Below, in pieces: positions 1-64,000 of a DNA stretch of 64,000 bases (the stretch's first letter is position 1; each line of letters begins with the position of its first letter). The notes beneath the pieces are model-generated. The model saw nothing but the letters and a program-made list of their open reading frames with translations. It did not search any database and was not told where the DNA came from. The stretch is from NCBI RefSeq assembly GCF_023715655.1, contig NZ_JAMBON010000002.1, positions 124,001 through 188,000 of the forward strand, read 5' to 3'. The translations under genes were made by a program, and so were the position numbers. The DNA is from Oceanobacillus luteolus. GTDB lineage: Bacteria > Bacillota > Bacilli > Bacillales > Amphibacillaceae.

Positions 1-1
1 A

Positions 2-610
2 CTGGCTAACTTTCAAAAAGTTAAAAAGAAGGTTACGAATTTCATTAAAGAACATGAACAAAGTTTCCAAAAAGGTGTCATTGTTTTCGCTAGTGCAGAT
101 GATGACGTTTGGTTTGCTAAGTGCGTACAAATGCGTTTGAAAGATGAATTTTATTGGCAAGAGACTCCGGAAATCCATCAGCTTGTTGAGTTAAGGGAAA
201 GGTATCCGAAGATTGGTGTTATACTTGTTCAGCAAAATCAGGTTAAGGTGATAGATTCGGAAACAAACAGAATTAAAGATACAAAAGTATTTGAATTGGA
301 TGTGGATACTGAAGATTGGAAGGTACAAGGTACGCGACGTGTTCATACAACTGGTGCGGGTGGACCTAATATGCAGAAGGATAACTTTGCATCCCGTTTC
401 GCAGCAAACCAACAGCGTTGGTATAAGAAAATAGCTCCTAGGTTGGATAAGCTGGCGAAGGATTATCAGTGGGAGCGAATCTATTTGATAGGTGAGGCGG
501 ACAGCACAAAAGAATTGGAGAAATCAATGAACAAGCAGATTGATGCTGTATTGCAGAAGAATATGTTAGATCATGAGGAAACAAAAGTGCTTGAAGAAGT
601 GCTTGCTTAA
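2..610 (+). CDS. VLRF1/baeRF-like peptide release factor homologue (5' truncated)
   Basis: The frame is open from base 2 with no stop, so the gene runs in from the left edge and its start is missing; about 202 residues are visible. The central GAGGPNMQKDNF segment followed by ASRFAANQQRWYKK resembles the GGQ/GxxQ loop and following helix of Vms1-like (VLRF1) and bacterial archaeo-eukaryotic release factor families, which release peptidyl-tRNA from stalled ribosomes. A beta-strand-rich first half and a charged C-terminus are compatible. The assignment rests on motif resemblance only, and release activity is inference. It ends at a perfect hairpin shared with the convergent neighbour. Confidence 0.55.
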   Translation: MANFQKVKKKVTNFIKEHEQSFQKGVIVFASADDDVWFAKCVQMRLKDEFYWQETPEIHQLVELRERYPKIGVILVQQNQVKVIDSETNRIKDTKVFELDVDTEDWKVQGTRRVHTTGAGGPNMQKDNFASRFAANQQRWYKKIAPRLDKLAKDYQWERIYLIGEADSTKELEKSMNKQIDAVLQKNMLDHEETKVLEEVLA

Positions 611-616
611 TAATAA

Positions 617-643
617 GAAGGAAGGTCGATTCGACCTTCCTTC
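617..643. terminator. Bidirectional hairpin between convergent genes
   Basis: Perfect 13-bp inverted repeat GAAGGAAGGTCGA / TCGACCTTCCTTC with one central base. It lies just after the release-factor-like stop and touches the stop codon of the convergent SH3b gene, so it probably ends both transcripts. Confidence 0.6.
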
Positions 644-1088
644 ATTCTTCTGATAAATACTCTTCATTTACATAACCTTCAAATTCGTCCGTAATCACTT
701 TTACCCACTTATCACCGTTATCTTCTACTTGAACTTCTTGTCCCTGGACTAGGAGGCCGGCAATTTCATAATCAATTCCAGGACCGGTTCTAGCATTCAG
801 CGTTTCTGCGACCACAGTCCTCGTGGAAAGGGTGATCTCAGCATCTGTTGAATCTTCTTCAGCTTCCTCCGTATCGTCATTTTCATTAAGTACAGAACCT
901 GCTGCTCCGGCCACTGAGTCGGTTTCCTCGTCGTTATCTCCGTCATTATCACTTGCGTTCGTTTCTGCTGTTGGTATATCAGTGAACTCGGGGTTGTTGA
1001 AATTTTGTTGCATAATCACTACGAAAGCTATAAATGCGAGAGAAAGAATAGTAAGTAAAATTGCAAAAAAGGTTTGACGTTTTTTCAT
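642..1088 (-). CDS. Membrane-anchored SH3b-domain protein
   Basis: A 148-residue protein. Residues 1-5 are basic and 8-27 form one hydrophobic helix (signal anchor or uncleaved signal peptide). Residues 30-90 are a strongly acidic, Asp/Glu/Ser/Thr-rich linker. Residues 92-146 are a bacterial SH3 (SH3b, type 3) domain with the usual LNARTGPGIDYE start and WVKV / GYVNEEYL strands. Such domains bind cell-wall peptides, so an extracytoplasmic wall-associated role is likely, but no catalytic domain is present and the specific function is unknown. It is a single gene with its own RBS (GGAGCTTTAAAATG region). Confidence 0.75.
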   Translation of the reverse strand: MKKRQTFFAILLTILSLAFIAFVVIMQQNFNNPEFTDIPTAETNASDNDGDNDEETDSVAGAAGSVLNENDDTEEAEEDSTDAEITLSTRTVVAETLNARTGPGIDYEIAGLLVQGQEVQVEDNGDKWVKVITDEFEGYVNEEYLSEE

Positions 1089-1167
1089 TTTAAAGCTCCT
1101 AAACTATGATATCTAGTAGTAGTATACATGAATTCGCAGTAAATGTCTTTCATTGTCGAATACGCGA

Positions 1168-1204
1168 CAAAAAAATGAGGTACTGACTTTCTAGTCGGTA
1201 CCTC
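1168..1204 (-). terminator. Terminator of the znuACB-zur operon
   Basis: On the minus strand, GAGGTAC-C-GAC / GTC-A-GTACCTC forms a hairpin immediately followed by a run of seven T. It lies 28 bp after the zur stop codon. Confidence 0.75.
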
Positions 1205-1231
1205 TAAACGTCTTCTTTATATTTGAACTGA

Positions 1232-1636
1232 TTAACAACTTGGACAGAGCCCATAGATTTCAAATTTATGATCTTCAATTCGATAATCGGGAAGTTTATT
1301 CTCCACTTCTTCCATAGGACATACATTTATCTCTTTTGTTTTGCCACAGGAACTGCATATAAAATGATGATGATGGTGGGTTGTGCATTTCATCCGAAAA
1401 TGTTTTTCTCCATTTAACTCCGTGTTTTCCAGAATTTTCATTTCTGCATATAAATGTAGGTTACGATAAACCGTATCGGGACTAATGCCTTCATATTTTT
1501 CTTCCATAAATTGCAAAAGGTCTTTTGCTGTGCGGTAACCATCCGCTTGTTCAAAAAATGCTAAAATGTCTTTTCTGCGTCCTGTTGTCTTGTATCCTTT
1601 TTTGGTTAGTATTTCTATAGCTTGCTTAACATCCAT
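1232..1636 (-). CDS. zur: Zinc-responsive Fur-family repressor Zur
   Basis: A 134-residue Fur-family protein. The N-terminal winged helix includes the SPDTVYRNL recognition segment (residues 52-60). The dimerization domain carries five consecutive His (87-91) and two CxxC pairs (C94/C97 and C131/C134) that form the structural zinc site. Overall pattern and length match B. subtilis Zur rather than Fur or PerR. It is the last gene of a znuA-znuC-znuB-zur operon, and its ATG overlaps the znuB stop codon by one base (TAATG), implying translational coupling. Two Zur-box-like sites lie upstream of znuA, so the operon is probably self-regulated by zinc. Confidence 0.93.
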   Translation of the reverse strand: MDVKQAIEILTKKGYKTTGRRKDILAFFEQADGYRTAKDLLQFMEEKYEGISPDTVYRNLHLYAEMKILENTELNGEKHFRMKCTTHHHHHFICSSCGKTKEINVCPMEEVENKLPDYRIEDHKFEIYGLCPSC

Positions 1637-2484
1637 TAGGCTTCCCTCATTTCATTTGTTGACTTACGACTCCGTTTATAACCAATGGACAATAATAAAA
1701 TCGTAACGGCAATCATGACAATTGTTCCACCAGGTGGAATGCTCAAATAATATCCTGATACAATACCAATGATAACAGAAATTTCACCGAATAGGATAGA
1801 GAGTAGCATCATTTGCTTAAACCCTTTTGAAATTCGCATAGCAGCAGCCACTGGTAAGGTCATCAAAGCCGACACAAGCAGTACTCCGACGATCCGAATG
1901 GAAGCTGCAATTACAAGCGATGTGAGTACAATAAATAATAGATGTATCCGTTTCGTATGAATACCGGAAATTGTTGCATGCTCTTCATCAAAGGAAAGGG
2001 TGAATAGCTCTTTATAAAAAATAGTAATAATACCTACAACAATGATAAAAATAGAGAAAATCAGTAGAAAATCATTTTGACTCACTGCAGAAACAGAGCC
2101 AAACAAATAACCGAATAAATCGGTGTTAAACCCATTAGCCACCGAAATGAAAATAACACTCAATCCTACTCCAGTAGATAATATGATTGGAATCGCCAAT
2201 TCTTGATAATTTTTATAAACGGAACGTAGTTTTTCAATACCTATAGATCCAATAACAGAAAAAGCCATCCCGCTATACAAAGGTGAAAATGTAATGAGAA
2301 GCAATTTTTCCATCATGAGACCAAATGCAATCCCGGCCAGTGTTACGTGGGATAATGAATCAGCGATCAGTGATAATCGTCTTACAACAATAAAAGTACC
2401 CAGCAAAGGGGCGATTATTCCAATCAAAATTCCAGTTAAAAATGTATAGCGTAAAAAATCATATTGTATAAAGTCTGCGATCAT
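1636..2484 (-). CDS. znuB: Zinc ABC transporter permease ZnuB/AdcB
   Basis: A 282-residue integral membrane protein of the ABC-3 (ZnuB/AdcB/MntB) family with about eight hydrophobic helices. The family motif PLLGTFIVVRRLSLIADSLSH is seen near residues 27-45, and the late LLVSALMTLPVAAA helix is typical. It forms the membrane channel that moves zinc delivered by ZnuA, energised by ZnuC. The ATG follows a GGGGGAAAG ribosome binding site, 14 bp after znuC. Manganese would be the alternative substrate, but linkage to zur and a His-rich ZnuA argues for zinc. Confidence 0.92.
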   Translation of the reverse strand: MIADFIQYDFLRYTFLTGILIGIIAPLLGTFIVVRRLSLIADSLSHVTLAGIAFGLMMEKLLLITFSPLYSGMAFSVIGSIGIEKLRSVYKNYQELAIPIILSTGVGLSVIFISVANGFNTDLFGYLFGSVSAVSQNDFLLIFSIFIIVVGIITIFYKELFTLSFDEEHATISGIHTKRIHLLFIVLTSLVIAASIRIVGVLLVSALMTLPVAAAMRISKGFKQMMLLSILFGEISVIIGIVSGYYLSIPPGGTIVMIAVTILLLSIGYKRSRKSTNEMREA

Positions 2485-2498
2485 ATTGTCTTTCCCCC

Positions 2499-3254
2499 TT
2501 ACGCTTCATGGGCAATTGTTGTTACCGGATGCCCATAAAATAAAGATAAGTCCTCATCCGATAGGGAGGAATATTCTTCGGGGTTTCCATGGAAATGCAA
2601 GGTTCTATTCAAGCAGACAATATCTGTCGCATATTCAGTCATAATCCCGGTGTCGTGGGTGACTAGTAGCATCGTGATTTGCTGCTCCTTATTAAGTTTA
2701 TCTAGCAGCTCATAAAAACGTTTCACATTTCCTTGGTCCACTCCGACGGTAGGTTCGTCAAGAATCATTAATTCTGGTTCATTAACTAATGCTCTTGCAA
2801 TGAAAACACGCTGTTGTTGGCCACCTGATAGGTTGCCGATATTTTCAAAGGCATAATCAAGCATATCAACCATTTCTATGGCCGCCAATACCTGTTCTCT
2901 ATGTGACTTTTTCATAAATTTAAAGTACCCAAGCTTAGCTGTGAGCCCAGTGGATACCACTTCAAATACCGTTGCCGGAAAACCTGCGTTAAAGCTATTT
3001 GCTTTTTGTGAAACGAATCCGATTTTTTCACGATGTTGAAACTTCTCAATAGGAGTATTAAATAATTTAATTTCTCCTTCATCTGGTTTCAACAAGCCTA
3101 GTATCAATTTAATTAATGTGGTTTTTCCACCGCCGTTTGGTCCAACAAGTCCCATAAACTTTCCTTTTGGTATTTCAAAATTAACTTTTTTAAGAATAGG
3201 TTTATTTTCATAGGTAAAGTTTATGTTGTTCATTGTTACAATTGGTTCACTCAT
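2499..3254 (-). CDS. znuC: Zinc ABC transporter ATPase ZnuC/AdcC
   Basis: A 251-residue ABC ATPase with Walker A GPNGGGKT (residues 38-45), signature LSGGQQQR (142-149) and Walker B LMILDEPT (162-169). The start is placed at MSEPIV because GGGAGTG lies 6 bp upstream of that ATG. A longer open frame adds 15 residues but overlaps the znuA stop and has no better ribosome binding site. It energises zinc import with ZnuB and ZnuA, and the gene follows znuA by 25 bp. Confidence 0.92.
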   Translation of the reverse strand: MSEPIVTMNNINFTYENKPILKKVNFEIPKGKFMGLVGPNGGGKTTLIKLILGLLKPDEGEIKLFNTPIEKFQHREKIGFVSQKANSFNAGFPATVFEVVSTGLTAKLGYFKFMKKSHREQVLAAIEMVDMLDYAFENIGNLSGGQQQRVFIARALVNEPELMILDEPTVGVDQGNVKRFYELLDKLNKEQQITMLLVTHDTGIMTEYATDIVCLNRTLHFHGNPEEYSSLSDEDLSLFYGHPVTTIAHEA

Positions 3255-3279
3255 AGAAACACTCCCTTCATATAACAAA

Positions 3280-4206
3280 TTAGTCCATTGCCTTATCAAG
3301 TACTTGTAAGTTTTCTCTCATGATTGAGAGGTAGTCTTCCTTTTCAGCTATATCTTCATCAGTAAGTACAGCCAGGTTATGGATAATCAAAACTTCTGCA
3401 TCGATTTCCTTTTGGATGACTTCAGATGTCCGTGTTGTTACGTTTTGTTCAAAAATAATATATTCTAGTCCGTGCTCCTGTGCAGTGTCAACAATGGCGA
3501 TCAAGTCTTTTTGTGACGGCTCATTCTCTGTGGAAATTCCATGAATCGCTATTTGTTCCAAATCATAGCGGTCTTCCCAATATCCGAAAGCAGCGTGAGT
3601 TACAAGGATTTGCTTGTTCTGTTTTTGAGTGATTACTTGTTCATATTCTTCATGAAGTTCTTGAAGTTCAGCTTGCACTGTTTCAAGATTTTCATTTAAC
3701 TTTTCTGCTTCTTCAGGGTATATTTCAACGAGCTCATCCTTCACAATTTCCGCAATCTCTATCATGCGGATCGGGTCAAGCCATATATGAGGATCAAAAT
3801 CACTGTGTTCATGATCATGATCTTCCGACTCATGGTCATGGTCGCTAGGTAGGAAGAGCTCTTGATGAGAGCCTATCTCAATTAGATTCACATCCTGATT
3901 TTCCAAAGCGTTCGCAGCTGTAGACGCCAGCGCTTCTAAGCCGGCACCGATATAGAAGAATGCCTTTCCTTCCGCAATATCTGTGAGATCTTTTGCCGTT
4001 GGTTCATACGTATGTTCATCGACCCCAGGTGGGTATACCGATTGAACATCAACGAGATCACCAGCAATATTTTTCACTAAATACTGTAATGGATATATCG
4101 TTGTATAAATTATATCTTTATTATTTTTGTTACCTGTTGTATTTCCACAACCGGATAATAAGAGAGCAATTGATAAAATAAGTAATAATCCTTTTAAAAT
4201 TTTCAC
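3280..4206 (-). CDS. znuA: Zinc-binding lipoprotein ZnuA/AdcA
   Basis: A 308-residue cluster A-I solute-binding lipoprotein. The lipobox LLSGC puts the acylated Cys at residue 20. A His/Asp/Glu-rich loop at residues 122-138 followed by DPHIWLDP (His140), plus His65 and a later THAAFGY segment, are the zinc-site features of ZnuA-type proteins. It starts at GTG with AGGAGG at good spacing. As the first gene of the operon it lies directly behind the Zur-regulated promoter. It captures zinc outside the membrane and hands it to ZnuB. Confidence 0.93.
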   Translation of the reverse strand: MKILKGLLLILSIALLLSGCGNTTGNKNNKDIIYTTIYPLQYLVKNIAGDLVDVQSVYPPGVDEHTYEPTAKDLTDIAEGKAFFYIGAGLEALASTAANALENQDVNLIEIGSHQELFLPSDHDHESEDHDHEHSDFDPHIWLDPIRMIEIAEIVKDELVEIYPEEAEKLNENLETVQAELQELHEEYEQVITQKQNKQILVTHAAFGYWEDRYDLEQIAIHGISTENEPSQKDLIAIVDTAQEHGLEYIIFEQNVTTRTSEVIQKEIDAEVLIIHNLAVLTDEDIAEKEDYLSIMRENLQVLDKAMD

Positions 4207-4296
4207 GTAAGTCCTCCTGATAAGTGCTATTGAATAAAATGATAAAATTTAATAAAATAAAGCATTAAAACAAAGTGTATGATAAAATCAATTTCT

Positions 4297-4325
4297 ATCA
4301 TATCGTAATCATTACGATTTGTAAA
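4297..4325 (-). promoter_or_regulatory. sigma-A promoter of znuA operon
   Basis: On the minus strand TTTACA (4325-4320) and TATGAT (4302-4297) are separated by 17 bp. The first Zur box fills the spacer, a classical repression geometry. Confidence 0.7.
4302..4318. promoter_or_regulatory. Zur box 1
   Basis: A perfect 17-bp palindrome, ATCGTAAT-C-ATTACGAT, which fits the B. subtilis Zur consensus TCGTAATnATTACGA. It sits between the -35 and -10 of the znuA promoter. Confidence 0.9.
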
Positions 4326-4341
4326 TAATAATCATTACGAT
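4325..4341. promoter_or_regulatory. Zur box 2 (imperfect)
   Basis: ATAATAAT-C-ATTACGAT: the right half is perfect and the left half has two mismatches. Its centre is 23 bp from that of box 1, about two helical turns, so two dimers could bind on one DNA face. Confidence 0.7.
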
Positions 4342-4398
4342 TTAGAAAAAAATATAATTGTGTACGGTGTAGAATGGAGAATTTTTTCGACATACTTA

Positions 4399-4427
4399 TT
4401 GCGAAATATCTGAAAGTATTTTATACT
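4399..4427 (+). promoter_or_regulatory. Probable promoter of fadNAE
   Basis: TTGCGA (4399-4404), a 17-bp spacer and TATACT (4422-4427). The expected start of transcription is near 4434, upstream of the FadR operator. Confidence 0.65.
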
Positions 4428-4439
4428 TAAAATAACTGA

Positions 4440-4462
4440 ATAAGGTGTCACCTTATTTTTTT
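4440..4462 (+). terminator. Terminator-like hairpin in the fadN leader
   Basis: ATAAGGTG-T-CACCTTAT is a perfect 8-bp inverted repeat followed by seven T. No gene reads into it on this strand, and it begins a few bases after the predicted transcription start. It may be a 5' stabilising hairpin, an attenuator, or the end of an unseen short RNA. Confidence 0.5.
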
Positions 4463-4471
4463 ACAGATTAA

Positions 4472-4489
4472 TGAATGAACATTCATTCA
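4472..4489. promoter_or_regulatory. FadR operator
   Basis: TGAATGAACATTCATTCA, an 18-bp inverted repeat, agrees with the B. subtilis FadR (YsiA) consensus TGAATGAMTANTCATTCA at all but one position. It lies between the promoter and the fadN start, so long-chain acyl-CoA should relieve repression of the fad operon. Confidence 0.88.
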
Positions 4490-4512
4490 AATAGTGGATT
4501 GGGGGATAAAAC

Positions 4513-6900
4513 ATGAAACGGACTATCAAGCGGGCTGCAGTTTTAGGGTCAGGTGTCATGGGTTCTGGAATAGCAGCACACTTGGCGAACAACGGTATTC
4601 CGGTTTTAATGCTCGATATTGTTCCAAACAAATTAAGCGAAAAGGAAGAAAAACAGGGGCTGACGTTACAAGACAAGAGCGTCAGAAACAAATTTGCCGA
4701 TAGCGGAAAACAAGCATTGTTGAAGCAAAAACCTTCACCGATCACTTCAAAGCACAGTCTGGAATTTATTGAAACTGGTAATTTTGAAGATGATATGGAC
4801 CGTTTATCAGAAGCTGATTGGATAGTTGAAGTTGTCACTGAAAATTTGGAGATAAAAAAACAATTACTAAGTAAAGTGGATCAACATCGCCGCGAGGGTA
4901 CAATTGTCAGTTCCAATACATCCGGTATCTCGGTTGAAGCGATGATTGAGGATTGCGGTGAGGATATGAAGAAACATTTTCTAGGTACTCATTTCTTTAA
5001 CCCTCCACGCTACTTGAAGCTATTGGAAGTTATACCAACAAGGCATACAGACAGCTCGGTTCTTAGCTTTATGAAGGAGTTTGGTGAGAATGTGCTTGGA
5101 AAAGGTGTAGTGGAAGCTAAAGATACACCAAACTTTATTGCTAACCGTATCGGCACGTATGGGTTACTTGTAACTGTTAGAGAAATGCTGGAAAAAGGCT
5201 TTAGTGTGGGAGAAGTCGATTCGGTTACCGGCCCATTGATTGGAAGACCAAAGAGTGCCACATTCCGAACGTTGGATGTTGTTGGTCTCGACACGTTCCT
5301 TCATGTGGCTAAAAATGTATACGATCAAGTGGAAGGGCAAGAAAAGGCAGTTTTTGACCCTCCAGAATTTATGATAAGAATGGTTGAAAATGGTTGGCTT
5401 GGTTCCAAATCAGGGCAAGGATTCTATCAGAAAAAGGGTGGAGTTATTTATGAACTAGACCCAAAGACATTGGAATATGGAGAGCGTAAGAAATTAAAAA
5501 CACCGGCTATTGAAATGGCGAAGCAAGCGAAAGGTTCTCGCGGAAAAATGAAAGCGCTTCTTTCAGTGGAAGGCGATCCAGCAGCAGAACTAGTATGGTC
5601 CTTATTGAAACCAGTACTAATATACTCAGCAGAGCTTGTTGGAGAGATTGCAGATGACATTGTTGCTATTGATCAAGCGATGAAATGGGGCTTTGGCTGG
5701 GAATTAGGTCCATTTGAAACATGGGATGCAATTGGTTTAAAGAATGCGGCTAAGCGGATGGAGAATGAAGGAGAAACAGTTCCTGCATGGGTGTGGGAAT
5801 TAATAGAGAAAGGCCATGAATCATTTTACATTAAAGAAAATAATACGATCACATTTTACGATGGCGCAGATTTTCAACCGCTAAAGACGAATGAGAAAGA
5901 AATAAACCTAAGACACTATAAAAATGACAAAAATGTTATTAAGAAGAATACTGGTGCCAGTTTAATAGATATTGGCGATGGCGTCCTTTTATTAGAATTC
6001 CATTCACCGAATAATGCAATTGGCCTTGATATTATGCAGATGGTAAATACGGCAATTGAAGAAGCGGAGAAGAATTATGAAGGGCTTGTCATCGGTAACC
6101 AAGGCAAGAATTTCTGTGTCGGAGCAAACCTGGCATTAATGCTGATGGAAGCACAGGATGATAATTTTTATGAACTCGATATGGTCATCCGTCAGTTCCA
6201 AAACATGACGATGAATATTAAATACGCAAATAAACCAGTTGTTGTCGCACCGTTCAATATGGCTTTAGGTGGAGGTGCTGAAGTATCTCTACCAGCTGCT
6301 GCAATTCAGGCATCACCAGAGACTTATATGGGACTTGTGGAATTTGGTGTTGGACTCATACCTGGTGGGGGCGGAACGAAAGAGCTTTACCTTAAACAAC
6401 TGAGAAACATGCCAAAGGATGTTGATTTTGACCTGACAAAAGTTGCTAATGATGTGTTTGAAAAAGTAGCTACAGCAAAAGTTTCCACATCAGCAAAAGA
6501 AGCGATGGAACTTGGGTACCTGGATCAAGGAGATGCTATCAGCGCAAATCCTGATCACTTAATCTACGATGCCAAGCAAAAAGTATTAAGTTTGGCTGAA
6601 GCTGGTTACCGGGCACCAGCGAGGGAGATGATCCCTGTTGTCGGAGATGCTGGATACGCGGCAATGGCATTGGGAGCAAAGAACTTGCAATTAAGCGGAT
6701 ATGCTTCTGAATATGATGTAAAAATAGCGGAGAAGCTAGCCTATGTTTTATCAGGTGGAAGAATCAAAGAGGGTTCCGTGATTGATGAGCAGACGATGCT
6801 CGACTTGGAGCGGGAAGCATTCTTGAGTTTAATAGGGGAACCGAAAACTCAAGCAAGAATGCAGCATATGCTCATGAAAGGTAAACCGTTACGTAATTAA
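4513..6900 (+). CDS. fadN: FadN: 3-hydroxyacyl-CoA dehydrogenase / enoyl-CoA hydratase
   Basis: A 795-residue bifunctional beta-oxidation enzyme, close to the length of B. subtilis FadN (YusL). The N-terminal half is a 3-hydroxyacyl-CoA dehydrogenase with a Rossmann nucleotide motif GSGVMGSG (residues 12-19) and the THFFNPP catalytic His segment near 162-168. The C-terminal part is crotonase-like, with an FCVGANLAL oxyanion segment and MALGGGAEVSLPAAA. It hydrates 2-enoyl-CoA and oxidises the 3-hydroxyacyl-CoA with NAD. First gene of fadN-fadA-fadE. The ATG has a GGGGGA site upstream, and a FadR box precedes it. Confidence 0.93.
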   Translation: MKRTIKRAAVLGSGVMGSGIAAHLANNGIPVLMLDIVPNKLSEKEEKQGLTLQDKSVRNKFADSGKQALLKQKPSPITSKHSLEFIETGNFEDDMDRLSEADWIVEVVTENLEIKKQLLSKVDQHRREGTIVSSNTSGISVEAMIEDCGEDMKKHFLGTHFFNPPRYLKLLEVIPTRHTDSSVLSFMKEFGENVLGKGVVEAKDTPNFIANRIGTYGLLVTVREMLEKGFSVGEVDSVTGPLIGRPKSATFRTLDVVGLDTFLHVAKNVYDQVEGQEKAVFDPPEFMIRMVENGWLGSKSGQGFYQKKGGVIYELDPKTLEYGERKKLKTPAIEMAKQAKGSRGKMKALLSVEGDPAAELVWSLLKPVLIYSAELVGEIADDIVAIDQAMKWGFGWELGPFETWDAIGLKNAAKRMENEGETVPAWVWELIEKGHESFYIKENNTITFYDGADFQPLKTNEKEINLRHYKNDKNVIKKNTGASLIDIGDGVLLLEFHSPNNAIGLDIMQMVNTAIEEAEKNYEGLVIGNQGKNFCVGANLALMLMEAQDDNFYELDMVIRQFQNMTMNIKYANKPVVVAPFNMALGGGAEVSLPAAAIQASPETYMGLVEFGVGLIPGGGGTKELYLKQLRNMPKDVDFDLTKVANDVFEKVATAKVSTSAKEAMELGYLDQGDAISANPDHLIYDAKQKVLSLAEAGYRAPAREMIPVVGDAGYAAMALGAKNLQLSGYASEYDVKIAEKLAYVLSGGRIKEGSVIDEQTMLDLEREAFLSLIGEPKTQARMQHMLMKGKPLRN

Positions 6901-6919
6901 TAGTAGAGGGGGAGAAAAT

Positions 6920-8098
6920 GTGAAAGAAGCAGTAATTGTTGCAGGAGCTAGAACCCCTGTAGGTAAAGCGAAAAAAGGTAGTCTGGCAAATGCCAGGCCA
7001 GATGACTTGGCTGCTATGACGATAAAAGAGACATTAAAACGGGCGGGTGACTACTCGGGCAATATTGATGATGTGATAATCGGCTGTGCCATGCCGGAAG
7101 CTGAACAAGGGATGAATATGGCTCGTAATATTGCCGGTTTAGCCGGACTTCCAAAAGAAGTTCCAGGGATTACGATCAATCGCTACTGTTCATCTGGTTT
7201 GCAAAGTATCGCATATGGAGCGGAACGGATAATGGTTGGTGCGAGCGATACAATCATCGCTGGTGGGGCGGAATCTATGAGTCTTATCCCAATGGGTGGC
7301 CATGTCATCAAGCCAAATCCGAAACTGGTTGAGGATGCGGTTGGGTATTATATGGGCATGGGTCACACTGCCGAAGAAGTTGCTAATCGTTTCAATATAT
7401 CTCGAGCTGACCAGGATGCATTTGCAGCTCAAAGCCATGAGCGTGCTGCTAAAGCAATTCGAGAAGGAAAATTTGATGATGAAATCGTCCCTGTAGAATT
7501 AACGGAACGAGTAGTTGGGCCAAATAATAAAATTATAGAAAAAACAAAGTGCTTTGAAATGGATGAAGGGGTACGGGAAGACACGAATGTTGAAGTTTTA
7601 TCTAAACTGAGACCAGCTTTCCATGTGAAAGGTTCCGTTACAGCCGGAAACTCCTCGCAAATGAGTGATGGAGCTGGAACCGTACTATTGATGGAGCATG
7701 AGAAAGCAAAGGCAGAAGGATTACAACCATTATTAAAGTTCCGTTCCTATGCTGTGGCAGGGGTGGAGCCAGAAATAATGGGTGTCGGTCCGGTGGAAGC
7801 AATTCCTAAGGCATTAAAAATTGCTGGTTTAGAGTTATCGGACATTGGATTAATAGAATTAAATGAAGCATTTGCTTCCCAATCGCTGCGTGTCATTGAA
7901 GCGTTGGACTTGGATACTTCCATTGTCAATGTAAATGGAGGTGCAATCGCACTAGGCCATCCTCTAGGAATGACTGGAACGAAATTGACCTTGACTTTGG
8001 CCTATGAAATGAAAAGAAGGAACGTACAATTTGGATTAGTGACAATGTGTGTTGGTGGTGGAATGGGAGCTGCAGGAGTATTTGAGCTTGTACAATGA
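6920..8098 (+). CDS. fadA: FadA: 3-ketoacyl-CoA thiolase
   Basis: A 392-residue thiolase that cleaves 3-ketoacyl-CoA with CoA in the last step of beta-oxidation. The nucleophile lies in NRYCSSG (Cys90), the His in GGAIALGHPLGMTG, and the second catalytic Cys in TMCVGGGMGAAGVFE near the C-terminus. The GTG start follows GAGGGGGAG 5-10 bp upstream, 19 bp after fadN. Gene order is as in B. subtilis yusL-yusK-yusJ. Confidence 0.93.
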   Translation: MKEAVIVAGARTPVGKAKKGSLANARPDDLAAMTIKETLKRAGDYSGNIDDVIIGCAMPEAEQGMNMARNIAGLAGLPKEVPGITINRYCSSGLQSIAYGAERIMVGASDTIIAGGAESMSLIPMGGHVIKPNPKLVEDAVGYYMGMGHTAEEVANRFNISRADQDAFAAQSHERAAKAIREGKFDDEIVPVELTERVVGPNNKIIEKTKCFEMDEGVREDTNVEVLSKLRPAFHVKGSVTAGNSSQMSDGAGTVLLMEHEKAKAEGLQPLLKFRSYAVAGVEPEIMGVGPVEAIPKALKIAGLELSDIGLIELNEAFASQSLRVIEALDLDTSIVNVNGGAIALGHPLGMTGTKLTLTLAYEMKRRNVQFGLVTMCVGGGMGAAGVFELVQ

Positions 8099-8124
8099 TA
8101 ATACTAAAAAAGGGGTAGATGAAC

Positions 8125-9909
8125 ATGAGTGAAACAAAAGATAAAATTTTTAAGGGTGGTGCCTTCCTAATTGATGAATTAACTGGAGAAGACATTATAA
8201 CTCCAGAAGATCTTACTGACGAACATAAGATGATTGCTAAAACGACAGAGGACTATGTCGTTAACGAAGTACTGCCTCTTGTTGACAAGTTGGAAAACCA
8301 CGAATTTGATTATTCCGTTGAATTACTGAAAAAAGCCGGAGAACTAGGACTCTTAGGTGCAGACGTACCCGAGGCATACGGAGGTCTTGGTTTAGACAAA
8401 ATCAGTTCATCACTGATTACGGAAAAAATGTCACGTGCAGGTGGTTTTTCAGTCACTCATGGGGCACATGTAGGCATCGGTTCTTTACCTATTGTATTCT
8501 TCGGTAACAAAGAGCAAAAGGAAAAGTACTTACCGAAGCTTGCTACAGGTGACTTGCTTGCAGCATATGCCCTGACGGAACCAGGTTCAGGATCGGATGC
8601 TTTAGGTGCAAAAACGACTGCAAAACTTAATGAAGCAGGCACTCACTATATATTGAATGGAGAAAAACAGTGGATTACGAACTCTGCTTTTGCAGATGTA
8701 TTTATCGTGTACGCCAAAATCGATGGTGAGCATTTTACGGCATTTATCGTTGAACGCGATTACCCAGGGGTATCGACGGGTGTAGAAGAACAAAAAATGG
8801 GGATAAAGAGCTCATCCACCCGTACATTGATTCTGGAGGATGCTGAAGTACCAGTTGAGAATCTATTAGGTGAAAAAGGCCGTGGTCATATTATAGCCTT
8901 TAACATCTTAAACGTAGGTCGATATAAACTGGCAGTTGGTGGAGTTGGAGGTTCCAAACGTGCATTGGAACTATCAGCAAAATATGTGAATGAACGTAAA
9001 CAATTCAATGTGCCAATCTCCAGCTTCTCTCTTACTCAGTCTAAACTGGCGACAATGGCAAGTGAAATTTATGCAAACGAAAGTGCAGTCTATCGTACGG
9101 TTGGATTGTTTGAACAGCGTATGGGGGCATTGACCGATGAGCAGCTTGAGGATGGTCGTGAAATTGCACGTGCTATTGCAGAATATCAAATCGAGTGCTC
9201 CATCACTAAATACATGGCGACAGAACTGCTTGATCGTACAGCTGATGAAGCGGTCCAGCTACATGGTGGATATGGGTTTATGCAGGAATACGAAGTGGAA
9301 AGGATTTATCGCGATTCCCGGATTAACCGTATTTTTGAAGGAACTAATGAGATCAACCGACTGCTCGTTCCTGGTACGTTATTGAAAAAGGCGTTGAAAG
9401 GTGAATTACCGCTTCTGCAAAAAGCACAAGGACTACAAGAAGAGCTCATGATGATGATGCCAGAGGAAGTAGGATCCGAACCATTAGAACAAGAAAAACA
9501 TCTTGTTCGTAATTCCAAAAAAATTGCACTACTTGGAGCAGGAATTGCAGCACAGAAATACATGCAAAAGATTGAAAAAGAACAGGAAGTTCTCGTTCAT
9601 TTGGCGAATATGGTCGGAGAAATTTTTAATATGGAATCAGCTGTACTCCGTACTGAAAAAGCAATCAGTAAATCAGGCTTAGAAAAAAATGAGCAGAAAC
9701 TTCTATATACACAAGTTTATGTCCAAGAAGCATTCAACAGAATTGAAGCGGCTGCAAAAGAAGTTTTAATAGCCGTGGAAGAAGGAGACTCACTGCGGAT
9801 GATGTTATCGGCGCTACGTAAATTAACAAGACATAATCCGACAAATGTTATTGCCAAGAAACGTGAGATAGCGAAGTCGATCATAGAAAGTGAAAAATAT
9901 ATTGTTTGA
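8125..9909 (+). CDS. fadE: FadE: acyl-CoA dehydrogenase
   Basis: About 594 residues, the long acyl-CoA dehydrogenase form found in Bacillus FadE (YusJ). The N-terminal half has the FAD-binding [10 protein letters not shown] and [11 protein letters not shown] segments. The [19 protein letters not shown] region carries the usual C-terminal active-site block, and residues after about 430 form the extra helical extension of this subfamily. It introduces the first double bond into fatty acyl-CoA. An ATG six bases upstream (8119) is possible, but the AGGGGT site is 9 bp from 8125 and only 3 bp from 8119. It is the last gene of the fad operon. Confidence 0.92.
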
Positions 9910-9917
9910 TGGATATT

Positions 9918-9956
9918 TGCTCGGAGTCGGAGAATCGACTCCGGGCACATTTTTTA
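9918..9956 (+). terminator. fad operon terminator
   Basis: A 12-bp stem (one G-U pair), TGCTCGGAGTCG / CGACTCCGGGCA with a 6-base loop, followed by a T-rich run, 8 bp after the fadE stop. Confidence 0.85.
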
Positions 9957-10021
9957 TGGTCTTCGAAAACCCTCGGCTACGCCGGGGGTTCCGTAGAGCT
10001 TCTAGCGTGGGGTCAAAAAAG

Positions 10022-10083
10022 GCCTCCTTCATGGTAAAATATGGTTGGTTTCCCGACCACCAGATCTCACCAAAGAAGGAGGC
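10022..10083 (+). promoter_or_regulatory. RBS-sequestering hairpin upstream of tnpA
   Basis: GCCTCCTTC (10022-10030) is perfectly complementary to GAAGGAGGC (10075-10083), which contains the tnpA Shine-Dalgarno sequence. A second inner stem, TGGTTGG / CCGACCA, lies between. Folding would hide the ribosome binding site, as known for IS200 leaders, keeping transposase translation low. Confidence 0.8.
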
Positions 10084-10090
10084 GCGTCCC

Positions 10091-10561
10091 ATGCAGGACA
10101 AGAATAGTTTAGCACATACGCAGTGGAGATGTAAGTATCACATTGTTTTTGCACCAAAATACAGGAGACAAATTATCTACGGTAAGTATAAAAGAAGTAT
10201 CGGACAAATTATAAGAGAGCTCTGTGAAAGGAAGGGGGTTGAGATACACGAGGCAAATGCATGTAAAGACCATATTCATATGCTGGTAAGTATTCCACCT
10301 AAATTAAGTGTGTCTCAATTCATGGGTTATCTAAAAGGAAAAAGTAGTTTAATGATTTTTGATCGTCACGCGAATTTAAAGTATAGATATGGTAACCGCA
10401 AATTCTGGTGTCGAGGTTACTTTGTAGATACAGTGGGCCGAAATAAAAATCAAATTCAAGAATATATAAGAAATCAGCTTAAAGATGACTATATGAGCGA
10501 TCAATTAACGTTATTTGAGGAATTTGATCCATTTACAGGAGAGAAAAATCAAAAAAGATAA
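10091..10561 (+). CDS. tnpA: IS200-family Y1 (HUH) transposase TnpA
   Basis: A 156-residue single-strand transposase. The metal-binding HUH motif is HIH (residues 61-63, in KDHIHMLVSIPP) and the catalytic Tyr is Tyr125 in NQIQEYIRNQ. The WRCKYHIVFAPKYR start and KFWCRGYFVDTVG block are characteristic of IS200 TnpA. An upstream in-frame extension to 9890 overlaps fadE and the left-end hairpins and is rejected: GGAGG lies 8 bp upstream of the ATG at 10091. The frame is intact, so the element may be active. Confidence 0.92.
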   Translation: MQDKNSLAHTQWRCKYHIVFAPKYRRQIIYGKYKRSIGQIIRELCERKGVEIHEANACKDHIHMLVSIPPKLSVSQFMGYLKGKSSLMIFDRHANLKYRYGNRKFWCRGYFVDTVGRNKNQIQEYIRNQLKDDYMSDQLTLFEEFDPFTGEKNQKR

Positions 10562-10663
10562 GAGATTCTTTTAGAATCAGTGAGTAAGTGTGGTGCAGAA
10601 GGGAAACCCATTCAGTGGGCCTTTTAGGCCGAGGCCGGTAATAGAGGCTTTCAGCCGCAGAGC

Positions 10664-10689
10664 AAACCACCAGTTCACACTGGTGGTTT
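10664..10689 (+). terminator. IS200 right-end hairpin
   Basis: AAACCACCAG-TTCACA-CTGGTGGTTT followed by T. It is the likely right-end transposase recognition hairpin and may also act as a terminator for tnpA. Confidence 0.65.
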
Positions 10690-10770
10690 TGATTATAGAG
10701 GATTAAATAGATGTCTCTGCAACTTCTTCTATGATAGAATGATGTTGATTATGAAAGGAGTTGGGTTTAG

Positions 10771-11130
10771 ATGTCAATGAAATTTTACTGGTATCCAAAT
10801 TGTGGAACATGTAAAAAAGCAAAGAAATGGTTAGAAGAAAAGAACGTTGATTTTACACCTATACATATTGTTGAGGATACTCCATCGAAGGAAGAAATCT
10901 TGCAAATTATCGAGAAAAGTGGTCTTCCGGCGAAGAAATTCTTTAATACGAGTGGAAAGAAATATCGTGAATTAAATATGAAGGAAAAAATTAAAGATGC
11001 ATCAACGGAAGAAATGGCTGAATTCCTGGCTTCTGATGGAATGTTGATCAAACGGCCAATAGCGGTAGACGGCGAAACGGTTACTGTGGGATTCAAAGAA
11101 GACTTATACGAAGAACATTGGCAAAACTAA
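10771..11130 (+). CDS. yusI: ArsC/Spx-family thioredoxin-fold protein YusI
   Basis: A 119-residue ArsC-family protein with an N-terminal CGTC motif (Cys11 and Cys14) in YPNCGTCKKAKKW and an RPI segment (KRPIAVDG) typical of the arsenate-reductase/Spx fold. Synteny with fadE on one side and gcvH on the other matches B. subtilis yusI. Arsenate reduction is not implied, because no ars genes are nearby. The biological role is unassigned; a thiol-redox or regulatory function is possible. The ATG follows AAAGGAG. Confidence 0.85.
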   Translation: MSMKFYWYPNCGTCKKAKKWLEEKNVDFTPIHIVEDTPSKEEILQIIEKSGLPAKKFFNTSGKKYRELNMKEKIKDASTEEMAEFLASDGMLIKRPIAVDGETVTVGFKEDLYEEHWQN

Positions 11131-11210
11131 GTAACTGATCATGTCAAGCTTCATTCAGCGGGGTTCTTTTCCACCCCGTCTGAATGTCAGTTGAATAGAA
11201 TCAAGGATTT

Positions 11211-11282
11211 ACGGTCTGTTCATCCCTCACATTAATATATTGAATTCTCCTAATATTTGGGAGTTGAGGAGTTCCAGACCGT
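11211..11282 (+). other. Structured intergenic element upstream of gcvH
   Basis: Three nested stems are visible: ACGGTCTG (11211-11218) with CAGACCGT (11275-11282), CCTCA (11225-11229) with TGAGG (11265-11269), and CTCC (11247-11250) with GGAG (11260-11263). There is no following T-run and no match to a glycine riboswitch core that I can recognise. A plausible gcvH promoter (TTGCTG, 17 bp, TAATAT at 11322) lies downstream. A separate hairpin with GGGGT/ACCCC arms at about 11150-11188 may end the yusI transcript. Confidence 0.4.
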
Positions 11283-11379
11283 TTATCCGTTATAAAAATT
11301 GCTGGATGCAGTAGATTTTATTAATATTCCATTGTATAGTTAAGGTATGACAATAGAAACTTGAAAGGATGAAGGGTCA

Positions 11380-11766
11380 ATGAATTTGCCAAACGATTTA
11401 CGCTATACGAAAGAACATGAGTGGATTAAAAAAGAAGGCGACAATAAAGTACGTATTGGAATTACAGATTTTGCACAAGACGAATTAGGAGATATTGTCT
11501 TCGTTGAATTGCCCGAAGTGGATGATGAAGTTCAAACAGACGATTCATTCGGAAGTGTCGAGTCAGTAAAAACTGTTTCTGAACTTTATGCACCGGTAAG
11601 TGGTAAAGTTGTAGAAGTGAACGAAGAACTGGAGGATAGTCCAGAACTCGTTAATGAATCTCCATACGAAAACGCATGGATGATCGTTGTTGAATTGGAT
11701 GACGAAAGTGAGTGGGACAACCTGCTTACAGCAGATGAATATAAAGCTATTATTGAAGAGGATTAA
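11380..11766 (+). CDS. gcvH: Glycine cleavage system H protein
   Basis: A 128-residue H protein of full normal length. The lipoylated Lys is Lys64 in [18 protein letters not shown], in a lipoyl-domain beta fold. It shuttles the aminomethyl group between the P, T and L proteins of glycine cleavage, and in Bacillus it is also the lipoyl relay substrate for the 2-oxoacid dehydrogenases. The gene stands apart from gcvT/gcvP, as in B. subtilis. It has a GAAGGGT ribosome binding site and is followed by a terminator. Confidence 0.95.
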
Positions 11767-11816
11767 TTTTTTTATCGATAAAGCCTCTTCAACCTGTATG
11801 CTTTCTGATTAGGAAT

Positions 11817-11867
11817 AAAGAGGGGGCCTAACTATGCGGTGAAGAGTATAGTTGACCTCCTCTTTTT
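11817..11867 (+). terminator. gcvH terminator
   Basis: An imperfect long hairpin: the AAGAGGGGGCCTAACTAT arm pairs with ATAGTTGACCTCCTCTT, followed by five T. It overlaps the open frame upstream of yusF and so argues against an early yusF start. Confidence 0.75.
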
Positions 11868-11919
11868 CATATACTATAACAATCAGCAGATGACTCGATG
11901 GGATAAGGAGTGTCTTGAG

Positions 11920-12282
11920 ATGATTGCACACGAAACCGAAAAAGTGATTATTGTGGAGGGGTTGTCGGATAAACGTAAAATTGAAGAAATTTTAAATGAA
12001 GATGTAACGATTATTTGTACGAACGGCACTTTAAGCATTAATCGGTTTGATGAGCTTTTGGATATGTATAATTTAGATGAAAATGATGTATATATTTTTG
12101 TTGATGAAGATAAATCAGGACTGAGGCTTAGAAAACAACTAGCTAAGGAACTGCCACATGCCGAGCATATTTATATCAGTAAAGATTATCGGGAAGTGGC
12201 TACCACCCCATATAAAATACTTGCTTCATTACTTGTGGCAAAACACTTTACAGTAAGACCGTTTTATTTGCAGTACAATTGA
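11920..12282 (+). CDS. yusF: Small stand-alone Toprim-domain protein YusF
   Basis: A 120-residue protein that is essentially one Toprim fold. VIIVEGLSDKRKIEEIL carries the conserved Glu, and VYIFVDEDKSGLRLRK supplies the DxD metal motif. Toprim domains act in topoisomerases, primases, RNase M5 and OLD nucleases, and the substrate here is unknown. Order gcvH-yusF-yusE matches B. subtilis. The frame opens at a GTG (11839), but that lies inside the gcvH terminator; AAGGAG is 9 bp before the ATG at 11920, which is therefore preferred. Confidence 0.83.
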   Translation: MIAHETEKVIIVEGLSDKRKIEEILNEDVTIICTNGTLSINRFDELLDMYNLDENDVYIFVDEDKSGLRLRKQLAKELPHAEHIYISKDYREVATTPYKILASLLVAKHFTVRPFYLQYN

Positions 12283-12313
12283 CTGTAAGATAAGATATAA
12301 ATTCAACTATCGT

Positions 12314-12347
12314 TTCACTTGGAGGGCTGATTATCCCTTCAAGTGAA
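12314..12347 (+). other. Hairpin between yusF and yusE
   Basis: TTCACTTG-G-AGGG and CCCT-T-CAAGTGAA form a 12-bp stem with one mismatch and an 8-base loop. There is no T-run after it, so it may be a processing or stability element rather than a terminator. Confidence 0.4.
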
Positions 12348-12378
12348 GTGATGAATCTTTATATTAACAGGTGAAAAT

Positions 12379-12684
12379 ATGCAAAAAATCACATCAAAGC
12401 AATTAAATGATTCATATATTTTATTTATCTATTCAACATTCTGTGGGACATGCACGGTTGCACGAGCAATGTTAGAGAAAATTGAAGAAATCCATAACCA
12501 AACAATTTTTCTTGAAATGAACGCAAATTTCGAGGAGCCATTTTTGCATGAATACAAAATCGAAAGTGTTCCGTGTTTATTGATTGTAGAAAATAATGAA
12601 GTGAAAGAAAAAATTTATACCTTCTATTCAACCGGAAATATTTATCGGTATTTATATGAGTATCGCCCAGAAATGTTTAAATAA
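12379..12684 (+). CDS. yusE: Thioredoxin-like protein YusE
   Basis: A 101-residue thioredoxin-fold protein with the redox motif FCGTC (Cys22 and Cys25) and the cis-Pro segment ESVPCLLIVE, which carries an additional Cys beside the proline. Cytoplasmic, with no signal peptide. Position between yusF and the methionine transporter matches B. subtilis. A thiol-disulfide role is inferred from the motif and the physiological partner is unknown. An AGGTG site precedes the ATG. Confidence 0.82.
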   Translation: MQKITSKQLNDSYILFIYSTFCGTCTVARAMLEKIEEIHNQTIFLEMNANFEEPFLHEYKIESVPCLLIVENNEVKEKIYTFYSTGNIYRYLYEYRPEMFK

Positions 12685-12693
12685 ATCATTTTG

Positions 12694-12723
12694 TTGACAG
12701 TTTAAGACCCCTCATGCTATTAT
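12694..12723 (+). promoter_or_regulatory. Promoter of the metNPQ leader
   Basis: TTGACA (12694-12699), an 18-bp spacer and TATTAT (12718-12723). Predicted transcription start is about 20 bp before the riboswitch. Confidence 0.7.
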
Positions 12724-12749
12724 TCGTTTATACTAATTTAATAGTTTTA

Positions 12750-12908
12750 CTCTTATCGCGAGCGGCGGAGGGACTGGCCCTATGAAACCGCGGCAACCTT
12801 CAAGGATTTGAAAGGTGCCAATTCCTGCAAATTTTTTTGATAGATGAGAGAACAAGAGATGATAATCAACTATGCGTCTTTCTGTTCTCCGAGCAGAAAG
12901 ACGTTTTT
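12750..12908 (+). promoter_or_regulatory. SAM-I riboswitch (S-box) with terminator
   Basis: The aptamer (12750-12850) begins CTCTTATCGCGAGCGGCGGA and contains the invariant GGGACTGGCCC, ATGAAACC, CGGCAACC and GGTGCCAATTCC blocks; its P1 closes with GATGAGAG. The expression platform is a terminator, CGTCTTTCTG / CAGAAAGACG plus T-run (12875-12908). GAGAAC just after P1 can pair with GTTCTC of the terminator 5' side as an antiterminator. High S-adenosylmethionine should therefore switch the methionine importer off. Confidence 0.96.
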
Positions 12909-13006
12909 AATTTATTGAGTAATTATGTTTATACTAAATAGATGTATTCCATTTTTAATAATGGGACGGTATTTAAGTGGTAAGCTGTATGGAAGGAGAC
13001 AATCTA

Positions 13007-14023
13007 TTGATTTCCATTAAGGGATTAAAGAAAGAATTTATTACAAAAGACCGGCAAATAACTGCCGTTGATCATGTGGATATAGACATCAATAATGGTG
13101 AGATTTTTGGAGTCATCGGTTATAGTGGTGCGGGAAAGAGTACCTTTATCCGTCTGATCAATCGACTAGAAGAACCGTCAGCGGGCACAATAACCATTGA
13201 AGATAATGAAATAACAAATCTTAATCAAAATGAACTTCGAATCGCCCGTCAGGATATCGGGATGATTTTTCAGCACTTTAACTTATTGTGGTCAAGGACC
13301 GTTGCAGAAAACATTGCATTTCCTCTTGAAATCGCAGGAGTAAGTAAAGAAAAGCGGAAAAAAAGGGTGCAGGAACTTATCGACCTCGTCGGGTTGACCG
13401 GACGTGAAAATGCTTATCCTTCCCAGTTAAGTGGTGGACAAAAACAACGGGTCGGTATTGCGAGGGCATTAGCGAATAAACCAAAACTCTTACTTTGTGA
13501 TGAAGCTACATCTGCACTTGATCCGGAAACTACAAATTCTATTTTGGATTTACTTGTAGATATTAATGAGAAAATGGGACTGACCATTATATTAATTACC
13601 CATGAGATGCAAGTAATCCGAAAAATTTGTCATCGAGTTGCTGTAATGGAGAACGGGAAAATTGTCGAGCTTGGTGATGTTCTCGATGTATTCCTTCATC
13701 CACAACAGCCGATTACGAAAAAATTTGTTCATCAGGCAATGGGCAATGATGAGGATGAAAATATTTCAAGTATCATGGAAACAAATTCGGAGGGTACACT
13801 GCTCAAACTGCAATTCATTGGTGAATCAGCAAACCAAGCATTGATCAGCCAGATCGCTAAGCGATACGAGGTTGATATCAATATATTACAAGGTAAGATT
13901 ACGAATACGAAAACAGGAAGTTACGGAACACTATTCGTTCAAGTGACAGGTAATGATTCGGAAATCGAAAGTGCCATTAAATATATTCAGAGTGAAACCT
14001 CCGTAGAAGTGGAGGTCATCTAA
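13007..14023 (+). CDS. metN: Methionine ABC transporter ATPase MetN
   Basis: About 338 residues: an ABC ATPase domain (Walker A GYSGAGKST, signature LSGGQKQR, Walker B LLLCDEATSALDP) followed by the C-terminal NIL domain found in MetN, which senses methionine. I choose the TTG at 13007 because GGAAGGAG lies 8 bp upstream and the N-terminus then aligns with B. subtilis MetN; a GTG ten codons upstream lacks a site. First gene of metNPQ under SAM riboswitch control. It energises uptake of methionine, probably also D-methionine and methionine sulfoxide. Confidence 0.93.
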   Translation: MISIKGLKKEFITKDRQITAVDHVDIDINNGEIFGVIGYSGAGKSTFIRLINRLEEPSAGTITIEDNEITNLNQNELRIARQDIGMIFQHFNLLWSRTVAENIAFPLEIAGVSKEKRKKRVQELIDLVGLTGRENAYPSQLSGGQKQRVGIARALANKPKLLLCDEATSALDPETTNSILDLLVDINEKMGLTIILITHEMQVIRKICHRVAVMENGKIVELGDVLDVFLHPQQPITKKFVHQAMGNDEDENISSIMETNSEGTLLKLQFIGESANQALISQIAKRYEVDINILQGKITNTKTGSYGTLFVQVTGNDSEIESAIKYIQSETSVEVEVI

Positions 14024-14680
14024 ATGTTTGGTAACTTAAAAACAGATGAATTGATTACAGCAACTAATGAAACACTATATATGACAGGTATCGCATTGAT
14101 CGGTACTCTGATTTTGGGAATTTTATTAGGATTATTATTGTTTTTGACGTCAAAAGATGGAATTTGGGAAAATAAATTCATTCATATAATAACCGCGGCA
14201 ATTGTTAATATATTCCGTGCCATCCCATTCATTATTTTGATTTTATTACTTTTCCCTTTTACGAATTTCTTGATTGGAACGATTCGAGGGCCGAGCGCTG
14301 CATTGCCTGCTTTGATTATCGGTACGGCACCATTTTATGCTCGTCTTGTTGAGATAGCTTTTCGTGAAGTGGATAAGGGTGTAATTGAAGCCGCAAAATC
14401 AATCGGTGCAAAAACAAGGACCATTATTTTCAAGGTTATTATACCTGAGTCTTTACCGGCACTTGTGTCTGGACTAACTGTTACAGCGATAGCCTTGATT
14501 GGTTATACTGCAATGGCTGGTGTAATTGGAGCAGGCGGTCTTGGAGACTATGCTTATTTCTATGGTTTCCAACGTCGTGATTTCGATGTTGTATTTGTTT
14601 GTACCGTATTAATCCTGATCATTGTATTTATTATCCAATTTATTGGAGATTTAATCACCAATAAAATAGATAAAAGATAA
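14024..14680 (+). CDS. metP: Methionine ABC transporter permease MetP/MetI
   Basis: A 218-residue inner-membrane permease with five or so hydrophobic helices. It has the binding-protein-dependent EAA loop, EVDKGVIEAAKSIGAKTRTIIFKVIIPES, and a GAGGLGDYAYFYGF C-terminal segment typical of MetI. Its ATG directly abuts the metN stop codon (TAAATG), so the two are translationally coupled. Partner of MetN and MetQ in methionine import. Confidence 0.93.
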   Translation: MFGNLKTDELITATNETLYMTGIALIGTLILGILLGLLLFLTSKDGIWENKFIHIITAAIVNIFRAIPFIILILLLFPFTNFLIGTIRGPSAALPALIIGTAPFYARLVEIAFREVDKGVIEAAKSIGAKTRTIIFKVIIPESLPALVSGLTVTAIALIGYTAMAGVIGAGGLGDYAYFYGFQRRDFDVVFVCTVLILIIVFIIQFIGDLITNKIDKR

Positions 14681-14699
14681 ATAAAGGAGAGAAACAACG

Positions 14700-15572
14700 A
14701 TGAGAAAGCTTTTTGGTTTACTTGTATTGTTATTTGTATTGCTACTCGCAGCTTGCGGGAATGGTGGAAATGAAGAAAACACTGCAAATGATGCGGAAGA
14801 TGCAGACAACGCAACAGAAGATTCATCAGAATCAGTTGAACTTGTGATTGGTGCATCAAGTACGCCACACGCTGAGATTCTAGAGGAAGCAAAACCTTTG
14901 TTAGAAGAAGAGGGCATTAACATTACTATTGAAACATACCAAGATTATGTTTTGCCGAATGAAGACTTGGAATCAGGTGCACTGGATGCAAACTTCTTCC
15001 AGCATATCCCGTTCCTAGAGCAGACTGTTGCAGATACAGGGTATGATCTAGAGTATATTGATGGTATTCATATCGAACCAATGGGTGTATATTCTCAGAA
15101 CATCACCAACATTGATGATATTGAAGATGGACAAGAAGTGATCATCAGCCGTTCGATTCCAGACCATGGACGTATCTTATCCTTATTTGAACAACAAGGA
15201 CTTATCAAATTGGATGAAAATGTTGAGAAATCAGCTGCAACAATTGAAGATATCGTAGAAAATCCTAAAAACATCACATTTTCACCAGATGTAGATCCAT
15301 TGCTATTACCAGAAATGTATCAATCTGAGCCGGATGCATTGGTTGCAATCAACACAAACTATGCAATTGATGCTGGTCTAAATCCATTGAATGATGCATT
15401 GTTCATTGAAGATGAAAACTCTGAATATGTCAACATCATTGCAGTTCGTGGAGAAGACAAAGATGATCCTGCTCTTCAAACGTTAGTGGATGTCCTGCAA
15501 TCTGAAGAAATTCAGAACTTCATTCTTGAAACTTATGAAGGTGCAGTAGTTCCTGTAGGTGGAAATAACTAA
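14700..15572 (+). CDS. metQ: Methionine-binding lipoprotein MetQ
   Basis: A 290-residue NlpA-family lipoprotein with lipobox LLAAC (acylated Cys19), an acidic linker to about residue 45, and a binding domain starting VELVIGASSTPHAEIL. The GALDANFFQHIPFLEQ segment is the substrate-contacting signature of the family. It delivers methionine to MetP. Twenty bp after metP with an AAAGGAG site; a strong terminator follows. Confidence 0.94.
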   Translation: MRKLFGLLVLLFVLLLAACGNGGNEENTANDAEDADNATEDSSESVELVIGASSTPHAEILEEAKPLLEEEGINITIETYQDYVLPNEDLESGALDANFFQHIPFLEQTVADTGYDLEYIDGIHIEPMGVYSQNITNIDDIEDGQEVIISRSIPDHGRILSLFEQQGLIKLDENVEKSAATIEDIVENPKNITFSPDVDPLLLPEMYQSEPDALVAINTNYAIDAGLNPLNDALFIEDENSEYVNIIAVRGEDKDDPALQTLVDVLQSEEIQNFILETYEGAVVPVGGNN

Positions 15573-15593
15573 AAACACTGTATTACGAAGAAT

Positions 15594-15636
15594 AAGGAAG
15601 CATGAGCTTAAATGTTTATGCTTCCTTTTATTTTTT
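15594..15636 (+). terminator. metNPQ terminator
   Basis: AAGGAAGCAT / ATGCTTCCTT, 10-bp perfect stem with a 14-base loop, then a T-rich tail. Confidence 0.85.
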
Positions 15637-15768
15637 GACGGGAATTGTAAAGTACGTGTAAAAATCACTCTATACAGGTTTATTCGACCTTTGTGCAGGG
15701 AATTGTTCTGTGTTAACATTTTGTTTATCACATTAAAGGAGTGGTTTATTATCAATTCCGATAATAAC

Positions 15769-15939
15769 ATGAATTACACAGAAGATATGGAAAAAGCGAT
15801 GAGTAAAAATCACAGGATGAGCATCGCTGAATATGAGTCTAATCTGTCTAAACGGATGGAAGTAGAACTAAAACGTGAGAAAGAATATCAAGAATCGAAG
15901 CAGATTATCGCTGAAGTGGATAGTCAGCTGCATAGATGA
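15769..15939 (+). CDS. Small charged hypothetical protein
   Basis: A 56-residue, highly charged, probably helical protein (Lys/Glu/Arg-rich from residue 10 on). No family is recognised. The ATG at 15769 has no close ribosome binding site; AAAGGAG lies 27 bp upstream, with an in-frame ATT at 15748 at ideal distance, so an unusual ATT start is conceivable. A terminator immediately after the stop supports a real transcript end. Existence of the protein is uncertain. Confidence 0.45.
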   Translation: MNYTEDMEKAMSKNHRMSIAEYESNLSKRMEVELKREKEYQESKQIIAEVDSQLHR

Positions 15940-15957
15940 AGTGGAAGTTATCTTCAA

Positions 15958-15996
15958 ATGAAAAACACGGAGTCCCAAAGTGGGTTCCGTGTTTTT
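15958..15996. terminator. Terminator between convergent genes
   Basis: AAAACACGGA-GTCCC / GTGGG-TTCCGTGTTTT hairpin with flanking A- and T-runs, placed between the small gene and the convergent DUF421 gene and usable in both directions. Confidence 0.8.
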
Positions 15997-16011
15997 TGTT
16001 CATTTTCGAAA

Positions 16012-16692
16012 TTAATCATTTTTAACTCCGTGAATCGTAAAGCCATCCGTTTCCGACCATTCGGCGTAATATATTTTACTAATATCGTCATAACCTAATT
16101 TCCCTAATTGGGTACGCAGCCAGTTCTCATCTTTTTCAATCATGTCAAGAACTTTGTGTTGTACTTTGCCTTCATCAATGACTAAATGAGCAATCGATGT
16201 TTCTTTAGGGTTAATTGATAACATATCAGCGGTAACCGGGGATGATTGTTCATGCTTTAGGACGCTTAATTGCCCACTAGTTTCTAATATGGCATATTTT
16301 ACTTCGCTGATTGTAAATATACCCTGTTGTCTTAACATCGTTCTCAGTTGTTCTGATTCCAAATCGTTTTTTTGCAGAGCATCTATATCAAGCTCTCCCT
16401 CATTAATAATGATAGTTGGTTCTCCTTTAATGACGGGTCTGGTCTTATCGAAACGCTGTACAATCTTCTCGATACTATAAATCAGTACAGCCCATAATGT
16501 TACAGAATAAAGAACCTGCCAGACTGTAACTTTATCATCATATACCGATTCCTCCACTAATCCCCCAAGTATCAAAAGATAAACAAAATCGAATGGAGTA
16601 ATCTGTGAGAGTTCTTTCTTACCAAGTAATCGGATAATGGCTAATAATGCGAGCAGACCACAAATAATTTTAACTGTTATTGAAGTTTCCAT
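16012..16692 (-). CDS. DUF421 (YetF/YdfR-type) membrane protein
   Basis: A 226-residue protein with about three N-terminal transmembrane helices (residues 4-20, 33-49 and 60-76) containing LGKKELSQITPFDFVYLLILG, the hallmark of the DUF421/YetF family. A cytoplasmic C-terminal domain includes KGEPTIIINEGELD and LRTMLRQQGIFTISEVKYAILETSGQLSVL, which are family-conserved. B. subtilis has several paralogues of poorly defined function. It is a single gene, divergent from the Ntn-hydrolase gene. Confidence 0.85.
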   Translation of the reverse strand: METSITVKIICGLLALLAIIRLLGKKELSQITPFDFVYLLILGGLVEESVYDDKVTVWQVLYSVTLWAVLIYSIEKIVQRFDKTRPVIKGEPTIIINEGELDIDALQKNDLESEQLRTMLRQQGIFTISEVKYAILETSGQLSVLKHEQSSPVTADMLSINPKETSIAHLVIDEGKVQHKVLDMIEKDENWLRTQLGKLGYDDISKIYYAEWSETDGFTIHGVKND

Positions 16693-16844
16693 AGTTGCTT
16701 CACCTCTAGAATGTATTCTGTCTAGAATCTGTACCCCTTTTAAAAGAATCTAATCTAACAGACTAAGTAATTGGCTGAGATGTGCAGTTTTTATGTTGAA
16801 TAGCGAGGGTAAGTGATAGATATATCAATGAAGGAGGGGTTGAA

Positions 16845-18107
16845 TTGACGGCAGAAGTAGCAGTCTTGAATAAACATGGGATTGCCATGGCAGCTGATAG
16901 TGCAATTACAAGTGGAAGAGAAGGTATCCAAAAAGTTTATAATACAGCAAATAAGTTATTCGCCCTATCGGAAAAGCATTCTATAGGAATTATGGTATAT
17001 GGAGCGGCTTCTTTCATGGAGGTTCCATGGGAAGTAATCATCAAATCCTATAGAGAAGTGATATGTGATCGTACTTTTAATCATCTCCATGATTATATGG
17101 AAGACTTTTTAAGATTTTTGAATGAAGATGCTCGATTTAAAAATGAAGAAGTTGAAGAAATAATTGTTTATCGCATATTCTCGGATAATCTGAAACGTCT
17201 AGTCAAAGAAGTAGAAGAAAAAATGGCTAGTAAAGAACATATGGAAGAGGGCGTAACATCAGAACGTGTAACGAACTGGCTAGATGCATGCGCAGGTCGG
17301 ATGATTCAATCCTATAGAAAGCAAAGGAAATGGTTTATTGAACTTGAAGAAGCAGCTTTTAAAGAAAGATTTAGTTCTGTTGTAAATGAAGTTATCGATG
17401 AGTTGATTCGTTATGACATCCCTGATGAATTAATTGAAAAGCTTCACGAACTGGCTTATGAGGCAACGGTGAAGGATTATTTCAGTGTGGGAAGTACCGG
17501 ATTTGTTATTGGAGGATACGGTGATGAAGAAATATTCCCCCAGCTATTAAACTATAGACTGGAAGGATTTGTGTTTGGGCAGTTGAAATATAAAAAATTA
17601 AAGGATAAAAAAATAAGTTATACGACAGACAAGGATGATGGGACAGCCTCGATTACAGCTTTTGCCCAAAGAGATATGGTAGATTCCTTCATCAAAGGAA
17701 TCGAGCCGAATATGGAAGATGTGATGTTCCGAATCATTTCTAGCGTAATAAAAAACTATCATGATCAGATTCAAAAAAATCTTCGAATTGAATTTACCGA
17801 AGAAGAGGTTACTAAATTACAGAAAATGGGTAAAGAAGTGTATGATTCGATGGAAATTGCTGTAAAGGAATATCAAGAAAAGAATTATGTTGAGCCGCTG
17901 CTTGGGGTAGTACGCTCCCTGCCTAAGGAAGAATTGGCAGATATGGCAGAAGCCCTCGTGTCATTAACTACGTTTAAAAGAAGAGTGACAAGAGCAACTG
18001 AATCCGTCGGTCCCCCTATTGATGTCGCAGTTATTACTAAGGGAGACGGCTTTGTCTGGAAGAAGCGGAAAAGTTATATTGATCCACAAATCAACTCGCG
18101 ATTATAG
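16845..18107 (+). CDS. Stand-alone proteasome-like Ntn-hydrolase (candidate N-terminal Thr protease)
   Basis: A 420-residue protein starting at TTG, 5 bp after AAGGAGGGG. The second residue is Thr, so methionine removal would expose an N-terminal nucleophile. In mature numbering Thr1, Asp17 (GIAMAADSAITSG) and Lys36 (TANKLFAL) match the proteasome beta-subunit pattern (Thr1, Asp17, Lys33), followed by an IGIMVYGAASF strand. Residues about 65-215 are a charged helical insertion. VGSTGFVIGGYGD (about 222-234) looks like the return to the core fold, and the tail has GPPIDVAVITKGDGFVW. Beta subunits and HslV are about half this length. No ATPase gene is adjacent. Protease activity is inference; an enzyme of another Ntn type is possible. 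A 51-residue gene follows. Confidence 0.65.
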   Translation: MTAEVAVLNKHGIAMAADSAITSGREGIQKVYNTANKLFALSEKHSIGIMVYGAASFMEVPWEVIIKSYREVICDRTFNHLHDYMEDFLRFLNEDARFKNEEVEEIIVYRIFSDNLKRLVKEVEEKMASKEHMEEGVTSERVTNWLDACAGRMIQSYRKQRKWFIELEEAAFKERFSSVVNEVIDELIRYDIPDELIEKLHELAYEATVKDYFSVGSTGFVIGGYGDEEIFPQLLNYRLEGFVFGQLKYKKLKDKKISYTTDKDDGTASITAFAQRDMVDSFIKGIEPNMEDVMFRIISSVIKNYHDQIQKNLRIEFTEEEVTKLQKMGKEVYDSMEIAVKEYQEKNYVEPLLGVVRSLPKEELADMAEALVSLTTFKRRVTRATESVGPPIDVAVITKGDGFVWKKRKSYIDPQINSRL

Positions 18108-18128
18108 AGTTTGAAAGGGGAGAAGAAT

Positions 18129-18284
18129 ATGTTTCCTAAGGAAAAAAATTCAACAAAAGAAGGATATTTTCATTTAGCACCCGAGGATCGATTGGAATTT
18201 GAATTGGAAAATCAAGAAAAAGAAGAGAAAGAAATCATTACAGAGAAAGTATTTGATAGACTTAAGGAAAAAGATAGCCAATAA
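18129..18284 (+). CDS. Small acidic protein, probable operon partner of the Ntn-hydrolase
   Basis: A 51-residue protein starting MFPKEKNSTK and ending LKEKDSQ, very rich in Glu and Lys and predicted helical after residue 20. No Cys, no signal peptide, no recognised family. AAAGGGGAGAAG precedes the ATG, and it begins 21 bp after the Ntn-hydrolase stop, so the two are probably co-transcribed. It could be a regulator, inhibitor or substrate of the hydrolase; this is only inferred from position. Confidence 0.6.
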   Translation: MFPKEKNSTKEGYFHLAPEDRLEFELENQEKEEKEIITEKVFDRLKEKDSQ

Positions 18285-18425
18285 GGACCTTAAATTCAAG
18301 TTTAAGTATTATTAAAAATATTAAATCTAGAAAATTTATTTTCGTTTTATGTTTGAAATTCTATTATATGTGGAAAGCAATAAATGAAAGGCAAGATAAT
18401 CACATCATGAAAGGAGTTTTTACAA

Positions 18426-18827
18426 ATGGCTAAAAACAACAATAATGGTAAGATGTCTCGTCAGCAAGCAGGAGAAAAAGGTGGCAAAGCTACTGCAAGA
18501 AATCACGATCAAGAATTCTTTGAAGAAATCGGTCAAAAAGGTGGAGAAGCCACTTCCAGAAACCATGACCAAGAATTCTATCAAGAGATAGGTCAAAAAG
18601 GTGGAGAACAAACTTCAAAGAATCATGATCAAGAGTTTTATGAAGAAATTGGTCGTAAAGGCGGAGAAACAACTTCACAAAACCATGATCAAGACTTCTA
18701 TGAAGAGATTGGGCGTAAAGGTGGGGAAGCCACTTCCAGAAATCATGACCAAGAGTTCTATGAAGAAATTGGAGAAAAAGGTGGCAAAGCAAGATCCCGT
18801 TCACGTGACAACAACAATAATAACTAA
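18426..18827 (+). CDS. KGG-repeat (GsiB / LEA group 1-like) stress protein
   Basis: A 133-residue, extremely hydrophilic protein with five exact-length 20-residue repeats (residues 18-117), each of the form KGG-E-x-T-S-x-NHDQEFYEEIG, plus a final partial unit and an Asn-rich tail. This is the KGG/LEA-1 repeat seen in B. subtilis GsiB, a sigma-B general stress protein linked to desiccation and salt stress. AAAGGAG lies before the ATG. A possible sigma-B promoter (GTTTGA at 18351, 13 bp, GTGGAA) is weak. The product is probably disordered and protective. Confidence 0.85.
   Translation: MAKNNNNGKMSRQQAGEKGGKATARNHDQEFFEEIGQKGGEATSRNHDQEFYQEIGQKGGEQTSKNHDQEFYEEIGRKGGETTSQNHDQDFYEEIGRKGGEATSRNHDQEFYEEIGEKGGKARSRSRDNNNNN
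18477..18776 (+). repeat. Five tandem 60-bp coding repeats
   Basis: DNA-level tandem repeats that encode the 20-residue KGG units. Copies differ at many positions, mostly silent, so they have been diverging for some time rather than newly amplified. Confidence 0.85.
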
Positions 18828-18860
18828 TCAACTCGAAAAATAATCTAGTTAAACTAGTAA

Positions 18861-18912
18861 AAGCACAGTGATTCGATCATACTTGTTGAATCGCTGTGCT
18901 TATTTTATTTTT
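18861..18912 (+). terminator. Terminator of the KGG-repeat gene
   Basis: AAGCACAGTGATTC / GAATCGCTGTGCTT, 14-bp stem with one mismatch, then a T-rich tail. Confidence 0.85.
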
Positions 18913-19290
18913 AGAGATTAAATGAGAATGATATGCTATAACTGGAGATTCCATTTTCAGGCTTATAATTTAAATGAGAATGTGAAATAGTGTATAATAA
19001 TTATATAATATAGAAGAAACAGGATGATAGATTCTCATACTGTTTTTTTCATTTTATAGTAGAAAACGAATAAAGGGGGACAGTTGTTTATTCATTTATT
19101 TATAATGTATGAGAGCTGAATATCCTTTGATTATTTGGTTTTCGACAGATAATATACAATCTAATAGACATAAGCCCGAATGGGTTGATTATTAATTTGA
19201 AATCCTTTAAGATTGTAATGAGTATAGATTGAGAATGAATTTCACATTCATCTCGGAAAAACTAGAATATAGCATTTGGAGGTATTAATT
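18913..19290 (+). promoter_or_regulatory. suf operon leader region
   Basis: 378 bp without a gene. It holds three TGAGAATG motifs (18923, 18975 and 19230). The first lies in a 19-bp stretch (18924-18942) agreeing with the Fur box at about 13 of 19 positions, and the third in an imperfect inverted repeat GAGAATGAAT / ATTCATCTC 35 bp before the sufC start. TATAAT sequences occur at 18993 and 19004, and a TTGATT-17-TAATAT pair at 19127-19155 is a candidate suf promoter. The control protein is unknown. Confidence 0.4.
19017..19049 (+). terminator. Terminator-like hairpin in the suf leader
   Basis: AAACAG-G-ATGA / TCAT-A-CTGTTT followed by seven T, downstream of TATAAT-rich DNA and with no gene reading into it. 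It could attenuate suf or end a short RNA of about 40-50 nt. Confidence 0.55.
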
Positions 19291-20073
19291 ATGGCAGGTT
19301 CAGTATTGGAAATTAAAAATCTTCATGTATCTATTGAAGATAAAGAGATATTAAAAGGTGTTGACCTTACAATTAAAGGTGGAGAATTCCATGCAGTCAT
19401 GGGACCGAACGGAACTGGTAAATCTACTTTAGCATCTGCAATCATGGGACATCCACTTTATGAAATAACAGAAGGAAGCATTACGTTCAATGGTGAAGAT
19501 GTACTAGAAATGGAAGTAGATGAGCGCGCACGTGCTGGTCTGTTTCTAGCAATGCAATATCCTAGTGAAATTAGTGGTGTAACTACATCTGACTTCTTGC
19601 GCAGTGCAATCAATGCTCGTCGTGAAGAGGGCGATGAAATTCCATTGATGCAATTCATTAAAGAACTTGATGAGGCACTAGATTACTTAGAAATTGATAA
19701 AGGTATGGCTACTCGTTATCTGAACGAAGGTTTCTCTGGTGGAGAGAAAAAACGTAACGAGATTCTTCAATTAATGTTATTGAGACCAGAGATTGCTATC
19801 TTAGACGAAATCGACTCAGGACTTGACATCGACGCGTTAAAAGTAGTTTCAAAAGGTATCAACAAACTACGTGATGAAAACTTTGGAACATTGATCATTA
19901 CTCACTACCAACGTTTATTGAACTACATTACACCAGACTATGTACATGTTATGATGCAAGGCCGCGTTGTTAAATCTGGTGGTCCAGAGCTGGCGCAGCG
20001 TCTAGAAGCTGAAGGCTATGAGTGGATCAAAGAAGAGTTAGGAATTGAAGACGAAACAGTAGAAAATGCATAA
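19291..20073 (+). CDS. sufC: Fe-S cluster assembly ATPase SufC
   Basis: A 260-residue ABC-type ATPase without membrane partners, with Walker A GPNGTGKST, signature FSGGEKKRNE and Walker B IAILDEIDSGLDID, all diagnostic of SufC. It powers the SufBC2D scaffold on which Fe-S clusters are built. GGAGG is 8 bp before the ATG at 19291; an upstream TTG five codons earlier overlaps that site and is rejected. First gene of sufCDSUB, the main Fe-S assembly system of Bacillus. Confidence 0.95.
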   Translation: MAGSVLEIKNLHVSIEDKEILKGVDLTIKGGEFHAVMGPNGTGKSTLASAIMGHPLYEITEGSITFNGEDVLEMEVDERARAGLFLAMQYPSEISGVTTSDFLRSAINARREEGDEIPLMQFIKELDEALDYLEIDKGMATRYLNEGFSGGEKKRNEILQLMLLRPEIAILDEIDSGLDIDALKVVSKGINKLRDENFGTLIITHYQRLLNYITPDYVHVMMQGRVVKSGGPELAQRLEAEGYEWIKEELGIEDETVENA

Positions 20074-20090
20074 ACGTTAGGAGGAGTAAC

Positions 20091-23051
<2,961 letters not shown>

Positions 23052-23083
23052 GGTTTTGAAATACCTAAAGGAGGTTACGATTT

Positions 23084-24481
23084 ATGGCTAAGAATATGCC
23101 TGAAGTAGGAGATTATCAATATGGTTTCCGTGACAAGGATGTTTCGGTTTTCCGTACTGAAAGAGGATTGACTCGAACTGTCGTTGAGGAAATCTCCAAA
23201 ATGAAAAATGAACCAGAGTGGATGTTGGACTACCGCCTGAAAGCATTGGAACATTTCTATTCCCGTCCAATGCCACAATGGGGTGGGGACTTATCCGGTT
23301 TAGATTTTGATGAAATTGTTTATTATGTTAAACCTTCTGAAAAGCAAGGTAGAACATGGGATGAAGTTCCAGAAGAGATTAAAGATACATTTGACCGTCT
23401 TGGAATTCCTGAAGCAGAACAGAAATATCTTGCTGGTGTTTCTGCTCAGTATGAGTCAGAAGTTGTATACCAAAGTTTGAAAGAAGATCTTAAGGAATTA
23501 GGAATCATCTTTACAGATACAGATACTGCATTACAAGAACATGAAGAGTTATTCAAGGAATACTTCGGTACAGTTGTTCCTTACTCTGACAATAAATTCG
23601 CAGCGTTAAATTCAGCTGTATGGTCAGGTGGTTCTTTCATCTATGTACCTAAAGGTGTTAAGAGCTCCACTCCATTACAAGCATACTTCCGTATCAATAC
23701 GGAAAACATGGGGCAATTCGAGCGTACGTTGATCATTGTTGACGAAGATGCATCTGTGCATTATGTAGAAGGTTGTACCGCACCAACTTATTCTTCAGCT
23801 TCACTTCACAGTGCAGTTGTTGAGATTATTGTTAAAAAAGATGCATATTGCCGTTATACAACGATCCAAAACTGGTCGAGCAACGTATATAACTTAGTTA
23901 CTAAACGTGCTACAGTAGATGCGAATGGAACGATGGAATGGATTGACGGTAACCTTGGTTCATTACTTACAATGAAATATCCAGCTATTCTATTGAAAGG
24001 TGAAGGCGCAAGAGGTAACACTATGTCTATCGCGTTAGCTGGTAAAGGACAATTACAGCATGCTGGTGCGAAAATGTATCACTTGGCACCAAACACTTCA
24101 TCTACCATCGTGTCTAAATCTATCTCACGTAATGGTGGTAAAGTTTCTTACCTTGGCCTAGTGCACTTCGGACGTAAAGCTGATGGAGCACGTGCAAATA
24201 TTGAGTGTGATACGTTGATTATGGATAACCAGTCTACATCAGACACGATTCCATACAATGAAATCTTAAATGATAACATCTCACTTGAGCACGAAGCAAA
24301 AGTATCTAAAGTATCTGAGGAGCAATTATTCTACCTCATGAGTCGTGGATTAAATGAAATTGAAGCAACTGAAATGATCGTAATGGGCTTCATCGAGCCA
24401 TTTACGAAGGAACTTCCAATGGAATATGCTGTTGAAATGAACAGATTAATCAACTTCGAAATGGAAGGATCCATTGGTTAA
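23084..24481 (+). CDS. sufB: Fe-S assembly scaffold protein SufB
   Basis: A 465-residue SufB of normal length. It has the [20 protein letters not shown] and [10 protein letters not shown] blocks, an H-A-G-A-K-M-Y-H-L segment, and the C-terminal [21 protein letters not shown] block. It forms the cluster-assembling complex with SufC and SufD. Last gene of the operon, with AAAGGAGG before the ATG and a perfect terminator 8 bp after the stop. Confidence 0.95.
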
Positions 24482-24488
24482 TTATCAG

Positions 24489-24523
24489 AAAAACCCTTAT
24501 CACAATGTGATAAGGGTTTTTTG
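24489..24523 (+). terminator. suf operon terminator
   Basis: AAAACCCTTATCACA-ATG-TGATAAGGGTTTTTT, a near-perfect stem with T tail. Confidence 0.9.
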
Positions 24524-24704
24524 GTTACTTTTAGGAGTTGACTTACTTGTCTCGATCCAATCATATGATACAGGCTACATTTTAATAGTAACATTGGATT
24601 AGATATCGAGAAGCTACGGTGTTTATTCTAGGTCCATCAAGGAAAACATAACCGTATAGAAGATTGCTTTATACTGTTGAATAAAATATGTAAGGGGATA
24701 ACTT

Positions 24705-25439
24705 ATGTACAGGGATATCCTTCAATCGACCGCTCATCGGAAATCTCTATTGCCAGAAGGTTCGTGGATAATGACTCAAAAATGGAACGACTTGCTTTTT
24801 ATCCATCTTCCTGTTCCCTCAAATATTATTAGCGAACTTCTTCCTAAAGGTTTAGAACTGGACACATTTGATGGGAAAGCCTGGATAACGATTATTCCAT
24901 TTAGAGTTACAAGTATGCGAATTAGAAACTTGCCTCCGTTACCTTTTATAAACTCCTATTTGGAATTGAATGTGAGGACTTATGTAAAACGCCGCGGAAA
25001 AACTGGTGTTTACTTCTTTAGCCTGGATGCAAATAACTTACTAGCGGTAATTGGTGCTCGAATATTGTCGTTGCCCTATTATTTTGCACAGATGAGGATG
25101 AAAAAGAAGCGAAAAATTGAATTCAAATCTAGAAGGAAAGGGAAAACGAGTGCGTGCTTAGACGTGTCTTATCGAACTTCTGATGAAGCATTTTATACGG
25201 ATGAATCCAGTTTAGATTATTGGCTTTTAGAAAGGTATCATTTATGGTCTTATCGAAATGATTCTTTGTATCAAGGCGATATACATCATAAGCAATGGAA
25301 AGTCAGCAATGTTGAAGTGTATATTTCACAACAACAAATACTTTCTTACTTCCCAGATGACACAATAATAGGAAATCCTCTCTTTCATTACGCTAGTACG
25401 AAGCGGGTTTTATTCTGGCCGATTAAAAAAGTGGAGTAA
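24705..25439 (+). CDS. DUF2071 (YqjF-like) protein
   Basis: A 244-residue DUF2071 protein. The W-x-D-L-L-F-I-H-x-P-V start, LPKGLELDTFDGKAWITIIPF, and NVRTYVKRRGKTGVYFFSLDAN are family signatures, shared with B. subtilis YqjF. Distantly related to acetoacetate-decarboxylase-like folds; no enzyme activity is established. Single gene with a GGGG site before the ATG and a terminator right at the stop. Confidence 0.85.
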   Translation: MYRDILQSTAHRKSLLPEGSWIMTQKWNDLLFIHLPVPSNIISELLPKGLELDTFDGKAWITIIPFRVTSMRIRNLPPLPFINSYLELNVRTYVKRRGKTGVYFFSLDANNLLAVIGARILSLPYYFAQMRMKKKRKIEFKSRRKGKTSACLDVSYRTSDEAFYTDESSLDYWLLERYHLWSYRNDSLYQGDIHHKQWKVSNVEVYISQQQILSYFPDDTIIGNPLFHYASTKRVLFWPIKKVE

Positions 25440-25478
25440 AATAACAGCTGGAAATCCGTTATTTTACTCCATCTTTTT
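25433..25478 (+). terminator. Terminator of the DUF2071 gene
   Basis: GGAGTAAAATAAC / GTTATTTTACTCC, a perfect 13-bp stem overlapping the stop codon, followed by a T-rich tail. Confidence 0.88.
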
Positions 25479-25547
25479 CATGATAAGAGGAAGGAATGAA
25501 TAAAATAGGATACATGTCCATCTAAAGCTTGCTAAAGGAGGAGCATA

Positions 25548-26156
25548 ATGAAACCAGTTATTATAAAATATGGACTAGTTATCGCGGGAGGAATAATCCA
25601 AGGCTTTGGAATGGGACTTTTTTTATTTCCTCAATACATTCCTTCAGGTGGTGCAGGCGGGATAACCGTACTGTTGAATTATTGGTTTGGCTTAAGCATG
25701 GGTACTGCCCTTTGGATAGTAAACTTTACCTTACTCTTAGCAGGACTATATGTTTTAGGAAAACGATTTGCGGTTTGGACTGTTATAGCTATTACGATGA
25801 CTTCTCTGTCAGTAACTTTTTTTGAACAGATTCCGGTTCATAACAGAAATTTAATGATAGATCTTGTATTCGGTTCAATATTTCTCGGTATTGGAATTGG
25901 TATCCTCATGCGACAAAATGTTTCAAATGGAGGAACTGGCGTACTAGCATTGATTATATCTAAAAAATATAATGTGTTGCCAGGTCGCTCGTTATTTTGG
26001 ATCAACAGCTTTATTTTTATATTCGCTGCAATTATCATTGATTGGAAAATCATTATTCTTGCATTATTAAGTCAATGGATTGCGACCCAAGTTGTAAATA
26101 TGATATTCCAATTATCATTCGATAAGTCATATACACTAGGTTGGCGGAAGAAATGA
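25548..26156 (+). CDS. Short YitT/DUF161-type membrane protein
   Basis: A 202-residue protein with five or six hydrophobic helices. The GFGMGLFLFPQYIPSGGAGGITVLLNYWFGL block and NVSNGGTGVLALIISKKYN are typical of the YitT family. Most Bacillus members continue with a cytoplasmic DUF2179 domain to about 280 residues; that domain is absent here. Function unknown. AAAGGAGG precedes the ATG. It ends 9 bp from the convergent MFS gene. Confidence 0.82.
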   Translation: MKPVIIKYGLVIAGGIIQGFGMGLFLFPQYIPSGGAGGITVLLNYWFGLSMGTALWIVNFTLLLAGLYVLGKRFAVWTVIAITMTSLSVTFFEQIPVHNRNLMIDLVFGSIFLGIGIGILMRQNVSNGGTGVLALIISKKYNVLPGRSLFWINSFIFIFAAIIIDWKIIILALLSQWIATQVVNMIFQLSFDKSYTLGWRKK

Positions 26157-26165
26157 AAAGTCCTC

Positions 26166-27395
26166 CTACACGTATTTATAGCGGATGATTTTCTTTCGAT
26201 GCTTTCCGTCTTTCCCTTTTACGTGAATGAGAAAAAGAACGAGTAAACCTACAAGCAGAGTAAAGGCAGCGATACTTGTGAACATTCCTGTTCTCGACCA
26301 GTCCATCAGTCTTGTGAAAATTGGAGGTCCTAAGGCTACACCTATAAACCGCACTGAACCGTACAAAGAAGAAACAAACCCTCGACGCTCTTTTCCAACA
26401 GCCCCTGTTATTAAACTGTTAATACACGGCAGTGTCAAACCTACACCAATACTACTTAGGGCTAGAACAAGTAAGAAAGGAAATAGACTCTCCACCCAAA
26501 CGAGTAAGCCATATGAAATGGTCATAAATAGTAATCCAATAATTGAGAAGCGTTTCATGCGAACTAAATTGCTGCCTATTTTACTTCCAGTAATATAAGA
26601 GGTAGTCACCATTACGAGTAATGGGATTGCTAAAATTAAACCTTTCAATACCCCGTCAATTTTATATGTCGATTCTAATACATCAGATAAATAAAAAAGA
26701 ATTCCGAACAATGTAAACAAGCAAGTTCCTCCAGCTAAATATGCTGTAAACAACCATCTGCCTTCATGTTTAAAGACACTTAAAAGCCCCCGAGCATATT
26801 TGCGGAAGGGAGGTGGTGCTTGTCGATTGCTTTTTTCCTTAACAAATATCCATACCATTATTGCTGCGACAAGACTGAAAATGGGGAAGGCAAAAAAGAC
26901 GGAATGCCAGACAATCAGTGCCAGAAGTGATCCGATAATAGGTGATAACACCTTCCCTAAACCATTCGACGCTTCAAAAATTCCAAGCACTCTACTCCGT
27001 TCCCCACCCTTGAATAGATCCCCGATTAGTGCCATCGCAATCGGTGCGCTTCCTGCAGCCCCGATTCCTTGTATCGTTCGACCAATAATAATCCATAAAT
27101 ATGAATCAAAGAAGGCTGCACCAAGACCGGCAAGAAATGCACCGAGAGCAAAAAGAATAAGTGAGGGAAGCATAATGATCTTCCGGGAATAACGGTCAGA
27201 CAAATAGCCTACAATCGGTATCATTACTGCAGCCGCTATTGAAAATACTGTGATGGTTAAACTGACCTGTAGCTGAGATAGATCCATCGATGACTTCATT
27301 TTAGGAAGAACAGGTATAAGCATGGAATTACCTAAAGTCATCATAAAAGGAACGGAACCAACAGCTAGTATTATCATTCCTTTATTTTTTTTCAA
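26166..27395 (-). CDS. MFS (DHA1-type) drug/metabolite exporter
   Basis: About 409 residues with 12 hydrophobic helices. MFS motif A is [12 protein letters not shown] after helix 2, and the helix 5 region has [15 protein letters not shown], as in drug:H+ antiporters. Substrate unknown. The frame extends upstream to 27452, but AAGGAG lies 9 bp before a TTG at 27395 that precedes the first transmembrane helix, so this start is preferred. Single gene, convergent with the YitT-type gene. Confidence 0.85.
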
Positions 27396-27469
27396 CGTCG
27401 TGCACTCCTTCAATTCAATTACAATCTGTTTGTAGGTGTCCATATGATGCAATGGACCATTGCGGGAAG

Positions 27470-27961
27470 TTATTTAATATTAATTGGTGGAAGTACCAAC
27501 CAACCTTTTTCTTTAGCGATATTTACCAATTTTTGCTCGTATTCTTCCTGCTGATCGTGGAATTCGCCGAACATCGTACGAAGGTCTTCTCTTAGTGCAA
27601 TCCCAGTAACATAACTGCTTTCAGCCCTTGTACTCATTAACTCCTTTTGGATGATGGTGGCGATTTCAGGGTCATGGAATCTTGCCCCAGCAGGAATATC
27701 CTCTACTTCTACATTCGGACGATCCGGAGGTGCTGGAGGCAGTCGTATTCCAGCTTCCTTAAGGATTCCCTCCACAGCTTGTTCCTCTTGGATGAGACAA
27801 CTTTCCACGAGTTCTTCTGCATATGTCTTTAAATCATTGTCTCCCGCATGATTAATAAGTACTTGCATGGTTACGAGTAAGTTTTTTGTCCTATAAAGGT
27901 AATTCCAAAGGTGGTAGACTTCACCTGTATGAAAAGGATCCTCTTGTTTGTTTTTAACCAT
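27470..27961 (-). CDS. DUF3231-family ferritin-like protein
   Basis: A 163-residue, mostly helical protein with the segment [32 protein letters not shown], characteristic of DUF3231 proteins of spore formers. Two helical pairs before and after suggest a ferritin-like bundle. Function unknown. AGGAGG precedes the ATG. It shares orientation with the MFS gene 74 bp downstream and may be co-transcribed with it. Confidence 0.8.
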
Positions 27962-28111
27962 GATAATCCTCCTTTTTATCTTGCTTAGTTTCTCTCATAA
28001 CGATTGGTATTATCCCAAAACAAAATTTGGAAAATGCATGAGACAGGAACCTAGATATGTTTTATTCATAGGCTAACATCAGGATATTATTTATGAAGGA
28101 TGGTCAAAGTT

Positions 28112-29062
28112 GTGAGAAAAATACTGATGTTTAGTTTCATGTATCTCCTCGTTTTATTTGCCGGATGTAATCAAATAGAGGGTTCTACTTCTGAAGATAA
28201 TAGTGAAAAAATTGTTCGTATCGGATATCAGAAAAATGGCCCGCTTGTTTTGTTGCAATCACTGGGAACACTAGATGAACGGTTAGAACAATATGGGTTT
28301 ACCGTAGAGTGGAAGGAATTTCAGGCAGGTCCTCTTCTTGTCGAAGCGTTAAATGCGGATAGTATAGATTTTGGGAGAACGGGTAATACACCTGTCATTT
28401 TTGCGCAAGCTGCAGATACGCCTTTTGTATATGTCGCTGCAGGTTTTTCCAAATTTAAAGGAAGCGGGATTCTTGTTCCAGATGAATCCGAAATCACAGA
28501 ATTGGAGCAATTAGAAGGAAAAACTATTGGATTTGCGAAAGGCTCAAGTTCCCATTATTTATTAATTAAGGCACTGGAAAAGGCTGGTTTAACACTAGAT
28601 GATATAACACCAGCATATCTTACTCCTGGAGATGCCCGCGTCGCATTTGAACAAGGAACAATTGATGCGATGGTTGTCTGGGATCCGTTTGTTGCATCGA
28701 CAGAGCTTCATTCAAACGGTAGGTTACTTGTCGATGGGGAAGGATTAACAACAGACCGTGATTTTTTTGTTGCAACTGAAAATTTTTATGACGCTCACCC
28801 GGAAATCGTCGATGTAATCATTGAAGAAATCGATGCATCATCGAAATGGGCGAATAGTAATCATGATGAACTTGTTGAAAAGTTGGCACCACTATTAGGG
28901 ATTGATGAAGATTCAATCCGAATGTCAGTGGAACGCCGCACGTATGGAGTCGAGGCGATAAGTGAGGAAATCATTAAGGAACAGCAGGAAATTGCTGATA
29001 TTTTTTACGATTTGGATATCATTCCAAAGGAACTTGAAATAAAAGAAGTTATCATTGATTAA
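28112..29062 (+). CDS. ssuA: Aliphatic sulfonate/nitrate-type substrate-binding lipoprotein SsuA
   Basis: About 316 residues. Lipobox LFAGC puts the acylated Cys at residue 19. The mature part, VRIGYQKNGPLVLLQS ... DFGRTGNTPVIFAQAA ... AVVWDP-like MVVWDPFVA, fits the SsuA/TauA/NrtA family. GAAGGA is 11 bp before the GTG at 28112 and overlaps an ATG at 28100, so GTG is chosen. First of an ssuA-ssuC-ssuB importer operon. No ssuD monooxygenase is present, so the exact substrate (sulfonate, taurine or other) is uncertain. Confidence 0.85.
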   Translation: MRKILMFSFMYLLVLFAGCNQIEGSTSEDNSEKIVRIGYQKNGPLVLLQSLGTLDERLEQYGFTVEWKEFQAGPLLVEALNADSIDFGRTGNTPVIFAQAADTPFVYVAAGFSKFKGSGILVPDESEITELEQLEGKTIGFAKGSSSHYLLIKALEKAGLTLDDITPAYLTPGDARVAFEQGTIDAMVVWDPFVASTELHSNGRLLVDGEGLTTDRDFFVATENFYDAHPEIVDVIIEEIDASSKWANSNHDELVEKLAPLLGIDEDSIRMSVERRTYGVEAISEEIIKEQQEIADIFYDLDIIPKELEIKEVIID

Positions 29063-29114
29063 CGCCAGTTTTGCCTCATCTTATCGAATGTTAATTTAAG
29101 ATAGGAGAATGAAC

Positions 29115-29882
29115 ATGAACAAAAGCATCATCAAAAAGTCATTTCAGAGATTTTTACCGTGGTTCATTCCGTGCATATTCCTTATCTGCTGGCAGATTGT
29201 ATCTTCTCTTGGTATCATTTCAGAAAGAATCTTACCAGCTCCAACAGAAATCATTCAGGCAGCAATCCAACTCATATCTAATGGGGAATTGTATGAACAT
29301 ATGTCTATCAGCTTAGTGCGGGCTTTCATTGGTTTTGTTATTGGAGGAGTTATTGGCTTTGTATTAGGTTTGTTAAATGGCGTATTTCGTTTTTCTGAAT
29401 TACTGTTTGATACATCCGTTCAAATGCTGCGAAATATTCCTCATTTGGCATTGATTCCTTTGGTGATCCTATGGTTTGGAATTGGAGAAACGTCAAAAAT
29501 TTTCCTGGTTGCATTAGGAGTTTTATTTCCAGTCTATATTAACACCTATCATGGAATTAAATCAGTCGATAAGGGATTGATTGAAATGGGGAAATCGTAT
29601 GGGTTAAAAGGTTATAAGTTGTTTTTCCATGTCATATTACCAGGTGCATTATCATCCATACTGGTAGGAATAAGATTTTCACTTGGTGTAATGTGGCTAA
29701 CTTTAATTGTGGCTGAAACCATCTCCGCTCAATCAGGCATTGGGTATATGGCAATGAACGCTAGAGAATTTATGCAGATGGACATTATCGTATTAAGTAT
29801 TTTAATTTATGCATTGTTTGGAAAGTTGTCTGATGTCATTGCCAGATATTTTGAGGGTAGATTATTGAAATGGAATGCATGA
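29115..29882 (+). CDS. ssuC: ABC transporter permease SsuC
   Basis: A 255-residue permease with about six helices and the EAA-loop EMGKSYGLKGYKLFFHVILPGALSSIL; ILPAPTEIIQA near the N-terminus and LTLIVAETISAQSGIGYMAMNAREF are SsuC/TauC signatures. The ATG at 29115 has AGGAG at 7 bp; an ATG six bases earlier sits on top of that site. Membrane partner of SsuA and SsuB. Confidence 0.87.
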   Translation: MNKSIIKKSFQRFLPWFIPCIFLICWQIVSSLGIISERILPAPTEIIQAAIQLISNGELYEHMSISLVRAFIGFVIGGVIGFVLGLLNGVFRFSELLFDTSVQMLRNIPHLALIPLVILWFGIGETSKIFLVALGVLFPVYINTYHGIKSVDKGLIEMGKSYGLKGYKLFFHVILPGALSSILVGIRFSLGVMWLTLIVAETISAQSGIGYMAMNAREFMQMDIIVLSILIYALFGKLSDVIARYFEGRLLKWNA

Positions 29883-29901
29883 ATACTGAGGAGTGTTAGG
29901 G

Positions 29902-30696
29902 TTGGAAAATAGGAACGGGATAAATATACAAATCAATAAATTGGAAAAAGTATATGATAATCGTAATGTATTAAATGGATTGGATGTTGAGATTAAGAAA
30001 GGTGAATTTGTTTCCGTTGTCGGAAAAAGCGGGTGTGGTAAAAGTACCCTTTTACGCCTTGTTGCTGGTCTTGAAGATGCAGAAGGAGGCTCCATTATAC
30101 TGGATGGTGAGAAATTGGAAGGGCTTAATAAAAAGGCACGGATCATGTTTCAAGATGGAAGACTATTACCATGGAAACGGATTATTGATAATGTCTGTAT
30201 AGGACTTTCTACAGAAAAAAGGAACAAGGCATTGGAAGCATTAGCCCAAGTAGGGCTGGAAGAAAGAAAGGATGATTATCCATCTAAGCTATCTGGAGGC
30301 CAAAAACAGCGAGTTGCTTTGGCACGGGCATTGGTGCATAATCCGGATCTGCTATTACTGGATGAACCTTTAGGTGCATTGGATGCACTAACCCGATTGG
30401 AAATGCAGGAACTAATCGAATCATTGTGGAGACAAAAGAAGTTTACCGCTGTGCTCGTTACCCATGATGCGGAGGAGGCAGTTGCCATTTCTGACCGGGT
30501 TTTATTGATAGATCAAGGGAAAATCAGCTTAGATCAAACGATCTCTCTACCGCGACCCCGAAAACGAACAAACCCGGCATTTGCTTTGTATGTGGACGAT
30601 ATCTTGTCACAAATCATGAATCGGAATGAAGATAAGGAATATCCGGTATTGCTTCCTGAATTGTCTTTATCCCTTCTTGATTCCGTAAATAATTAG
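29902..30696 (+). CDS. ssuB: ABC transporter ATPase SsuB
   Basis: About 264 residues, with Walker A GKSGCGKST, signature LSGGQKQR and Walker B LLLLDEPLGALD. The MFQDGRLLPWKRI segment is typical of SsuB/TauB ATPases. GAGGAG is 8 bp before the TTG at 29902, preferred over a GTG three codons upstream that lies inside that site. The last 30 bp overlap the 3' end of the convergent yqhV gene. Confidence 0.87.
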   Translation: MENRNGINIQINKLEKVYDNRNVLNGLDVEIKKGEFVSVVGKSGCGKSTLLRLVAGLEDAEGGSIILDGEKLEGLNKKARIMFQDGRLLPWKRIIDNVCIGLSTEKRNKALEALAQVGLEERKDDYPSKLSGGQKQRVALARALVHNPDLLLLDEPLGALDALTRLEMQELIESLWRQKKFTAVLVTHDAEEAVAISDRVLLIDQGKISLDQTISLPRPRKRTNPAFALYVDDILSQIMNRNEDKEYPVLLPELSLSLLDSVNN

Positions 30697-30942
30697 GGTC
30701 GCTCCAAGAAAAATCCAAAAAAACTTACTTATCGATATTTTAGAAGACATGCCAGCGATACCGATAGCTGTAGTGGTAAGAAGTATTAATGGTCCGACAA
30801 ATGCTAATGAGCTATTAATGATTAATGCTTTTTCAACTTCATTAAATTTCAACATGAGGAGTGCTGCAAATATTTCGATGGAACCGGAAAGAATTCGGAA
30901 AAGAGCCATAAAAAGTATGGCTGTTTCAAAAAGAGCAAACAT
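30667..30942 (-). CDS. yqhV: YqhV-like DUF2619 membrane protein
   Basis: A 91-residue protein with three hydrophobic helices, similar in length and pattern to B. subtilis YqhV (RILSGSIEIFAALLMLKFNEVEKALIINSSLA, then GPLILLTTTAIGI). The long upstream open frame is not coding: GGGGG lies 7 bp before the ATG at 30942. In B. subtilis this family neighbours spoIIIA genes, but here it stands alone. Function unknown. It overlaps ssuB tail to tail by 30 bp. Confidence 0.75.
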   Translation of the reverse strand: MFALFETAILFMALFRILSGSIEIFAALLMLKFNEVEKALIINSSLAFVGPLILLTTTAIGIAGMSSKISISKFFWIFLGATLIIYGIKKG

Positions 30943-31006
30943 GGTATTTCCCCCTGCAATATGTATTTTAATAAAATATATGCAGGACTCGTCCAATAAA
31001 GGACAG

Positions 31007-31035
31007 AACCCTCTTTGTGATGAGGGTTTATTTTT
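31007..31035 (+). terminator. Probable terminator of the ssu operon, beyond yqhV
   Basis: AACCCTC-TTTGTGAT-GAGGGTT followed by a T-rich stretch on the plus strand. If used, ssu mRNA would run antisense through the whole yqhV gene before ending. Confidence 0.6.
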
Positions 31036-31131
31036 ATCTCTCACGAAATATCTGGTTAATATGCTAATGGCAAGCTTCCAATTGCCCATATATTGAATAG
31101 GATAAGATTGTTAGTGTGAAGGGGGAGTACA

Positions 31132-31632
31132 ATGGAAGAGAAGGAAGTAAGAAGACCAAATCATTTAGCTTGGCATGAAACAATGGAATTGCATGAATTA
31201 GTAGTTTTTCAGGCAATTGGATTAATGAAGCTAAAAAAGTTTATCGGTGAAGTGAAAGATCCTGCATTGCGTAGACTTTATGCCGAAACAATAAGAGGAT
31301 TAGAAACAAACCTTAGGGAACTACTTGCATTTTATCAATTGGCTCCTAGAGAAGAAGAGGAATTGGAAAGAAACTTGGATAGTGGTTTTTTCTCTGGAGA
31401 TTTGTTGGCTTTTGCAAAAACTGCTGTAAGGAATTATTCAATTGCAATAACGGAAACTGCAACGCCGATATTAAGGGAAACGTTAAATAAACAATTGCAA
31501 CGTGCAATCGAAACACATGAAATGGTATATGCTTATATGTACGAAAGAGGGCTTTATCCGTCATACGACCTCCATAAATTATTAAGAAATGATATCAACA
31601 TTGCAACAAAAGCACTAAATATGGACTTTTAA
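31132..31632 (+). CDS. CotF/YhcQ-type spore coat-like protein (ferritin-like)
   Basis: A 166-residue helical protein. [26 protein letters not shown] and [32 protein letters not shown] are characteristic of the coat F family, whose members have a ferritin-like bundle. The last part, [17 protein letters not shown], is the usual ending. It may be a coat component or a related vegetative protein. GGGGGAG precedes the ATG. Single gene with its own terminator. Confidence 0.8.
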
Positions 31633-31647
31633 TAATATGGTTACCAC

Positions 31648-31686
31648 CACCCTAGGAATAAACTTCCTAGGGTGTTTTTATATTTT
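31648..31686 (+). terminator. Terminator of the CotF-like gene
   Basis: CACCCTAGGAA / TTCCTAGGGTG, an 11-bp stem followed by T runs. Confidence 0.88.
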
Positions 31687-31813
31687 TGAGTGATGTACAT
31701 ATTTTCGATGGAAGATAAAAATTCCACTAAAAATATGCGAAATGGTTTTCATTCCTTAGAATCGCTGATATAGTTTCATTATAAGTGTATCTGTACGTAT
31801 TATTTATCGTTGG

Positions 31814-32644
31814 ATGGAAGTGATGGAAGTGGTATTTATTATTTGTTTGATCATTGGACTCGTTACAGCGTTTGTAGGTTCAATAATGGGTCTAGGTGGA
31901 GGAGTTATACTCGTTCCGACTCTTATATTGTTTGCCTCTATATCCGATGCTTTTGCTTGGGCAACTCCTCAAGCAATCGTCGGTATCTCTCTAATTGTCA
32001 TGATATTTACGGGATTAGCTTCCACCTTATCTTATCTAAAGGTGAAGCGGGTGGATTATCGCACCGGTTTTCTTTTCATGATAGGGAGCATACCAGGAGG
32101 AATCATTGGGGCGTGGCTGAACCAATATGTCGAAGCAGAGACATTTCAGCTTTACTTCGGTATATTAATGATATTGATTGCAATGATATTATTTTTTAAA
32201 AAGAAAGAGCCTAGAACAGTGGATCTGACTGGGAAAGGTGTTCGGACTTTTGAGGTTAATGGTGAAAGATATCAATATAAGGTCCATGCAGTAGGAGCAA
32301 TATTTCTGGCCCTGATCGTTGGGGTTCTATCTGGTTTATTTGGTATTGGTGGTGGTTCCATTATGGTACCAGCAATGATCCTCTTATTTGGTTTTCCAGT
32401 TCATATCGCTACAGCAACATCCATGTTTATGATTTTCTTCGTTAGTATTTTTAGCTCAGTGACACATATCGCTCTTGGACATATCGTTTGGGAATACGTA
32501 TTGTTCTTCATTCCTGGAGCTTGGGTAGGTGGAAAGCTTGGTGCTAAAGTGAATCAAATGCTGTCCAGCAAAACATTGGAATGGATACTTCGACTGTTAT
32601 TGATATTTATTGGAATTCGTATGATCATTCAAGGATTAGGCTAA
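31814..32644 (+). CDS. yunE: TauE/SafE-family permease YunE
   Basis: A 276-residue membrane protein of the TauE/SafE (DUF81) family in two repeat halves. Each half carries a glycine-rich loop, GSIMGLGGGVILVPTL and GLFGIGGGSIMVPAM, before a helix. Family members export sulfite, sulfonates or organosulfur compounds; the substrate here is unproven. Gene order yunE-yunD-yunC-yunB matches B. subtilis. The start may be this ATG or the one at 31823; neither has a strong ribosome binding site. Confidence 0.87.
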   Translation: MEVMEVVFIICLIIGLVTAFVGSIMGLGGGVILVPTLILFASISDAFAWATPQAIVGISLIVMIFTGLASTLSYLKVKRVDYRTGFLFMIGSIPGGIIGAWLNQYVEAETFQLYFGILMILIAMILFFKKKEPRTVDLTGKGVRTFEVNGERYQYKVHAVGAIFLALIVGVLSGLFGIGGGSIMVPAMILLFGFPVHIATATSMFMIFFVSIFSSVTHIALGHIVWEYVLFFIPGAWVGGKLGAKVNQMLSSKTLEWILRLLLIFIGIRMIIQGLG

Positions 32645-32656
32645 GGAGCAAGATTC

Positions 32657-34060
32657 ATGAAAGAAAATATTTATATATACTATACGAATGATTTACACAG
32701 TAATTTTACACAATGGCCCCGTACAGCTGGTTATTTGAAGGAAAAGAAAAGAATCCGCAGCTCTAAAGGGGAGGTCCATTATATAGTTGATGCTGGTGAT
32801 CATATGGACCGGGTCGATCCCATTTCAGAGGCTACAATGGGAAAAGCGAATGTGGAATTAATGAACGAAGTCGGCTATGATGTCGTGACAATCGGCAATA
32901 ATGAAGGTATCACTCTTGCTCATGATGATTTATACCATCTTTATGATGAAGCTGATTATCCAGTGGTTTGTGCTAATCTACAGCCAAAATCAGGCCAACC
33001 TCCAAAATGGTTGGTTGATACGAACATATTTGAGACAGATTCGGGAGTTCGTCTCGGTTTCATTGGATTGACAGCGCCGTTTACAGCTTTTTATGACCCG
33101 TTGGGTTGGACTGTAACCTCACCTTATGATGAACTGGAAACGAATTTGCTTGAATTAAGCGAGAAAACCGATATTATTATCCTGCTATCTCATTTAGGAC
33201 TTAGTGAAGATCAAGAGATTGCCAGGAGGTTTTCGGAAATAGATGTTATTATCGGAGGACATACACATCATCTGCTACGAACAGGAGAATATGTAAATAA
33301 TTGCCTGATTACTGCAGCGGGAAAGCACTGTGTATATGTAGGAGAAGTAATTTTAACCTATGATCATGAATCTGAACAAATATCGACGAAAGAGGCGTAC
33401 GCTACGAATGTATCTGATCATCCAGTTGATCAGGGAACGGCAGTTTTGCTGGAGGAGCTTCAAGAGAAAGCGGACTTATTATTAGAGAAAGAAGTAGTCG
33501 TACTCGAGGAGCCACTAGATGTGGAATGGTATAAAGATACCCCGATTATGCAAGAATTGACAGATACAATCAGAATGTGGACAGATGCTGACGCTGCTTT
33601 ATTAAATGCTGGCTTACTGCTTGGTGCATTGCCAAAGGGTCCCATTACGTATGGGGATGTTCACCGGATATGTCCTCACCCAATTAATCCTGTCGTTGTC
33701 CAACTAAAAGGTGACGAATTGATTGAAGTTATTCGTGCCTCGCTAAAAAGAGATTTTATGGAGTTTGAGCTGAAGGGATTTGGATTCAGAGGAGAAGTGA
33801 TAGGGAGAATGCTATTCTCCGGACTTTCCATTAATATAAGGACTAATCCTGACGGCACAGAGGCGGTAACGGAAGTGACTTTTTCAGATGGGACCCCTGT
33901 GGATAAACAAAAAACATATCGAATCGCGACAGCAGATACTTTTACATTCGGACGCCTGCTACCAGAGATAGCGAAATCAGAGAAGAAAGATTATTTCCTG
34001 CCAGAGTTCTTGAGAGATCTATTGTTGGAAACATTGAAAAGAAAAGCGTTGCAGCGGTAA
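32657..34060 (+). CDS. yunD: YunD-like metallophosphatase / 5'-nucleotidase
   Basis: A 467-residue two-domain enzyme. The N-terminal metallophosphoesterase domain has YTNDLHSNF, DAGDHMD, GNNEG (Asn where most relatives have GNHE), ILLSHLG and IIGGHTHH. The C-terminal half (from about 290) is the 5'-nucleotidase domain that selects the substrate. No signal peptide, so it is cytoplasmic, unlike many 5'-nucleotidases. TAAGGAG, which overlaps the yunE stop codon, is its ribosome binding site, so the genes form an operon. Confidence 0.88.
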   Translation: MKENIYIYYTNDLHSNFTQWPRTAGYLKEKKRIRSSKGEVHYIVDAGDHMDRVDPISEATMGKANVELMNEVGYDVVTIGNNEGITLAHDDLYHLYDEADYPVVCANLQPKSGQPPKWLVDTNIFETDSGVRLGFIGLTAPFTAFYDPLGWTVTSPYDELETNLLELSEKTDIIILLSHLGLSEDQEIARRFSEIDVIIGGHTHHLLRTGEYVNNCLITAAGKHCVYVGEVILTYDHESEQISTKEAYATNVSDHPVDQGTAVLLEELQEKADLLLEKEVVVLEEPLDVEWYKDTPIMQELTDTIRMWTDADAALLNAGLLLGALPKGPITYGDVHRICPHPINPVVVQLKGDELIEVIRASLKRDFMEFELKGFGFRGEVIGRMLFSGLSINIRTNPDGTEAVTEVTFSDGTPVDKQKTYRIATADTFTFGRLLPEIAKSEKKDYFLPEFLRDLLLETLKRKALQR

Positions 34061-34182
34061 TAACTCATTGAATTTGTGTCTTATTGCTTCTGGTAATAGT
34101 AATCGTTTAAGAAAGATGTATCAGTGACAAGAAGGTCCATTATTGCATAACTTAATTATGTATATAAAGGAGGCCTTCTTAG

Positions 34183-34491
34183 ATGATTACTGTTAATCCA
34201 ATCGAGATTGAAGGGATGCAGTTCACTGCAGTAAGTGTAGAACTGCCAAAAACTACTCTTCTGACGGTATCAAATGAAGTTGGTTACATTATGTGTGCAG
34301 CTTTGGACGTAGATATTTTCAACGAAATCCCTAAATTGCAAGAAAGAAAAGTGGTTGCAGGAAGAGCTGTAGGTGTACGGACGATTGAACAGTTACTTGA
34401 TGCTCCATTAGAGAAAGTTACAGATGCTTCAAGAGAGTATGGTTGGAAAGAAGGAATAACAGGAAGGGAAGCACTTCTACTCATTTCTTAA
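34183..34491 (+). CDS. yunC: DUF1805 protein YunC
   Basis: A 102-residue DUF1805 protein; the YIMCAALDVDIFNE and RAVGVRTIEQLLDAPLEKVT segments match the YunC family. Small, soluble and of unknown function. AAAGGAGG precedes the ATG, and a strong terminator begins at the stop codon. Order with yunD and yunB is conserved. Confidence 0.88.
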   Translation: MITVNPIEIEGMQFTAVSVELPKTTLLTVSNEVGYIMCAALDVDIFNEIPKLQERKVVAGRAVGVRTIEQLLDAPLEKVTDASREYGWKEGITGREALLLIS

Positions 34492-34535
34492 GTCTATTCC
34501 CTGAAGGATTTCACTTCAGGGAATAGACTTTTTTA
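34491..34535 (+). terminator. yunC terminator
   Basis: AGTCTATTCCCTGAAG / CTTCAGGGAATAGACT, a perfect 16-bp stem with a 7-base loop and T tail. Confidence 0.93.
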
Positions 34536-34703
34536 GTTTCTATCGATGAAGAACACCCAATACCAAAAGACATAGTCCGTGTGAGATTACGTACTGGATG
34601 AAGAGAGCTGAAGTCGTAAACCTGAGCTGGCGGAACACATCTATTTTTGTGCTAGTCTATCTCCCTAAATATGTGCATAAATATGACATAAGGGGGTTGT
34701 AGC

Positions 34704-35483
34704 ATGCGTAAAAGAAGATACCCAAAGAAATTTAGTTCACCTCCAACGCAATTGATTCTATTGTTGACAATCGTTATATTTACAATCGCGGTTCTTGGCA
34801 GTATCGCATTGATCGATAGGGGAATAAAGCCCACGTTAATGGACATTGCCAAAGAAAAAACGAACGAATTTGCCACTCGAGCCATCAATCGTGCGGTCAG
34901 CTTTACTGAAGACTATGATTTTACGGACATAGCAACGATTGAATATGATAATAATGGGAAAGTTGCCACCTATTCACCAAAGTCAGATGCACTTAGTGAA
35001 ATTAATCGGCATGCAACCCAACGAATTGAGGAGTATTTTAATCGATTAAATCATGGTGATCCGATTTTACATGACGAAGAAGACAGGTATGATTACACGA
35101 ATGGGATAGAGGAACGACTTTATGAAGACCCTACTTTAGTCGAAATTCCACTTGGTCAAGTGACAGGGAACACGGTGCTGGCAAACCTCGGTCCTAGAAT
35201 TCCAATCAATTTAGAAATAATTGGTACCGTTCGGACAAATATTACTTGGGAGCAAATGGAATTTGGTATTAACGGTCTTTGGATTTCTTTTTATTTAAAT
35301 GTTGAAGCTGATGTGCAAGTGATTGTTCCATTTTCTTCCGATTTAACGACGGTGACTTCCCAAATCTATATAGATGGGGCTGCATTGATGGGCGAAGTAC
35401 CTGATTTTTATGGTGGTGGAACACCTCCATCCATTGCTGTTCCGAAAGAGGATATTCAGACGGACTTGCAGAATGAGCAATAA
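34704..35483 (+). CDS. yunB: Sporulation protein YunB
   Basis: A 259-residue protein with one N-terminal transmembrane helix (about residues 17-37) and a large external domain. The LGQVTGNTVLANLGPRIPI and VEADVQVIVPF segments match YunB, a sigma-E controlled sporulation protein in B. subtilis with a SpoIIR/YlmC-like general layout. GGGGG lies before the ATG. It is transcribed apart from yunC, which ends at a strong terminator, fitting separate sporulation control. Confidence 0.87.
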   Translation: MRKRRYPKKFSSPPTQLILLLTIVIFTIAVLGSIALIDRGIKPTLMDIAKEKTNEFATRAINRAVSFTEDYDFTDIATIEYDNNGKVATYSPKSDALSEINRHATQRIEEYFNRLNHGDPILHDEEDRYDYTNGIEERLYEDPTLVEIPLGQVTGNTVLANLGPRIPINLEIIGTVRTNITWEQMEFGINGLWISFYLNVEADVQVIVPFSSDLTTVTSQIYIDGAALMGEVPDFYGGGTPPSIAVPKEDIQTDLQNEQ

Positions 35484-35494
35484 TCTAGTATAGT
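35466..35494 (+). promoter_or_regulatory. Promoter of the lysine riboswitch transcript
   Basis: TTGCAG (35466-35471), 17-bp spacer and TATAGT (35489-35494). It overlaps the last codons of yunB and is 30 bp before the aptamer. Confidence 0.65.
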
Positions 35495-35523
35495 GGTTTC
35501 AGAACTTAATAGCAGCCTTATCC

Positions 35524-35766
35524 GATCGGTGAGGTAGAGGTGCAGGTAATATGAGTAACTAACAGGAGAATGACAACGATGATGGTTAGTAAAAGGATTA
35601 TTTGCCGAAGCGTAATAAGCGTCATCTTATTATTTGCTGGTATGTCTTTGAATAAGAGGCTTACTGTCATGCTGAAACTTGGCATGGAGAACTACTGATC
35701 GAAATGGAGATAACGTATATTGTTACATATAAACAATGATGGTTATTTTCTGTCATTGTTTTTTAT
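35524..35766 (+). promoter_or_regulatory. Lysine riboswitch (L-box) with terminator
   Basis: The aptamer (35524-35700) has the conserved L-box blocks in order: GAGGTAGAGGTGC, ATGAGTA, TTTGCCGAAGC, TTATTTGCTGG, TTGAATAA and CTTACTGTCA, closed by GATCGGT / ACTGATC. The platform terminator is AACAATGA / TCATTGTT plus a T-run (35732-35766). ATTGTT at 35719 can pair with AACAAT of the terminator as an antiterminator. Lysine should switch off the downstream NhaC-family gene. Confidence 0.88.
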
Positions 35767-35836
35767 TTGACTATGTACCTTCCGTTCGTTCAAAAGTACT
35801 CTATGCTTCTAAAAAAAATAAATGGGGGAAATCGAA

Positions 35837-37387
35837 ATGGTAGGTACATTTTTTTCTATAATACCTGCACTGGTAATGCTTGTATTAGTAATAGTTACAA
35901 AAAGGGTTTTACTTTCACTTGGAGTCGGAATTGTACTTGGTGCATTATTTATTCATAACTTTAACATTCTAGGATCTATACAAGAAGTTTGGGGAGTTTT
36001 TTACGAAATATTTGTATCTGAAGGAGAGCTCAATCTAGGAAACATTTTGTTAATTTCCTTCCTGCTATTGTTAGGGGTTATGACAGCGTTTCTCCAAGGA
36101 TCTGGTGGAAGCAGAGCTTTTGGAAACTGGATGCTTAAAAGGGTGAAAACCCGTGCTGGTGCAAAAATCATGACAGCCATACTAGGTATTATTATTTTTA
36201 TCGATGATTACTTTGCGAGTTTGGCGGTAGGTCAAATAGCTAGACCTGTTACTGATCGTCAAAAAATCTCTCGCGCTAAACTGGCATATATAATCGACTC
36301 GACGGCAGCACCTATCACAGTCCTTTCACCAATCTCAAGCTGGGGAGCATTTATTATTGGTTTATTGGGTTCGATTTTTGTAGCGAATGGAATTACAGAC
36401 ATCCAACCAATTGAAGGATTTATTCGGATGATTCCAATGAATCTATATGCAATATCTGCAATCCTGCTTGTGTTTCTTGTAGCATATTTAAAAGTTGATA
36501 TCGGACCGATGCGAATTCATGAAGAGCGTGCTCAGAAAACTGGGGAATTGATTGATCCGGAAAACAGTAAAGTTCCTGGTGATTTAGGTGACACTATTGA
36601 AGCTCATCCTAAAGGAAAAGTATACCATTTAATTTTGCCGATCCTTGTTCTTGTCTTAGCAACTGTAACTGCTATGCTAGTTACAGGAGCTCGAGCTTCG
36701 GAGGGTGAAGTGACAATCCTTTCTATGTTTGCAAACACGGATGTCAACTTGTCCTTATTCATAGGTGGAGCAATATCTGTTCTGTTTGCACTCATTCTCC
36801 ATATGATTCATAGTGCTCCTAAAGCAAGTGTAATGAATATTTTTATCCAAGGTATGAAATCCATGCTTCCGGCAATTTATATACTCATCTTGGCATGGAT
36901 GATTGGATCAATTATCTCATCATTGGAAACGGGGACTTATTTAGCCCAGTTACTTAATAATGCAAATATCAGCGGTGTATTTCTACCAGTATTATTCTTT
37001 GTTATTTCGGGAATTATGGCTCTTGCAACTGGAACATCGTGGGGTACATTTACAATTATGCTTGCAATCGGGGCTGAAGTTTCTGCAGTGATTGATATTA
37101 ACTTACTATTACCTACTTTGGCTGCTGTATTGGCTGGAGCTGTGTTTGGGGATCATTGTTCACCAATTTCAGATACCACCATTCTTTCAGCGACCGGAGC
37201 AGGTGCAAATCACATCGATCACGTATTGACACAGCTTCCTTATGCAATAATTGCAGCTGTTGTGTCCATTGTTGGGTACTTACTCATGGGATTACTTGAA
37301 ATGACAATCTTACCATTGATAATTACACTCGTTATCGTTTTAGTAATTGGGTTTGTGATTCATAGCAGAAATACAAAAAATGCTTAA
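35837..37387 (+). CDS. lysW: NhaC-family transporter, probable lysine carrier (LysW type)
   Basis: A 516-residue protein of the NhaC Na+/H+ antiporter family with about 12 helices. FIDDYFASLAVGQIARPV and VFGDHCSPISDTTILSATGA are family signatures. Because a lysine riboswitch precedes it, lysine uptake is more likely than pH homeostasis: NhaC-family genes behind L-boxes have been predicted as lysine transporters. GGGGGA lies 7 bp before the ATG at 35837; a GTG-less upstream extension to 35822 begins before that site and is rejected. Single gene with a terminator. Confidence 0.82.
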   Translation: MVGTFFSIIPALVMLVLVIVTKRVLLSLGVGIVLGALFIHNFNILGSIQEVWGVFYEIFVSEGELNLGNILLISFLLLLGVMTAFLQGSGGSRAFGNWMLKRVKTRAGAKIMTAILGIIIFIDDYFASLAVGQIARPVTDRQKISRAKLAYIIDSTAAPITVLSPISSWGAFIIGLLGSIFVANGITDIQPIEGFIRMIPMNLYAISAILLVFLVAYLKVDIGPMRIHEERAQKTGELIDPENSKVPGDLGDTIEAHPKGKVYHLILPILVLVLATVTAMLVTGARASEGEVTILSMFANTDVNLSLFIGGAISVLFALILHMIHSAPKASVMNIFIQGMKSMLPAIYILILAWMIGSIISSLETGTYLAQLLNNANISGVFLPVLFFVISGIMALATGTSWGTFTIMLAIGAEVSAVIDINLLLPTLAAVLAGAVFGDHCSPISDTTILSATGAGANHIDHVLTQLPYAIIAAVVSIVGYLLMGLLEMTILPLIITLVIVLVIGFVIHSRNTKNA

Positions 37388-37390
37388 TAC

Positions 37391-37430
37391 AAAACGTACT
37401 TTTCTTTAACTAAGAAAAGTACGTTTTTTT
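37391..37430 (+). terminator. Terminator of the NhaC-family gene
   Basis: AAAACGTACTTTTCTT / AAGAAAAGTACGTTTT, a perfect 16-bp stem with T tail. Confidence 0.92.
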
Positions 37431-37514
37431 GCATTTTTAGCAGTCATAATACTGTTTAACTTTGTTAGAAACTTACATAATATTTCAGAATAATTTATAG
37501 ATATTAAATATTCT

Positions 37515-37543
37515 TTGACTATATCGATGATAAATTATATAAT
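37515..37543 (+). promoter_or_regulatory. Promoter of the NSS transporter genes
   Basis: TTGACT (37515-37520), 17 bp, TATAAT (37538-37543). A small hairpin CCTTC / GAAGG follows in the leader near 37583-37605. Confidence 0.75.
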
Positions 37544-37629
37544 ACAAGCATAAATATCTGAAAAGATATAATAATTAAAAGATTCCTTCGTGTATTTTGT
37601 ATGAAGGGGCCGAAAAGGGAGGTATTACT

Positions 37630-39147
37630 ATGGAAACACGTTCTCAATGGGGAACAAGGGCGGGGTTTATTTTAGCAGCTGTCGGTTCAGCAATAGGTCT
37701 GGGGAATATATGGCGATTCCCTGCAGTGGCTTATGAGAATGGTGGAGGAGCATTTTTTATCCCGTATTTATTTGCACTATTGACCGCCGGAATACCAATA
37801 CTTATCATGGAGTTTACGATGGGACATAAGTATCGCGGGTCTGCACCATTAACTTTTAGAAGGATGAATAAGAAAACTGAATTCATCGGTTGGTGGGGAG
37901 TTCTAGTAGCTTTCGTCATTTCCACCTACTATTCCGTCATTATCGCCTGGGCAATTTCTTATGCTTATTTCTCTTTATCGCTTGCATGGGGTTCAGACAC
38001 AGAAGGATTTTTGTTTGGCGATTATTTGAAATTGGCTGAAGTTCCGGGCCAAGTAGGAAGTATGGTTCCAGGAGTTTTATTCCCGCTAATTCTAGTTTGG
38101 GCAATTGTATTATTTATTCTATATCGTGGGGTTAGTAAAGGAATTGAATTGGCAAACCGTATTTTCATCCCTGCATTAGTGATCATCTTTCTCATAATTG
38201 TAGTACGTGCAGTTACTCTACCAGGAGCGTTAAGTGGTTTGGATGCATTCTTCAAGCCAGATTTTAGTCAAATATTGTCACCTGAAGTTTGGATTGCAGC
38301 TTACGGTCAAATTTTCTTCAGTCTTTCCATAGCATTTGCCATTATGATTACGTATTCCAGTTATTTGTCACGAAAATCAGATATTACGAATAACGCCTTT
38401 ATCGTCGGCTTTGGAAACTCAGGATTTGAACTACTGGCTGGTATTGGAGTATTTGGAATTTTAGGTTTCATGGCCACACAAGCTAATGTGCCGATTGATG
38501 AAGTGGTTAGTGGGGGAGTTGGTCTTGCATTTGTAGCATTCCCTGCAATCATCAACGAGTTCCCGGCCATGAAGGAGCTATTTGGATTGTTATTCTTCTT
38601 GTCCCTAACTTTAGCAGGTCTAACTTCATTAATATCCATTACCGAGACATATGTGGCAGGAATGGTTGATAAGTTTAATTTGTCACGAGGAAAATCGGTA
38701 CTATTTGGAGGAGGAGTTGCCGCAATTATCTCCTTATTGTTTGCGACACAGGGAGGACTATTTTTCCTTGATGTAGTGGATTATTTCATTAATCAATTTG
38801 GAGTCGCTTTCATTGGATTGGTTGAAGTTATATTAATTGCTTGGATTTTACGCGAACTTAAAGGGCTTAAAGATCATGCAAATCCAATCTCCGACATACG
38901 ACTTGGATCATGGTGGACCATTAGTTTAGGTTTGATTACACCTATTGTAATGGGATATATGATGATTGGTTTATTTAAACAAAATCTTACAGAAAACTAT
39001 GAAGGATACTCTGACACGTTTATTCTATTTGGTGGTTGGACCGTGGCTGGATTAGCTTTACTTATAGGTATTCTCATGTCCATGACAAAATGGAAAGCAA
39101 ATGTAGATGAAAACGTAGATTACCTAGACGAGAGGGAGGCTAAATAA
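37630..39147 (+). CDS. NSS-family Na+-dependent amino acid transporter (methionine/alanine type)
   Basis: A 505-residue neurotransmitter:sodium symporter homologue with about 12 helices. WGTRAGFILAAVGSAIGLGNIWRFP is the helix 1 sodium/substrate site of the family. Together with the small 35-residue protein encoded right after it, it matches two-component methionine/alanine importers of the MetP-MetS type. Substrate is inferred from that partner. GGGAGG precedes the ATG at 37630; an upstream frame extension has no such site. Confidence 0.88.
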   Translation: METRSQWGTRAGFILAAVGSAIGLGNIWRFPAVAYENGGGAFFIPYLFALLTAGIPILIMEFTMGHKYRGSAPLTFRRMNKKTEFIGWWGVLVAFVISTYYSVIIAWAISYAYFSLSLAWGSDTEGFLFGDYLKLAEVPGQVGSMVPGVLFPLILVWAIVLFILYRGVSKGIELANRIFIPALVIIFLIIVVRAVTLPGALSGLDAFFKPDFSQILSPEVWIAAYGQIFFSLSIAFAIMITYSSYLSRKSDITNNAFIVGFGNSGFELLAGIGVFGILGFMATQANVPIDEVVSGGVGLAFVAFPAIINEFPAMKELFGLLFFLSLTLAGLTSLISITETYVAGMVDKFNLSRGKSVLFGGGVAAIISLLFATQGGLFFLDVVDYFINQFGVAFIGLVEVILIAWILRELKGLKDHANPISDIRLGSWWTISLGLITPIVMGYMMIGLFKQNLTENYEGYSDTFILFGGWTVAGLALLIGILMSMTKWKANVDENVDYLDEREAK

Positions 39148-39254
39148 TGAGTGCTTCATCGATTGTAGTCATGATTATTGGAATGGTCATTCTTTGGGGT
39201 GGTTTAGCAGCAAGTATTTGGAATGCGTTCAGAAAACAAAAGGATACAAATTAA
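39147..39254 (+). CDS. NSS transporter small subunit (MetS-like)
   Basis: A 35-residue protein with one transmembrane helix (IVVMIIGMVILWGGLAASIW) and a basic tail FRKQKDTN, as in the methionine/alanine import family NSS small subunits. Its ATG overlaps the stop codon of the transporter (TAATG), so it is translationally coupled. Required for activity in the characterised Corynebacterium MetPS system; here the role is inferred. Confidence 0.85.
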   Translation: MSASSIVVMIIGMVILWGGLAASIWNAFRKQKDTN

Positions 39255-39258
39255 TAAA

Positions 39259-39289
39259 AAACCAGTGGGATCACTCCCGCTGGTTCTTT
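39259..39289. terminator. Terminator between the NSS operon and lytH
   Basis: ACCAGTGGGA-TCAC-TCCCGCTGGT hairpin with A-rich left and T-rich right flanks, serving both convergent units. Confidence 0.8.
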
Positions 39290-40259
39290 AACGATTATTT
39301 CTTGCCATCCTTTCCCATTTCCTTAGATATGGGTAAGGATCAAAAGACCATTCCTTATATCCATCATCTTTGTACATTCCATAATGGAGATGTGGAGGGA
39401 ATTTGCCGGACGTACCTGGAGGACCGTAACCGCTTGAACCGACACTACCGAGTATATCGCCTGGTTGTACGATGGTTCCGACCTTGATGTCTTCATTAAA
39501 ACCACTCATATGGGCGTAATAATGATAAATATTGTAGATATCACGGATCCCGATACGCCAGCCTCCAAACCGATTCCAACCCATCATTTCCACAACACCA
39601 TAGGTGGTTGATTTGATTGGTGTCCCATAGTCCGCAAAAATATCCGTACCTTCATGGATTCTCAGTCCGCCGTAGCCTCTTCTATCTCCCCAAGTATTCC
39701 GGTAACTGTAGTTGTAGTTGATATCCACAGGGAAATCTCGATTAGTCAAATTTATCTCATTGAACTTCTCAAATACTCGTGCAGTATTCATAATTGATTT
39801 TACTGTTAAGTCCCGTTTATAATGCTTCCAGAGTGCCACTTTAATATCATCACTTGTAGGTCCTTCATCGAGCAGTAGCATGGCTAGTGTGTACATAATA
39901 TCTTCATCTTCGTCAAGGCTTGCAATTCCGTCTCCATTTCCATCTTGTCCTATTCCATCGAAAAGTTTGATGATATGAATATCGGCATTCTGTGTATAGT
40001 TACCGATACCATACCAACTGTCTTCATCAAATTCAACGGAGATTACTTGTTCTTCCTCGCTCGAAGGTTTTTTGTTACGTTCATAGTTATCAATTGCTGC
40101 AAAATAGTACCAAGGAATCTGCGAGAGTGCTTCCATCTTTTGAAATAATGCTTTTCGCTCCTTATAAACAGAATCTTCATTCTCAGCGAAGACATAAGAG
40201 GAACTTAACCAAAATAAAAGGAATGCGAAACTAAACAAGGATATTTGCTTGGGGAGCAA
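39288..40259 (-). CDS. lytH: Sporulation M23 endopeptidase LytH
   Basis: About 323 residues, with an N-terminal hydrophobic signal, a helical middle region that holds an EF-hand-like DGIGQDGNGDGIASLDEDED acidic loop, and a C-terminal M23 (LytM) peptidase domain. Metal ligands lie in RIHEGTDIF and PPHLHYGMY. Length and neighbours match B. subtilis LytH (YunA), the L-Ala-D-Glu endopeptidase that trims cortex-destined peptidoglycan in sporulation. Start TTG at 40259: GGAGG is 8 bp upstream, while a GTG at 40268 lies inside that site. Follows yutC by 5 bp. Confidence 0.88.
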   Translation of the reverse strand: MLPKQISLFSFAFLLFWLSSSYVFAENEDSVYKERKALFQKMEALSQIPWYYFAAIDNYERNKKPSSEEEQVISVEFDEDSWYGIGNYTQNADIHIIKLFDGIGQDGNGDGIASLDEDEDIMYTLAMLLLDEGPTSDDIKVALWKHYKRDLTVKSIMNTARVFEKFNEINLTNRDFPVDINYNYSYRNTWGDRRGYGGLRIHEGTDIFADYGTPIKSTTYGVVEMMGWNRFGGWRIGIRDIYNIYHYYAHMSGFNEDIKVGTIVQPGDILGSVGSSGYGPPGTSGKFPPHLHYGMYKDDGYKEWSFDPYPYLRKWERMARNNR

Positions 40260-40264
40260 GAAGA

Positions 40265-40813
40265 TCACCTCCGTTTTGGATCATGGTTTTCCTCTGCAAT
40301 TCCGTTTATTAATCGCTCGATAACTTTGTGGTTCTCCTTATCATTTGTAGTTTCTAAATGTAAACTATGGATTTCATCCATATGGTAAGGATTTGATGTT
40401 GTATATACTTCATAGAAACTTGGCAAAATGGAACGAGCGGTTTTTTTCGCGATATCTGCTGCTTCATTTTCATTCAAGTCAGGGTTTTTATCAAAGGCGA
40501 TGATAACTTCCTCATCGGTGACAAGTGTGGCTACTTCATTAAAATCACCTGTTTGAAGTATTGTCTTTGTTATCATATTGGCTGTTTCTTCACGGTCGAT
40601 GGTATATTCTTCATTATTTTGATCTACACTGTATTCTTCCTTTGTATACCTTACATAGCCAAGCTTCGTGCTTCGTCCTTCATCTTGCGACCCATTATGA
40701 TCATTTGGATTCAGTATTTCCAGTTGCTCATCGTCTGTACTTTGTAATTGTTGGCAACCAATACTTAACATTAATAAACATACCGATACAACTGAATATA
40801 TGAACTTCTTCAT
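40265..40813 (-). CDS. yutC: YhcN/YlaJ-family sporulation lipoprotein YutC
   Basis: A 182-residue lipoprotein with lipobox LSIGC (Cys20) and the YhcN/YlaJ domain. The DFNEVATLVTDEEVIIAFDKNP and PSFYEVYTTSNPYHMDEI segments are typical. Forms an operon with lytH, as neighbours in B. subtilis. Probably located at the forespore or inner spore membrane. AGGAGG-like site before the ATG. Confidence 0.83.
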   Translation of the reverse strand: MKKFIYSVVSVCLLMLSIGCQQLQSTDDEQLEILNPNDHNGSQDEGRSTKLGYVRYTKEEYSVDQNNEEYTIDREETANMITKTILQTGDFNEVATLVTDEEVIIAFDKNPDLNENEAADIAKKTARSILPSFYEVYTTSNPYHMDEIHSLHLETTNDKENHKVIERLINGIAEENHDPKRR

Positions 40814-40935
40814 ATTTTTCCTCCTTCAACCCCTTTTGTGCTTTAGTGTGGGTTAATGGAAAGAAATCATACATAGAAATATTTCACTTCTTTCATTCAT
40901 ATGGTAAACTAATGGAAGGCAATGGGGGTGGCGAC

Positions 40936-41211
40936 TTGTTCGAATTGAACGGAAAACATTATGAACTGATTGAAAACGTCAAGGACGGTTTTCAAGAAGA
41001 AGCAATTAAAGAAAGATATGCGGATATTCTTGCGAAGTACGATTATATTGTTGGTGATTGGGGTTATGACCAACTACGGATGAAAGGTTTTTATCATGAC
41101 AGAAACTCCAAGGCACCTATCGATTCTAAAATAAGCACAGTTCAAGATTATATTTTAGAGCATTGTAACTTTGGGTGCGCTTATTTTGTCTTGAAGAAAA
41201 TCACAAAATAA
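40936..41211 (+). CDS. yutD: YutD-like DUF1027 protein
   Basis: About 91 residues. YDYIVGDWGYDQLRMKGFYHD and YILEHCNFGCAYFVLKK are the conserved blocks of the YutD (DUF1027) family, which is common in Bacilli and of unknown function. GGGGG lies 7 bp before a TTG at 40936; an ATG at 40912 is the alternative start. Divergent from yutC, followed by a terminator. Confidence 0.85.
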   Translation: MFELNGKHYELIENVKDGFQEEAIKERYADILAKYDYIVGDWGYDQLRMKGFYHDRNSKAPIDSKISTVQDYILEHCNFGCAYFVLKKITK

Positions 41212-41212
41212 A

Positions 41213-41256
41213 ACATAGCCGTTCATAAAATTAAACGGCTACGTTTTATTTTTTTC
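41213..41256 (+). terminator. yutD terminator
   Basis: TAGCCGTT / AACGGCTA stem followed by T-rich DNA; the tail reaches into the stop region of the convergent 86-residue gene. Confidence 0.8.
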
Positions 41257-41499
41257 ATCATGAATAGGATGGGCACCGTCGGCCTGTCTAGGGAGATCGT
41301 CATGCTGCGACTTATGAGGAAAAACATATGCGCTTTCCCGATATTGACCTTCTTCCCAAGGGGTGGATTTCCCCTCCACTGGTACTGCTTCATTAATGGC
41401 TGAGCCATATGCCCCTTCAGGAAATTCCTCTGGAATGAGTTGATTTTTCATTCTTCTGCTGCTTATCATATCGTAATATTTTCTCTTTTCTTCTCTCAT
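41239..41499 (-). CDS. Small hydrophilic hypothetical protein
   Basis: An 86-residue hydrophilic protein, rich in Glu, His and Pro (EEFPEGAYGSAINEAVPVEGKSTPWEEGQYRESAY). It looks like small cytosolic proteins found next to yutD in relatives, but no function is known. AAAGGAG lies 7 bp before the ATG. That site is part of a terminator-like hairpin (41502-41541), so translation may depend on whether the hairpin forms. Confidence 0.65.
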   Translation of the reverse strand: MREEKRKYYDMISSRRMKNQLIPEEFPEGAYGSAINEAVPVEGKSTPWEEGQYRESAYVFPHKSQHDDLPRQADGAHPIHDEKNKT

Positions 41500-41501
41500 A
41501 G

Positions 41502-41541
41502 AAAAAGCTCCTTTCTGACTGTAGCTTTTGTCAGAAAGGAG
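41502..41541 (-). terminator. Hairpin carrying the next gene's RBS
   Basis: On the minus strand CTCCTTTCTGAC-10 nt-GTCAGAAAGGAG is a perfect 12-bp stem followed by CTTTTTCT. It looks like the terminator of the upstream amidase gene, yet its 3' arm is the Shine-Dalgarno sequence of the 86-residue gene. Confidence 0.75.
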
Positions 41542-41575
41542 TTTCTCATGTCAAAATTAATTTGGAAGTTTAAGG

Positions 41576-43024
41576 TTAATCTAATCTTTTACAGCGATTG
41601 TAGCCGTGGAATTTCCTCTCGATAATCGAGCCGAGGCGGAAAATGGCATTTTCATTTCCTGTTGAGCTGATGATTTGGATACTGATCGGCATCCCATTTT
41701 CATCTCTGCCGACTGGTAAAGTCAATGCCGGCAACCCCCAAACATTTGCATAGGCGACATAAGGCATAAATTGTAAAAACGTCTTGCGGATTGAGAATAT
41801 CTCTTTGAAAACCTGACCGTGAGCAGGAGCGGTCGTATGGTATACAGGTAAAATAAGCAAACGGTTACTTAAATAGTCATCCAACCATTCATCGCCACGA
41901 TTAATGGTTTCTTTAATTTCATTTATTCGTCGTCTTGACGGCTTAAACATTTTGGAACCTAATATTGCCCAAGAAAGATATGGATGAACTTTACTATTTT
42001 TTGTAATTCGTTCTCGCATATACGAACGGAACACAGGGGACCGGTCATGACTGAATGCTTCTTGTTCAATTTTTGCACTTCCGTCAATGGACATGATCTC
42101 CTGCCAAAGTAGAGCAGTCTCGTCAAATAATGGTGGAACTCCACGTTTCGTATAAATGAGTTGATCTAAAAAGTCTTCAATTGCCCGCATCATATTTTTT
42201 GTGCTATCAGCTAATGGATAGTTTACTTGTTCTGATATTAGTTCGATTTTATATTCTTTTAAGAAGACTGTCTTCGGACTGGAATCTGAAATGATCCGAT
42301 AAACCAACTCCATATCTCGTACTGATTTCCCCATTGGTCCGATTCCTAACATTCTTTCTTGAAGTGGTTGTGTAATTTCCGGATAATGTCCAACGGAAGA
42401 AACTTTGTACATTCCTGGTTTAAAGCCTACAACGCCATTAAAGTGGGAAGGGATACGAATGGAACCACCGATATCAGAAGCGATACCAACCGATGCTCCT
42501 CCAACGGCTAGTAAGGCACCTTCACCTCCGCTTGATCCTCCTGCAGACTTGTTGAGATTCCATGGATTGTTCGTTCGCCCATATAGCTTATTATCTGTTT
42601 CCTGACAATAGGAGAGAGCAGGGGTGTTCGTCTTACCTAAAATAATAGCGCCTTCATCACGAAGCTTTTGAATGACTTCCGCATGGTCCCTAGCAATTAA
42701 ATCTTGTCGATGTTCCAATCCACCGGTTGTTTTCATATTTGCAACGTTAAAGGCTTCTTTTACACTGATCGGTACTCCTGCAAGTTTACCGTTTTGCTTT
42801 TTTCCATTCCTTTGATTTTCGTCAAATTGTAAAGCTTCGGCAGTTGCTTCTTCAAACCGATCTTCTACTAGTGCATTAATCTGAGGGTTTGTTTTTTGGA
42901 TGTGTTCGATGTAGGTGGTCACGGCTTCTATACTAGTCAACTTCCCATTTCTTAACTTTTCAGCAAGAGCAGTAGCATCCATATCTAATATCGATGTATT
43001 TATTTTTGAGCCCCCCTTTAACAA
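41576..43024 (-). CDS. Amidase-signature (GatA-like) amidohydrolase
   Basis: A protein of up to 482 residues of the amidase-signature family. The Ser-cisSer-Lys triad is visible: Lys in GVPISVKEAF, cis-Ser in GGSSGGEGALL and the nucleophilic Ser in DIGGSIRIPS. It is not the tRNA amidotransferase subunit, since no gatC or gatB is nearby; the amide substrate is unknown. The start is uncertain: TTG at 43024 has no site, the strong AAGGGGGG is 7 bp before an ATA (43003), and the first ATG is at 42982. Confidence 0.85.
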   Translation of the reverse strand: MLKGGSKINTSILDMDATALAEKLRNGKLTSIEAVTTYIEHIQKTNPQINALVEDRFEEATAEALQFDENQRNGKKQNGKLAGVPISVKEAFNVANMKTTGGLEHRQDLIARDHAEVIQKLRDEGAIILGKTNTPALSYCQETDNKLYGRTNNPWNLNKSAGGSSGGEGALLAVGGASVGIASDIGGSIRIPSHFNGVVGFKPGMYKVSSVGHYPEITQPLQERMLGIGPMGKSVRDMELVYRIISDSSPKTVFLKEYKIELISEQVNYPLADSTKNMMRAIEDFLDQLIYTKRGVPPLFDETALLWQEIMSIDGSAKIEQEAFSHDRSPVFRSYMRERITKNSKVHPYLSWAILGSKMFKPSRRRINEIKETINRGDEWLDDYLSNRLLILPVYHTTAPAHGQVFKEIFSIRKTFLQFMPYVAYANVWGLPALTLPVGRDENGMPISIQIISSTGNENAIFRLGSIIERKFHGYNRCKRLD

Positions 43025-43119
43025 GTGTCTCTATCTACTTTAACTATAGCATTTTTTCCTGTAAATTCATACTTTATGTGATATGATAAGAGGGAGCACA
43101 ACTATGGGAGGGGCATGTC

Positions 43120-43557
43120 ATGTATTTTGTTGATCGTAATAAAATTGAAGAGATTTTAACATATATGGATGAATTACTTGTATTGTTGGATGAAAACAAT
43201 TTTTCTACACCGGTTGAGTATCTTGCTCGGGAAAGAATCGTTCACATCTTAATTGAATCAACCCTCGATGTAGGAAATATGATGATTGATGGATTTATTA
43301 TGCGTGATCCGGGAAGTTATGAAGACATTATCGATATCCTTATTGATGAGAAAGTGATACCGGAAGAAGAGGAAGCAATTTATAAATCATTCATAGAATT
43401 AAGGAAAGATATCGTAACGGATTATGTAAATGTGGACCAACAGAAAATCGCAAATACATTACTGAAGAGTACCCCGGCGTTAAAGGAATTTAGTACATAT
43501 ATTAGAACATACTTAAAGAATGAGCTTGGAGTGGCAAATGCTTTCTTAAAAGAGTAA
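43120..43557 (+). CDS. yutE: DUF86 (HepT-like) protein YutE
   Basis: A 145-residue helical protein of the DUF86/HepT family. HepT RNase toxins carry an RX4HXY motif; here the matching stretch is RKDIVTDY (residues 95-102), with Thr in place of His, so RNase activity is unlikely. No MntA antitoxin nucleotidyltransferase gene is adjacent. Position next to yutD/yutG genes matches B. subtilis yutE. GGGAGGGG precedes the ATG. Confidence 0.82.
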   Translation: MYFVDRNKIEEILTYMDELLVLLDENNFSTPVEYLARERIVHILIESTLDVGNMMIDGFIMRDPGSYEDIIDILIDEKVIPEEEEAIYKSFIELRKDIVTDYVNVDQQKIANTLLKSTPALKEFSTYIRTYLKNELGVANAFLKE

Positions 43558-43570
43558 AAAGGTGATAATC

Positions 43571-44218
43571 ATGAAAAAGAAAACCACGAAAGAGAAGCTC
43601 TTAATGATTTTGAAAAAAAATAAAGCAATCACCATCGATGGCTTGATGGATTTCTTCACTATATCAGAGCCGGCGATTCGCAAGCATTTACACGAACTTG
43701 AAAAGCAAAAGTTAATTAAGAGGAAAGCCCATAAGCAGGAAATTGGCCGGCCGTACTATACATATGAGTTAACGGATAAGGGACATGGAATATTCCCAAA
43801 TCAATATGAACAATTACCGGTTGAATTACTGGAGGATCTTGAAGAGCTTCACGGACCGGAAACTGTAAAGCAGCTATTATTTAAACGAATGGAACGTGAG
43901 GAAGCCAAACTGCTGGCAGAGTTGGATGGCAAGGACTTTGATGAAAAAGTAAATACATTGGTCGAAGTGCAAAATCAAGCGGGTTATATGTTGGAAGTGG
44001 AAAGGACTCCTGAAGGTGACTACTTTTTAATAAATTATAACTGTCCGATAGCCAATATTGCCAGACATTACCGTCAAGTTTGTAAGAATGAAAAAATAAT
44101 GTATAATCATATCTTTGAACATAGTCAGGTAAAGCCGGAAGCATTGATTACGGGTGGTGCCCATGTTTGTAGATGGTTAATAAAAAATCCTGCAGTGGAT
44201 AGTGGACAGCATAGTTAA
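43571..44218 (+). CDS. SufR-like Fe-S-sensing winged-helix regulator
   Basis: About 215 residues. An N-terminal winged-helix DNA-binding domain (EKLLMILKKNKAITIDGL ... ISEPAIRKHLHELEKQKLI) is followed by a C-terminal domain with three Cys (158, 171 and 200) spaced C-x12-C-x28-C, close to the Fe-S ligands of SufR repressors. It probably senses Fe-S status and may control the suf operon about 19 kb upstream; that target is inference. AAGGTGAT lies 5 bp before the ATG at 43571. It is 13 bp after yutE, so the two may be co-transcribed. Confidence 0.72.
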   Translation: MKKKTTKEKLLMILKKNKAITIDGLMDFFTISEPAIRKHLHELEKQKLIKRKAHKQEIGRPYYTYELTDKGHGIFPNQYEQLPVELLEDLEELHGPETVKQLLFKRMEREEAKLLAELDGKDFDEKVNTLVEVQNQAGYMLEVERTPEGDYFLINYNCPIANIARHYRQVCKNEKIMYNHIFEHSQVKPEALITGGAHVCRWLIKNPAVDSGQHS

Positions 44219-44242
44219 AAAGCCGCATACGCGGCTTTTTTT
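44219..44242 (+). terminator. Terminator of the yutE-regulator operon
   Basis: AAGCCGC-ATAC-GCGGCTT followed by T7, immediately after the stop codon. Confidence 0.92.
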
Positions 44243-44255
44243 CGTGTTTTATTGT

Positions 44256-44768
44256 TCAATCGACAATGTTTTCTTGATCGACAGATGAATGCGCTAGACG
44301 GCTTGATGCTGCGGCGGCAATGGCACCGACTATATCATCAAGAAATGTATTTACACTACCGCTGGATTTATCATTCAATCTTTTCAAAATTCCCGGCTTC
44401 TGTTTGTCGATATAACCGTAATTGGTAAATCCGATTGAGCCATAAACGTTTACAATTGATAAAGCGATAATTTCATCTACTCCATATAAACTCTCATCTG
44501 TAACAATGGTTTCAAGCAATGGTTCTTCGAGAAGTTTTTTTTCGGCAAGGACATCGAGTTGAATCCCTGTAATGACAGCATTCTGTACTTCACGCTTTGA
44601 TAATACTCTGTTGACATTATACCTGCATTCATCCATCGTCAATTCATTATGGTAGCTGGACTGTAAGTAATAAACGAGTTCAGCTATATCATCAATTTTT
44701 ACACCGCGTTCTTCAAGAAGTTGACGGGCTTTTTTTTCCAAGTCACTTAATTTTACACGCTTTTCCAT
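44256..44768 (-). CDS. yutG: Phosphatidylglycerophosphatase A-like protein YutG
   Basis: A 170-residue protein of the PgpA-like YutG family, with VYGSIGFTNYGYIDKQKPGILKRLN and VNTFLDDIVGAIAAAASSRLAH as signatures. It lacks clear transmembrane helices, unlike proteobacterial PgpA, so lipid phosphatase activity is uncertain. AAAAGGTGAT lies 4 bp before the ATG at 44768; a longer frame reaching 44825 has no site. Confidence 0.83.
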   Translation of the reverse strand: MEKRVKLSDLEKKARQLLEERGVKIDDIAELVYYLQSSYHNELTMDECRYNVNRVLSKREVQNAVITGIQLDVLAEKKLLEEPLLETIVTDESLYGVDEIIALSIVNVYGSIGFTNYGYIDKQKPGILKRLNDKSSGSVNTFLDDIVGAIAAAASSRLAHSSVDQENIVD

Positions 44769-44982
44769 TCTCATCACCTTTTCAAATGTAGTTAAATCAC
44801 CGTCAGGGTTCTGTTTATTCGGCACAACTGTTCAGCCATAGGGGAACAGACGGTAGAAATACTTTTTTAATGATTCATGCATTTTGTAACCTTGAACGAC
44901 GTAACTTTAGTGTTGCTGAATGAAGATTGGATTAACATCATATAGTTCTAGTATACCCCTATATGGTGAGGAGGAACTAATT

Positions 44983-45954
44983 TTGTCTTTTAGGGAACTA
45001 TTATCTGATTATTACCAAATACATCCGGAAGAAAAAGTGATGATTGATGATAGGGCGGGCTTTCTATCGGATGGATATTTTTATTTTAACATGGAATCCA
45101 GGAACCTTGAAACTATCCAAATGGAACAGACGGTACTTGCTTATTATTTACGAGAAAATGGTATTCGACAAATGGCCTTGCCAATCAAAAATATGAAGGA
45201 GGAGTGGTTCACTGAGTATCGTAATAGTAAGTTTTTAATATACCAAGTTACTGAACGCAATATGAAAAGAGAAAGCCCAGGCAGAAGTTTAGCCTTATTT
45301 CATCAGATTGGTTCCACCTATGGATTTGAGCCTCAGACAATATCGAGCTACGGTGAGTGGAAAAGGCTCTGGATCGATAAACTTACATTATTTGAAGAGG
45401 GGATCCACCAACAAGTGGAGGACCGAAATGCCATCAGCAAAATTTTATTAGATACTCTCCCATATATTATTGGTATGAGTGAAAATGCGATTCAATACCT
45501 TCGTGAAACAGAAGAAACCGAAAGCAGATTTTCTGAAATGGATCAAGGTACTGTGACTTTCCTGCGCTTTCAAGATCAGTTTAATCGGGAAGTGCTTTGG
45601 CCAGATCAGCTTGGATATGATCATCCAGCTCGAGACTTGGCCGAATACATTCGATTGTTATTGCTTACTGGACAATCAGAAGAAGCACTGCTTGAATTTA
45701 TAAGAGATTACCAAATAATTAGGCCATTAACTTTATTCAGTTGGCGTTTAGTTTATGCCCGTTTGCTATTTCCAATACATTTATTTGATGCAATGGAACC
45801 TCTGTTGATATCGGAGCATCCATCTGGAAAGGAAGAAGAATATCTTCATATGATTGATCGACAAGGTAAGTATGAAGAAAGGCTGCGTGATTTCTTCATG
45901 AAGGTTGGCATTGACAAAGGTGAAGCTGGTCTCACTGAGGTGGAATGGCTTTAA
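44983..45954 (+). CDS. yutH: Spore coat-associated protein YutH
   Basis: About 323 residues of the YutH/CotS group, related to aminoglycoside-phosphotransferase-like kinases but without clear catalytic HxD and DxD residues. The FRELLSDYYQIHPEEK start and FLRFQDQFNREVLWPDQLGYDHPARDLAEYIRLLL block are typical. Probable coat association is from B. subtilis knowledge. GAGGAGG is 8 bp before a TTG at 44983, preferred over an ATG at 44920 without a site. Confidence 0.82.
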   Translation: MSFRELLSDYYQIHPEEKVMIDDRAGFLSDGYFYFNMESRNLETIQMEQTVLAYYLRENGIRQMALPIKNMKEEWFTEYRNSKFLIYQVTERNMKRESPGRSLALFHQIGSTYGFEPQTISSYGEWKRLWIDKLTLFEEGIHQQVEDRNAISKILLDTLPYIIGMSENAIQYLRETEETESRFSEMDQGTVTFLRFQDQFNREVLWPDQLGYDHPARDLAEYIRLLLLTGQSEEALLEFIRDYQIIRPLTLFSWRLVYARLLFPIHLFDAMEPLLISEHPSGKEEEYLHMIDRQGKYEERLRDFFMKVGIDKGEAGLTEVEWL

Positions 45955-45961
45955 AGGCAAA

Positions 45962-45991
45962 AAGAAAAAAGGCAGTATGTCAACTGCCTTT
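45962..45991. terminator. Terminator between yutH and yutI
   Basis: AAAGGCAGT-ATGTC-AACTGCCTTT. The T-run is strong on the minus strand (TTTTTTCTTTTT), so it mainly ends yutI and may also end yutH. Confidence 0.82.
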
Positions 45992-46214
45992 AAAATACTT
46001 GTTCTATTTCTTTGACGCCAGGAACTTCTGCCATTAATGCTCGTTCTATTCCTGCTTTTAATGTAATGGTTGAACTTGGACAGTTACCGCAAGCACCCAT
46101 CAATCGGAGCATAACAATGCCATCCTCATCCACATCTATTAATTCAACATCGCCACCGTCACGTAATAAAAATGGGCGCAATTTGTTTAATACTTCTTGA
46201 ACTTGCTCGTGCAT
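45990..46214 (-). CDS. yutI: NifU-like Fe-S carrier YutI (Nfu)
   Basis: A 74-residue Nfu domain, the whole of the NifU C-terminal module. [16 protein letters not shown] and the cluster-binding CGNC (Cys42 and Cys45, in [13 protein letters not shown]) are diagnostic. It carries Fe-S clusters from the Suf scaffold to client proteins. Single gene, divergent from erpA/yutM. AAAGGGG precedes the ATG. Confidence 0.92.
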
Positions 46215-46394
46215 AAACCATTTCCCCTTTCGTATCCCTAGTATAAAACGATTGGATTAAAAAATCTATGGTAATTTTATTCTTTATATGAGTTAATTAT
46301 ATTGTACCTTTGCTCATTGATTTTGTAAAATGAAAGAAACTATTGTATCAGAAATCTTAGTGAAAAGCATCGGCCAGATAATGAAGCAGATGGA

Positions 46395-46423
46395 TTGAAT
46401 TGGTTGCGAAGGCTTTGTATAAT
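46395..46423 (+). promoter_or_regulatory. Promoter of the A-type carrier gene
   Basis: TTGAAT (46395-46400), 17 bp, TATAAT (46418-46423), 35 bp before the ATG. Confidence 0.7.
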
Positions 46424-46458
46424 AAAAGATATTCAAGATTAGTTAGGGAGGTAATGAT

Positions 46459-46815
46459 ATGGTCATTACGTTGACAGATTCTGCAAGAGATCAGATCAAG
46501 GAAATGATGAAGGATGAACCAGAGGGAGCACGTCTTCGTTTTGGTATTCAAGGTGGGGGCTGCAGTGGCCTTTCGTACTCCTTAAGTTTCGATGAGCACG
46601 TGAATGAGGAATTGGATATAGTGGAAGAAATCAATGAAATACCAGTTGTTCTTTTTAGTCAAGATGTCCCAATCATTGAAGGAACAAAAATTGACTTCAA
46701 AGAGAACTTGATGGGTGGCGGCTTCTCCATAGATAATCCTAATGCTATTGTATCCTGTGGTTGCGGTTCTTCTTTCCGTCCAAAGGAATATGAGGGTCCA
46801 ATTGAAAAATGTTAG
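46459..46815 (+). CDS. yutM: A-type Fe-S carrier YutM (ErpA/IscA family)
   Basis: A 118-residue HesB/IscA-family protein. The three ligand Cys are present: Cys35 in GGGCSGLSY and Cys100/Cys102 in SCGCGSSF. It accepts and donates Fe-S clusters and works downstream of SufBCD. Adjacent to the Nfu gene, as in B. subtilis. GGGAGG before the ATG. Confidence 0.92.
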   Translation: MVITLTDSARDQIKEMMKDEPEGARLRFGIQGGGCSGLSYSLSFDEHVNEELDIVEEINEIPVVLFSQDVPIIEGTKIDFKENLMGGGFSIDNPNAIVSCGCGSSFRPKEYEGPIEKC

Positions 46816-46920
46816 TCCTCCTATTGGAACGAACGGGTGGCTCAAACAAGAAAGTCATCGTTAGATAGTATTAATTGATATCGAATTATTGGATAAGCCT
46901 AGTGCTGTAGGGTGAATAAC

Positions 46921-46959
46921 AAAAAGACAATCCACTAAGTGTAGGGATTGTCTTTTTTT
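46921..46959 (+). terminator. yutM terminator
   Basis: AAAAAGACAATCC / GGATTGTCTTTTTTT hairpin about 105 bp after the yutM stop. Between the two lies DNA with no recognisable gene. Confidence 0.85.
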
Positions 46960-47027
46960 ATATTGTGTTGGGCCTGGACAGGAATCGCCATTTCCAACAC
47001 AAGAGTAATAACGGAGCTACATCCTGA

Positions 47028-48020
47028 TTAAAACATCTCCATGTCCGTAGAGTGTCTCGGTTGGACGCGAGCTTTCGGATTCATATAACGCATAGCATTA
47101 TTAACCGCTGTAGGCCCTTCCCCGAAGCCGGTGACAATTAATTTCACCTTGCCATCATAGGTGGTCACATCTCCTGCTGCATAGATGCCAGGGATGTTTG
47201 TCTCCATTTTTGAGTTGACGACAATACTGTTTTTCTCTATTTTAATACCCCAGTCTTTAATTGGTCCTAGTGAAGAGATGAAACCATAATTACAGATGAT
47301 GTCGTCGACTTCTAATGTGATTTTATTTTCTCCTCTTACTTCTTGCAGTGTAATACTGTCAATTTTGTCTGAAGTCGTAATTGATTCAGCAGCGTATGGG
47401 GTAATCAATTCAACAGTAGAATTCTTCAATTGCTCTACACTTGATTCATGAGCACGGAATTGATCTCTTCTATGCACTAAGGTTACGCTTTTAGCAATAT
47501 CCTTAAGCATTAAAGCCCAATCTACTGCAGAATCTCCACCTCCAAGAAGTACAACATTTTTATCTGTAAATTGTTTTAAATCTGTTACATGGTAATGTAA
47601 ATTAATACCTTCGAAATCTTCACTATTATCGATGTTTAATCGCCTTGGAGTGAAAGCTCCATTACCAGCTGTAATGATGATTGTCTTAGAAAGATGAACT
47701 TGACCATTCTCTCCGATAAGTTTGAAGCTGCCGTCTTCTTGTTTTTCAACCTTTTCAATCGCTTCATCTAAAATAATGGTAGGATTAAAAAACTCTACTT
47801 GCTTTTCTAAGTTTTTAACAAGGTCTACAGCTTTAATTTTTGGAAAGCCAGCAACATCATATATGTACTTCTCTGGATAAAGGGCAGCGAGTTGCCCACC
47901 AGTTTGGGGTAAACTTTCAATAATCTTTACTTTAGCCTGGCGCATACCTCCATAGAAAGCAGTAAATAAACCTGCCGGTCCAGCGCCGATAATCGTTATA
48001 TCATAAAGTTCTTCAGACAA
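47028..48020 (-). CDS. yumC: Ferredoxin/flavodoxin-NADP reductase YumC
   Basis: A 330-residue thioredoxin-reductase-like FNR type 2. FAD motif [16 protein letters not shown] near residues 10-25, NADPH motif [17 protein letters not shown] near 155, and [34 protein letters not shown] near the end. The CxxC of thioredoxin reductases is absent, as expected for FNR. It reduces ferredoxin or flavodoxin, including for Fe-S and P450 partners. TTG start with GAGGGA upstream. Confidence 0.92.
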
Positions 48021-48142
48021 CGGAATTCCCTCTTTCCTTATCTAATATTGTCAACAATCCTATCCTACCATAAAACAAACCTGATTATATACTAACAAGC
48101 TCAATTTTTCATTCCATAAAAATCTAGTAATATTACAAAAAC

Positions 48143-48182
48143 GTAACAAAGCATGTTATTTTTGTTACAAATATGTTATAAT
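48143..48182 (+). promoter_or_regulatory. Promoter and palindromic operator of yumB
   Basis: An 8-bp inverted repeat GTAACAAA-10 nt-TTTGTTAC (48143-48168) overlaps a TGTTAT-17-TATAAT promoter (48154-48182). It does not fit a GlnR/TnrA box (spacing one short) nor the Rex consensus closely. The binding regulator is unknown. Confidence 0.5.
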
Positions 48183-48263
48183 CTACTGATGTAATTGGTA
48201 CAGTATAAATAGCCACTGGGACAACAAGAAGACAAAAGCAAAAATGGCTAATGGAGTGTTAAC

Positions 48264-49484
48264 ATGTATAAACCACAAATTGTAATTCTAGGGGCGGGCT
48301 ATAGCGGCTTAATGACTGCAACTAAGTTACAGAAAATATTGCATCGGAATGAAGCTGATATTACATTAGTGAACATAAATGATTATCACTATCAGACATC
48401 CTGGTTGCATGAAACTGCAGCTGGTACTTTAAAACCTGAAAGGACAATCATACCTATCAGGGATGTTATAAACCAAGAAAAAATCAATCTCGTAATTGAT
48501 GAAGTAGTGATGATCAAAGAAAAAGAGAAAATAGTAAAGTTAAAGAACCGTGAACTCTCTTATGATATTTTAGTGATAGGTTTAGGTTTTGAAGCGGAAG
48601 CTATTACAAATCCTAATTTGAACGATCATATATTTCCTATAGGGAACCTAAATAATGCCAGGGTTCTTAGAGAGCACCTGGAGTATAACTTTGCGAAGTA
48701 TGCAAACGAAGAAAAGAAAAACCAAGCGAGACTAAATATTGTGATTGCTGGTGGAGGATTTACAGGTGTTGGCTACGCTGGAGAATTGGTGGACCGAATT
48801 CCAGACTTGAGTAAGGAATATGGTGTGGATCGCACTCAAGTCCGGGTGATTTTAGTAGAATGTGAATCTACTATCCTACCAGGTTTCCATAATGAATTCA
48901 TTAACTATGCAATGAATTCATTGGAATCCCGAGGTGTTGAATTTGTTACAGATGCTGAAATTATAGAGACTAAAGAAGATCGTGTCGTATATGAGAAGTT
49001 AGGTAAACGGATTGAATTGCCGACCAAAACCGTTGTATGGGCTGGAGGAGTGCGTGGGAATTCCCTTCTTGAAGAGTCAGGCATCCCTACAAACAATGGC
49101 AAAGTAGAAGTAGAAAACAATCTACGTGTCCCAGATAATGAAGCAATATATGTAGTAGGGGACTGTGCCAATATACGTAATCCGGAAACCGGACGACTAT
49201 ATCCGGCAAATGCAGAAATCGCCATTGCCTCAGCGGAAACAGCTGCTGAAAATATCAAAGCACAGATTAATGGGGAAGCCCTCATTCCTTTCCAATTAAA
49301 TAATAAAACGGTGATTGCTTCACTTGGTACATCAGATGGTGTGGCAGTATCGTTAAACGGCAGGAATAGTTTTGGCTGGAAAGCTAATCTAATGAAAAAA
49401 ATATGCTTAAATCGTTACTTACTCAGGCTCGGCGGGATTCATCTCTTACTTAAAAAAGGCCGGTTCAACTTCTTCCAAGCGTAA
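48264..49484 (+). CDS. yumB: Type II NADH dehydrogenase-like flavoprotein YumB
   Basis: A 406-residue single-subunit NADH dehydrogenase homologue, the same length as B. subtilis YumB. FAD motif ILGAGYSGLMTATKL at the start, second Rossmann motif NIVIAGGGFTGVGYAGEL, and NEAIYVVGDCANIRNPETGR. The C-terminal part ends LRLGGIHLLLKKGRF, which would attach to the membrane. It passes electrons from NADH to menaquinone without proton pumping. Upstream there is an operator-like palindrome. Confidence 0.9.
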   Translation: MYKPQIVILGAGYSGLMTATKLQKILHRNEADITLVNINDYHYQTSWLHETAAGTLKPERTIIPIRDVINQEKINLVIDEVVMIKEKEKIVKLKNRELSYDILVIGLGFEAEAITNPNLNDHIFPIGNLNNARVLREHLEYNFAKYANEEKKNQARLNIVIAGGGFTGVGYAGELVDRIPDLSKEYGVDRTQVRVILVECESTILPGFHNEFINYAMNSLESRGVEFVTDAEIIETKEDRVVYEKLGKRIELPTKTVVWAGGVRGNSLLEESGIPTNNGKVEVENNLRVPDNEAIYVVGDCANIRNPETGRLYPANAEIAIASAETAAENIKAQINGEALIPFQLNNKTVIASLGTSDGVAVSLNGRNSFGWKANLMKKICLNRYLLRLGGIHLLLKKGRFNFFQA

Positions 49485-49636
49485 AAGCAGGAAGGTTGTT
49501 TATCTTTGCTTTTCTATTTATTTGTTATAAAATAGGCGTGGATATTATGTTCCATGAACGAAAACTATCATTCTGGAGACAATAGTCAACGGAGTGAATG
49601 TTTAATTGATTTAACGAAGCGAAGGGAGCCACACCA

Positions 49637-49948
49637 TTGATACAGCTAGTAGTTTCTGTTCTACTTTATTTTGTAATATTCTTCGGGATTGCTTTTATTT
49701 TAAATATGCTTTTACGGAGTACTTGGTTAATGTCTTTCCTTTATCCTGTTATAGCAATAATTATTATTGATGGGATTTCAACTTTTGATTACTTGACCAA
49801 TACGAGTGAGTCTTTTCAAGTACTGGGTGATAGGTTAGCTTCTTTACAGGTTGCCGACTATATCATTATGGGTTCCGGACTTGCCGGTACAATCGTTTCG
49901 GGGATCACCATCCGAATTTTGCGTAAGAGTGGATATCGAATGTTTTAG
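49637..49948 (+). CDS. yuiB: YuiB-like small membrane protein
   Basis: A 103-residue protein with three hydrophobic helices, similar in length and location (after yumB) to B. subtilis YuiB, a protein of unknown function. Starts at TTG with GAAGGGAG 9 bp upstream. Followed by a terminator shared with the convergent sigma-54 activator gene. Confidence 0.8.
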   Translation: MIQLVVSVLLYFVIFFGIAFILNMLLRSTWLMSFLYPVIAIIIIDGISTFDYLTNTSESFQVLGDRLASLQVADYIIMGSGLAGTIVSGITIRILRKSGYRMF

Positions 49949-49962
49949 AGCTCAATGATATG

Positions 49963-49996
49963 AATAGCAGACCAAATTATTGGTCTGCTATTTTAT
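49963..49996. terminator. Terminator between yuiB and the activator gene
   Basis: AATAGCAGACC / GGTCTGCTATT, 11-bp perfect stem with an AT-rich loop; reaches the stop of the convergent gene. Confidence 0.85.
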
Positions 49997-51358
49997 TTGA
50001 TACTTTTGTAGTTTGTTATAAAGAGTCACCCGCGAGATACCAAGTCTTCGAGCTGCGTCTGATTTATTTCCATTTGTTTGACGTAAAGTTTCTTCAATTA
50101 ATACTTTTTCAATAGAATCTTTCTCATCTGATAGAGACGAGCTTTTATCATCATCACTTATTTGTGAAGAGGGGATGAGATCAGGGAAGTAATTCAATAA
50201 ATCATCACTTTCAATTTGGGATTTGTCACAGAGTATGACCAACCTTTCCATCATATTTTTAAGTTCTCGTACATTACCAGGCCATTCATAAGACAAAAGA
50301 ATTTGCATGGCACTATGATGGAGCACGGGTGTTGGTAATTGATATTTTAAAGCAAACTGTTCGAGAAATAAATCTGTCAAGCTTGGAATATCATCCAAGC
50401 GGTCACGTAATGGCGGCATGGTGAGTTGGATGACATTCACTCTGTAATATAGATCGGCACGGAAATTATTCTCAACCATCATCGTCGTAAGATCTTGGTT
50501 GGTAGCAGCAATAATACGTACATTCACTTCACGACCGATGGAATCACCTATCCGATAAATACGGTTTTCTTGCAGCACCCGCAGCAATTTTACTTGCATG
50601 TCCAACGGAAGCTCACCAATCTCATCGAGAAATAACGTTCCTCCATCTGCCATTTCAATTTTCCCTGCTTTCCCTTCCTTCGATGCCCCGGTAAAAGAAC
50701 CCGCTTCATAACCGAAAAGTTCGCTCTCAAATAGGGCAGGGGGGATGGCTCCACAGTTAACTGGGATAAACGGTTTGTCGGCTCGAGAGCTCGCTTCATG
50801 AATCGCTTGTGCACATACTTCTTTTCCGGTACCGCTTTCACCGAGAATTAAAGTGGTTGCATCGGTTTTTGCAGCCTTTACAGCAATTTGAATGGTATCT
50901 AAAAGAGCGGTGCTCCGACCTTTTAACTTGGCAAAAGGGGATTCTTCGTTCACTTGTTTGACTTTCTTTCTTAGTTCATCCAATTCCATCGAAGTTGTTT
51001 CCAAGTTATTGCTCAATCGTACAATTTGTGTAATATCTCTCTCTACAGAGACAGCACCAATTAATTCTCCGCTATTATTAAAAATTGGGGTAGTGTTAAT
51101 GACCACGTGTTTATCTTCTCTGGGACGGTGATAGATATTCTTCACTTGTTCTTTCGTTTCTAGTACTTTCAAAACCATGAGATCTTCTTCCTTAAAGAAA
51201 TCAGTAATCGATTGATTAATTATTTCTTCTTTTGATATGTTAAAAGTGGCAACGGCAGCATCATTCCAATATAAAACAATTTTATCACGATTAATCACTG
51301 TTATTGCATCATCTTCTGTCGAAAGAACTGTTTCTAAAATCAACTGATTTACATTCAA
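49988..51358 (-). CDS. Sigma-54-dependent PAS-AAA+ activator of proline catabolism (PutR/RocR-like)
   Basis: About 456 residues. An N-terminal PAS domain (about 5-115), a short coiled-coil linker, an AAA+ domain with Walker A GESGTGKE, GSFTGA (a variant of the sigma-54 contact motif GAFTGA), Walker B GGTLFLDEIGEL and R-finger region, and a C-terminal Fis-type HTH ending GNKSDAARRLGISRVTLYNKLQKY. It is divergent from proline dehydrogenase and putP, which has a sigma-54 promoter. It probably senses proline or a related signal. TTG start at 51358, 10 bp after GGGAGG. Confidence 0.85.
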   Translation of the reverse strand: MNVNQLILETVLSTEDDAITVINRDKIVLYWNDAAVATFNISKEEIINQSITDFFKEEDLMVLKVLETKEQVKNIYHRPREDKHVVINTTPIFNNSGELIGAVSVERDITQIVRLSNNLETTSMELDELRKKVKQVNEESPFAKLKGRSTALLDTIQIAVKAAKTDATTLILGESGTGKEVCAQAIHEASSRADKPFIPVNCGAIPPALFESELFGYEAGSFTGASKEGKAGKIEMADGGTLFLDEIGELPLDMQVKLLRVLQENRIYRIGDSIGREVNVRIIAATNQDLTTMMVENNFRADLYYRVNVIQLTMPPLRDRLDDIPSLTDLFLEQFALKYQLPTPVLHHSAMQILLSYEWPGNVRELKNMMERLVILCDKSQIESDDLLNYFPDLIPSSQISDDDKSSSLSDEKDSIEKVLIEETLRQTNGNKSDAARRLGISRVTLYNKLQKYQIK

Positions 51359-51389
51359 CCAATTCGTACCTCCCAAACTGTAAAGTAGT

Positions 51390-51443
51390 TGTACAATAAT
51401 TGTACAGATTATTTACACTTGTGTAAATGATAGCGTGTACAAT
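51390..51443. promoter_or_regulatory. Candidate enhancer (UAS) of the sigma-54 activator
   Basis: Two back-to-back perfect palindromes: TGTACAAT-A-ATTGTACA (51390-51406) and ATTTACAC-TT-GTGTAAAT (51411-51428), plus a third TGTACAAT (51436-51443). They lie about 125-175 bp upstream of the expected transcription start and just before the activator gene, as for RocR-type enhancers. Autoregulation is possible. Confidence 0.72.
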
Positions 51444-51536
51444 TGTCGTTAACTAAAACTCATATAAAAATAATTTCGTATGAAAGGGCATTCATACGAA
51501 GCAATTTCGGAATTAAGATGAATCTCTCCTCTTGAT

Positions 51537-51553
51537 TTGGCATGGTTTTTGCT
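51537..51553 (+). promoter_or_regulatory. Sigma-54 (-24/-12) promoter of proline dehydrogenase
   Basis: TTGGCATGGTTTTTGCT fits the consensus TTGGCACG-N4-TTGCT with the essential GG (51539-51540) and GC (51551-51552) exactly 10 bp apart. Transcription should start near 51564. The rest of the 150-bp leader up to the gene shows no other strong feature. Confidence 0.88.
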
Positions 51554-51715
51554 ATAATAATAGTAAGTGCAGTAGCAGAAGTTACAGATTAAATCACAAT
51601 CTGGAAACTATCGCAAATAAATGTAAGCACTTTCAATGATGCGAATTATCTCAACACTGTAACAGCTGCTAGAATTGGCACACCTTCAAGAGTAACTCAA
51701 AAAGGAGAATGTATC

Positions 51716-52723
51716 ATGGCTAACTTAACTCGTGACTTTTTTATTGCACTATCAAATAGTGAATTTCTTAATGAAAATGCACGTAAATGGGGATTCCGTT
51801 TAGGTGCGGAAAAATTTGTTGCTGGTACCGACATCTATGCTGCTGCAAAGAAAGTCCGGGAATTGAATCAGCACGGTATCACCGTCACATTGGATAATTT
51901 AGGGGAATTTGTATATGACCGTGAGGAGGCTATTGAGGCGAAAAATCAGATCCTTAACGTAATTGAACAAATTCATGAGCTAGAACTCGATAGTCATATT
52001 TCTGTTAAACTTACACAAATCGGACTTGATATTGACAAGGACTTTTGCTTGGAAAATATGAGGGATATTGTAGCTAAGGCAAATGAAAATCATATATTTG
52101 TCAATATCGATATGGAAAAATTTGTGCATTATCAACCTACTTTGGATCTGTTGAAGGAGCTTCGTAAAGAATACAAAAACGTTGGAACTGTTTTACAAAC
52201 TTATTTATATCGTACCGAAGAAGATTTGAAAGAATTAAAGGATGTCAGATTACGAATTGTAAAAGGGGCTTATAAAGAGTCCGAAGATGTCGCTTATCAA
52301 ACCAAAGAAGAAATTGATGCCAACTTTATCAAAGTAGTGAAAGAACGACTGCAAGGAGAAGCTTTCACATCAATTGCAACACATGACCATCATATTATTA
52401 ATCAAGTGAAAAAATATGTTGAGGAGAACAACATAAATAAAGATAAGTTTGAATTTCAAATGCTATATGGTTTCCGTACAGAGATGCAATATGCTTTGGC
52501 GGAAGAGGGATACCGTTTCTGTACGTATATTCCATTCGGCAATGATTGGTTCGGATACTTCATGCGTCGGTTGGCTGAGCGTCCGCAAAATATGAATCTA
52601 GTATTGAAGGATACCTTCTACACGAAGGAAAATACGCTCAAAAAAGGACCGGTCGTTGCAGGTGTTGCAGGGATTGCAGCGATTACATTTCTCGTAGGAA
52701 GAAAAAAAGCAAGAAATAAATAA
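51716..52723 (+). CDS. Proline dehydrogenase with C-terminal hydrophobic tail
   Basis: A 335-residue monofunctional FAD-dependent proline dehydrogenase (PutB/FadM type). Barrel segments such as HISVKLTQIGLDID, RIVKGAYKES and the C-terminal RLAERPQN substrate-binding helix are present. It oxidises proline to pyrroline-5-carboxylate. It is about 30 residues longer than B. subtilis PutB/FadM, ending in a glycine-rich hydrophobic helix with a basic end (residues about 313-335), a likely membrane tail. AAAGGAG before the ATG. No pyrroline-5-carboxylate dehydrogenase gene is in the window. Confidence 0.9.
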   Translation: MANLTRDFFIALSNSEFLNENARKWGFRLGAEKFVAGTDIYAAAKKVRELNQHGITVTLDNLGEFVYDREEAIEAKNQILNVIEQIHELELDSHISVKLTQIGLDIDKDFCLENMRDIVAKANENHIFVNIDMEKFVHYQPTLDLLKELRKEYKNVGTVLQTYLYRTEEDLKELKDVRLRIVKGAYKESEDVAYQTKEEIDANFIKVVKERLQGEAFTSIATHDHHIINQVKKYVEENNINKDKFEFQMLYGFRTEMQYALAEEGYRFCTYIPFGNDWFGYFMRRLAERPQNMNLVLKDTFYTKENTLKKGPVVAGVAGIAAITFLVGRKKARNK

Positions 52724-52761
52724 ACAAAGATAAAGGATTATTTTAATGATGAAATATCGAT

Positions 52762-52786
52762 AAAAGCTCGAGATTCGAGCTTTTTA
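52762..52786 (+). terminator. Weak terminator between proline dehydrogenase and putP
   Basis: AAAGCTCGA-GAT-TCGAGCTTT followed by a few T. It may allow partial read-through into putP. Confidence 0.6.
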
Positions 52787-52816
52787 AATATAATTTAATA
52801 AGGGGAGATGGAAAGG

Positions 52817-54298
52817 ATGTCGGATTATACGTATCAGTTAATGGCAATCATATTATATTTCATATGTATGGTATTGATTGGTCTCTTTGGATTCTCAAAG
52901 ACAAAAAACTTAGGTGACTACATGCTCGGTGGGCGTCAGTTAGGTCCCGTTGCATCTGCTATGAGTGCAGGTGCCTCGGACATGTCTCAGTGGTTGTTAA
53001 TGGGTCTTCCTGGCGCTTTGTATGTAGCTGGTTTAGTAGAAATATGGATGCCGATAGCGCTCGCTGCTGGAACATGGTTGAATTGGAAAATCGTTGCACC
53101 AAGACTTCGTACGTACACACAAGTGGCAAATAATTCGATTACAATTCCGAGTTTCTTGGATAATCGATTTAAAGATAATGCTAAGATATTACGAGTAGTT
53201 TCCGGGCTTATTATTTTACTTTATTTTACTTTCTATGTTTCATCTGGAATGGTTGCTGGTGGGGTCTTCTTCGAAAGTGCATTTGATTATAAATATCAAA
53301 CTGGACTTATGATTGTTGGTGGTGTAACTATTCTTTACACTTTCATAGGCGGATTCTTAGCGGTTAGTTACACTGATGTTGTTCAAGGTACCATGATGTT
53401 TTTAGCCCTTATACTAGTTCCTATATTTGGAATTCTAGCCACCGGAGGATTTGGAGAAATGACGGCAAGTGCAATGGAATTTAATCCTGATGCTTTTAGT
53501 ATCGTATCTGGGACCACTTTCCTGGGAGTCATTTCGTTACTTGCTTGGGGATTAGGTTACTTTGGACAACCACATATCATCATTAGATTCATGGCGATCA
53601 AATCAGCTAAAGAAACAAAGGCAGCACGGAGAATTGGTTTTGGTTGGGTTACATTATCACTGGGAGGAGCAGTACTTACAGGCCTGGTTGGATCAGCTTA
53701 CTTCCAACAAAATCCAGAAATCACTTTAAGTAATCCTGAAGCGGTATTTCTTTCATTAGGACAGATTCTGTTCCACCCATTTATTGCAGGGTTGATGTTG
53801 GCTGCAGTTCTCGCAGCTATAATGAGTACAGTTTCTTCTCAGCTTCTTGTTTCATCCTCAGCTCTGGTTGAGGATATTTATAAGACGGTTTTCAAAAAAG
53901 AAGCGAGTGATAAGTTTTATGTAAATATGGGAAGGCTAGCCGTATTATTCATTTCAGCGATTGCCATCTACTTTGCTTGGGAACAAAACGATACCATTTT
54001 AGGACTTGTGAAATTCGCTTGGGCAGGGTTCGGCGCCTCCTTTGGTCCGGTAATCCTTATGTCCTTGTATTGGAAGAAGTTTACAAGCTCTGGTGCACTT
54101 TGGGCAATGATTGTCGGTGCGATTACAGTATTCATTTGGGGTAACACTCCATTAAAAAATTATTTATATGAAATTGTACCTGGTTTTATATTAGCCTTAA
54201 TTGTTGGATGTGTAGTAAGCAAGCTGACATACAAGCACAATCCAGAAGTAGAGGAAGAGTTTGATGAAGCAGTAAGACTTGCAAAATTTGAGGACTGA
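52817..54298 (+). CDS. putP: Sodium/proline symporter PutP
   Basis: A 493-residue SSS-family symporter with about 13 helices. LGDYMLGGRQLGPVASAMSAGASDMSQWLLMGLPG contains the sodium and proline site of PutP, and GLGYFGQPHIIIRFMAIKS is a further signature. It takes up proline with Na+ for catabolism, next to proline dehydrogenase. The ATG at 52817 is 9 bp from GGGGAG; the ATG at 52808 is too close. Terminator follows. Confidence 0.93.
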   Translation: MSDYTYQLMAIILYFICMVLIGLFGFSKTKNLGDYMLGGRQLGPVASAMSAGASDMSQWLLMGLPGALYVAGLVEIWMPIALAAGTWLNWKIVAPRLRTYTQVANNSITIPSFLDNRFKDNAKILRVVSGLIILLYFTFYVSSGMVAGGVFFESAFDYKYQTGLMIVGGVTILYTFIGGFLAVSYTDVVQGTMMFLALILVPIFGILATGGFGEMTASAMEFNPDAFSIVSGTTFLGVISLLAWGLGYFGQPHIIIRFMAIKSAKETKAARRIGFGWVTLSLGGAVLTGLVGSAYFQQNPEITLSNPEAVFLSLGQILFHPFIAGLMLAAVLAAIMSTVSSQLLVSSSALVEDIYKTVFKKEASDKFYVNMGRLAVLFISAIAIYFAWEQNDTILGLVKFAWAGFGASFGPVILMSLYWKKFTSSGALWAMIVGAITVFIWGNTPLKNYLYEIVPGFILALIVGCVVSKLTYKHNPEVEEEFDEAVRLAKFED

Positions 54299-54307
54299 TT
54301 ATCACTT

Positions 54308-54340
54308 AAAAGAGTGAGCATAAATGTTCACTCTTTTTTC
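54308..54340 (+). terminator. putP terminator
   Basis: AAGAGTGA / TCACTCTT stem with T6 tail, about 11 bp after the stop. Confidence 0.85.
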
Positions 54341-54385
54341 TTATTCATGTATGTTATTAATAAAAAAGAAGTAGAGAGTGATTGA

Positions 54386-54860
54386 ATGAAGAAAACAAAT
54401 GTCCATCGGCTGCTCGACAAAAGAAAGATAGATTATCAGATTCACGAATATCCTTGGACAGAGGAGAGATTGGATGCAAAAACTGCTGCAAGTCAGGCAC
54501 ATATTGATTTGGAAAAAGTATATAAAACTCTCGTAGCAGTTGGAGATAAAACAGGTACTCTTGTGGCTTGCATTAGAGCAGAAGATGAACTTGATCTTAA
54601 AGCACTTGCGAAACACAGCGGTAACAAAAAAAGTGGAAATGCTATTAATGAAAAATCTGGAAAAAACAACTGGCTACCTTCGCGGAGGTTGTTCACCTAT
54701 TGGAATGAAGAAAAGCTTTCCGACATTTATCGATGAGTCTGCAAAGAAATTAGAAACCATCGTTATTTCTGCCGGTGCACGTGGGAGTCAAGTAGAATTA
54801 TCTCCATATGATTTGGAACAACTCACAGGTGCTGTTTTTAAAAATCTAAAGGTGGATTAA
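54386..54860 (+). pseudogene. YbaK/EbsC-type Cys-tRNA(Pro) deacylase, frameshifted
   Basis: Two overlapping frames together encode one YbaK-family protein of about 158 residues. The first (from ATG 54386) covers the N-terminus to ELDLKALAKHSGNKK; the second supplies KKVEMLLMKNLEKTTGYLRGGCSPIGMKKSFPTFIDES and SAGARGSQVELSPYDLEQLTGA. The break is a run of seven A (54626-54632); six A would restore the frame. The first frame ends at 54736. This is a frameshift, a base-calling error in the homopolymer, or slippage; the sequence is otherwise well kept, which suggests a recent event or an error. Confidence 0.85.
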
Positions 54861-54909
54861 TTATAAGATTTTTACATGCTTGTTTTGCCGTAAACTATCA
54901 TACATTCAA

Positions 54910-54953
54910 AAATGTCCAGAACAATACAGTAATCTGTAATGTACTGGACATTT
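54910..54953. terminator. Bidirectional terminator after the ybaK-like gene
   Basis: AAATGTCCAG / CTGGACATTT with an inner TACAG-TAAT-CTGTA stem, between convergent genes. Confidence 0.8.
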
Positions 54954-54973
54954 CTAAGTTGAATCCAATTATT

Positions 54974-56449
54974 TTACTTTCTTTTTTCAGCCTGTAATGC
55001 AACCTTCACTGTATCGATAAATTCATTCGCTTTTTCCACAGGTGCTTTGGTAAGTAAACTTACGATGATAAAGATACTGGTTGACAAAATTAGTCCCCAT
55101 ATTCCAGATGCCAATCCAAGTGGCTTCCATTGAAAGGCTTCCAAACAGATGACGATAAGCCCAGTAATAATCACACTGGCCAGCACCCCTTTTGCAGTAC
55201 CACGCTTCCAGAAAAATGTACCGAAAATAGCTGGAACAACGATGATCAAACCAGCGGAAGATGCAACAGACAGCAGAGCGATAATGCTCAATTCCATTTC
55301 GGCAAAGAGGTAAGCTAGAATTGCAATGATCGGAATGATGATTTTCCCTATTCGCAGCTGCATCTTATCAGATGACTTTTTCTTAATGTTTCCATAGACA
55401 TCTTTTGCAAAGACCGATGCTAACGTCAATAGAATGGAGTCGATTGTTGAAATAGCTGCAGCCATAATCCCCACCATGACGATGACCCCAAGTATGGGAG
55501 GCACGATGTCAGAAGACAAAAGTAAAGGTGTAGCTAAATCGACGTTTTCTAAGTCAGGAAACATAATCGTTGCTGAAAAGCCCCAAAGAATCGCTACCAA
55601 CGTATAAATCACTCCGAAAATCATAAAGCCTAAAATCATGATTTTTAAATCTTTCATCGATGCCGGCATGTACAATCGCTGACTGACTTGAGGGTTGGAG
55701 AGACTGAAAAACATCCACGGGATTGTCATACCGATAAATGTAAAGAAACTAAAAAATCCATTACCTGGTACACTTAGTGACTCTGGGTATTTTGTTTCTA
55801 AAGTATGGAAAAAGCCGTTGAACCCACCCAACCCATTAATCAATATAAGGATGACGAGAGTGGAGGAAATAATCATAAATATTGCTTGTAAGGAGTCGGT
55901 CCAGGCAACGGAACGGATGCCTGCAATGTATGAAAATAATATAGCCATTACCGTAGCGATTAGAACTCCGCTAGAAAAGGAAATCCCCCCATTTGTAAGA
56001 CCTGAAAGCAGATACCCTACTCCTGTCAGCTGCACAGCGCTATACGGAATTAGAAATAGACAGCTTGATATCGCGACAATAATAGCCACTCGCTTGTCTT
56101 GATAACGGTCACCCAGCATTTCAGAAGGGGTGACATATCCATATTTTTTACCAACAACCCAAAAACGCGGGCCAAAAAAGGCAATGAGTGAAACTCCCAT
56201 TAAATATATCAATTCAAATCCAAGCGCCCCAACTCCACCACGGTATGTTAGACCGGCCAGTCCAACTAACATAAAGGCGCTGTAGGTCGTTGCGCTATAG
56301 CTTAACGCTGAAACAAACCCTCCAAGTTTCCGGTCTCCAAGAAAATATCCAACCATATTATTTTGGTTACCAGTGCGTGACATGAAAGCAATTAATAAAG
56401 AAATGAATATATAAATTGCAATTGCCCACCAGACATAGGAAGTATTCAT
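54974..56449 (-). CDS. SSS-family Na+/solute symporter
   Basis: About 491 residues with 13 helices. LGDRKLGGFVSALSYSATTYSAFMLVGLAGLTY gives the SSS sodium site; the substrate is not clear (monocarboxylate, pantothenate and amino acid carriers share the pattern). The ATG at 56449 overlaps the stop of the preceding small gene (ATGA), so the two are coupled; a TTG five codons upstream is less likely. Ends in the shared terminator with the ybaK-like gene. Confidence 0.85.
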   Translation of the reverse strand: MNTSYVWWAIAIYIFISLLIAFMSRTGNQNNMVGYFLGDRKLGGFVSALSYSATTYSAFMLVGLAGLTYRGGVGALGFELIYLMGVSLIAFFGPRFWVVGKKYGYVTPSEMLGDRYQDKRVAIIVAISSCLFLIPYSAVQLTGVGYLLSGLTNGGISFSSGVLIATVMAILFSYIAGIRSVAWTDSLQAIFMIISSTLVILILINGLGGFNGFFHTLETKYPESLSVPGNGFFSFFTFIGMTIPWMFFSLSNPQVSQRLYMPASMKDLKIMILGFMIFGVIYTLVAILWGFSATIMFPDLENVDLATPLLLSSDIVPPILGVIVMVGIMAAAISTIDSILLTLASVFAKDVYGNIKKKSSDKMQLRIGKIIIPIIAILAYLFAEMELSIIALLSVASSAGLIIVVPAIFGTFFWKRGTAKGVLASVIITGLIVICLEAFQWKPLGLASGIWGLILSTSIFIIVSLLTKAPVEKANEFIDTVKVALQAEKRK

Positions 56450-56634
56450 TCTTCTTTGCCCCAATCTTTAATCATTATATAGTTGACACCGATAACGAGT
56501 ATGGTCAAGGCTGTCCAAAATAAAAAACTGCCATACCATGCATTTACATTTCTTAGTAATGTGTAAGGTACAACGAAAGCTAAAAGAATTAATATTGTAA
56601 TTAGGATTGCGTAAGCTTTTTCATTGTGTTTCAT
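56446..56634 (-). CDS. Small two-helix partner of the SSS symporter
   Basis: A 62-residue protein with two hydrophobic helices (about 8-26 and 35-54), in the style of the DUF3311/YhdT-like small proteins encoded next to sodium:solute symporters. It overlaps the symporter start by four bases. GGAGG lies 8 bp before the ATG. Its likely role is assembly or regulation of the carrier; family assignment is tentative. Confidence 0.7.
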   Translation of the reverse strand: MKHNEKAYAILITILILLAFVVPYTLLRNVNAWYGSFLFWTALTILVIGVNYIMIKDWGKEE

Positions 56635-56914
56635 GATATTTCCTCCAATCCATTCTGTATATTGGAAATTTTGTGGAATTCATCACATGTTAGCGTAGTT
56701 GTTTCATTTAATTCGTTAAATTTTACAAAAACAATCATAACAGAATGCCATTTGAATTGCCACAGAAAGTAAATATTTATATCTCGTTCTTTTCTAGTTA
56801 ATGTAACCCTCGCTAGTCGTAAAAAACGATACGGATAATAAAGTTTCCCTTTTCTGCAACTTTCTTTTTGAATTGTCGTCTAATGAGAAAAAGGTTGAAA
56901 GGGGTCAGCAAGGC

Positions 56915-57814
56915 ATGCGAAAGCTATTTTCACTTTTAGTTCTTGTCTTTTTTCTTTTATCGTGCAGCAACCAAGATTCAGGTGAGATGACAGCTGATAT
57001 GTCTGTTGAATCGTATGATCGTAGTGGAGCGGATATGGCTGAAGAAAATCTCGCATTTACTGAATCGGCAGATGTTGAAGTAGAGGAGGTCGAAAACAAG
57101 TCCGCAGTTAGAGAATCTGAGGGAAATAATCGGAAAGTCATTTATACTGCAGACCTGCAAGTCGAGGTGGAAAGTTACCAGGAAATAACGGAGCATATTC
57201 AGAAAGAAACAGAAAGATTGGGAGGCTATATTGTAGAGTCTAATCTGTACAACGATTCAGATGGGAGGAGCGGACAAATAACAGTTCGTATACCGCAAGA
57301 AGACTTCCGAACTTTTATAGAAATAGTTGAAAAAGGGAGTACGAAGGTAGTGGAACAAACTGTTTCCGGTCAAGATGTAACAGAGGAGTTTGTGGATTTA
57401 GAGTCAAGAATGAAATCAAAACGCCAAGTCGAAGAAAGGTTACTTGAGTTTTTGACAAATGCTGAGAAAACAGAAGACCTATTAAAAATATCTAATGATT
57501 TGGCTGACATTCAAGAAGAGATTGAAACCTTGATAGGCAGGATGAATTACTTGCAGGATAAAACAGACTTTTCTACGGTTACGATAAGGATATATGAAAA
57601 CAATGTAACACTATCATCTATTGATGATGATGACCTGAATACTTGGGAAGAAACGAAAAAGCAATTCATGAGAAGTGTAAACTTTGTCATCTCCGTTTTT
57701 TCTGGAATAATAGTATTCTTCATTGGCAATCTTCCTGTGTTTTTATTAGTAGGTGTTTTACTTTTAATTGGTTTTCTTACATGGCGAAGGAAAAGAAAAT
57801 CTGAGAAATCCTAG
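56915..57814 (+). CDS. DUF4349 lipoprotein
   Basis: About 299 residues. Lipobox FLLSC (Cys17), an acidic variable linker to residue 75, the DUF4349 domain (about 75-245, with KVIYTADLQVEVESYQE, QITVRIPQEDF and DLESRMKSKRQVEERLLEFL containing a coiled coil), one C-terminal transmembrane helix (about 265-290) and a basic tail. So it is tethered at both ends. Function unknown. The ATG at 56915 has AAAGGGG 10 bp upstream; an extended frame begins earlier without a site. Confidence 0.82.
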   Translation: MRKLFSLLVLVFFLLSCSNQDSGEMTADMSVESYDRSGADMAEENLAFTESADVEVEEVENKSAVRESEGNNRKVIYTADLQVEVESYQEITEHIQKETERLGGYIVESNLYNDSDGRSGQITVRIPQEDFRTFIEIVEKGSTKVVEQTVSGQDVTEEFVDLESRMKSKRQVEERLLEFLTNAEKTEDLLKISNDLADIQEEIETLIGRMNYLQDKTDFSTVTIRIYENNVTLSSIDDDDLNTWEETKKQFMRSVNFVISVFSGIIVFFIGNLPVFLLVGVLLLIGFLTWRRKRKSEKS

Positions 57815-57834
57815 GCTAGACCTAGGGTTTTTCC
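57807..57834 (+). terminator. Terminator of the DUF4349 gene
   Basis: AATCCTAGG-CTAGA-CCTAGGGTT followed by T; overlaps the stop codon. Confidence 0.82.
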
Positions 57835-57922
57835 GTTTTCTGTAGATAAAGTAAAAATATTTTGATTATATATAAGCTAGTGTTAAAATGATAGAAATAA
57901 TATATGCATCTGGAGGAGAATA

Positions 57923-58780
57923 ATGGAAACTTTAGAAGTAGGGCGAGCGAGGTTGACATGGCTTAAAGGGGGAGTCAATCATCTGGATGGAGGTGCTATG
58001 TTTGGTGTTGTACCAAAAGCATTATGGTCTAGGAAATATCCATCCAATGAGAAGAATCAAATCGAGCTTCGTACCGATCCAATCTTACTGCAGTTAGATG
58101 GTAAAAACTTTTTAATAGATGCTGGGCTTGGAACCGACAAATTGACTGAAAAGCAAATTCACAATTTTGGAGCAGTTGAGCTTTCGTTTGTTGAAGAGTC
58201 TTTGGGAGAATTGGGACTTTTACCAACAGATATCGATGCTGTTTTGATGACCCACTTGCATTTTGATCATGCTAGTGGTTTATCGAAACGAGTTGGAGAT
58301 GAATATGATTCGATTTTCACTAATGCAGTCATTTATACAACTGCAATTGAGTGGGAAGAAATGCGTAATCCTAATATACGATCTGTAAATACATATTGGG
58401 AAATAAATTGGCAGCCTATCGAGGATCAGGTCGAGACGTTTGCCGATGAACTGAAGATAGTAGATGGTTTACGAATGATCCATACTGGTGGTCATAGTGA
58501 AGGGCACGCCATCATCATTTTCGAGGATGGAGATGATTGCTTCATTCATATGGGGGATATCATGCCGACCATTGCCCATCAAAATAAACTATGGGTATTA
58601 GCTTATGATGATTATCCAGTGACATCCGTTCACGAGAAGGAAGAATGGATGGAATTTGGATACAGCAAAGAAGCTTGGTATACATTTTATCATGATGCAT
58701 ATTACCGAGCAGTCAGATTTAATGAAAGCGGCGAGATAATGGATGAGTTGAAAAGAAAACGTTATGAGTATAAGGTATAA
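57923..58780 (+). CDS. ytnP: Metallo-beta-lactamase-fold hydrolase YtnP (quorum-quenching lactonase type)
   Basis: A 285-residue MBL-fold enzyme, close to B. subtilis YtnP in length. Metal site HLHFDH (residues 111-116), then a late His in HTGGHSEGHAIII and Asp in MGDIMPT. YtnP is a lactonase that degrades acyl-homoserine-lactone-type signals in B. subtilis; activity here is inferred. GGAGGAG before the ATG, terminator after. Confidence 0.88.
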   Translation: METLEVGRARLTWLKGGVNHLDGGAMFGVVPKALWSRKYPSNEKNQIELRTDPILLQLDGKNFLIDAGLGTDKLTEKQIHNFGAVELSFVEESLGELGLLPTDIDAVLMTHLHFDHASGLSKRVGDEYDSIFTNAVIYTTAIEWEEMRNPNIRSVNTYWEINWQPIEDQVETFADELKIVDGLRMIHTGGHSEGHAIIIFEDGDDCFIHMGDIMPTIAHQNKLWVLAYDDYPVTSVHEKEEWMEFGYSKEAWYTFYHDAYYRAVRFNESGEIMDELKRKRYEYKV

Positions 58781-58782
58781 AA

Positions 58783-58815
58783 AAGAAGCGCTTTCTAAAA
58801 GAAGCGCTTCTTTTT
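58783..58815. terminator. Terminator after ytnP
   Basis: AGAAGCGCTT / AAGCGCTTCT, 10-bp stem with T5 tail, placed between ytnP and the convergent PepSY gene. Confidence 0.85.
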
Positions 58816-58817
58816 GA

Positions 58818-59132
58818 TTAAGCAGTTTCAGCAGAAGCGATGATGCCGCCTGTTTCCACATCCACATAAAATTCATATTGTTTATTGTTGCCATCGATAT
58901 TTCTGGTGATGCCTCCACGGTAAGCCTGATAAACAAGGCCGTTTTTCTCCACCTCTTCCGGTTTCATATAAATCCATGAACCGCTTATTGGACCAGTACG
59001 TTTAAAGGCTTCTTTTGCATTGCTCAACGCCTTCTCAGGTGTGATCTGTTGCTTTTGTTCCAGTTGGTCTCTAAGTAAGTATCCTACCGCAAAGCCAATG
59101 CCTGCAGCAAGTATGAGATTTCGTTTTTTCAA
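58818..59132 (-). CDS. PepSY-type small membrane/secreted protein
   Basis: A 104-residue protein with an N-terminal hydrophobic anchor (LILAAGIGFAVGYLL) and a PepSY-like C-terminal half ending YEFYVDVETGGIIASAETA. It resembles small proteins next to ytoP in Bacillus (YtzB). Role unknown; PepSY domains often inhibit proteases. TTG start with GAGGTGG upstream. Divergent from ytoP. Confidence 0.75.
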   Translation of the reverse strand: MKKRNLILAAGIGFAVGYLLRDQLEQKQQITPEKALSNAKEAFKRTGPISGSWIYMKPEEVEKNGLVYQAYRGGITRNIDGNNKQYEFYVDVETGGIIASAETA

Positions 59133-59306
59133 TTCGTTCCACCTCTCAATTATGAAATAAACATCAATCCTGTTTTAAGTATACCTTACTTGTCGGAAAA
59201 ATTAAAATTGCAGCTAACAACAGGATAGTGGAAAGCAGAATAACATATCCGTTATACTAATAGAGAATGAATAAAATACAGAAAATATATAAAAAGGGGC
59301 TTGAAC

Positions 59307-60374
59307 ATGAATCAGGAAACCTTGGATCTTTTTAAAAATCTAACTGAATTACAAGGGGCACCGGGAAACGAGCATGCTGTCCGGGCTTTTATGAAAAAAG
59401 AATTAGAAAAATATGCCGATGAAATTGTCCAAGATAATCTTGGGGGAATTTTTGGAGTTAAACGTGGAGAAGGCCCACGTGTTATGGTTGCTGGACATAT
59501 GGACGAAGTAGGCTTTATGGTTACTCAAATTACGAAAAATGGTATGATCCGTTTTCAACCATTAGGTGGTTGGTGGAACCAAGTCATGCTTGCTCAGCGC
59601 GTTCAAGTAATGACAGAAAACGGACCGATTATCGGTGTAATTTCTTCGATACCGCCACATTTATTAACAGATGCACAACGGAAGAAACCGATGGAAATTA
59701 AAAATATGTTGATTGATATTGGAGCCGATGACAGGGAAGATGCTGAAAAGATAGGTGTGAAGCCTGGAGATTCAATCGTTCCGGTAACTCCATTCCAACC
59801 GATGGCTAATGAAAAGAAGATTCTTGCTAAAGCTTGGGACAACCGATATGGCTGTGGTCTATCCATTGAACTTTTGAAAGAATTACAAGGTGAAACGTTG
59901 CCGAATGAACTATACTCGGGTGCGACAGTCCAAGAAGAGGTGGGCTTACGTGGTGCACAAGTAGCTGCTAATATGATTCAGCCGGATATTGCTTACGTAT
60001 TGGATGCTTCACCGGCAAATGATGCATCAGGAGATAAAAATGCATTTGGTCAACTTGGTAAAGGTGCCCTAGTTCGTATTTTTGACCGAACCATGGTGAC
60101 ACATCGCGGAATGAGAGAATTTGTGCTCGATACTGCTGAGAGCAATAACATTCCTTATCAATACTTTATTTCACAAGGAGGTACGGATGCAGGTAGAATC
60201 CACCTTTCCAATAATGGTGTACCAAGTGCTGTAATCGGAATTTGTTCAAGATACATTCATACATCAGCTTCGATTATTCATATCGATGATTATGCTGCTG
60301 CTAAAGAATTGCTTGTTAAACTAGTGAAAAATACAGATCAAAACACCGTTGATACCATCAGGAGCAATAGTTAG
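59307..60374 (+). CDS. ytoP: M42-family aminopeptidase YtoP
   Basis: About 355 residues of the M42 (glutamyl aminopeptidase / endoglucanase M) family. Metal ligands: [10 protein letters not shown] (His), [10 protein letters not shown] (Asp), [10 protein letters not shown] (catalytic Glu-Glu), YVLDASPA (Asp) and the late [11 protein letters not shown] (His). It releases N-terminal residues from peptides. The ATG at 59307 follows AAGGGGC; a TTG two codons earlier is possible but less well spaced. Confidence 0.92.
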
Positions 60375-60440
60375 CAATAAATTGCTGTGATGGAGGGAGA
60401 CTTCATTCCGTAGAGTCTAAGTTTTGCACAGTATGATGAG

Positions 60441-60489
60441 TTACGGGTTGTATACTCTTTAGGTTTATAATGGAGTGTACCGCCCGTAA
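60441..60489 (+). other. Long intergenic hairpin upstream of the DUF84 gene
   Basis: TTACGGG-TT-GTATACTC pairs with GAGTGTAC-CG-CCCGTAA (7 + 8 pairs, one G-U, symmetric two-base internal loop). No T-run follows, so it is not a standard terminator. It lies 48 bp before the gene start. Confidence 0.45.
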
Positions 60490-60536
60490 TTGCGTGATGA
60501 ATGTGTGATTTCAATACTTCAATGATGAGGTGAAAC

Positions 60537-61040
60537 ATGAAACTGATTTTAGGTTCAAAAAATCCCACTAAAATTCGAGCATGCAAAGCGGTTTTTCCAG
60601 AACACGAGGTAATAGGAGTTTCAGTAGCGTCGAATGTTTCTCCTCAACCATCTACTGATGAAGAGACGAGACAAGGTTCGATTAATCGTGCGCTTGCTTC
60701 TATTAGCAGCAAGGATGCTGATATGGGGGTAGGTCTTGAAGGTGGAGTGATGCTTTTGGAAGGTCGACTCTATCTTTGTAACTGGGGAGCTCTTGTAACA
60801 TCAAATGGAGACATTTATACAGCTAGCGGAGCACGAATCGAGCTGCCGATTGACTTTGTTCCCGAGTTAAATTCGGGCAAGGAACTTGGTGAAATCATGG
60901 AAGCCTATTCCAAAAAAGAGGACGTCAGATCTAACGAAGGTGCAGTTGGTATATTCACCAATGATATAGTTGATCGAAGTGAGATGTTTACCCATGTTAT
61001 GCAACTACTTCGAGGTCAGATGGAGTATTGGTCGAGATAA
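60537..61040 (+). CDS. DUF84 inosine/xanthosine triphosphatase-like protein
   Basis: A 167-residue DUF84 (YjjX/NTPase) protein with the LGSKNPTKIRACKAVF start, SVASNVSPQPSTDEETRQGSINRA and GVGLEGGV segments. Family members hydrolyse non-canonical purine NTPs (ITP/XTP) to keep nucleotide pools clean. No obvious signal peptide. GAGGTG before the ATG, terminator after the stop. Confidence 0.87.
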   Translation: MKLILGSKNPTKIRACKAVFPEHEVIGVSVASNVSPQPSTDEETRQGSINRALASISSKDADMGVGLEGGVMLLEGRLYLCNWGALVTSNGDIYTASGARIELPIDFVPELNSGKELGEIMEAYSKKEDVRSNEGAVGIFTNDIVDRSEMFTHVMQLLRGQMEYWSR

Positions 61041-61049
61041 AGTGCAAAT

Positions 61050-61083
61050 GAAAATGGAGTGCACCAATTTGCACTCCATTTTC
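61050..61083. terminator. Terminator between the DUF84 gene and ytoQ
   Basis: GAAAATGGAGTGC / GCACTCCATTTTC, a perfect 13-bp stem between convergent genes. Confidence 0.85.
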
Positions 61084-61085
61084 AC

Positions 61086-61526
61086 TTATTCAAAGATATA
61101 TGCAAGTACTTCTAATGCTTGATCCACTGTTTCAACCGTAATATTTGCTTTATTTGAAAGTTCTTTTAGTGGATGGATATGCTCTTCTGGACGAACAATA
61201 ATGGTTGGCTTGTTCATCGTAATTGCAGCAGATGCATCCATTGCAGTGTTCCATTGCTTATATTTCTCGCCGAATAGGGCAATAACAACATCCGATTTTT
61301 GCATAAGTACTTGTGTTCTTAAATTGTTTACTGCTGAAGCAGCATCATCTCGATAATATTTACCTGGTTGTTCTCCGAGAATCTTCTCACCAATTGCATC
61401 TGATAGATCATGGTTTGTTTGAGGACCGACAAACGTAAGCGGTAAGTTTTTTTCTTTTGCCTTAGCCTTTACTTGATCACGCCAGTCCGTATGAATTTCT
61501 CCAGCTAAATAAACTGTAAGTTCCAT
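61086..61526 (-). CDS. ytoQ: YtoQ-family protein
   Basis: A 146-residue protein of the YtoQ family, related to nucleoside 2-deoxyribosyltransferase-like folds. VYLAGEIHTDWRD, LTFVGPQTNHDLSDAIGE and KSDVVIALFGEKYKQWNTAMDA are family blocks. Function unproven. GGAGGTG before the ATG. Divergent from ytpP. Confidence 0.88.
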   Translation of the reverse strand: MELTVYLAGEIHTDWRDQVKAKAKEKNLPLTFVGPQTNHDLSDAIGEKILGEQPGKYYRDDAASAVNNLRTQVLMQKSDVVIALFGEKYKQWNTAMDASAAITMNKPTIIVRPEEHIHPLKELSNKANITVETVDQALEVLAYIFE

Positions 61527-61695
61527 TTCTGCACCTCCAATATTATTCCTATATACATACTACCTAATTGTGTGAGTATTGTTAAATGATTCATCCTATG
61601 CTCAGTGGAATCTAGTCGAATTTGTTTCCGGCAGAGGCTTGAGGATTGAAACAGATGAAAATGAAAGCTATGATAGAAAAAAGGAGTGGTCACTA

Positions 61696-62013
61696 GTGAA
61701 ACAATTACAATCTGTTAAAGAATTTAATGAACTAAAAAATAATCAGCAAGTTATCTTTATGTTTTCAGCAGGATGGTGTCCTGACTGTCGAGTCATTGAG
61801 CCAATATTGCCTGAAATTGAAGAAAAGTATCCTGAATATACATTTGTTGAAGTAAATCGTGATGAATTTATGGAACTAGCGCAAGAAAATGATATATTCG
61901 GTATCCCAAGCTTTTTAGCATTTAAAGAGGGTGCTGAAGTAGGCCGTTTTGTAAGCAAAGACCGGAAGACGAAGGAAGAAATCATTTCGTTTATCGATGG
62001 CTTTTCGAAATAA
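61696..62013 (+). CDS. ytpP: Thioredoxin-like protein YtpP
   Basis: A 105-residue thioredoxin-fold protein with WCPDC (Cys28 and Cys31) and the cis-Pro segment FGIPSFLAF. The start is a GTG at 61696 with AAGGAG 9 bp upstream; a long upstream extension to 61579 lacks a site and does not resemble thioredoxin. First gene of ytpP-ytpQ-ytpR, an order conserved in Bacillus. Confidence 0.9.
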   Translation: MKQLQSVKEFNELKNNQQVIFMFSAGWCPDCRVIEPILPEIEEKYPEYTFVEVNRDEFMELAQENDIFGIPSFLAFKEGAEVGRFVSKDRKTKEEIISFIDGFSK

Positions 62014-62034
62014 GGATATGAGGGGGTACCATCG

Positions 62035-62844
62035 ATGGCTAAGTTAACCAGTACTAAATTGCGAGACATAATAAAAGAACGTCTATCTGCTGACAAATAC
62101 CAATTCCGTTTTAACCGTAAAGAAGACACATTAAGAGTAGAGTGGAAAGATTCAAAGCAGGGTATGACGTTAACTTTACCTAGTATCATCGCAAAATATG
62201 ATACACGAGGTGAAGAAGTAATTAACGAAGTGGTGGAACATATTGAGGAAGCTTTAAGAATGATGAAGATGGAAGTCGAACTCACAGGTAAGGAGAAACA
62301 AATATTTCCTGTTATTCGCTCCACATCATTTCCCAAAAAGACGAATGCTGGTACAGCACTCGTTTATAAAGATCATACGGCAGAAACGAGAATTTTCTAC
62401 GCTTTAGATGAAGGTAAATCATACCGATTGATTGATGAGGTTTTATTAAAAGAAGCGGGCTGGTCACAGCAACATTTGGAGGAAATTGCGATGTTCAATG
62501 CCAGATCCCTTTCTACTAAATATAAAGTAGACCGGGTGGCAGGGAATGATTTTTACTTCATTGCCACTCAAGATGGCTATGATGCATCTCGAATTCTTAA
62601 TGAAGCCTTTCTGGATGAAATGAGCGAGAAGGTTAAAGGTGATATGACTGTTGCTACACCACATCAAGATGTTCTCATTATAGCAGACATTCAAAACAAA
62701 ACCGGGTATGATATATTGGCACAGCTTACGATGAAGTACTTCACAGAAGGTCGGATACCAGTCACTTCTCTACCGTTTATTTATGAAAATAAAAAACTGG
62801 AACCAATATTCATCCTTGCAAAAAATCGACCAGAGAAGGAATAG
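62035..62844 (+). CDS. ytpQ: DUF1444 (UPF0354) protein YtpQ
   Basis: A 269-residue UPF0354 protein. FPVIRSTSFPKK, YALDEGKSYRLIDEVLLKEAGWS and NDFYFIATQDGYDASRILN are its conserved blocks. Soluble and of unknown function. GAGGGGG before the ATG, 21 bp after ytpP, same operon. Confidence 0.9.
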   Translation: MAKLTSTKLRDIIKERLSADKYQFRFNRKEDTLRVEWKDSKQGMTLTLPSIIAKYDTRGEEVINEVVEHIEEALRMMKMEVELTGKEKQIFPVIRSTSFPKKTNAGTALVYKDHTAETRIFYALDEGKSYRLIDEVLLKEAGWSQQHLEEIAMFNARSLSTKYKVDRVAGNDFYFIATQDGYDASRILNEAFLDEMSEKVKGDMTVATPHQDVLIIADIQNKTGYDILAQLTMKYFTEGRIPVTSLPFIYENKKLEPIFILAKNRPEKE

Positions 62845-62860
62845 AGAGGAAGATATAATA

Positions 62861-63463
62861 ATGAACGTATTTTACAATCCAAAAGGTGTTGGCGATGTCC
62901 TGATCATACCAATTGAAGAAGGTGACCGCTATGAATATAGTTACGAAACGTATGGAGATATTGTCCGTATTATCGGCGAAGGTGGAAAAGTATTAGGTTA
63001 CAATATCTTCAACGCAACGAAAAATTTTGACATAGAACAGACAGGTGCAATAAAACTTACAGAGGATTTCTTGAGTAAAATCCAGGAACTCTTTTATAAA
63101 AATGATGTGAAAGATGAGCTCAACTTTGATCTTAGCCCGAAGTTTGTCGTTGGCTACGTGGAAGAAAAGCAACCCCACGAAAATGCAGATAAGCTCAATG
63201 TTTGTAAAGTTGACGTAGGGAACGAAGTGTTACAGATCGTTTGCGGTGCACCGAATGTCGATGCGGGTCAGAAGGTAGTTGTTGCAAAAGTTGGTGCAAC
63301 TATGCCTAGCGGATTGCGTATTAAGCCATCCGAACTACGCGGAGTACCTTCTAATGGTATGATTTGCTCCCAAAAAGAATTAGGGTTACCAAATGCTCCG
63401 GAAGAAAAAGGGATTTATGTACTTGATGATAGTTATCAGGTTGGTGAAGAATTTACTTTTTAA
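62861..63463 (+). CDS. ytpR: tRNA-binding-domain protein YtpR
   Basis: A 200-residue protein. Residues 1-85 are the YtpR-specific N-terminal domain; 90-198 are an EMAP-II/PheT-like tRNA-binding OB-fold (VGYVEEKQPHENADKLNVCKVDVG, QIVCGAPNV, LRGVPSNGMICSQKELG). It may bind tRNA or act with phenylalanyl-tRNA synthetase functions, not proven. GAGGAAG before the ATG at 62861; the longer upstream frame is the ytpQ end read in another phase. Confidence 0.9.
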   Translation: MNVFYNPKGVGDVLIIPIEEGDRYEYSYETYGDIVRIIGEGGKVLGYNIFNATKNFDIEQTGAIKLTEDFLSKIQELFYKNDVKDELNFDLSPKFVVGYVEEKQPHENADKLNVCKVDVGNEVLQIVCGAPNVDAGQKVVVAKVGATMPSGLRIKPSELRGVPSNGMICSQKELGLPNAPEEKGIYVLDDSYQVGEEFTF

Positions 63464-63477
63464 CTTCATATCTTTGA

Positions 63478-63513
63478 AACACACACTATTATTTGGATAG
63501 CGTGTGTTTTTTT
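63478..63513 (+). terminator. ytpPQR terminator
   Basis: AAACACACACTA / TAGCGTGTGTTT stem with a T8 tail. Confidence 0.85.
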
Positions 63514-63616
63514 TGACGTCTGTCATACAGATTTAATTTTTTTATGACAACATTTGTTATAAAAAACTGGTAAAATAGATAGGTAACATGGAATGTTAGA
63601 GAAATGAGTGAAAGAA

Positions 63617-64000
63617 ATGATTAAGAATCTATTGGAAAAAATGAAAAGTATATTTAAAGATGATGATGAAATTCAGGAACATACACAACCAACCACCCAA
63701 CGTCAGGAAATAAAAGCGAGAATGACATATCAATATCCTGAGAAGAAATTCCGTTTTCCAGTAATACCTGACCATGTCGATGTTCCTGAGAAAGATAAAC
63801 AATCACCTGCTTATGTGCGTAGGAAAAGAAGAGAGACTCCAGTTTCTCCACAAACTCCACAAAAGGAGATCAAAAAGACAAAGTCAACAGAACCGCATAC
63901 CAGGAAAGTTATTCGGGATGAAAATGCTCCACCGTTTGAAGTAAGTAAAGTTCCATCACCTGTTTATGGATTTCAGAAACAGAAGAATAAAGAGACTGAT
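63617..64000 (+). CDS. sftA: DNA translocase SftA (YtpS), 5' part
   Basis: The frame is open from the ATG at 63617 to the right edge (128 codons), so the gene is cut by the window. The visible part is the low-complexity, basic N-terminal linker with KFRFPVIPD and PPFEVSKVPSPVYGF, both found in the N-terminus of B. subtilis SftA; the FtsK-type motor lies beyond the edge. SftA is the soluble translocase that clears DNA from the division septum. Position after ytpR matches B. subtilis. Confidence 0.85.
   Translation, partial: MIKNLLEKMKSIFKDDDEIQEHTQPTTQRQEIKARMTYQYPEKKFRFPVIPDHVDVPEKDKQSPAYVRRKRRETPVSPQTPQKEIKKTKSTEPHTRKVIRDENAPPFEVSKVPSPVYGFQKQKNKETD

Follow-up and report, generated by a model that had tools for sequence, protein, structure and literature searches.

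A proteasome-like hydrolase gene and its small neighbour form a mobile accessory cassette with a seemingly domesticated branch in Bacillaceae

The closest described counterpart of the locus analysed here is PMI-4, a "Proteasome homolog with Multiple Insertions" (Fuchs, Alva, Lupas 2021, PMC8665760). In the part of that account consulted, PMI-4 has a proteasome-like fold without an AAA+ partner, one long insertion that follows H1/H2, a further one between H3 and H4, and a distribution over phages, Pseudomonadota, Bacillota, and Bacteroidota, all of which it shares with our hydrolase and its family. We consider it very probable that the enzyme class had already been catalogued there as PMI-4, judging by the published description. 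Neither genomic context nor a partner gene is given for PMI-4 in the same part of the account, and the small gene, the mobile cassette, and the apparent sigma-B branch that we describe are likewise absent from it; for the new proteasome-like classes published there, genomic context had provided no hint of function. What is new here is the reality and linkage of a small partner gene, the mobile carriage of the pair, and a Bacillaceae clade with sigma-B-type promoters and KGG neighbours. The partner gene, the mobile carriage, and the stress promoter offer handles on one of the largest such classes.

With the 20S proteasome beta subunit and HslV, the hydrolase shares the common core fold and equivalents of Thr1, Asp17, and Lys33, but it is twice as long, has helical insertions and no adjacent AAA+ ATPase that we could see, does not keep the Ser169 position, and lacks the corresponding Pfam match, the proteasome family being absent among its Pfam matches at E<=10. 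Anbu, with approximately 235 residues, ends in a C-terminal coiled-coil helix, H5 (PMC8665760, part consulted), whereas in our hydrolase the last strand is followed by a short C-terminal tail. Similar to the hydrolase family, the phage and host proteasome homologues PPH and AAH are spread by phages; however, PPH has only approximately 140 residues, and PPH and AAH both belong to group I, which is described in the same part of that source as more compact and devoid of insertions. Connectase, a proteasome homologue that acts as a ligase (PMC8665760, part consulted), has a two-helix insertion between S3 and S4 and no H1/H2. In our structural model, in contrast, helices at residues 62 to 94 follow the early strands, no helix precedes residue 62, and an S3-S4 insertion was not seen. 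Finally, phrog_5990 is a sequence family only, without an assigned function.

The locus lies in a window of 64,000 nucleotides from Oceanobacillus luteolus, the whole stretch of DNA that was analysed and to which all coordinates refer. On the forward strand, an open reading frame with a TTG start (16845 to 18107), preceded by the ribosome binding site AAGGAGGGG (16831 to 16839), encodes a predicted proteasome-like N-terminal-nucleophile (Ntn) hydrolase of 420 residues that matches phrog_5990 (PHROGs v4) over its full length (E 4.7e-110). The AlphaFold model has an alpha-beta-beta-alpha Ntn core and resembles proteasome subunits in Foldseek/VIA, in agreement with the fold that an earlier note on this DNA had set as a test of its reading. 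The helical insertion that the note had placed at approximately residues 65 to 215 is seen as model helices between 62 and 209, of which the extra ones between 101 and 209 constitute the long insertion after H1/H2. A second helical insertion, missing from the note, covers approximately residues 288 to 358 and sits between elements 276 to 284 and 361 to 381, i.e., between H3 and H4; both placements were assigned from the order of the elements. Searches of Pfam, NCBIfam, PADLOC, and, with the single sequence, the PDB yielded nothing convincing for the hydrolase. Matches to DUF445, ribosomal L3, and GajB were taken as chance or helical bias, and the 2023 PADLOC library gave only weak matches, the best of which (E 0.006) lay in helical parts. 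As had been remarked before, no AAA+ unfoldase gene adjoins the hydrolase gene in the window; likewise, none was seen in the annotated regions of relatives that we opened.

The N terminus reads Met-Thr, and codon 2 encodes the predicted nucleophile (T2, mature Thr1), with D18 and K37 as Asp17 and Lys36. Among 139 full-length homologues from several phyla, position 2 is Thr in 137 and Ser in 2, while Asp18 and Lys37 are each present in 139/139, and the T2/D18/K37 trio is therefore no product of chance. This conservation is what the reading of the earlier note called for. The set derives from 147 loci, 143 of them with a tblastn match, after L011, L049, L051, and L066 (cut or starting inside the gene) had been dropped; it includes near-copies and some genes entered as two loci, and 84 homologues are left at <90% identity. 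Both Ser-bearing homologues, L054 and L055, come from genomes of the phylum to which L011 belongs. Position 53 is Gly in 116/139 (Asn in 15, Ser in 7, Asp in 1) and in our reading may match the oxyanion-hole Gly47. In a colinear profile alignment with a weak match (E 0.06), the proteasome Ser169 position corresponds to Val388, and hence the active site is no full copy of that of the proteasome. The loss of this position would suit a dead proteasome-like scaffold without catalysis, but given that Thr/Ser2, Asp18, and Lys37 are retained in all 139 homologues across several phyla, we regard such a scaffold as very improbable. Conservation of the whole catalytic set rather argues for an active enzyme, and we infer hydrolase activity with support from this pattern.

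A second gene on the forward strand (18129 to 18284), encoding a Glu/Lys-rich protein of 51 residues, begins with an ATG 21 nt past the hydrolase stop codon and has its own ribosome binding site, AAAGGGGAG (18114 to 18122), just as the earlier note had described. The label "acidic" that it had received is appropriate for this 51-mer (12 E and 3 D versus 8 K and 2 R) but not for the family, in which the net charge is positive for 59 of the 76 small proteins compared. A small ORF (40 to 75 codons, ATG or GTG, start at -30 to +60 of the enzyme stop codon, Shine-Dalgarno match of >=3 bases) lies downstream in 70/82 enzyme loci dereplicated at 90%, versus 13/138 other long ORFs from the same loci; by the same definition, one also appeared in 100/1640 shuffles. 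Among the 12 exceptions (L009, L020, L021, L032, L052, L054, L056, L062, L112, L114, L120, and L126), an ORF deviating in a single respect is found in some, being shorter in L020 and L062 and further off in L009 and L032, and those of L052, L054, and L056, from the L011 phylum, hold an ORF that lacks a Shine-Dalgarno sequence. In Bacillaceae, for which co-occurrence had been proposed as a check, a motif-guided search found the small gene in 24/24 loci, displaced twice, by 222 or 402 nt. Its pairwise dN/dS, computable for 12 of 16 pairs, was 0.04 to 0.22 in 11 and 0.42 in one, compared with 0.04 to 0.13 for the enzyme (12 pairs). Linkage, co-occurrence, and dN/dS together bear out a conserved gene that is protein coding and under purifying selection in Bacillaceae. 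At L021 (5001 to 6437) and L112 (4001 to 5398), the encoded enzyme is extended by a longer C-terminal tail, and a separate small ORF as defined here was not found; in these, the tail might replace the partner.

Across the family, the 76 small proteins (one choice per locus, the representatives L016, L021, L065, L077, L112, and L119 being left out) are of similar size, and an aromatic-Phe motif, picked by eye, occurs in 37 of them. By BLAST, 32 of them stayed single and the others formed six groups with 2 to 22 members each, the branches being mostly too divergent to link; the Bacillaceae group also takes in the phage members L068, L069, and L074 to L076. In a fused model, the small protein consists of a short helix and a long helix (pLDDT 61 to 81) after a disordered stretch, and this model shows no confidently placed small protein. 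The C terminus of Pup is GGE or GGQ, an ending found in 0/76 small proteins. Together with the lack of a connectase-type S3-S4 insertion in the model and of a single cutting or joining motif common to all branches, this speaks against a role of the small protein as a target that the hydrolase would cut, or would attach to other proteins in the manner of connectase or Pup. Such an enzyme-substrate pair seems unlikely to us, even though the small proteins, judging by the fused model, appear disordered and end in a helical tail, are encoded beside the enzyme, and have a precedent in connectase, a proteasome homologue that is a ligase according to the consulted part of PMC8665760.

Relatives of the hydrolase were found in 13/50,697 phage records and 10/72,556 plasmids. 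A scan of viral contigs with alignment A1 gave 172 matching stretches, of which 80 were kept, while the scan with a single sequence found no relative in these contigs. Among genomes, relatives were present in 33/159 of the window's family (G065 being a fragment), in 8/398 of its class (G531 being a fragment), four of them outside the family, and in 10/395 of the L011 phylum. Six of the latter were strong; the four weak ones, L057 to L060 (E 5.5e-7 to 7.3e-4), were excluded from later counts. In E. coli, a short DNA match occurred in 22/5426 genomes, and the whole gene was present in all four that were opened, in lambdoid prophage regions, either adjoining the Q/holin side or flanked by a repressor-type gene and recE; in one E. 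coli prophage region (L061), several phage genes are partial. The enzyme gene is next to last and the small gene last in two of three Streptococcus satellites opened, which is not the case in the third, and the enzyme gene is last in the Javan85 record. In the nearest phage relatives (L068 to L070 and L074), the enzyme gene lies within approximately 1.1 kb after the endolysin gene, and in L103 it adjoins a repressor gene. We judge these lysis-side, repressor-side, and satellite-end sites to be typical accessory slots. The pair is a mobile accessory cassette, carried by phages and prophages, Streptococcus satellites, and plasmids.

On four alphaproteobacterial plasmids (L021, L023, L064, and L065), the enzyme gene is located <~1.5 kb from a multiubiquitin-E2 gene that adjoins a ThiF-type E1 gene, in two separate lineages and arrangements; in other words, a ubiquitin-like operon stands beside a proteasome-like gene. 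On one of these plasmids, from R. leguminosarum (L064), the enzyme gene is broken, with two tblastn pieces and a short annotated frame. One genome (G158) has two enzyme copies, L161 and L162, that are 36% identical.

In an IQ-TREE phylogeny of 83 rows, from which L112 was excluded, the 19 chromosomal rows from Bacillaceae fall into a single clade (100/100). This clade is nested in a 27-row clade (99/90) whose remaining members are viral, and its sister is L068 (100/99); bootstrap values in this tree had not fully settled. On the forward strand, the pair is preceded by a putative sigma-B-type promoter consisting of GTTTTT (16787 to 16792), a 14-nt spacer, and GGGTAA (16807 to 16812). For Bacillales, the published sigma-B consensus reads KTTTW-N12-17-GGGWAW, and the sites listed include a near-consensus one for gsiB (PMC9847131, part consulted). 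An element of this type is found 22 to 44 nt before the start in 20/24 Bacillaceae loci (missing from 4/24) versus 1/107 other copies, in a comparison for which the distance window was fixed after the first promoter results and the 24 and 107 loci were not fully dereplicated; at the same scoring it occurs in 3.6% of shuffles. The same score is reached by 19/203 long ORFs of the Bacillaceae loci, 10 of which are the family gene itself. Sigma B is encoded in the genome of the window (426 bits, cut-off 315). From these sequence elements, which support it, we infer sigma-B control of the Bacillaceae pair. The copies in Bacillaceae have the look of a single branch that was domesticated and is controlled by sigma B, and it seems that in salt-loving Bacillus relatives the pair has been taken over by the general stress response.

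Following the pair, as the earlier note had it, is a gene for a KGG stress protein (18426 to 18827, forward strand; PF10685, E 3.4e-29) with a sigma-B-like element of its own, GTTTGA-N14-TGGAAA (18351 to 18376, forward strand; promoter score 10). Within flanks of 1.5 to 5 kb, a KGG match is located near the pair in 16/24 Bacillaceae loci, including loci that have no yetF and suf matches, and we regard the KGG gene as an associated neighbour and only a candidate member of the system. The sigma-B-type promoter and the KGG neighbour in Bacillaceae would also fit a plain ATP-independent housekeeping protease for damaged proteins, with the small gene as a linked but unrelated stress gene. However, phages and other phyla, in which neither sigma-B-type promoters nor KGG matches were found, also have the small gene beside the enzyme gene, and this makes a mere housekeeping protease distinctly unlikely.

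Within four ORFs of some copies in non-Bacillaceae genomes are defence-type genes: an HNH nuclease (L151), a GajB/UvrD-like helicase together with type I restriction (L152), PDC-S03 (L153), a mad3/AriA-like ATPase (L155), and one AbiEi and one AbiEii match. For the neighbour alignment A3, 3/64 neighbour proteins were left out (two very long, one overlapping). These genes and the carriage of the pair in accessory slots of prophages, satellites, and plasmids are consistent with anti-phage activity or superinfection exclusion. In such a system, the hydrolase would be an effector silenced by the small protein, the latter would sense or be disturbed by an invading phage, and the Bacillaceae version would be triggered by stress. 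We hold this only as a tentative possibility. PADLOC has no match for the enzyme itself, a search for defence islands around the Bacillaceae copies gave only generic PADLOC matches among the matches listed, and closeness to prophage or contig ends is not significant (8/40 within 2 kb versus 4.7 expected, for 40 of the 80 contigs). No paper on a defence or prophage role of this proteasome-homologue class was among those listed by a literature search.

Given the defence-type neighbours, the E2/E1 context on plasmids, and the catalytic conservation, we favour a mobile hydrolase with a small regulator, i.e., a two-gene mobile accessory cassette that was domesticated in Bacillaceae, a reading to which we assign a probability of roughly 55%. 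Use in stress or conflict is favoured, and among special cases of this we rate anti-phage use highest. Removal of the initiator Met from Met-Thr would give a mature hydrolase without a propeptide, in which Thr1 would be the nucleophile, flanked by Asp17 and Lys36. The helical insertions probably stand in the way of a normal proteasome barrel and instead provide a cap or a docking surface. The dedicated partner of approximately 50 residues would bind the enzyme and set the timing of its action as a gate, inhibitor, or adaptor, and phages, satellites, and plasmids would carry the pair as an accessory that aids the host under stress or phage conflict. An ancestor of the halophilic Bacillaceae would have moved the pair into its chromosome and placed it under sigma B, often beside the gene of a KGG stress protein, and there the pair probably acts in controlling protein damage. 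More speculatively, and with some doubt on our part, the pair could be a new kind of phage-conflict system in which two genes make use of the proteasome fold. A dedicated partner of approximately 50 residues would restrain a non-barrel Thr hydrolase, phages, satellites, and plasmids would have spread the system over at least three phyla, and halophilic Bacillaceae would have captured it a single time, as a stress effector under sigma B. Control of the enzyme by the small protein, if real, would be a minimal, barrel-free regulation of a proteasome-type hydrolase; action of the pair against phages, if real, would add the proteasome fold to bacterial immunity. The pair would, in addition, clearly exemplify how accessory genes of phages can be drawn into a bacterial general stress regulon.

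The favoured cassette extends the earlier note by its mobile carriage, by a domesticated, sigma-B-controlled-looking Bacillaceae branch, and by likely membership in the PMI-4 class of 2021, while the note is still right in describing an Ntn system that is uncharacterised and has its regulator, inhibitor, or substrate encoded alongside.

Neighbours of the pair in the window include YetF, found by Pfam search, and what we take from their sequences to be a MetN/MetI/MetQ-type transporter and SufC/SufD. A 126-residue ORF (15559 to 15939) overlaps the end of the MetQ-like gene; approximately 75 of its residues match L001 and L002, at 66 to 69%, and it is therefore likely that the gene here, still unnamed, is shorter and starts further downstream.
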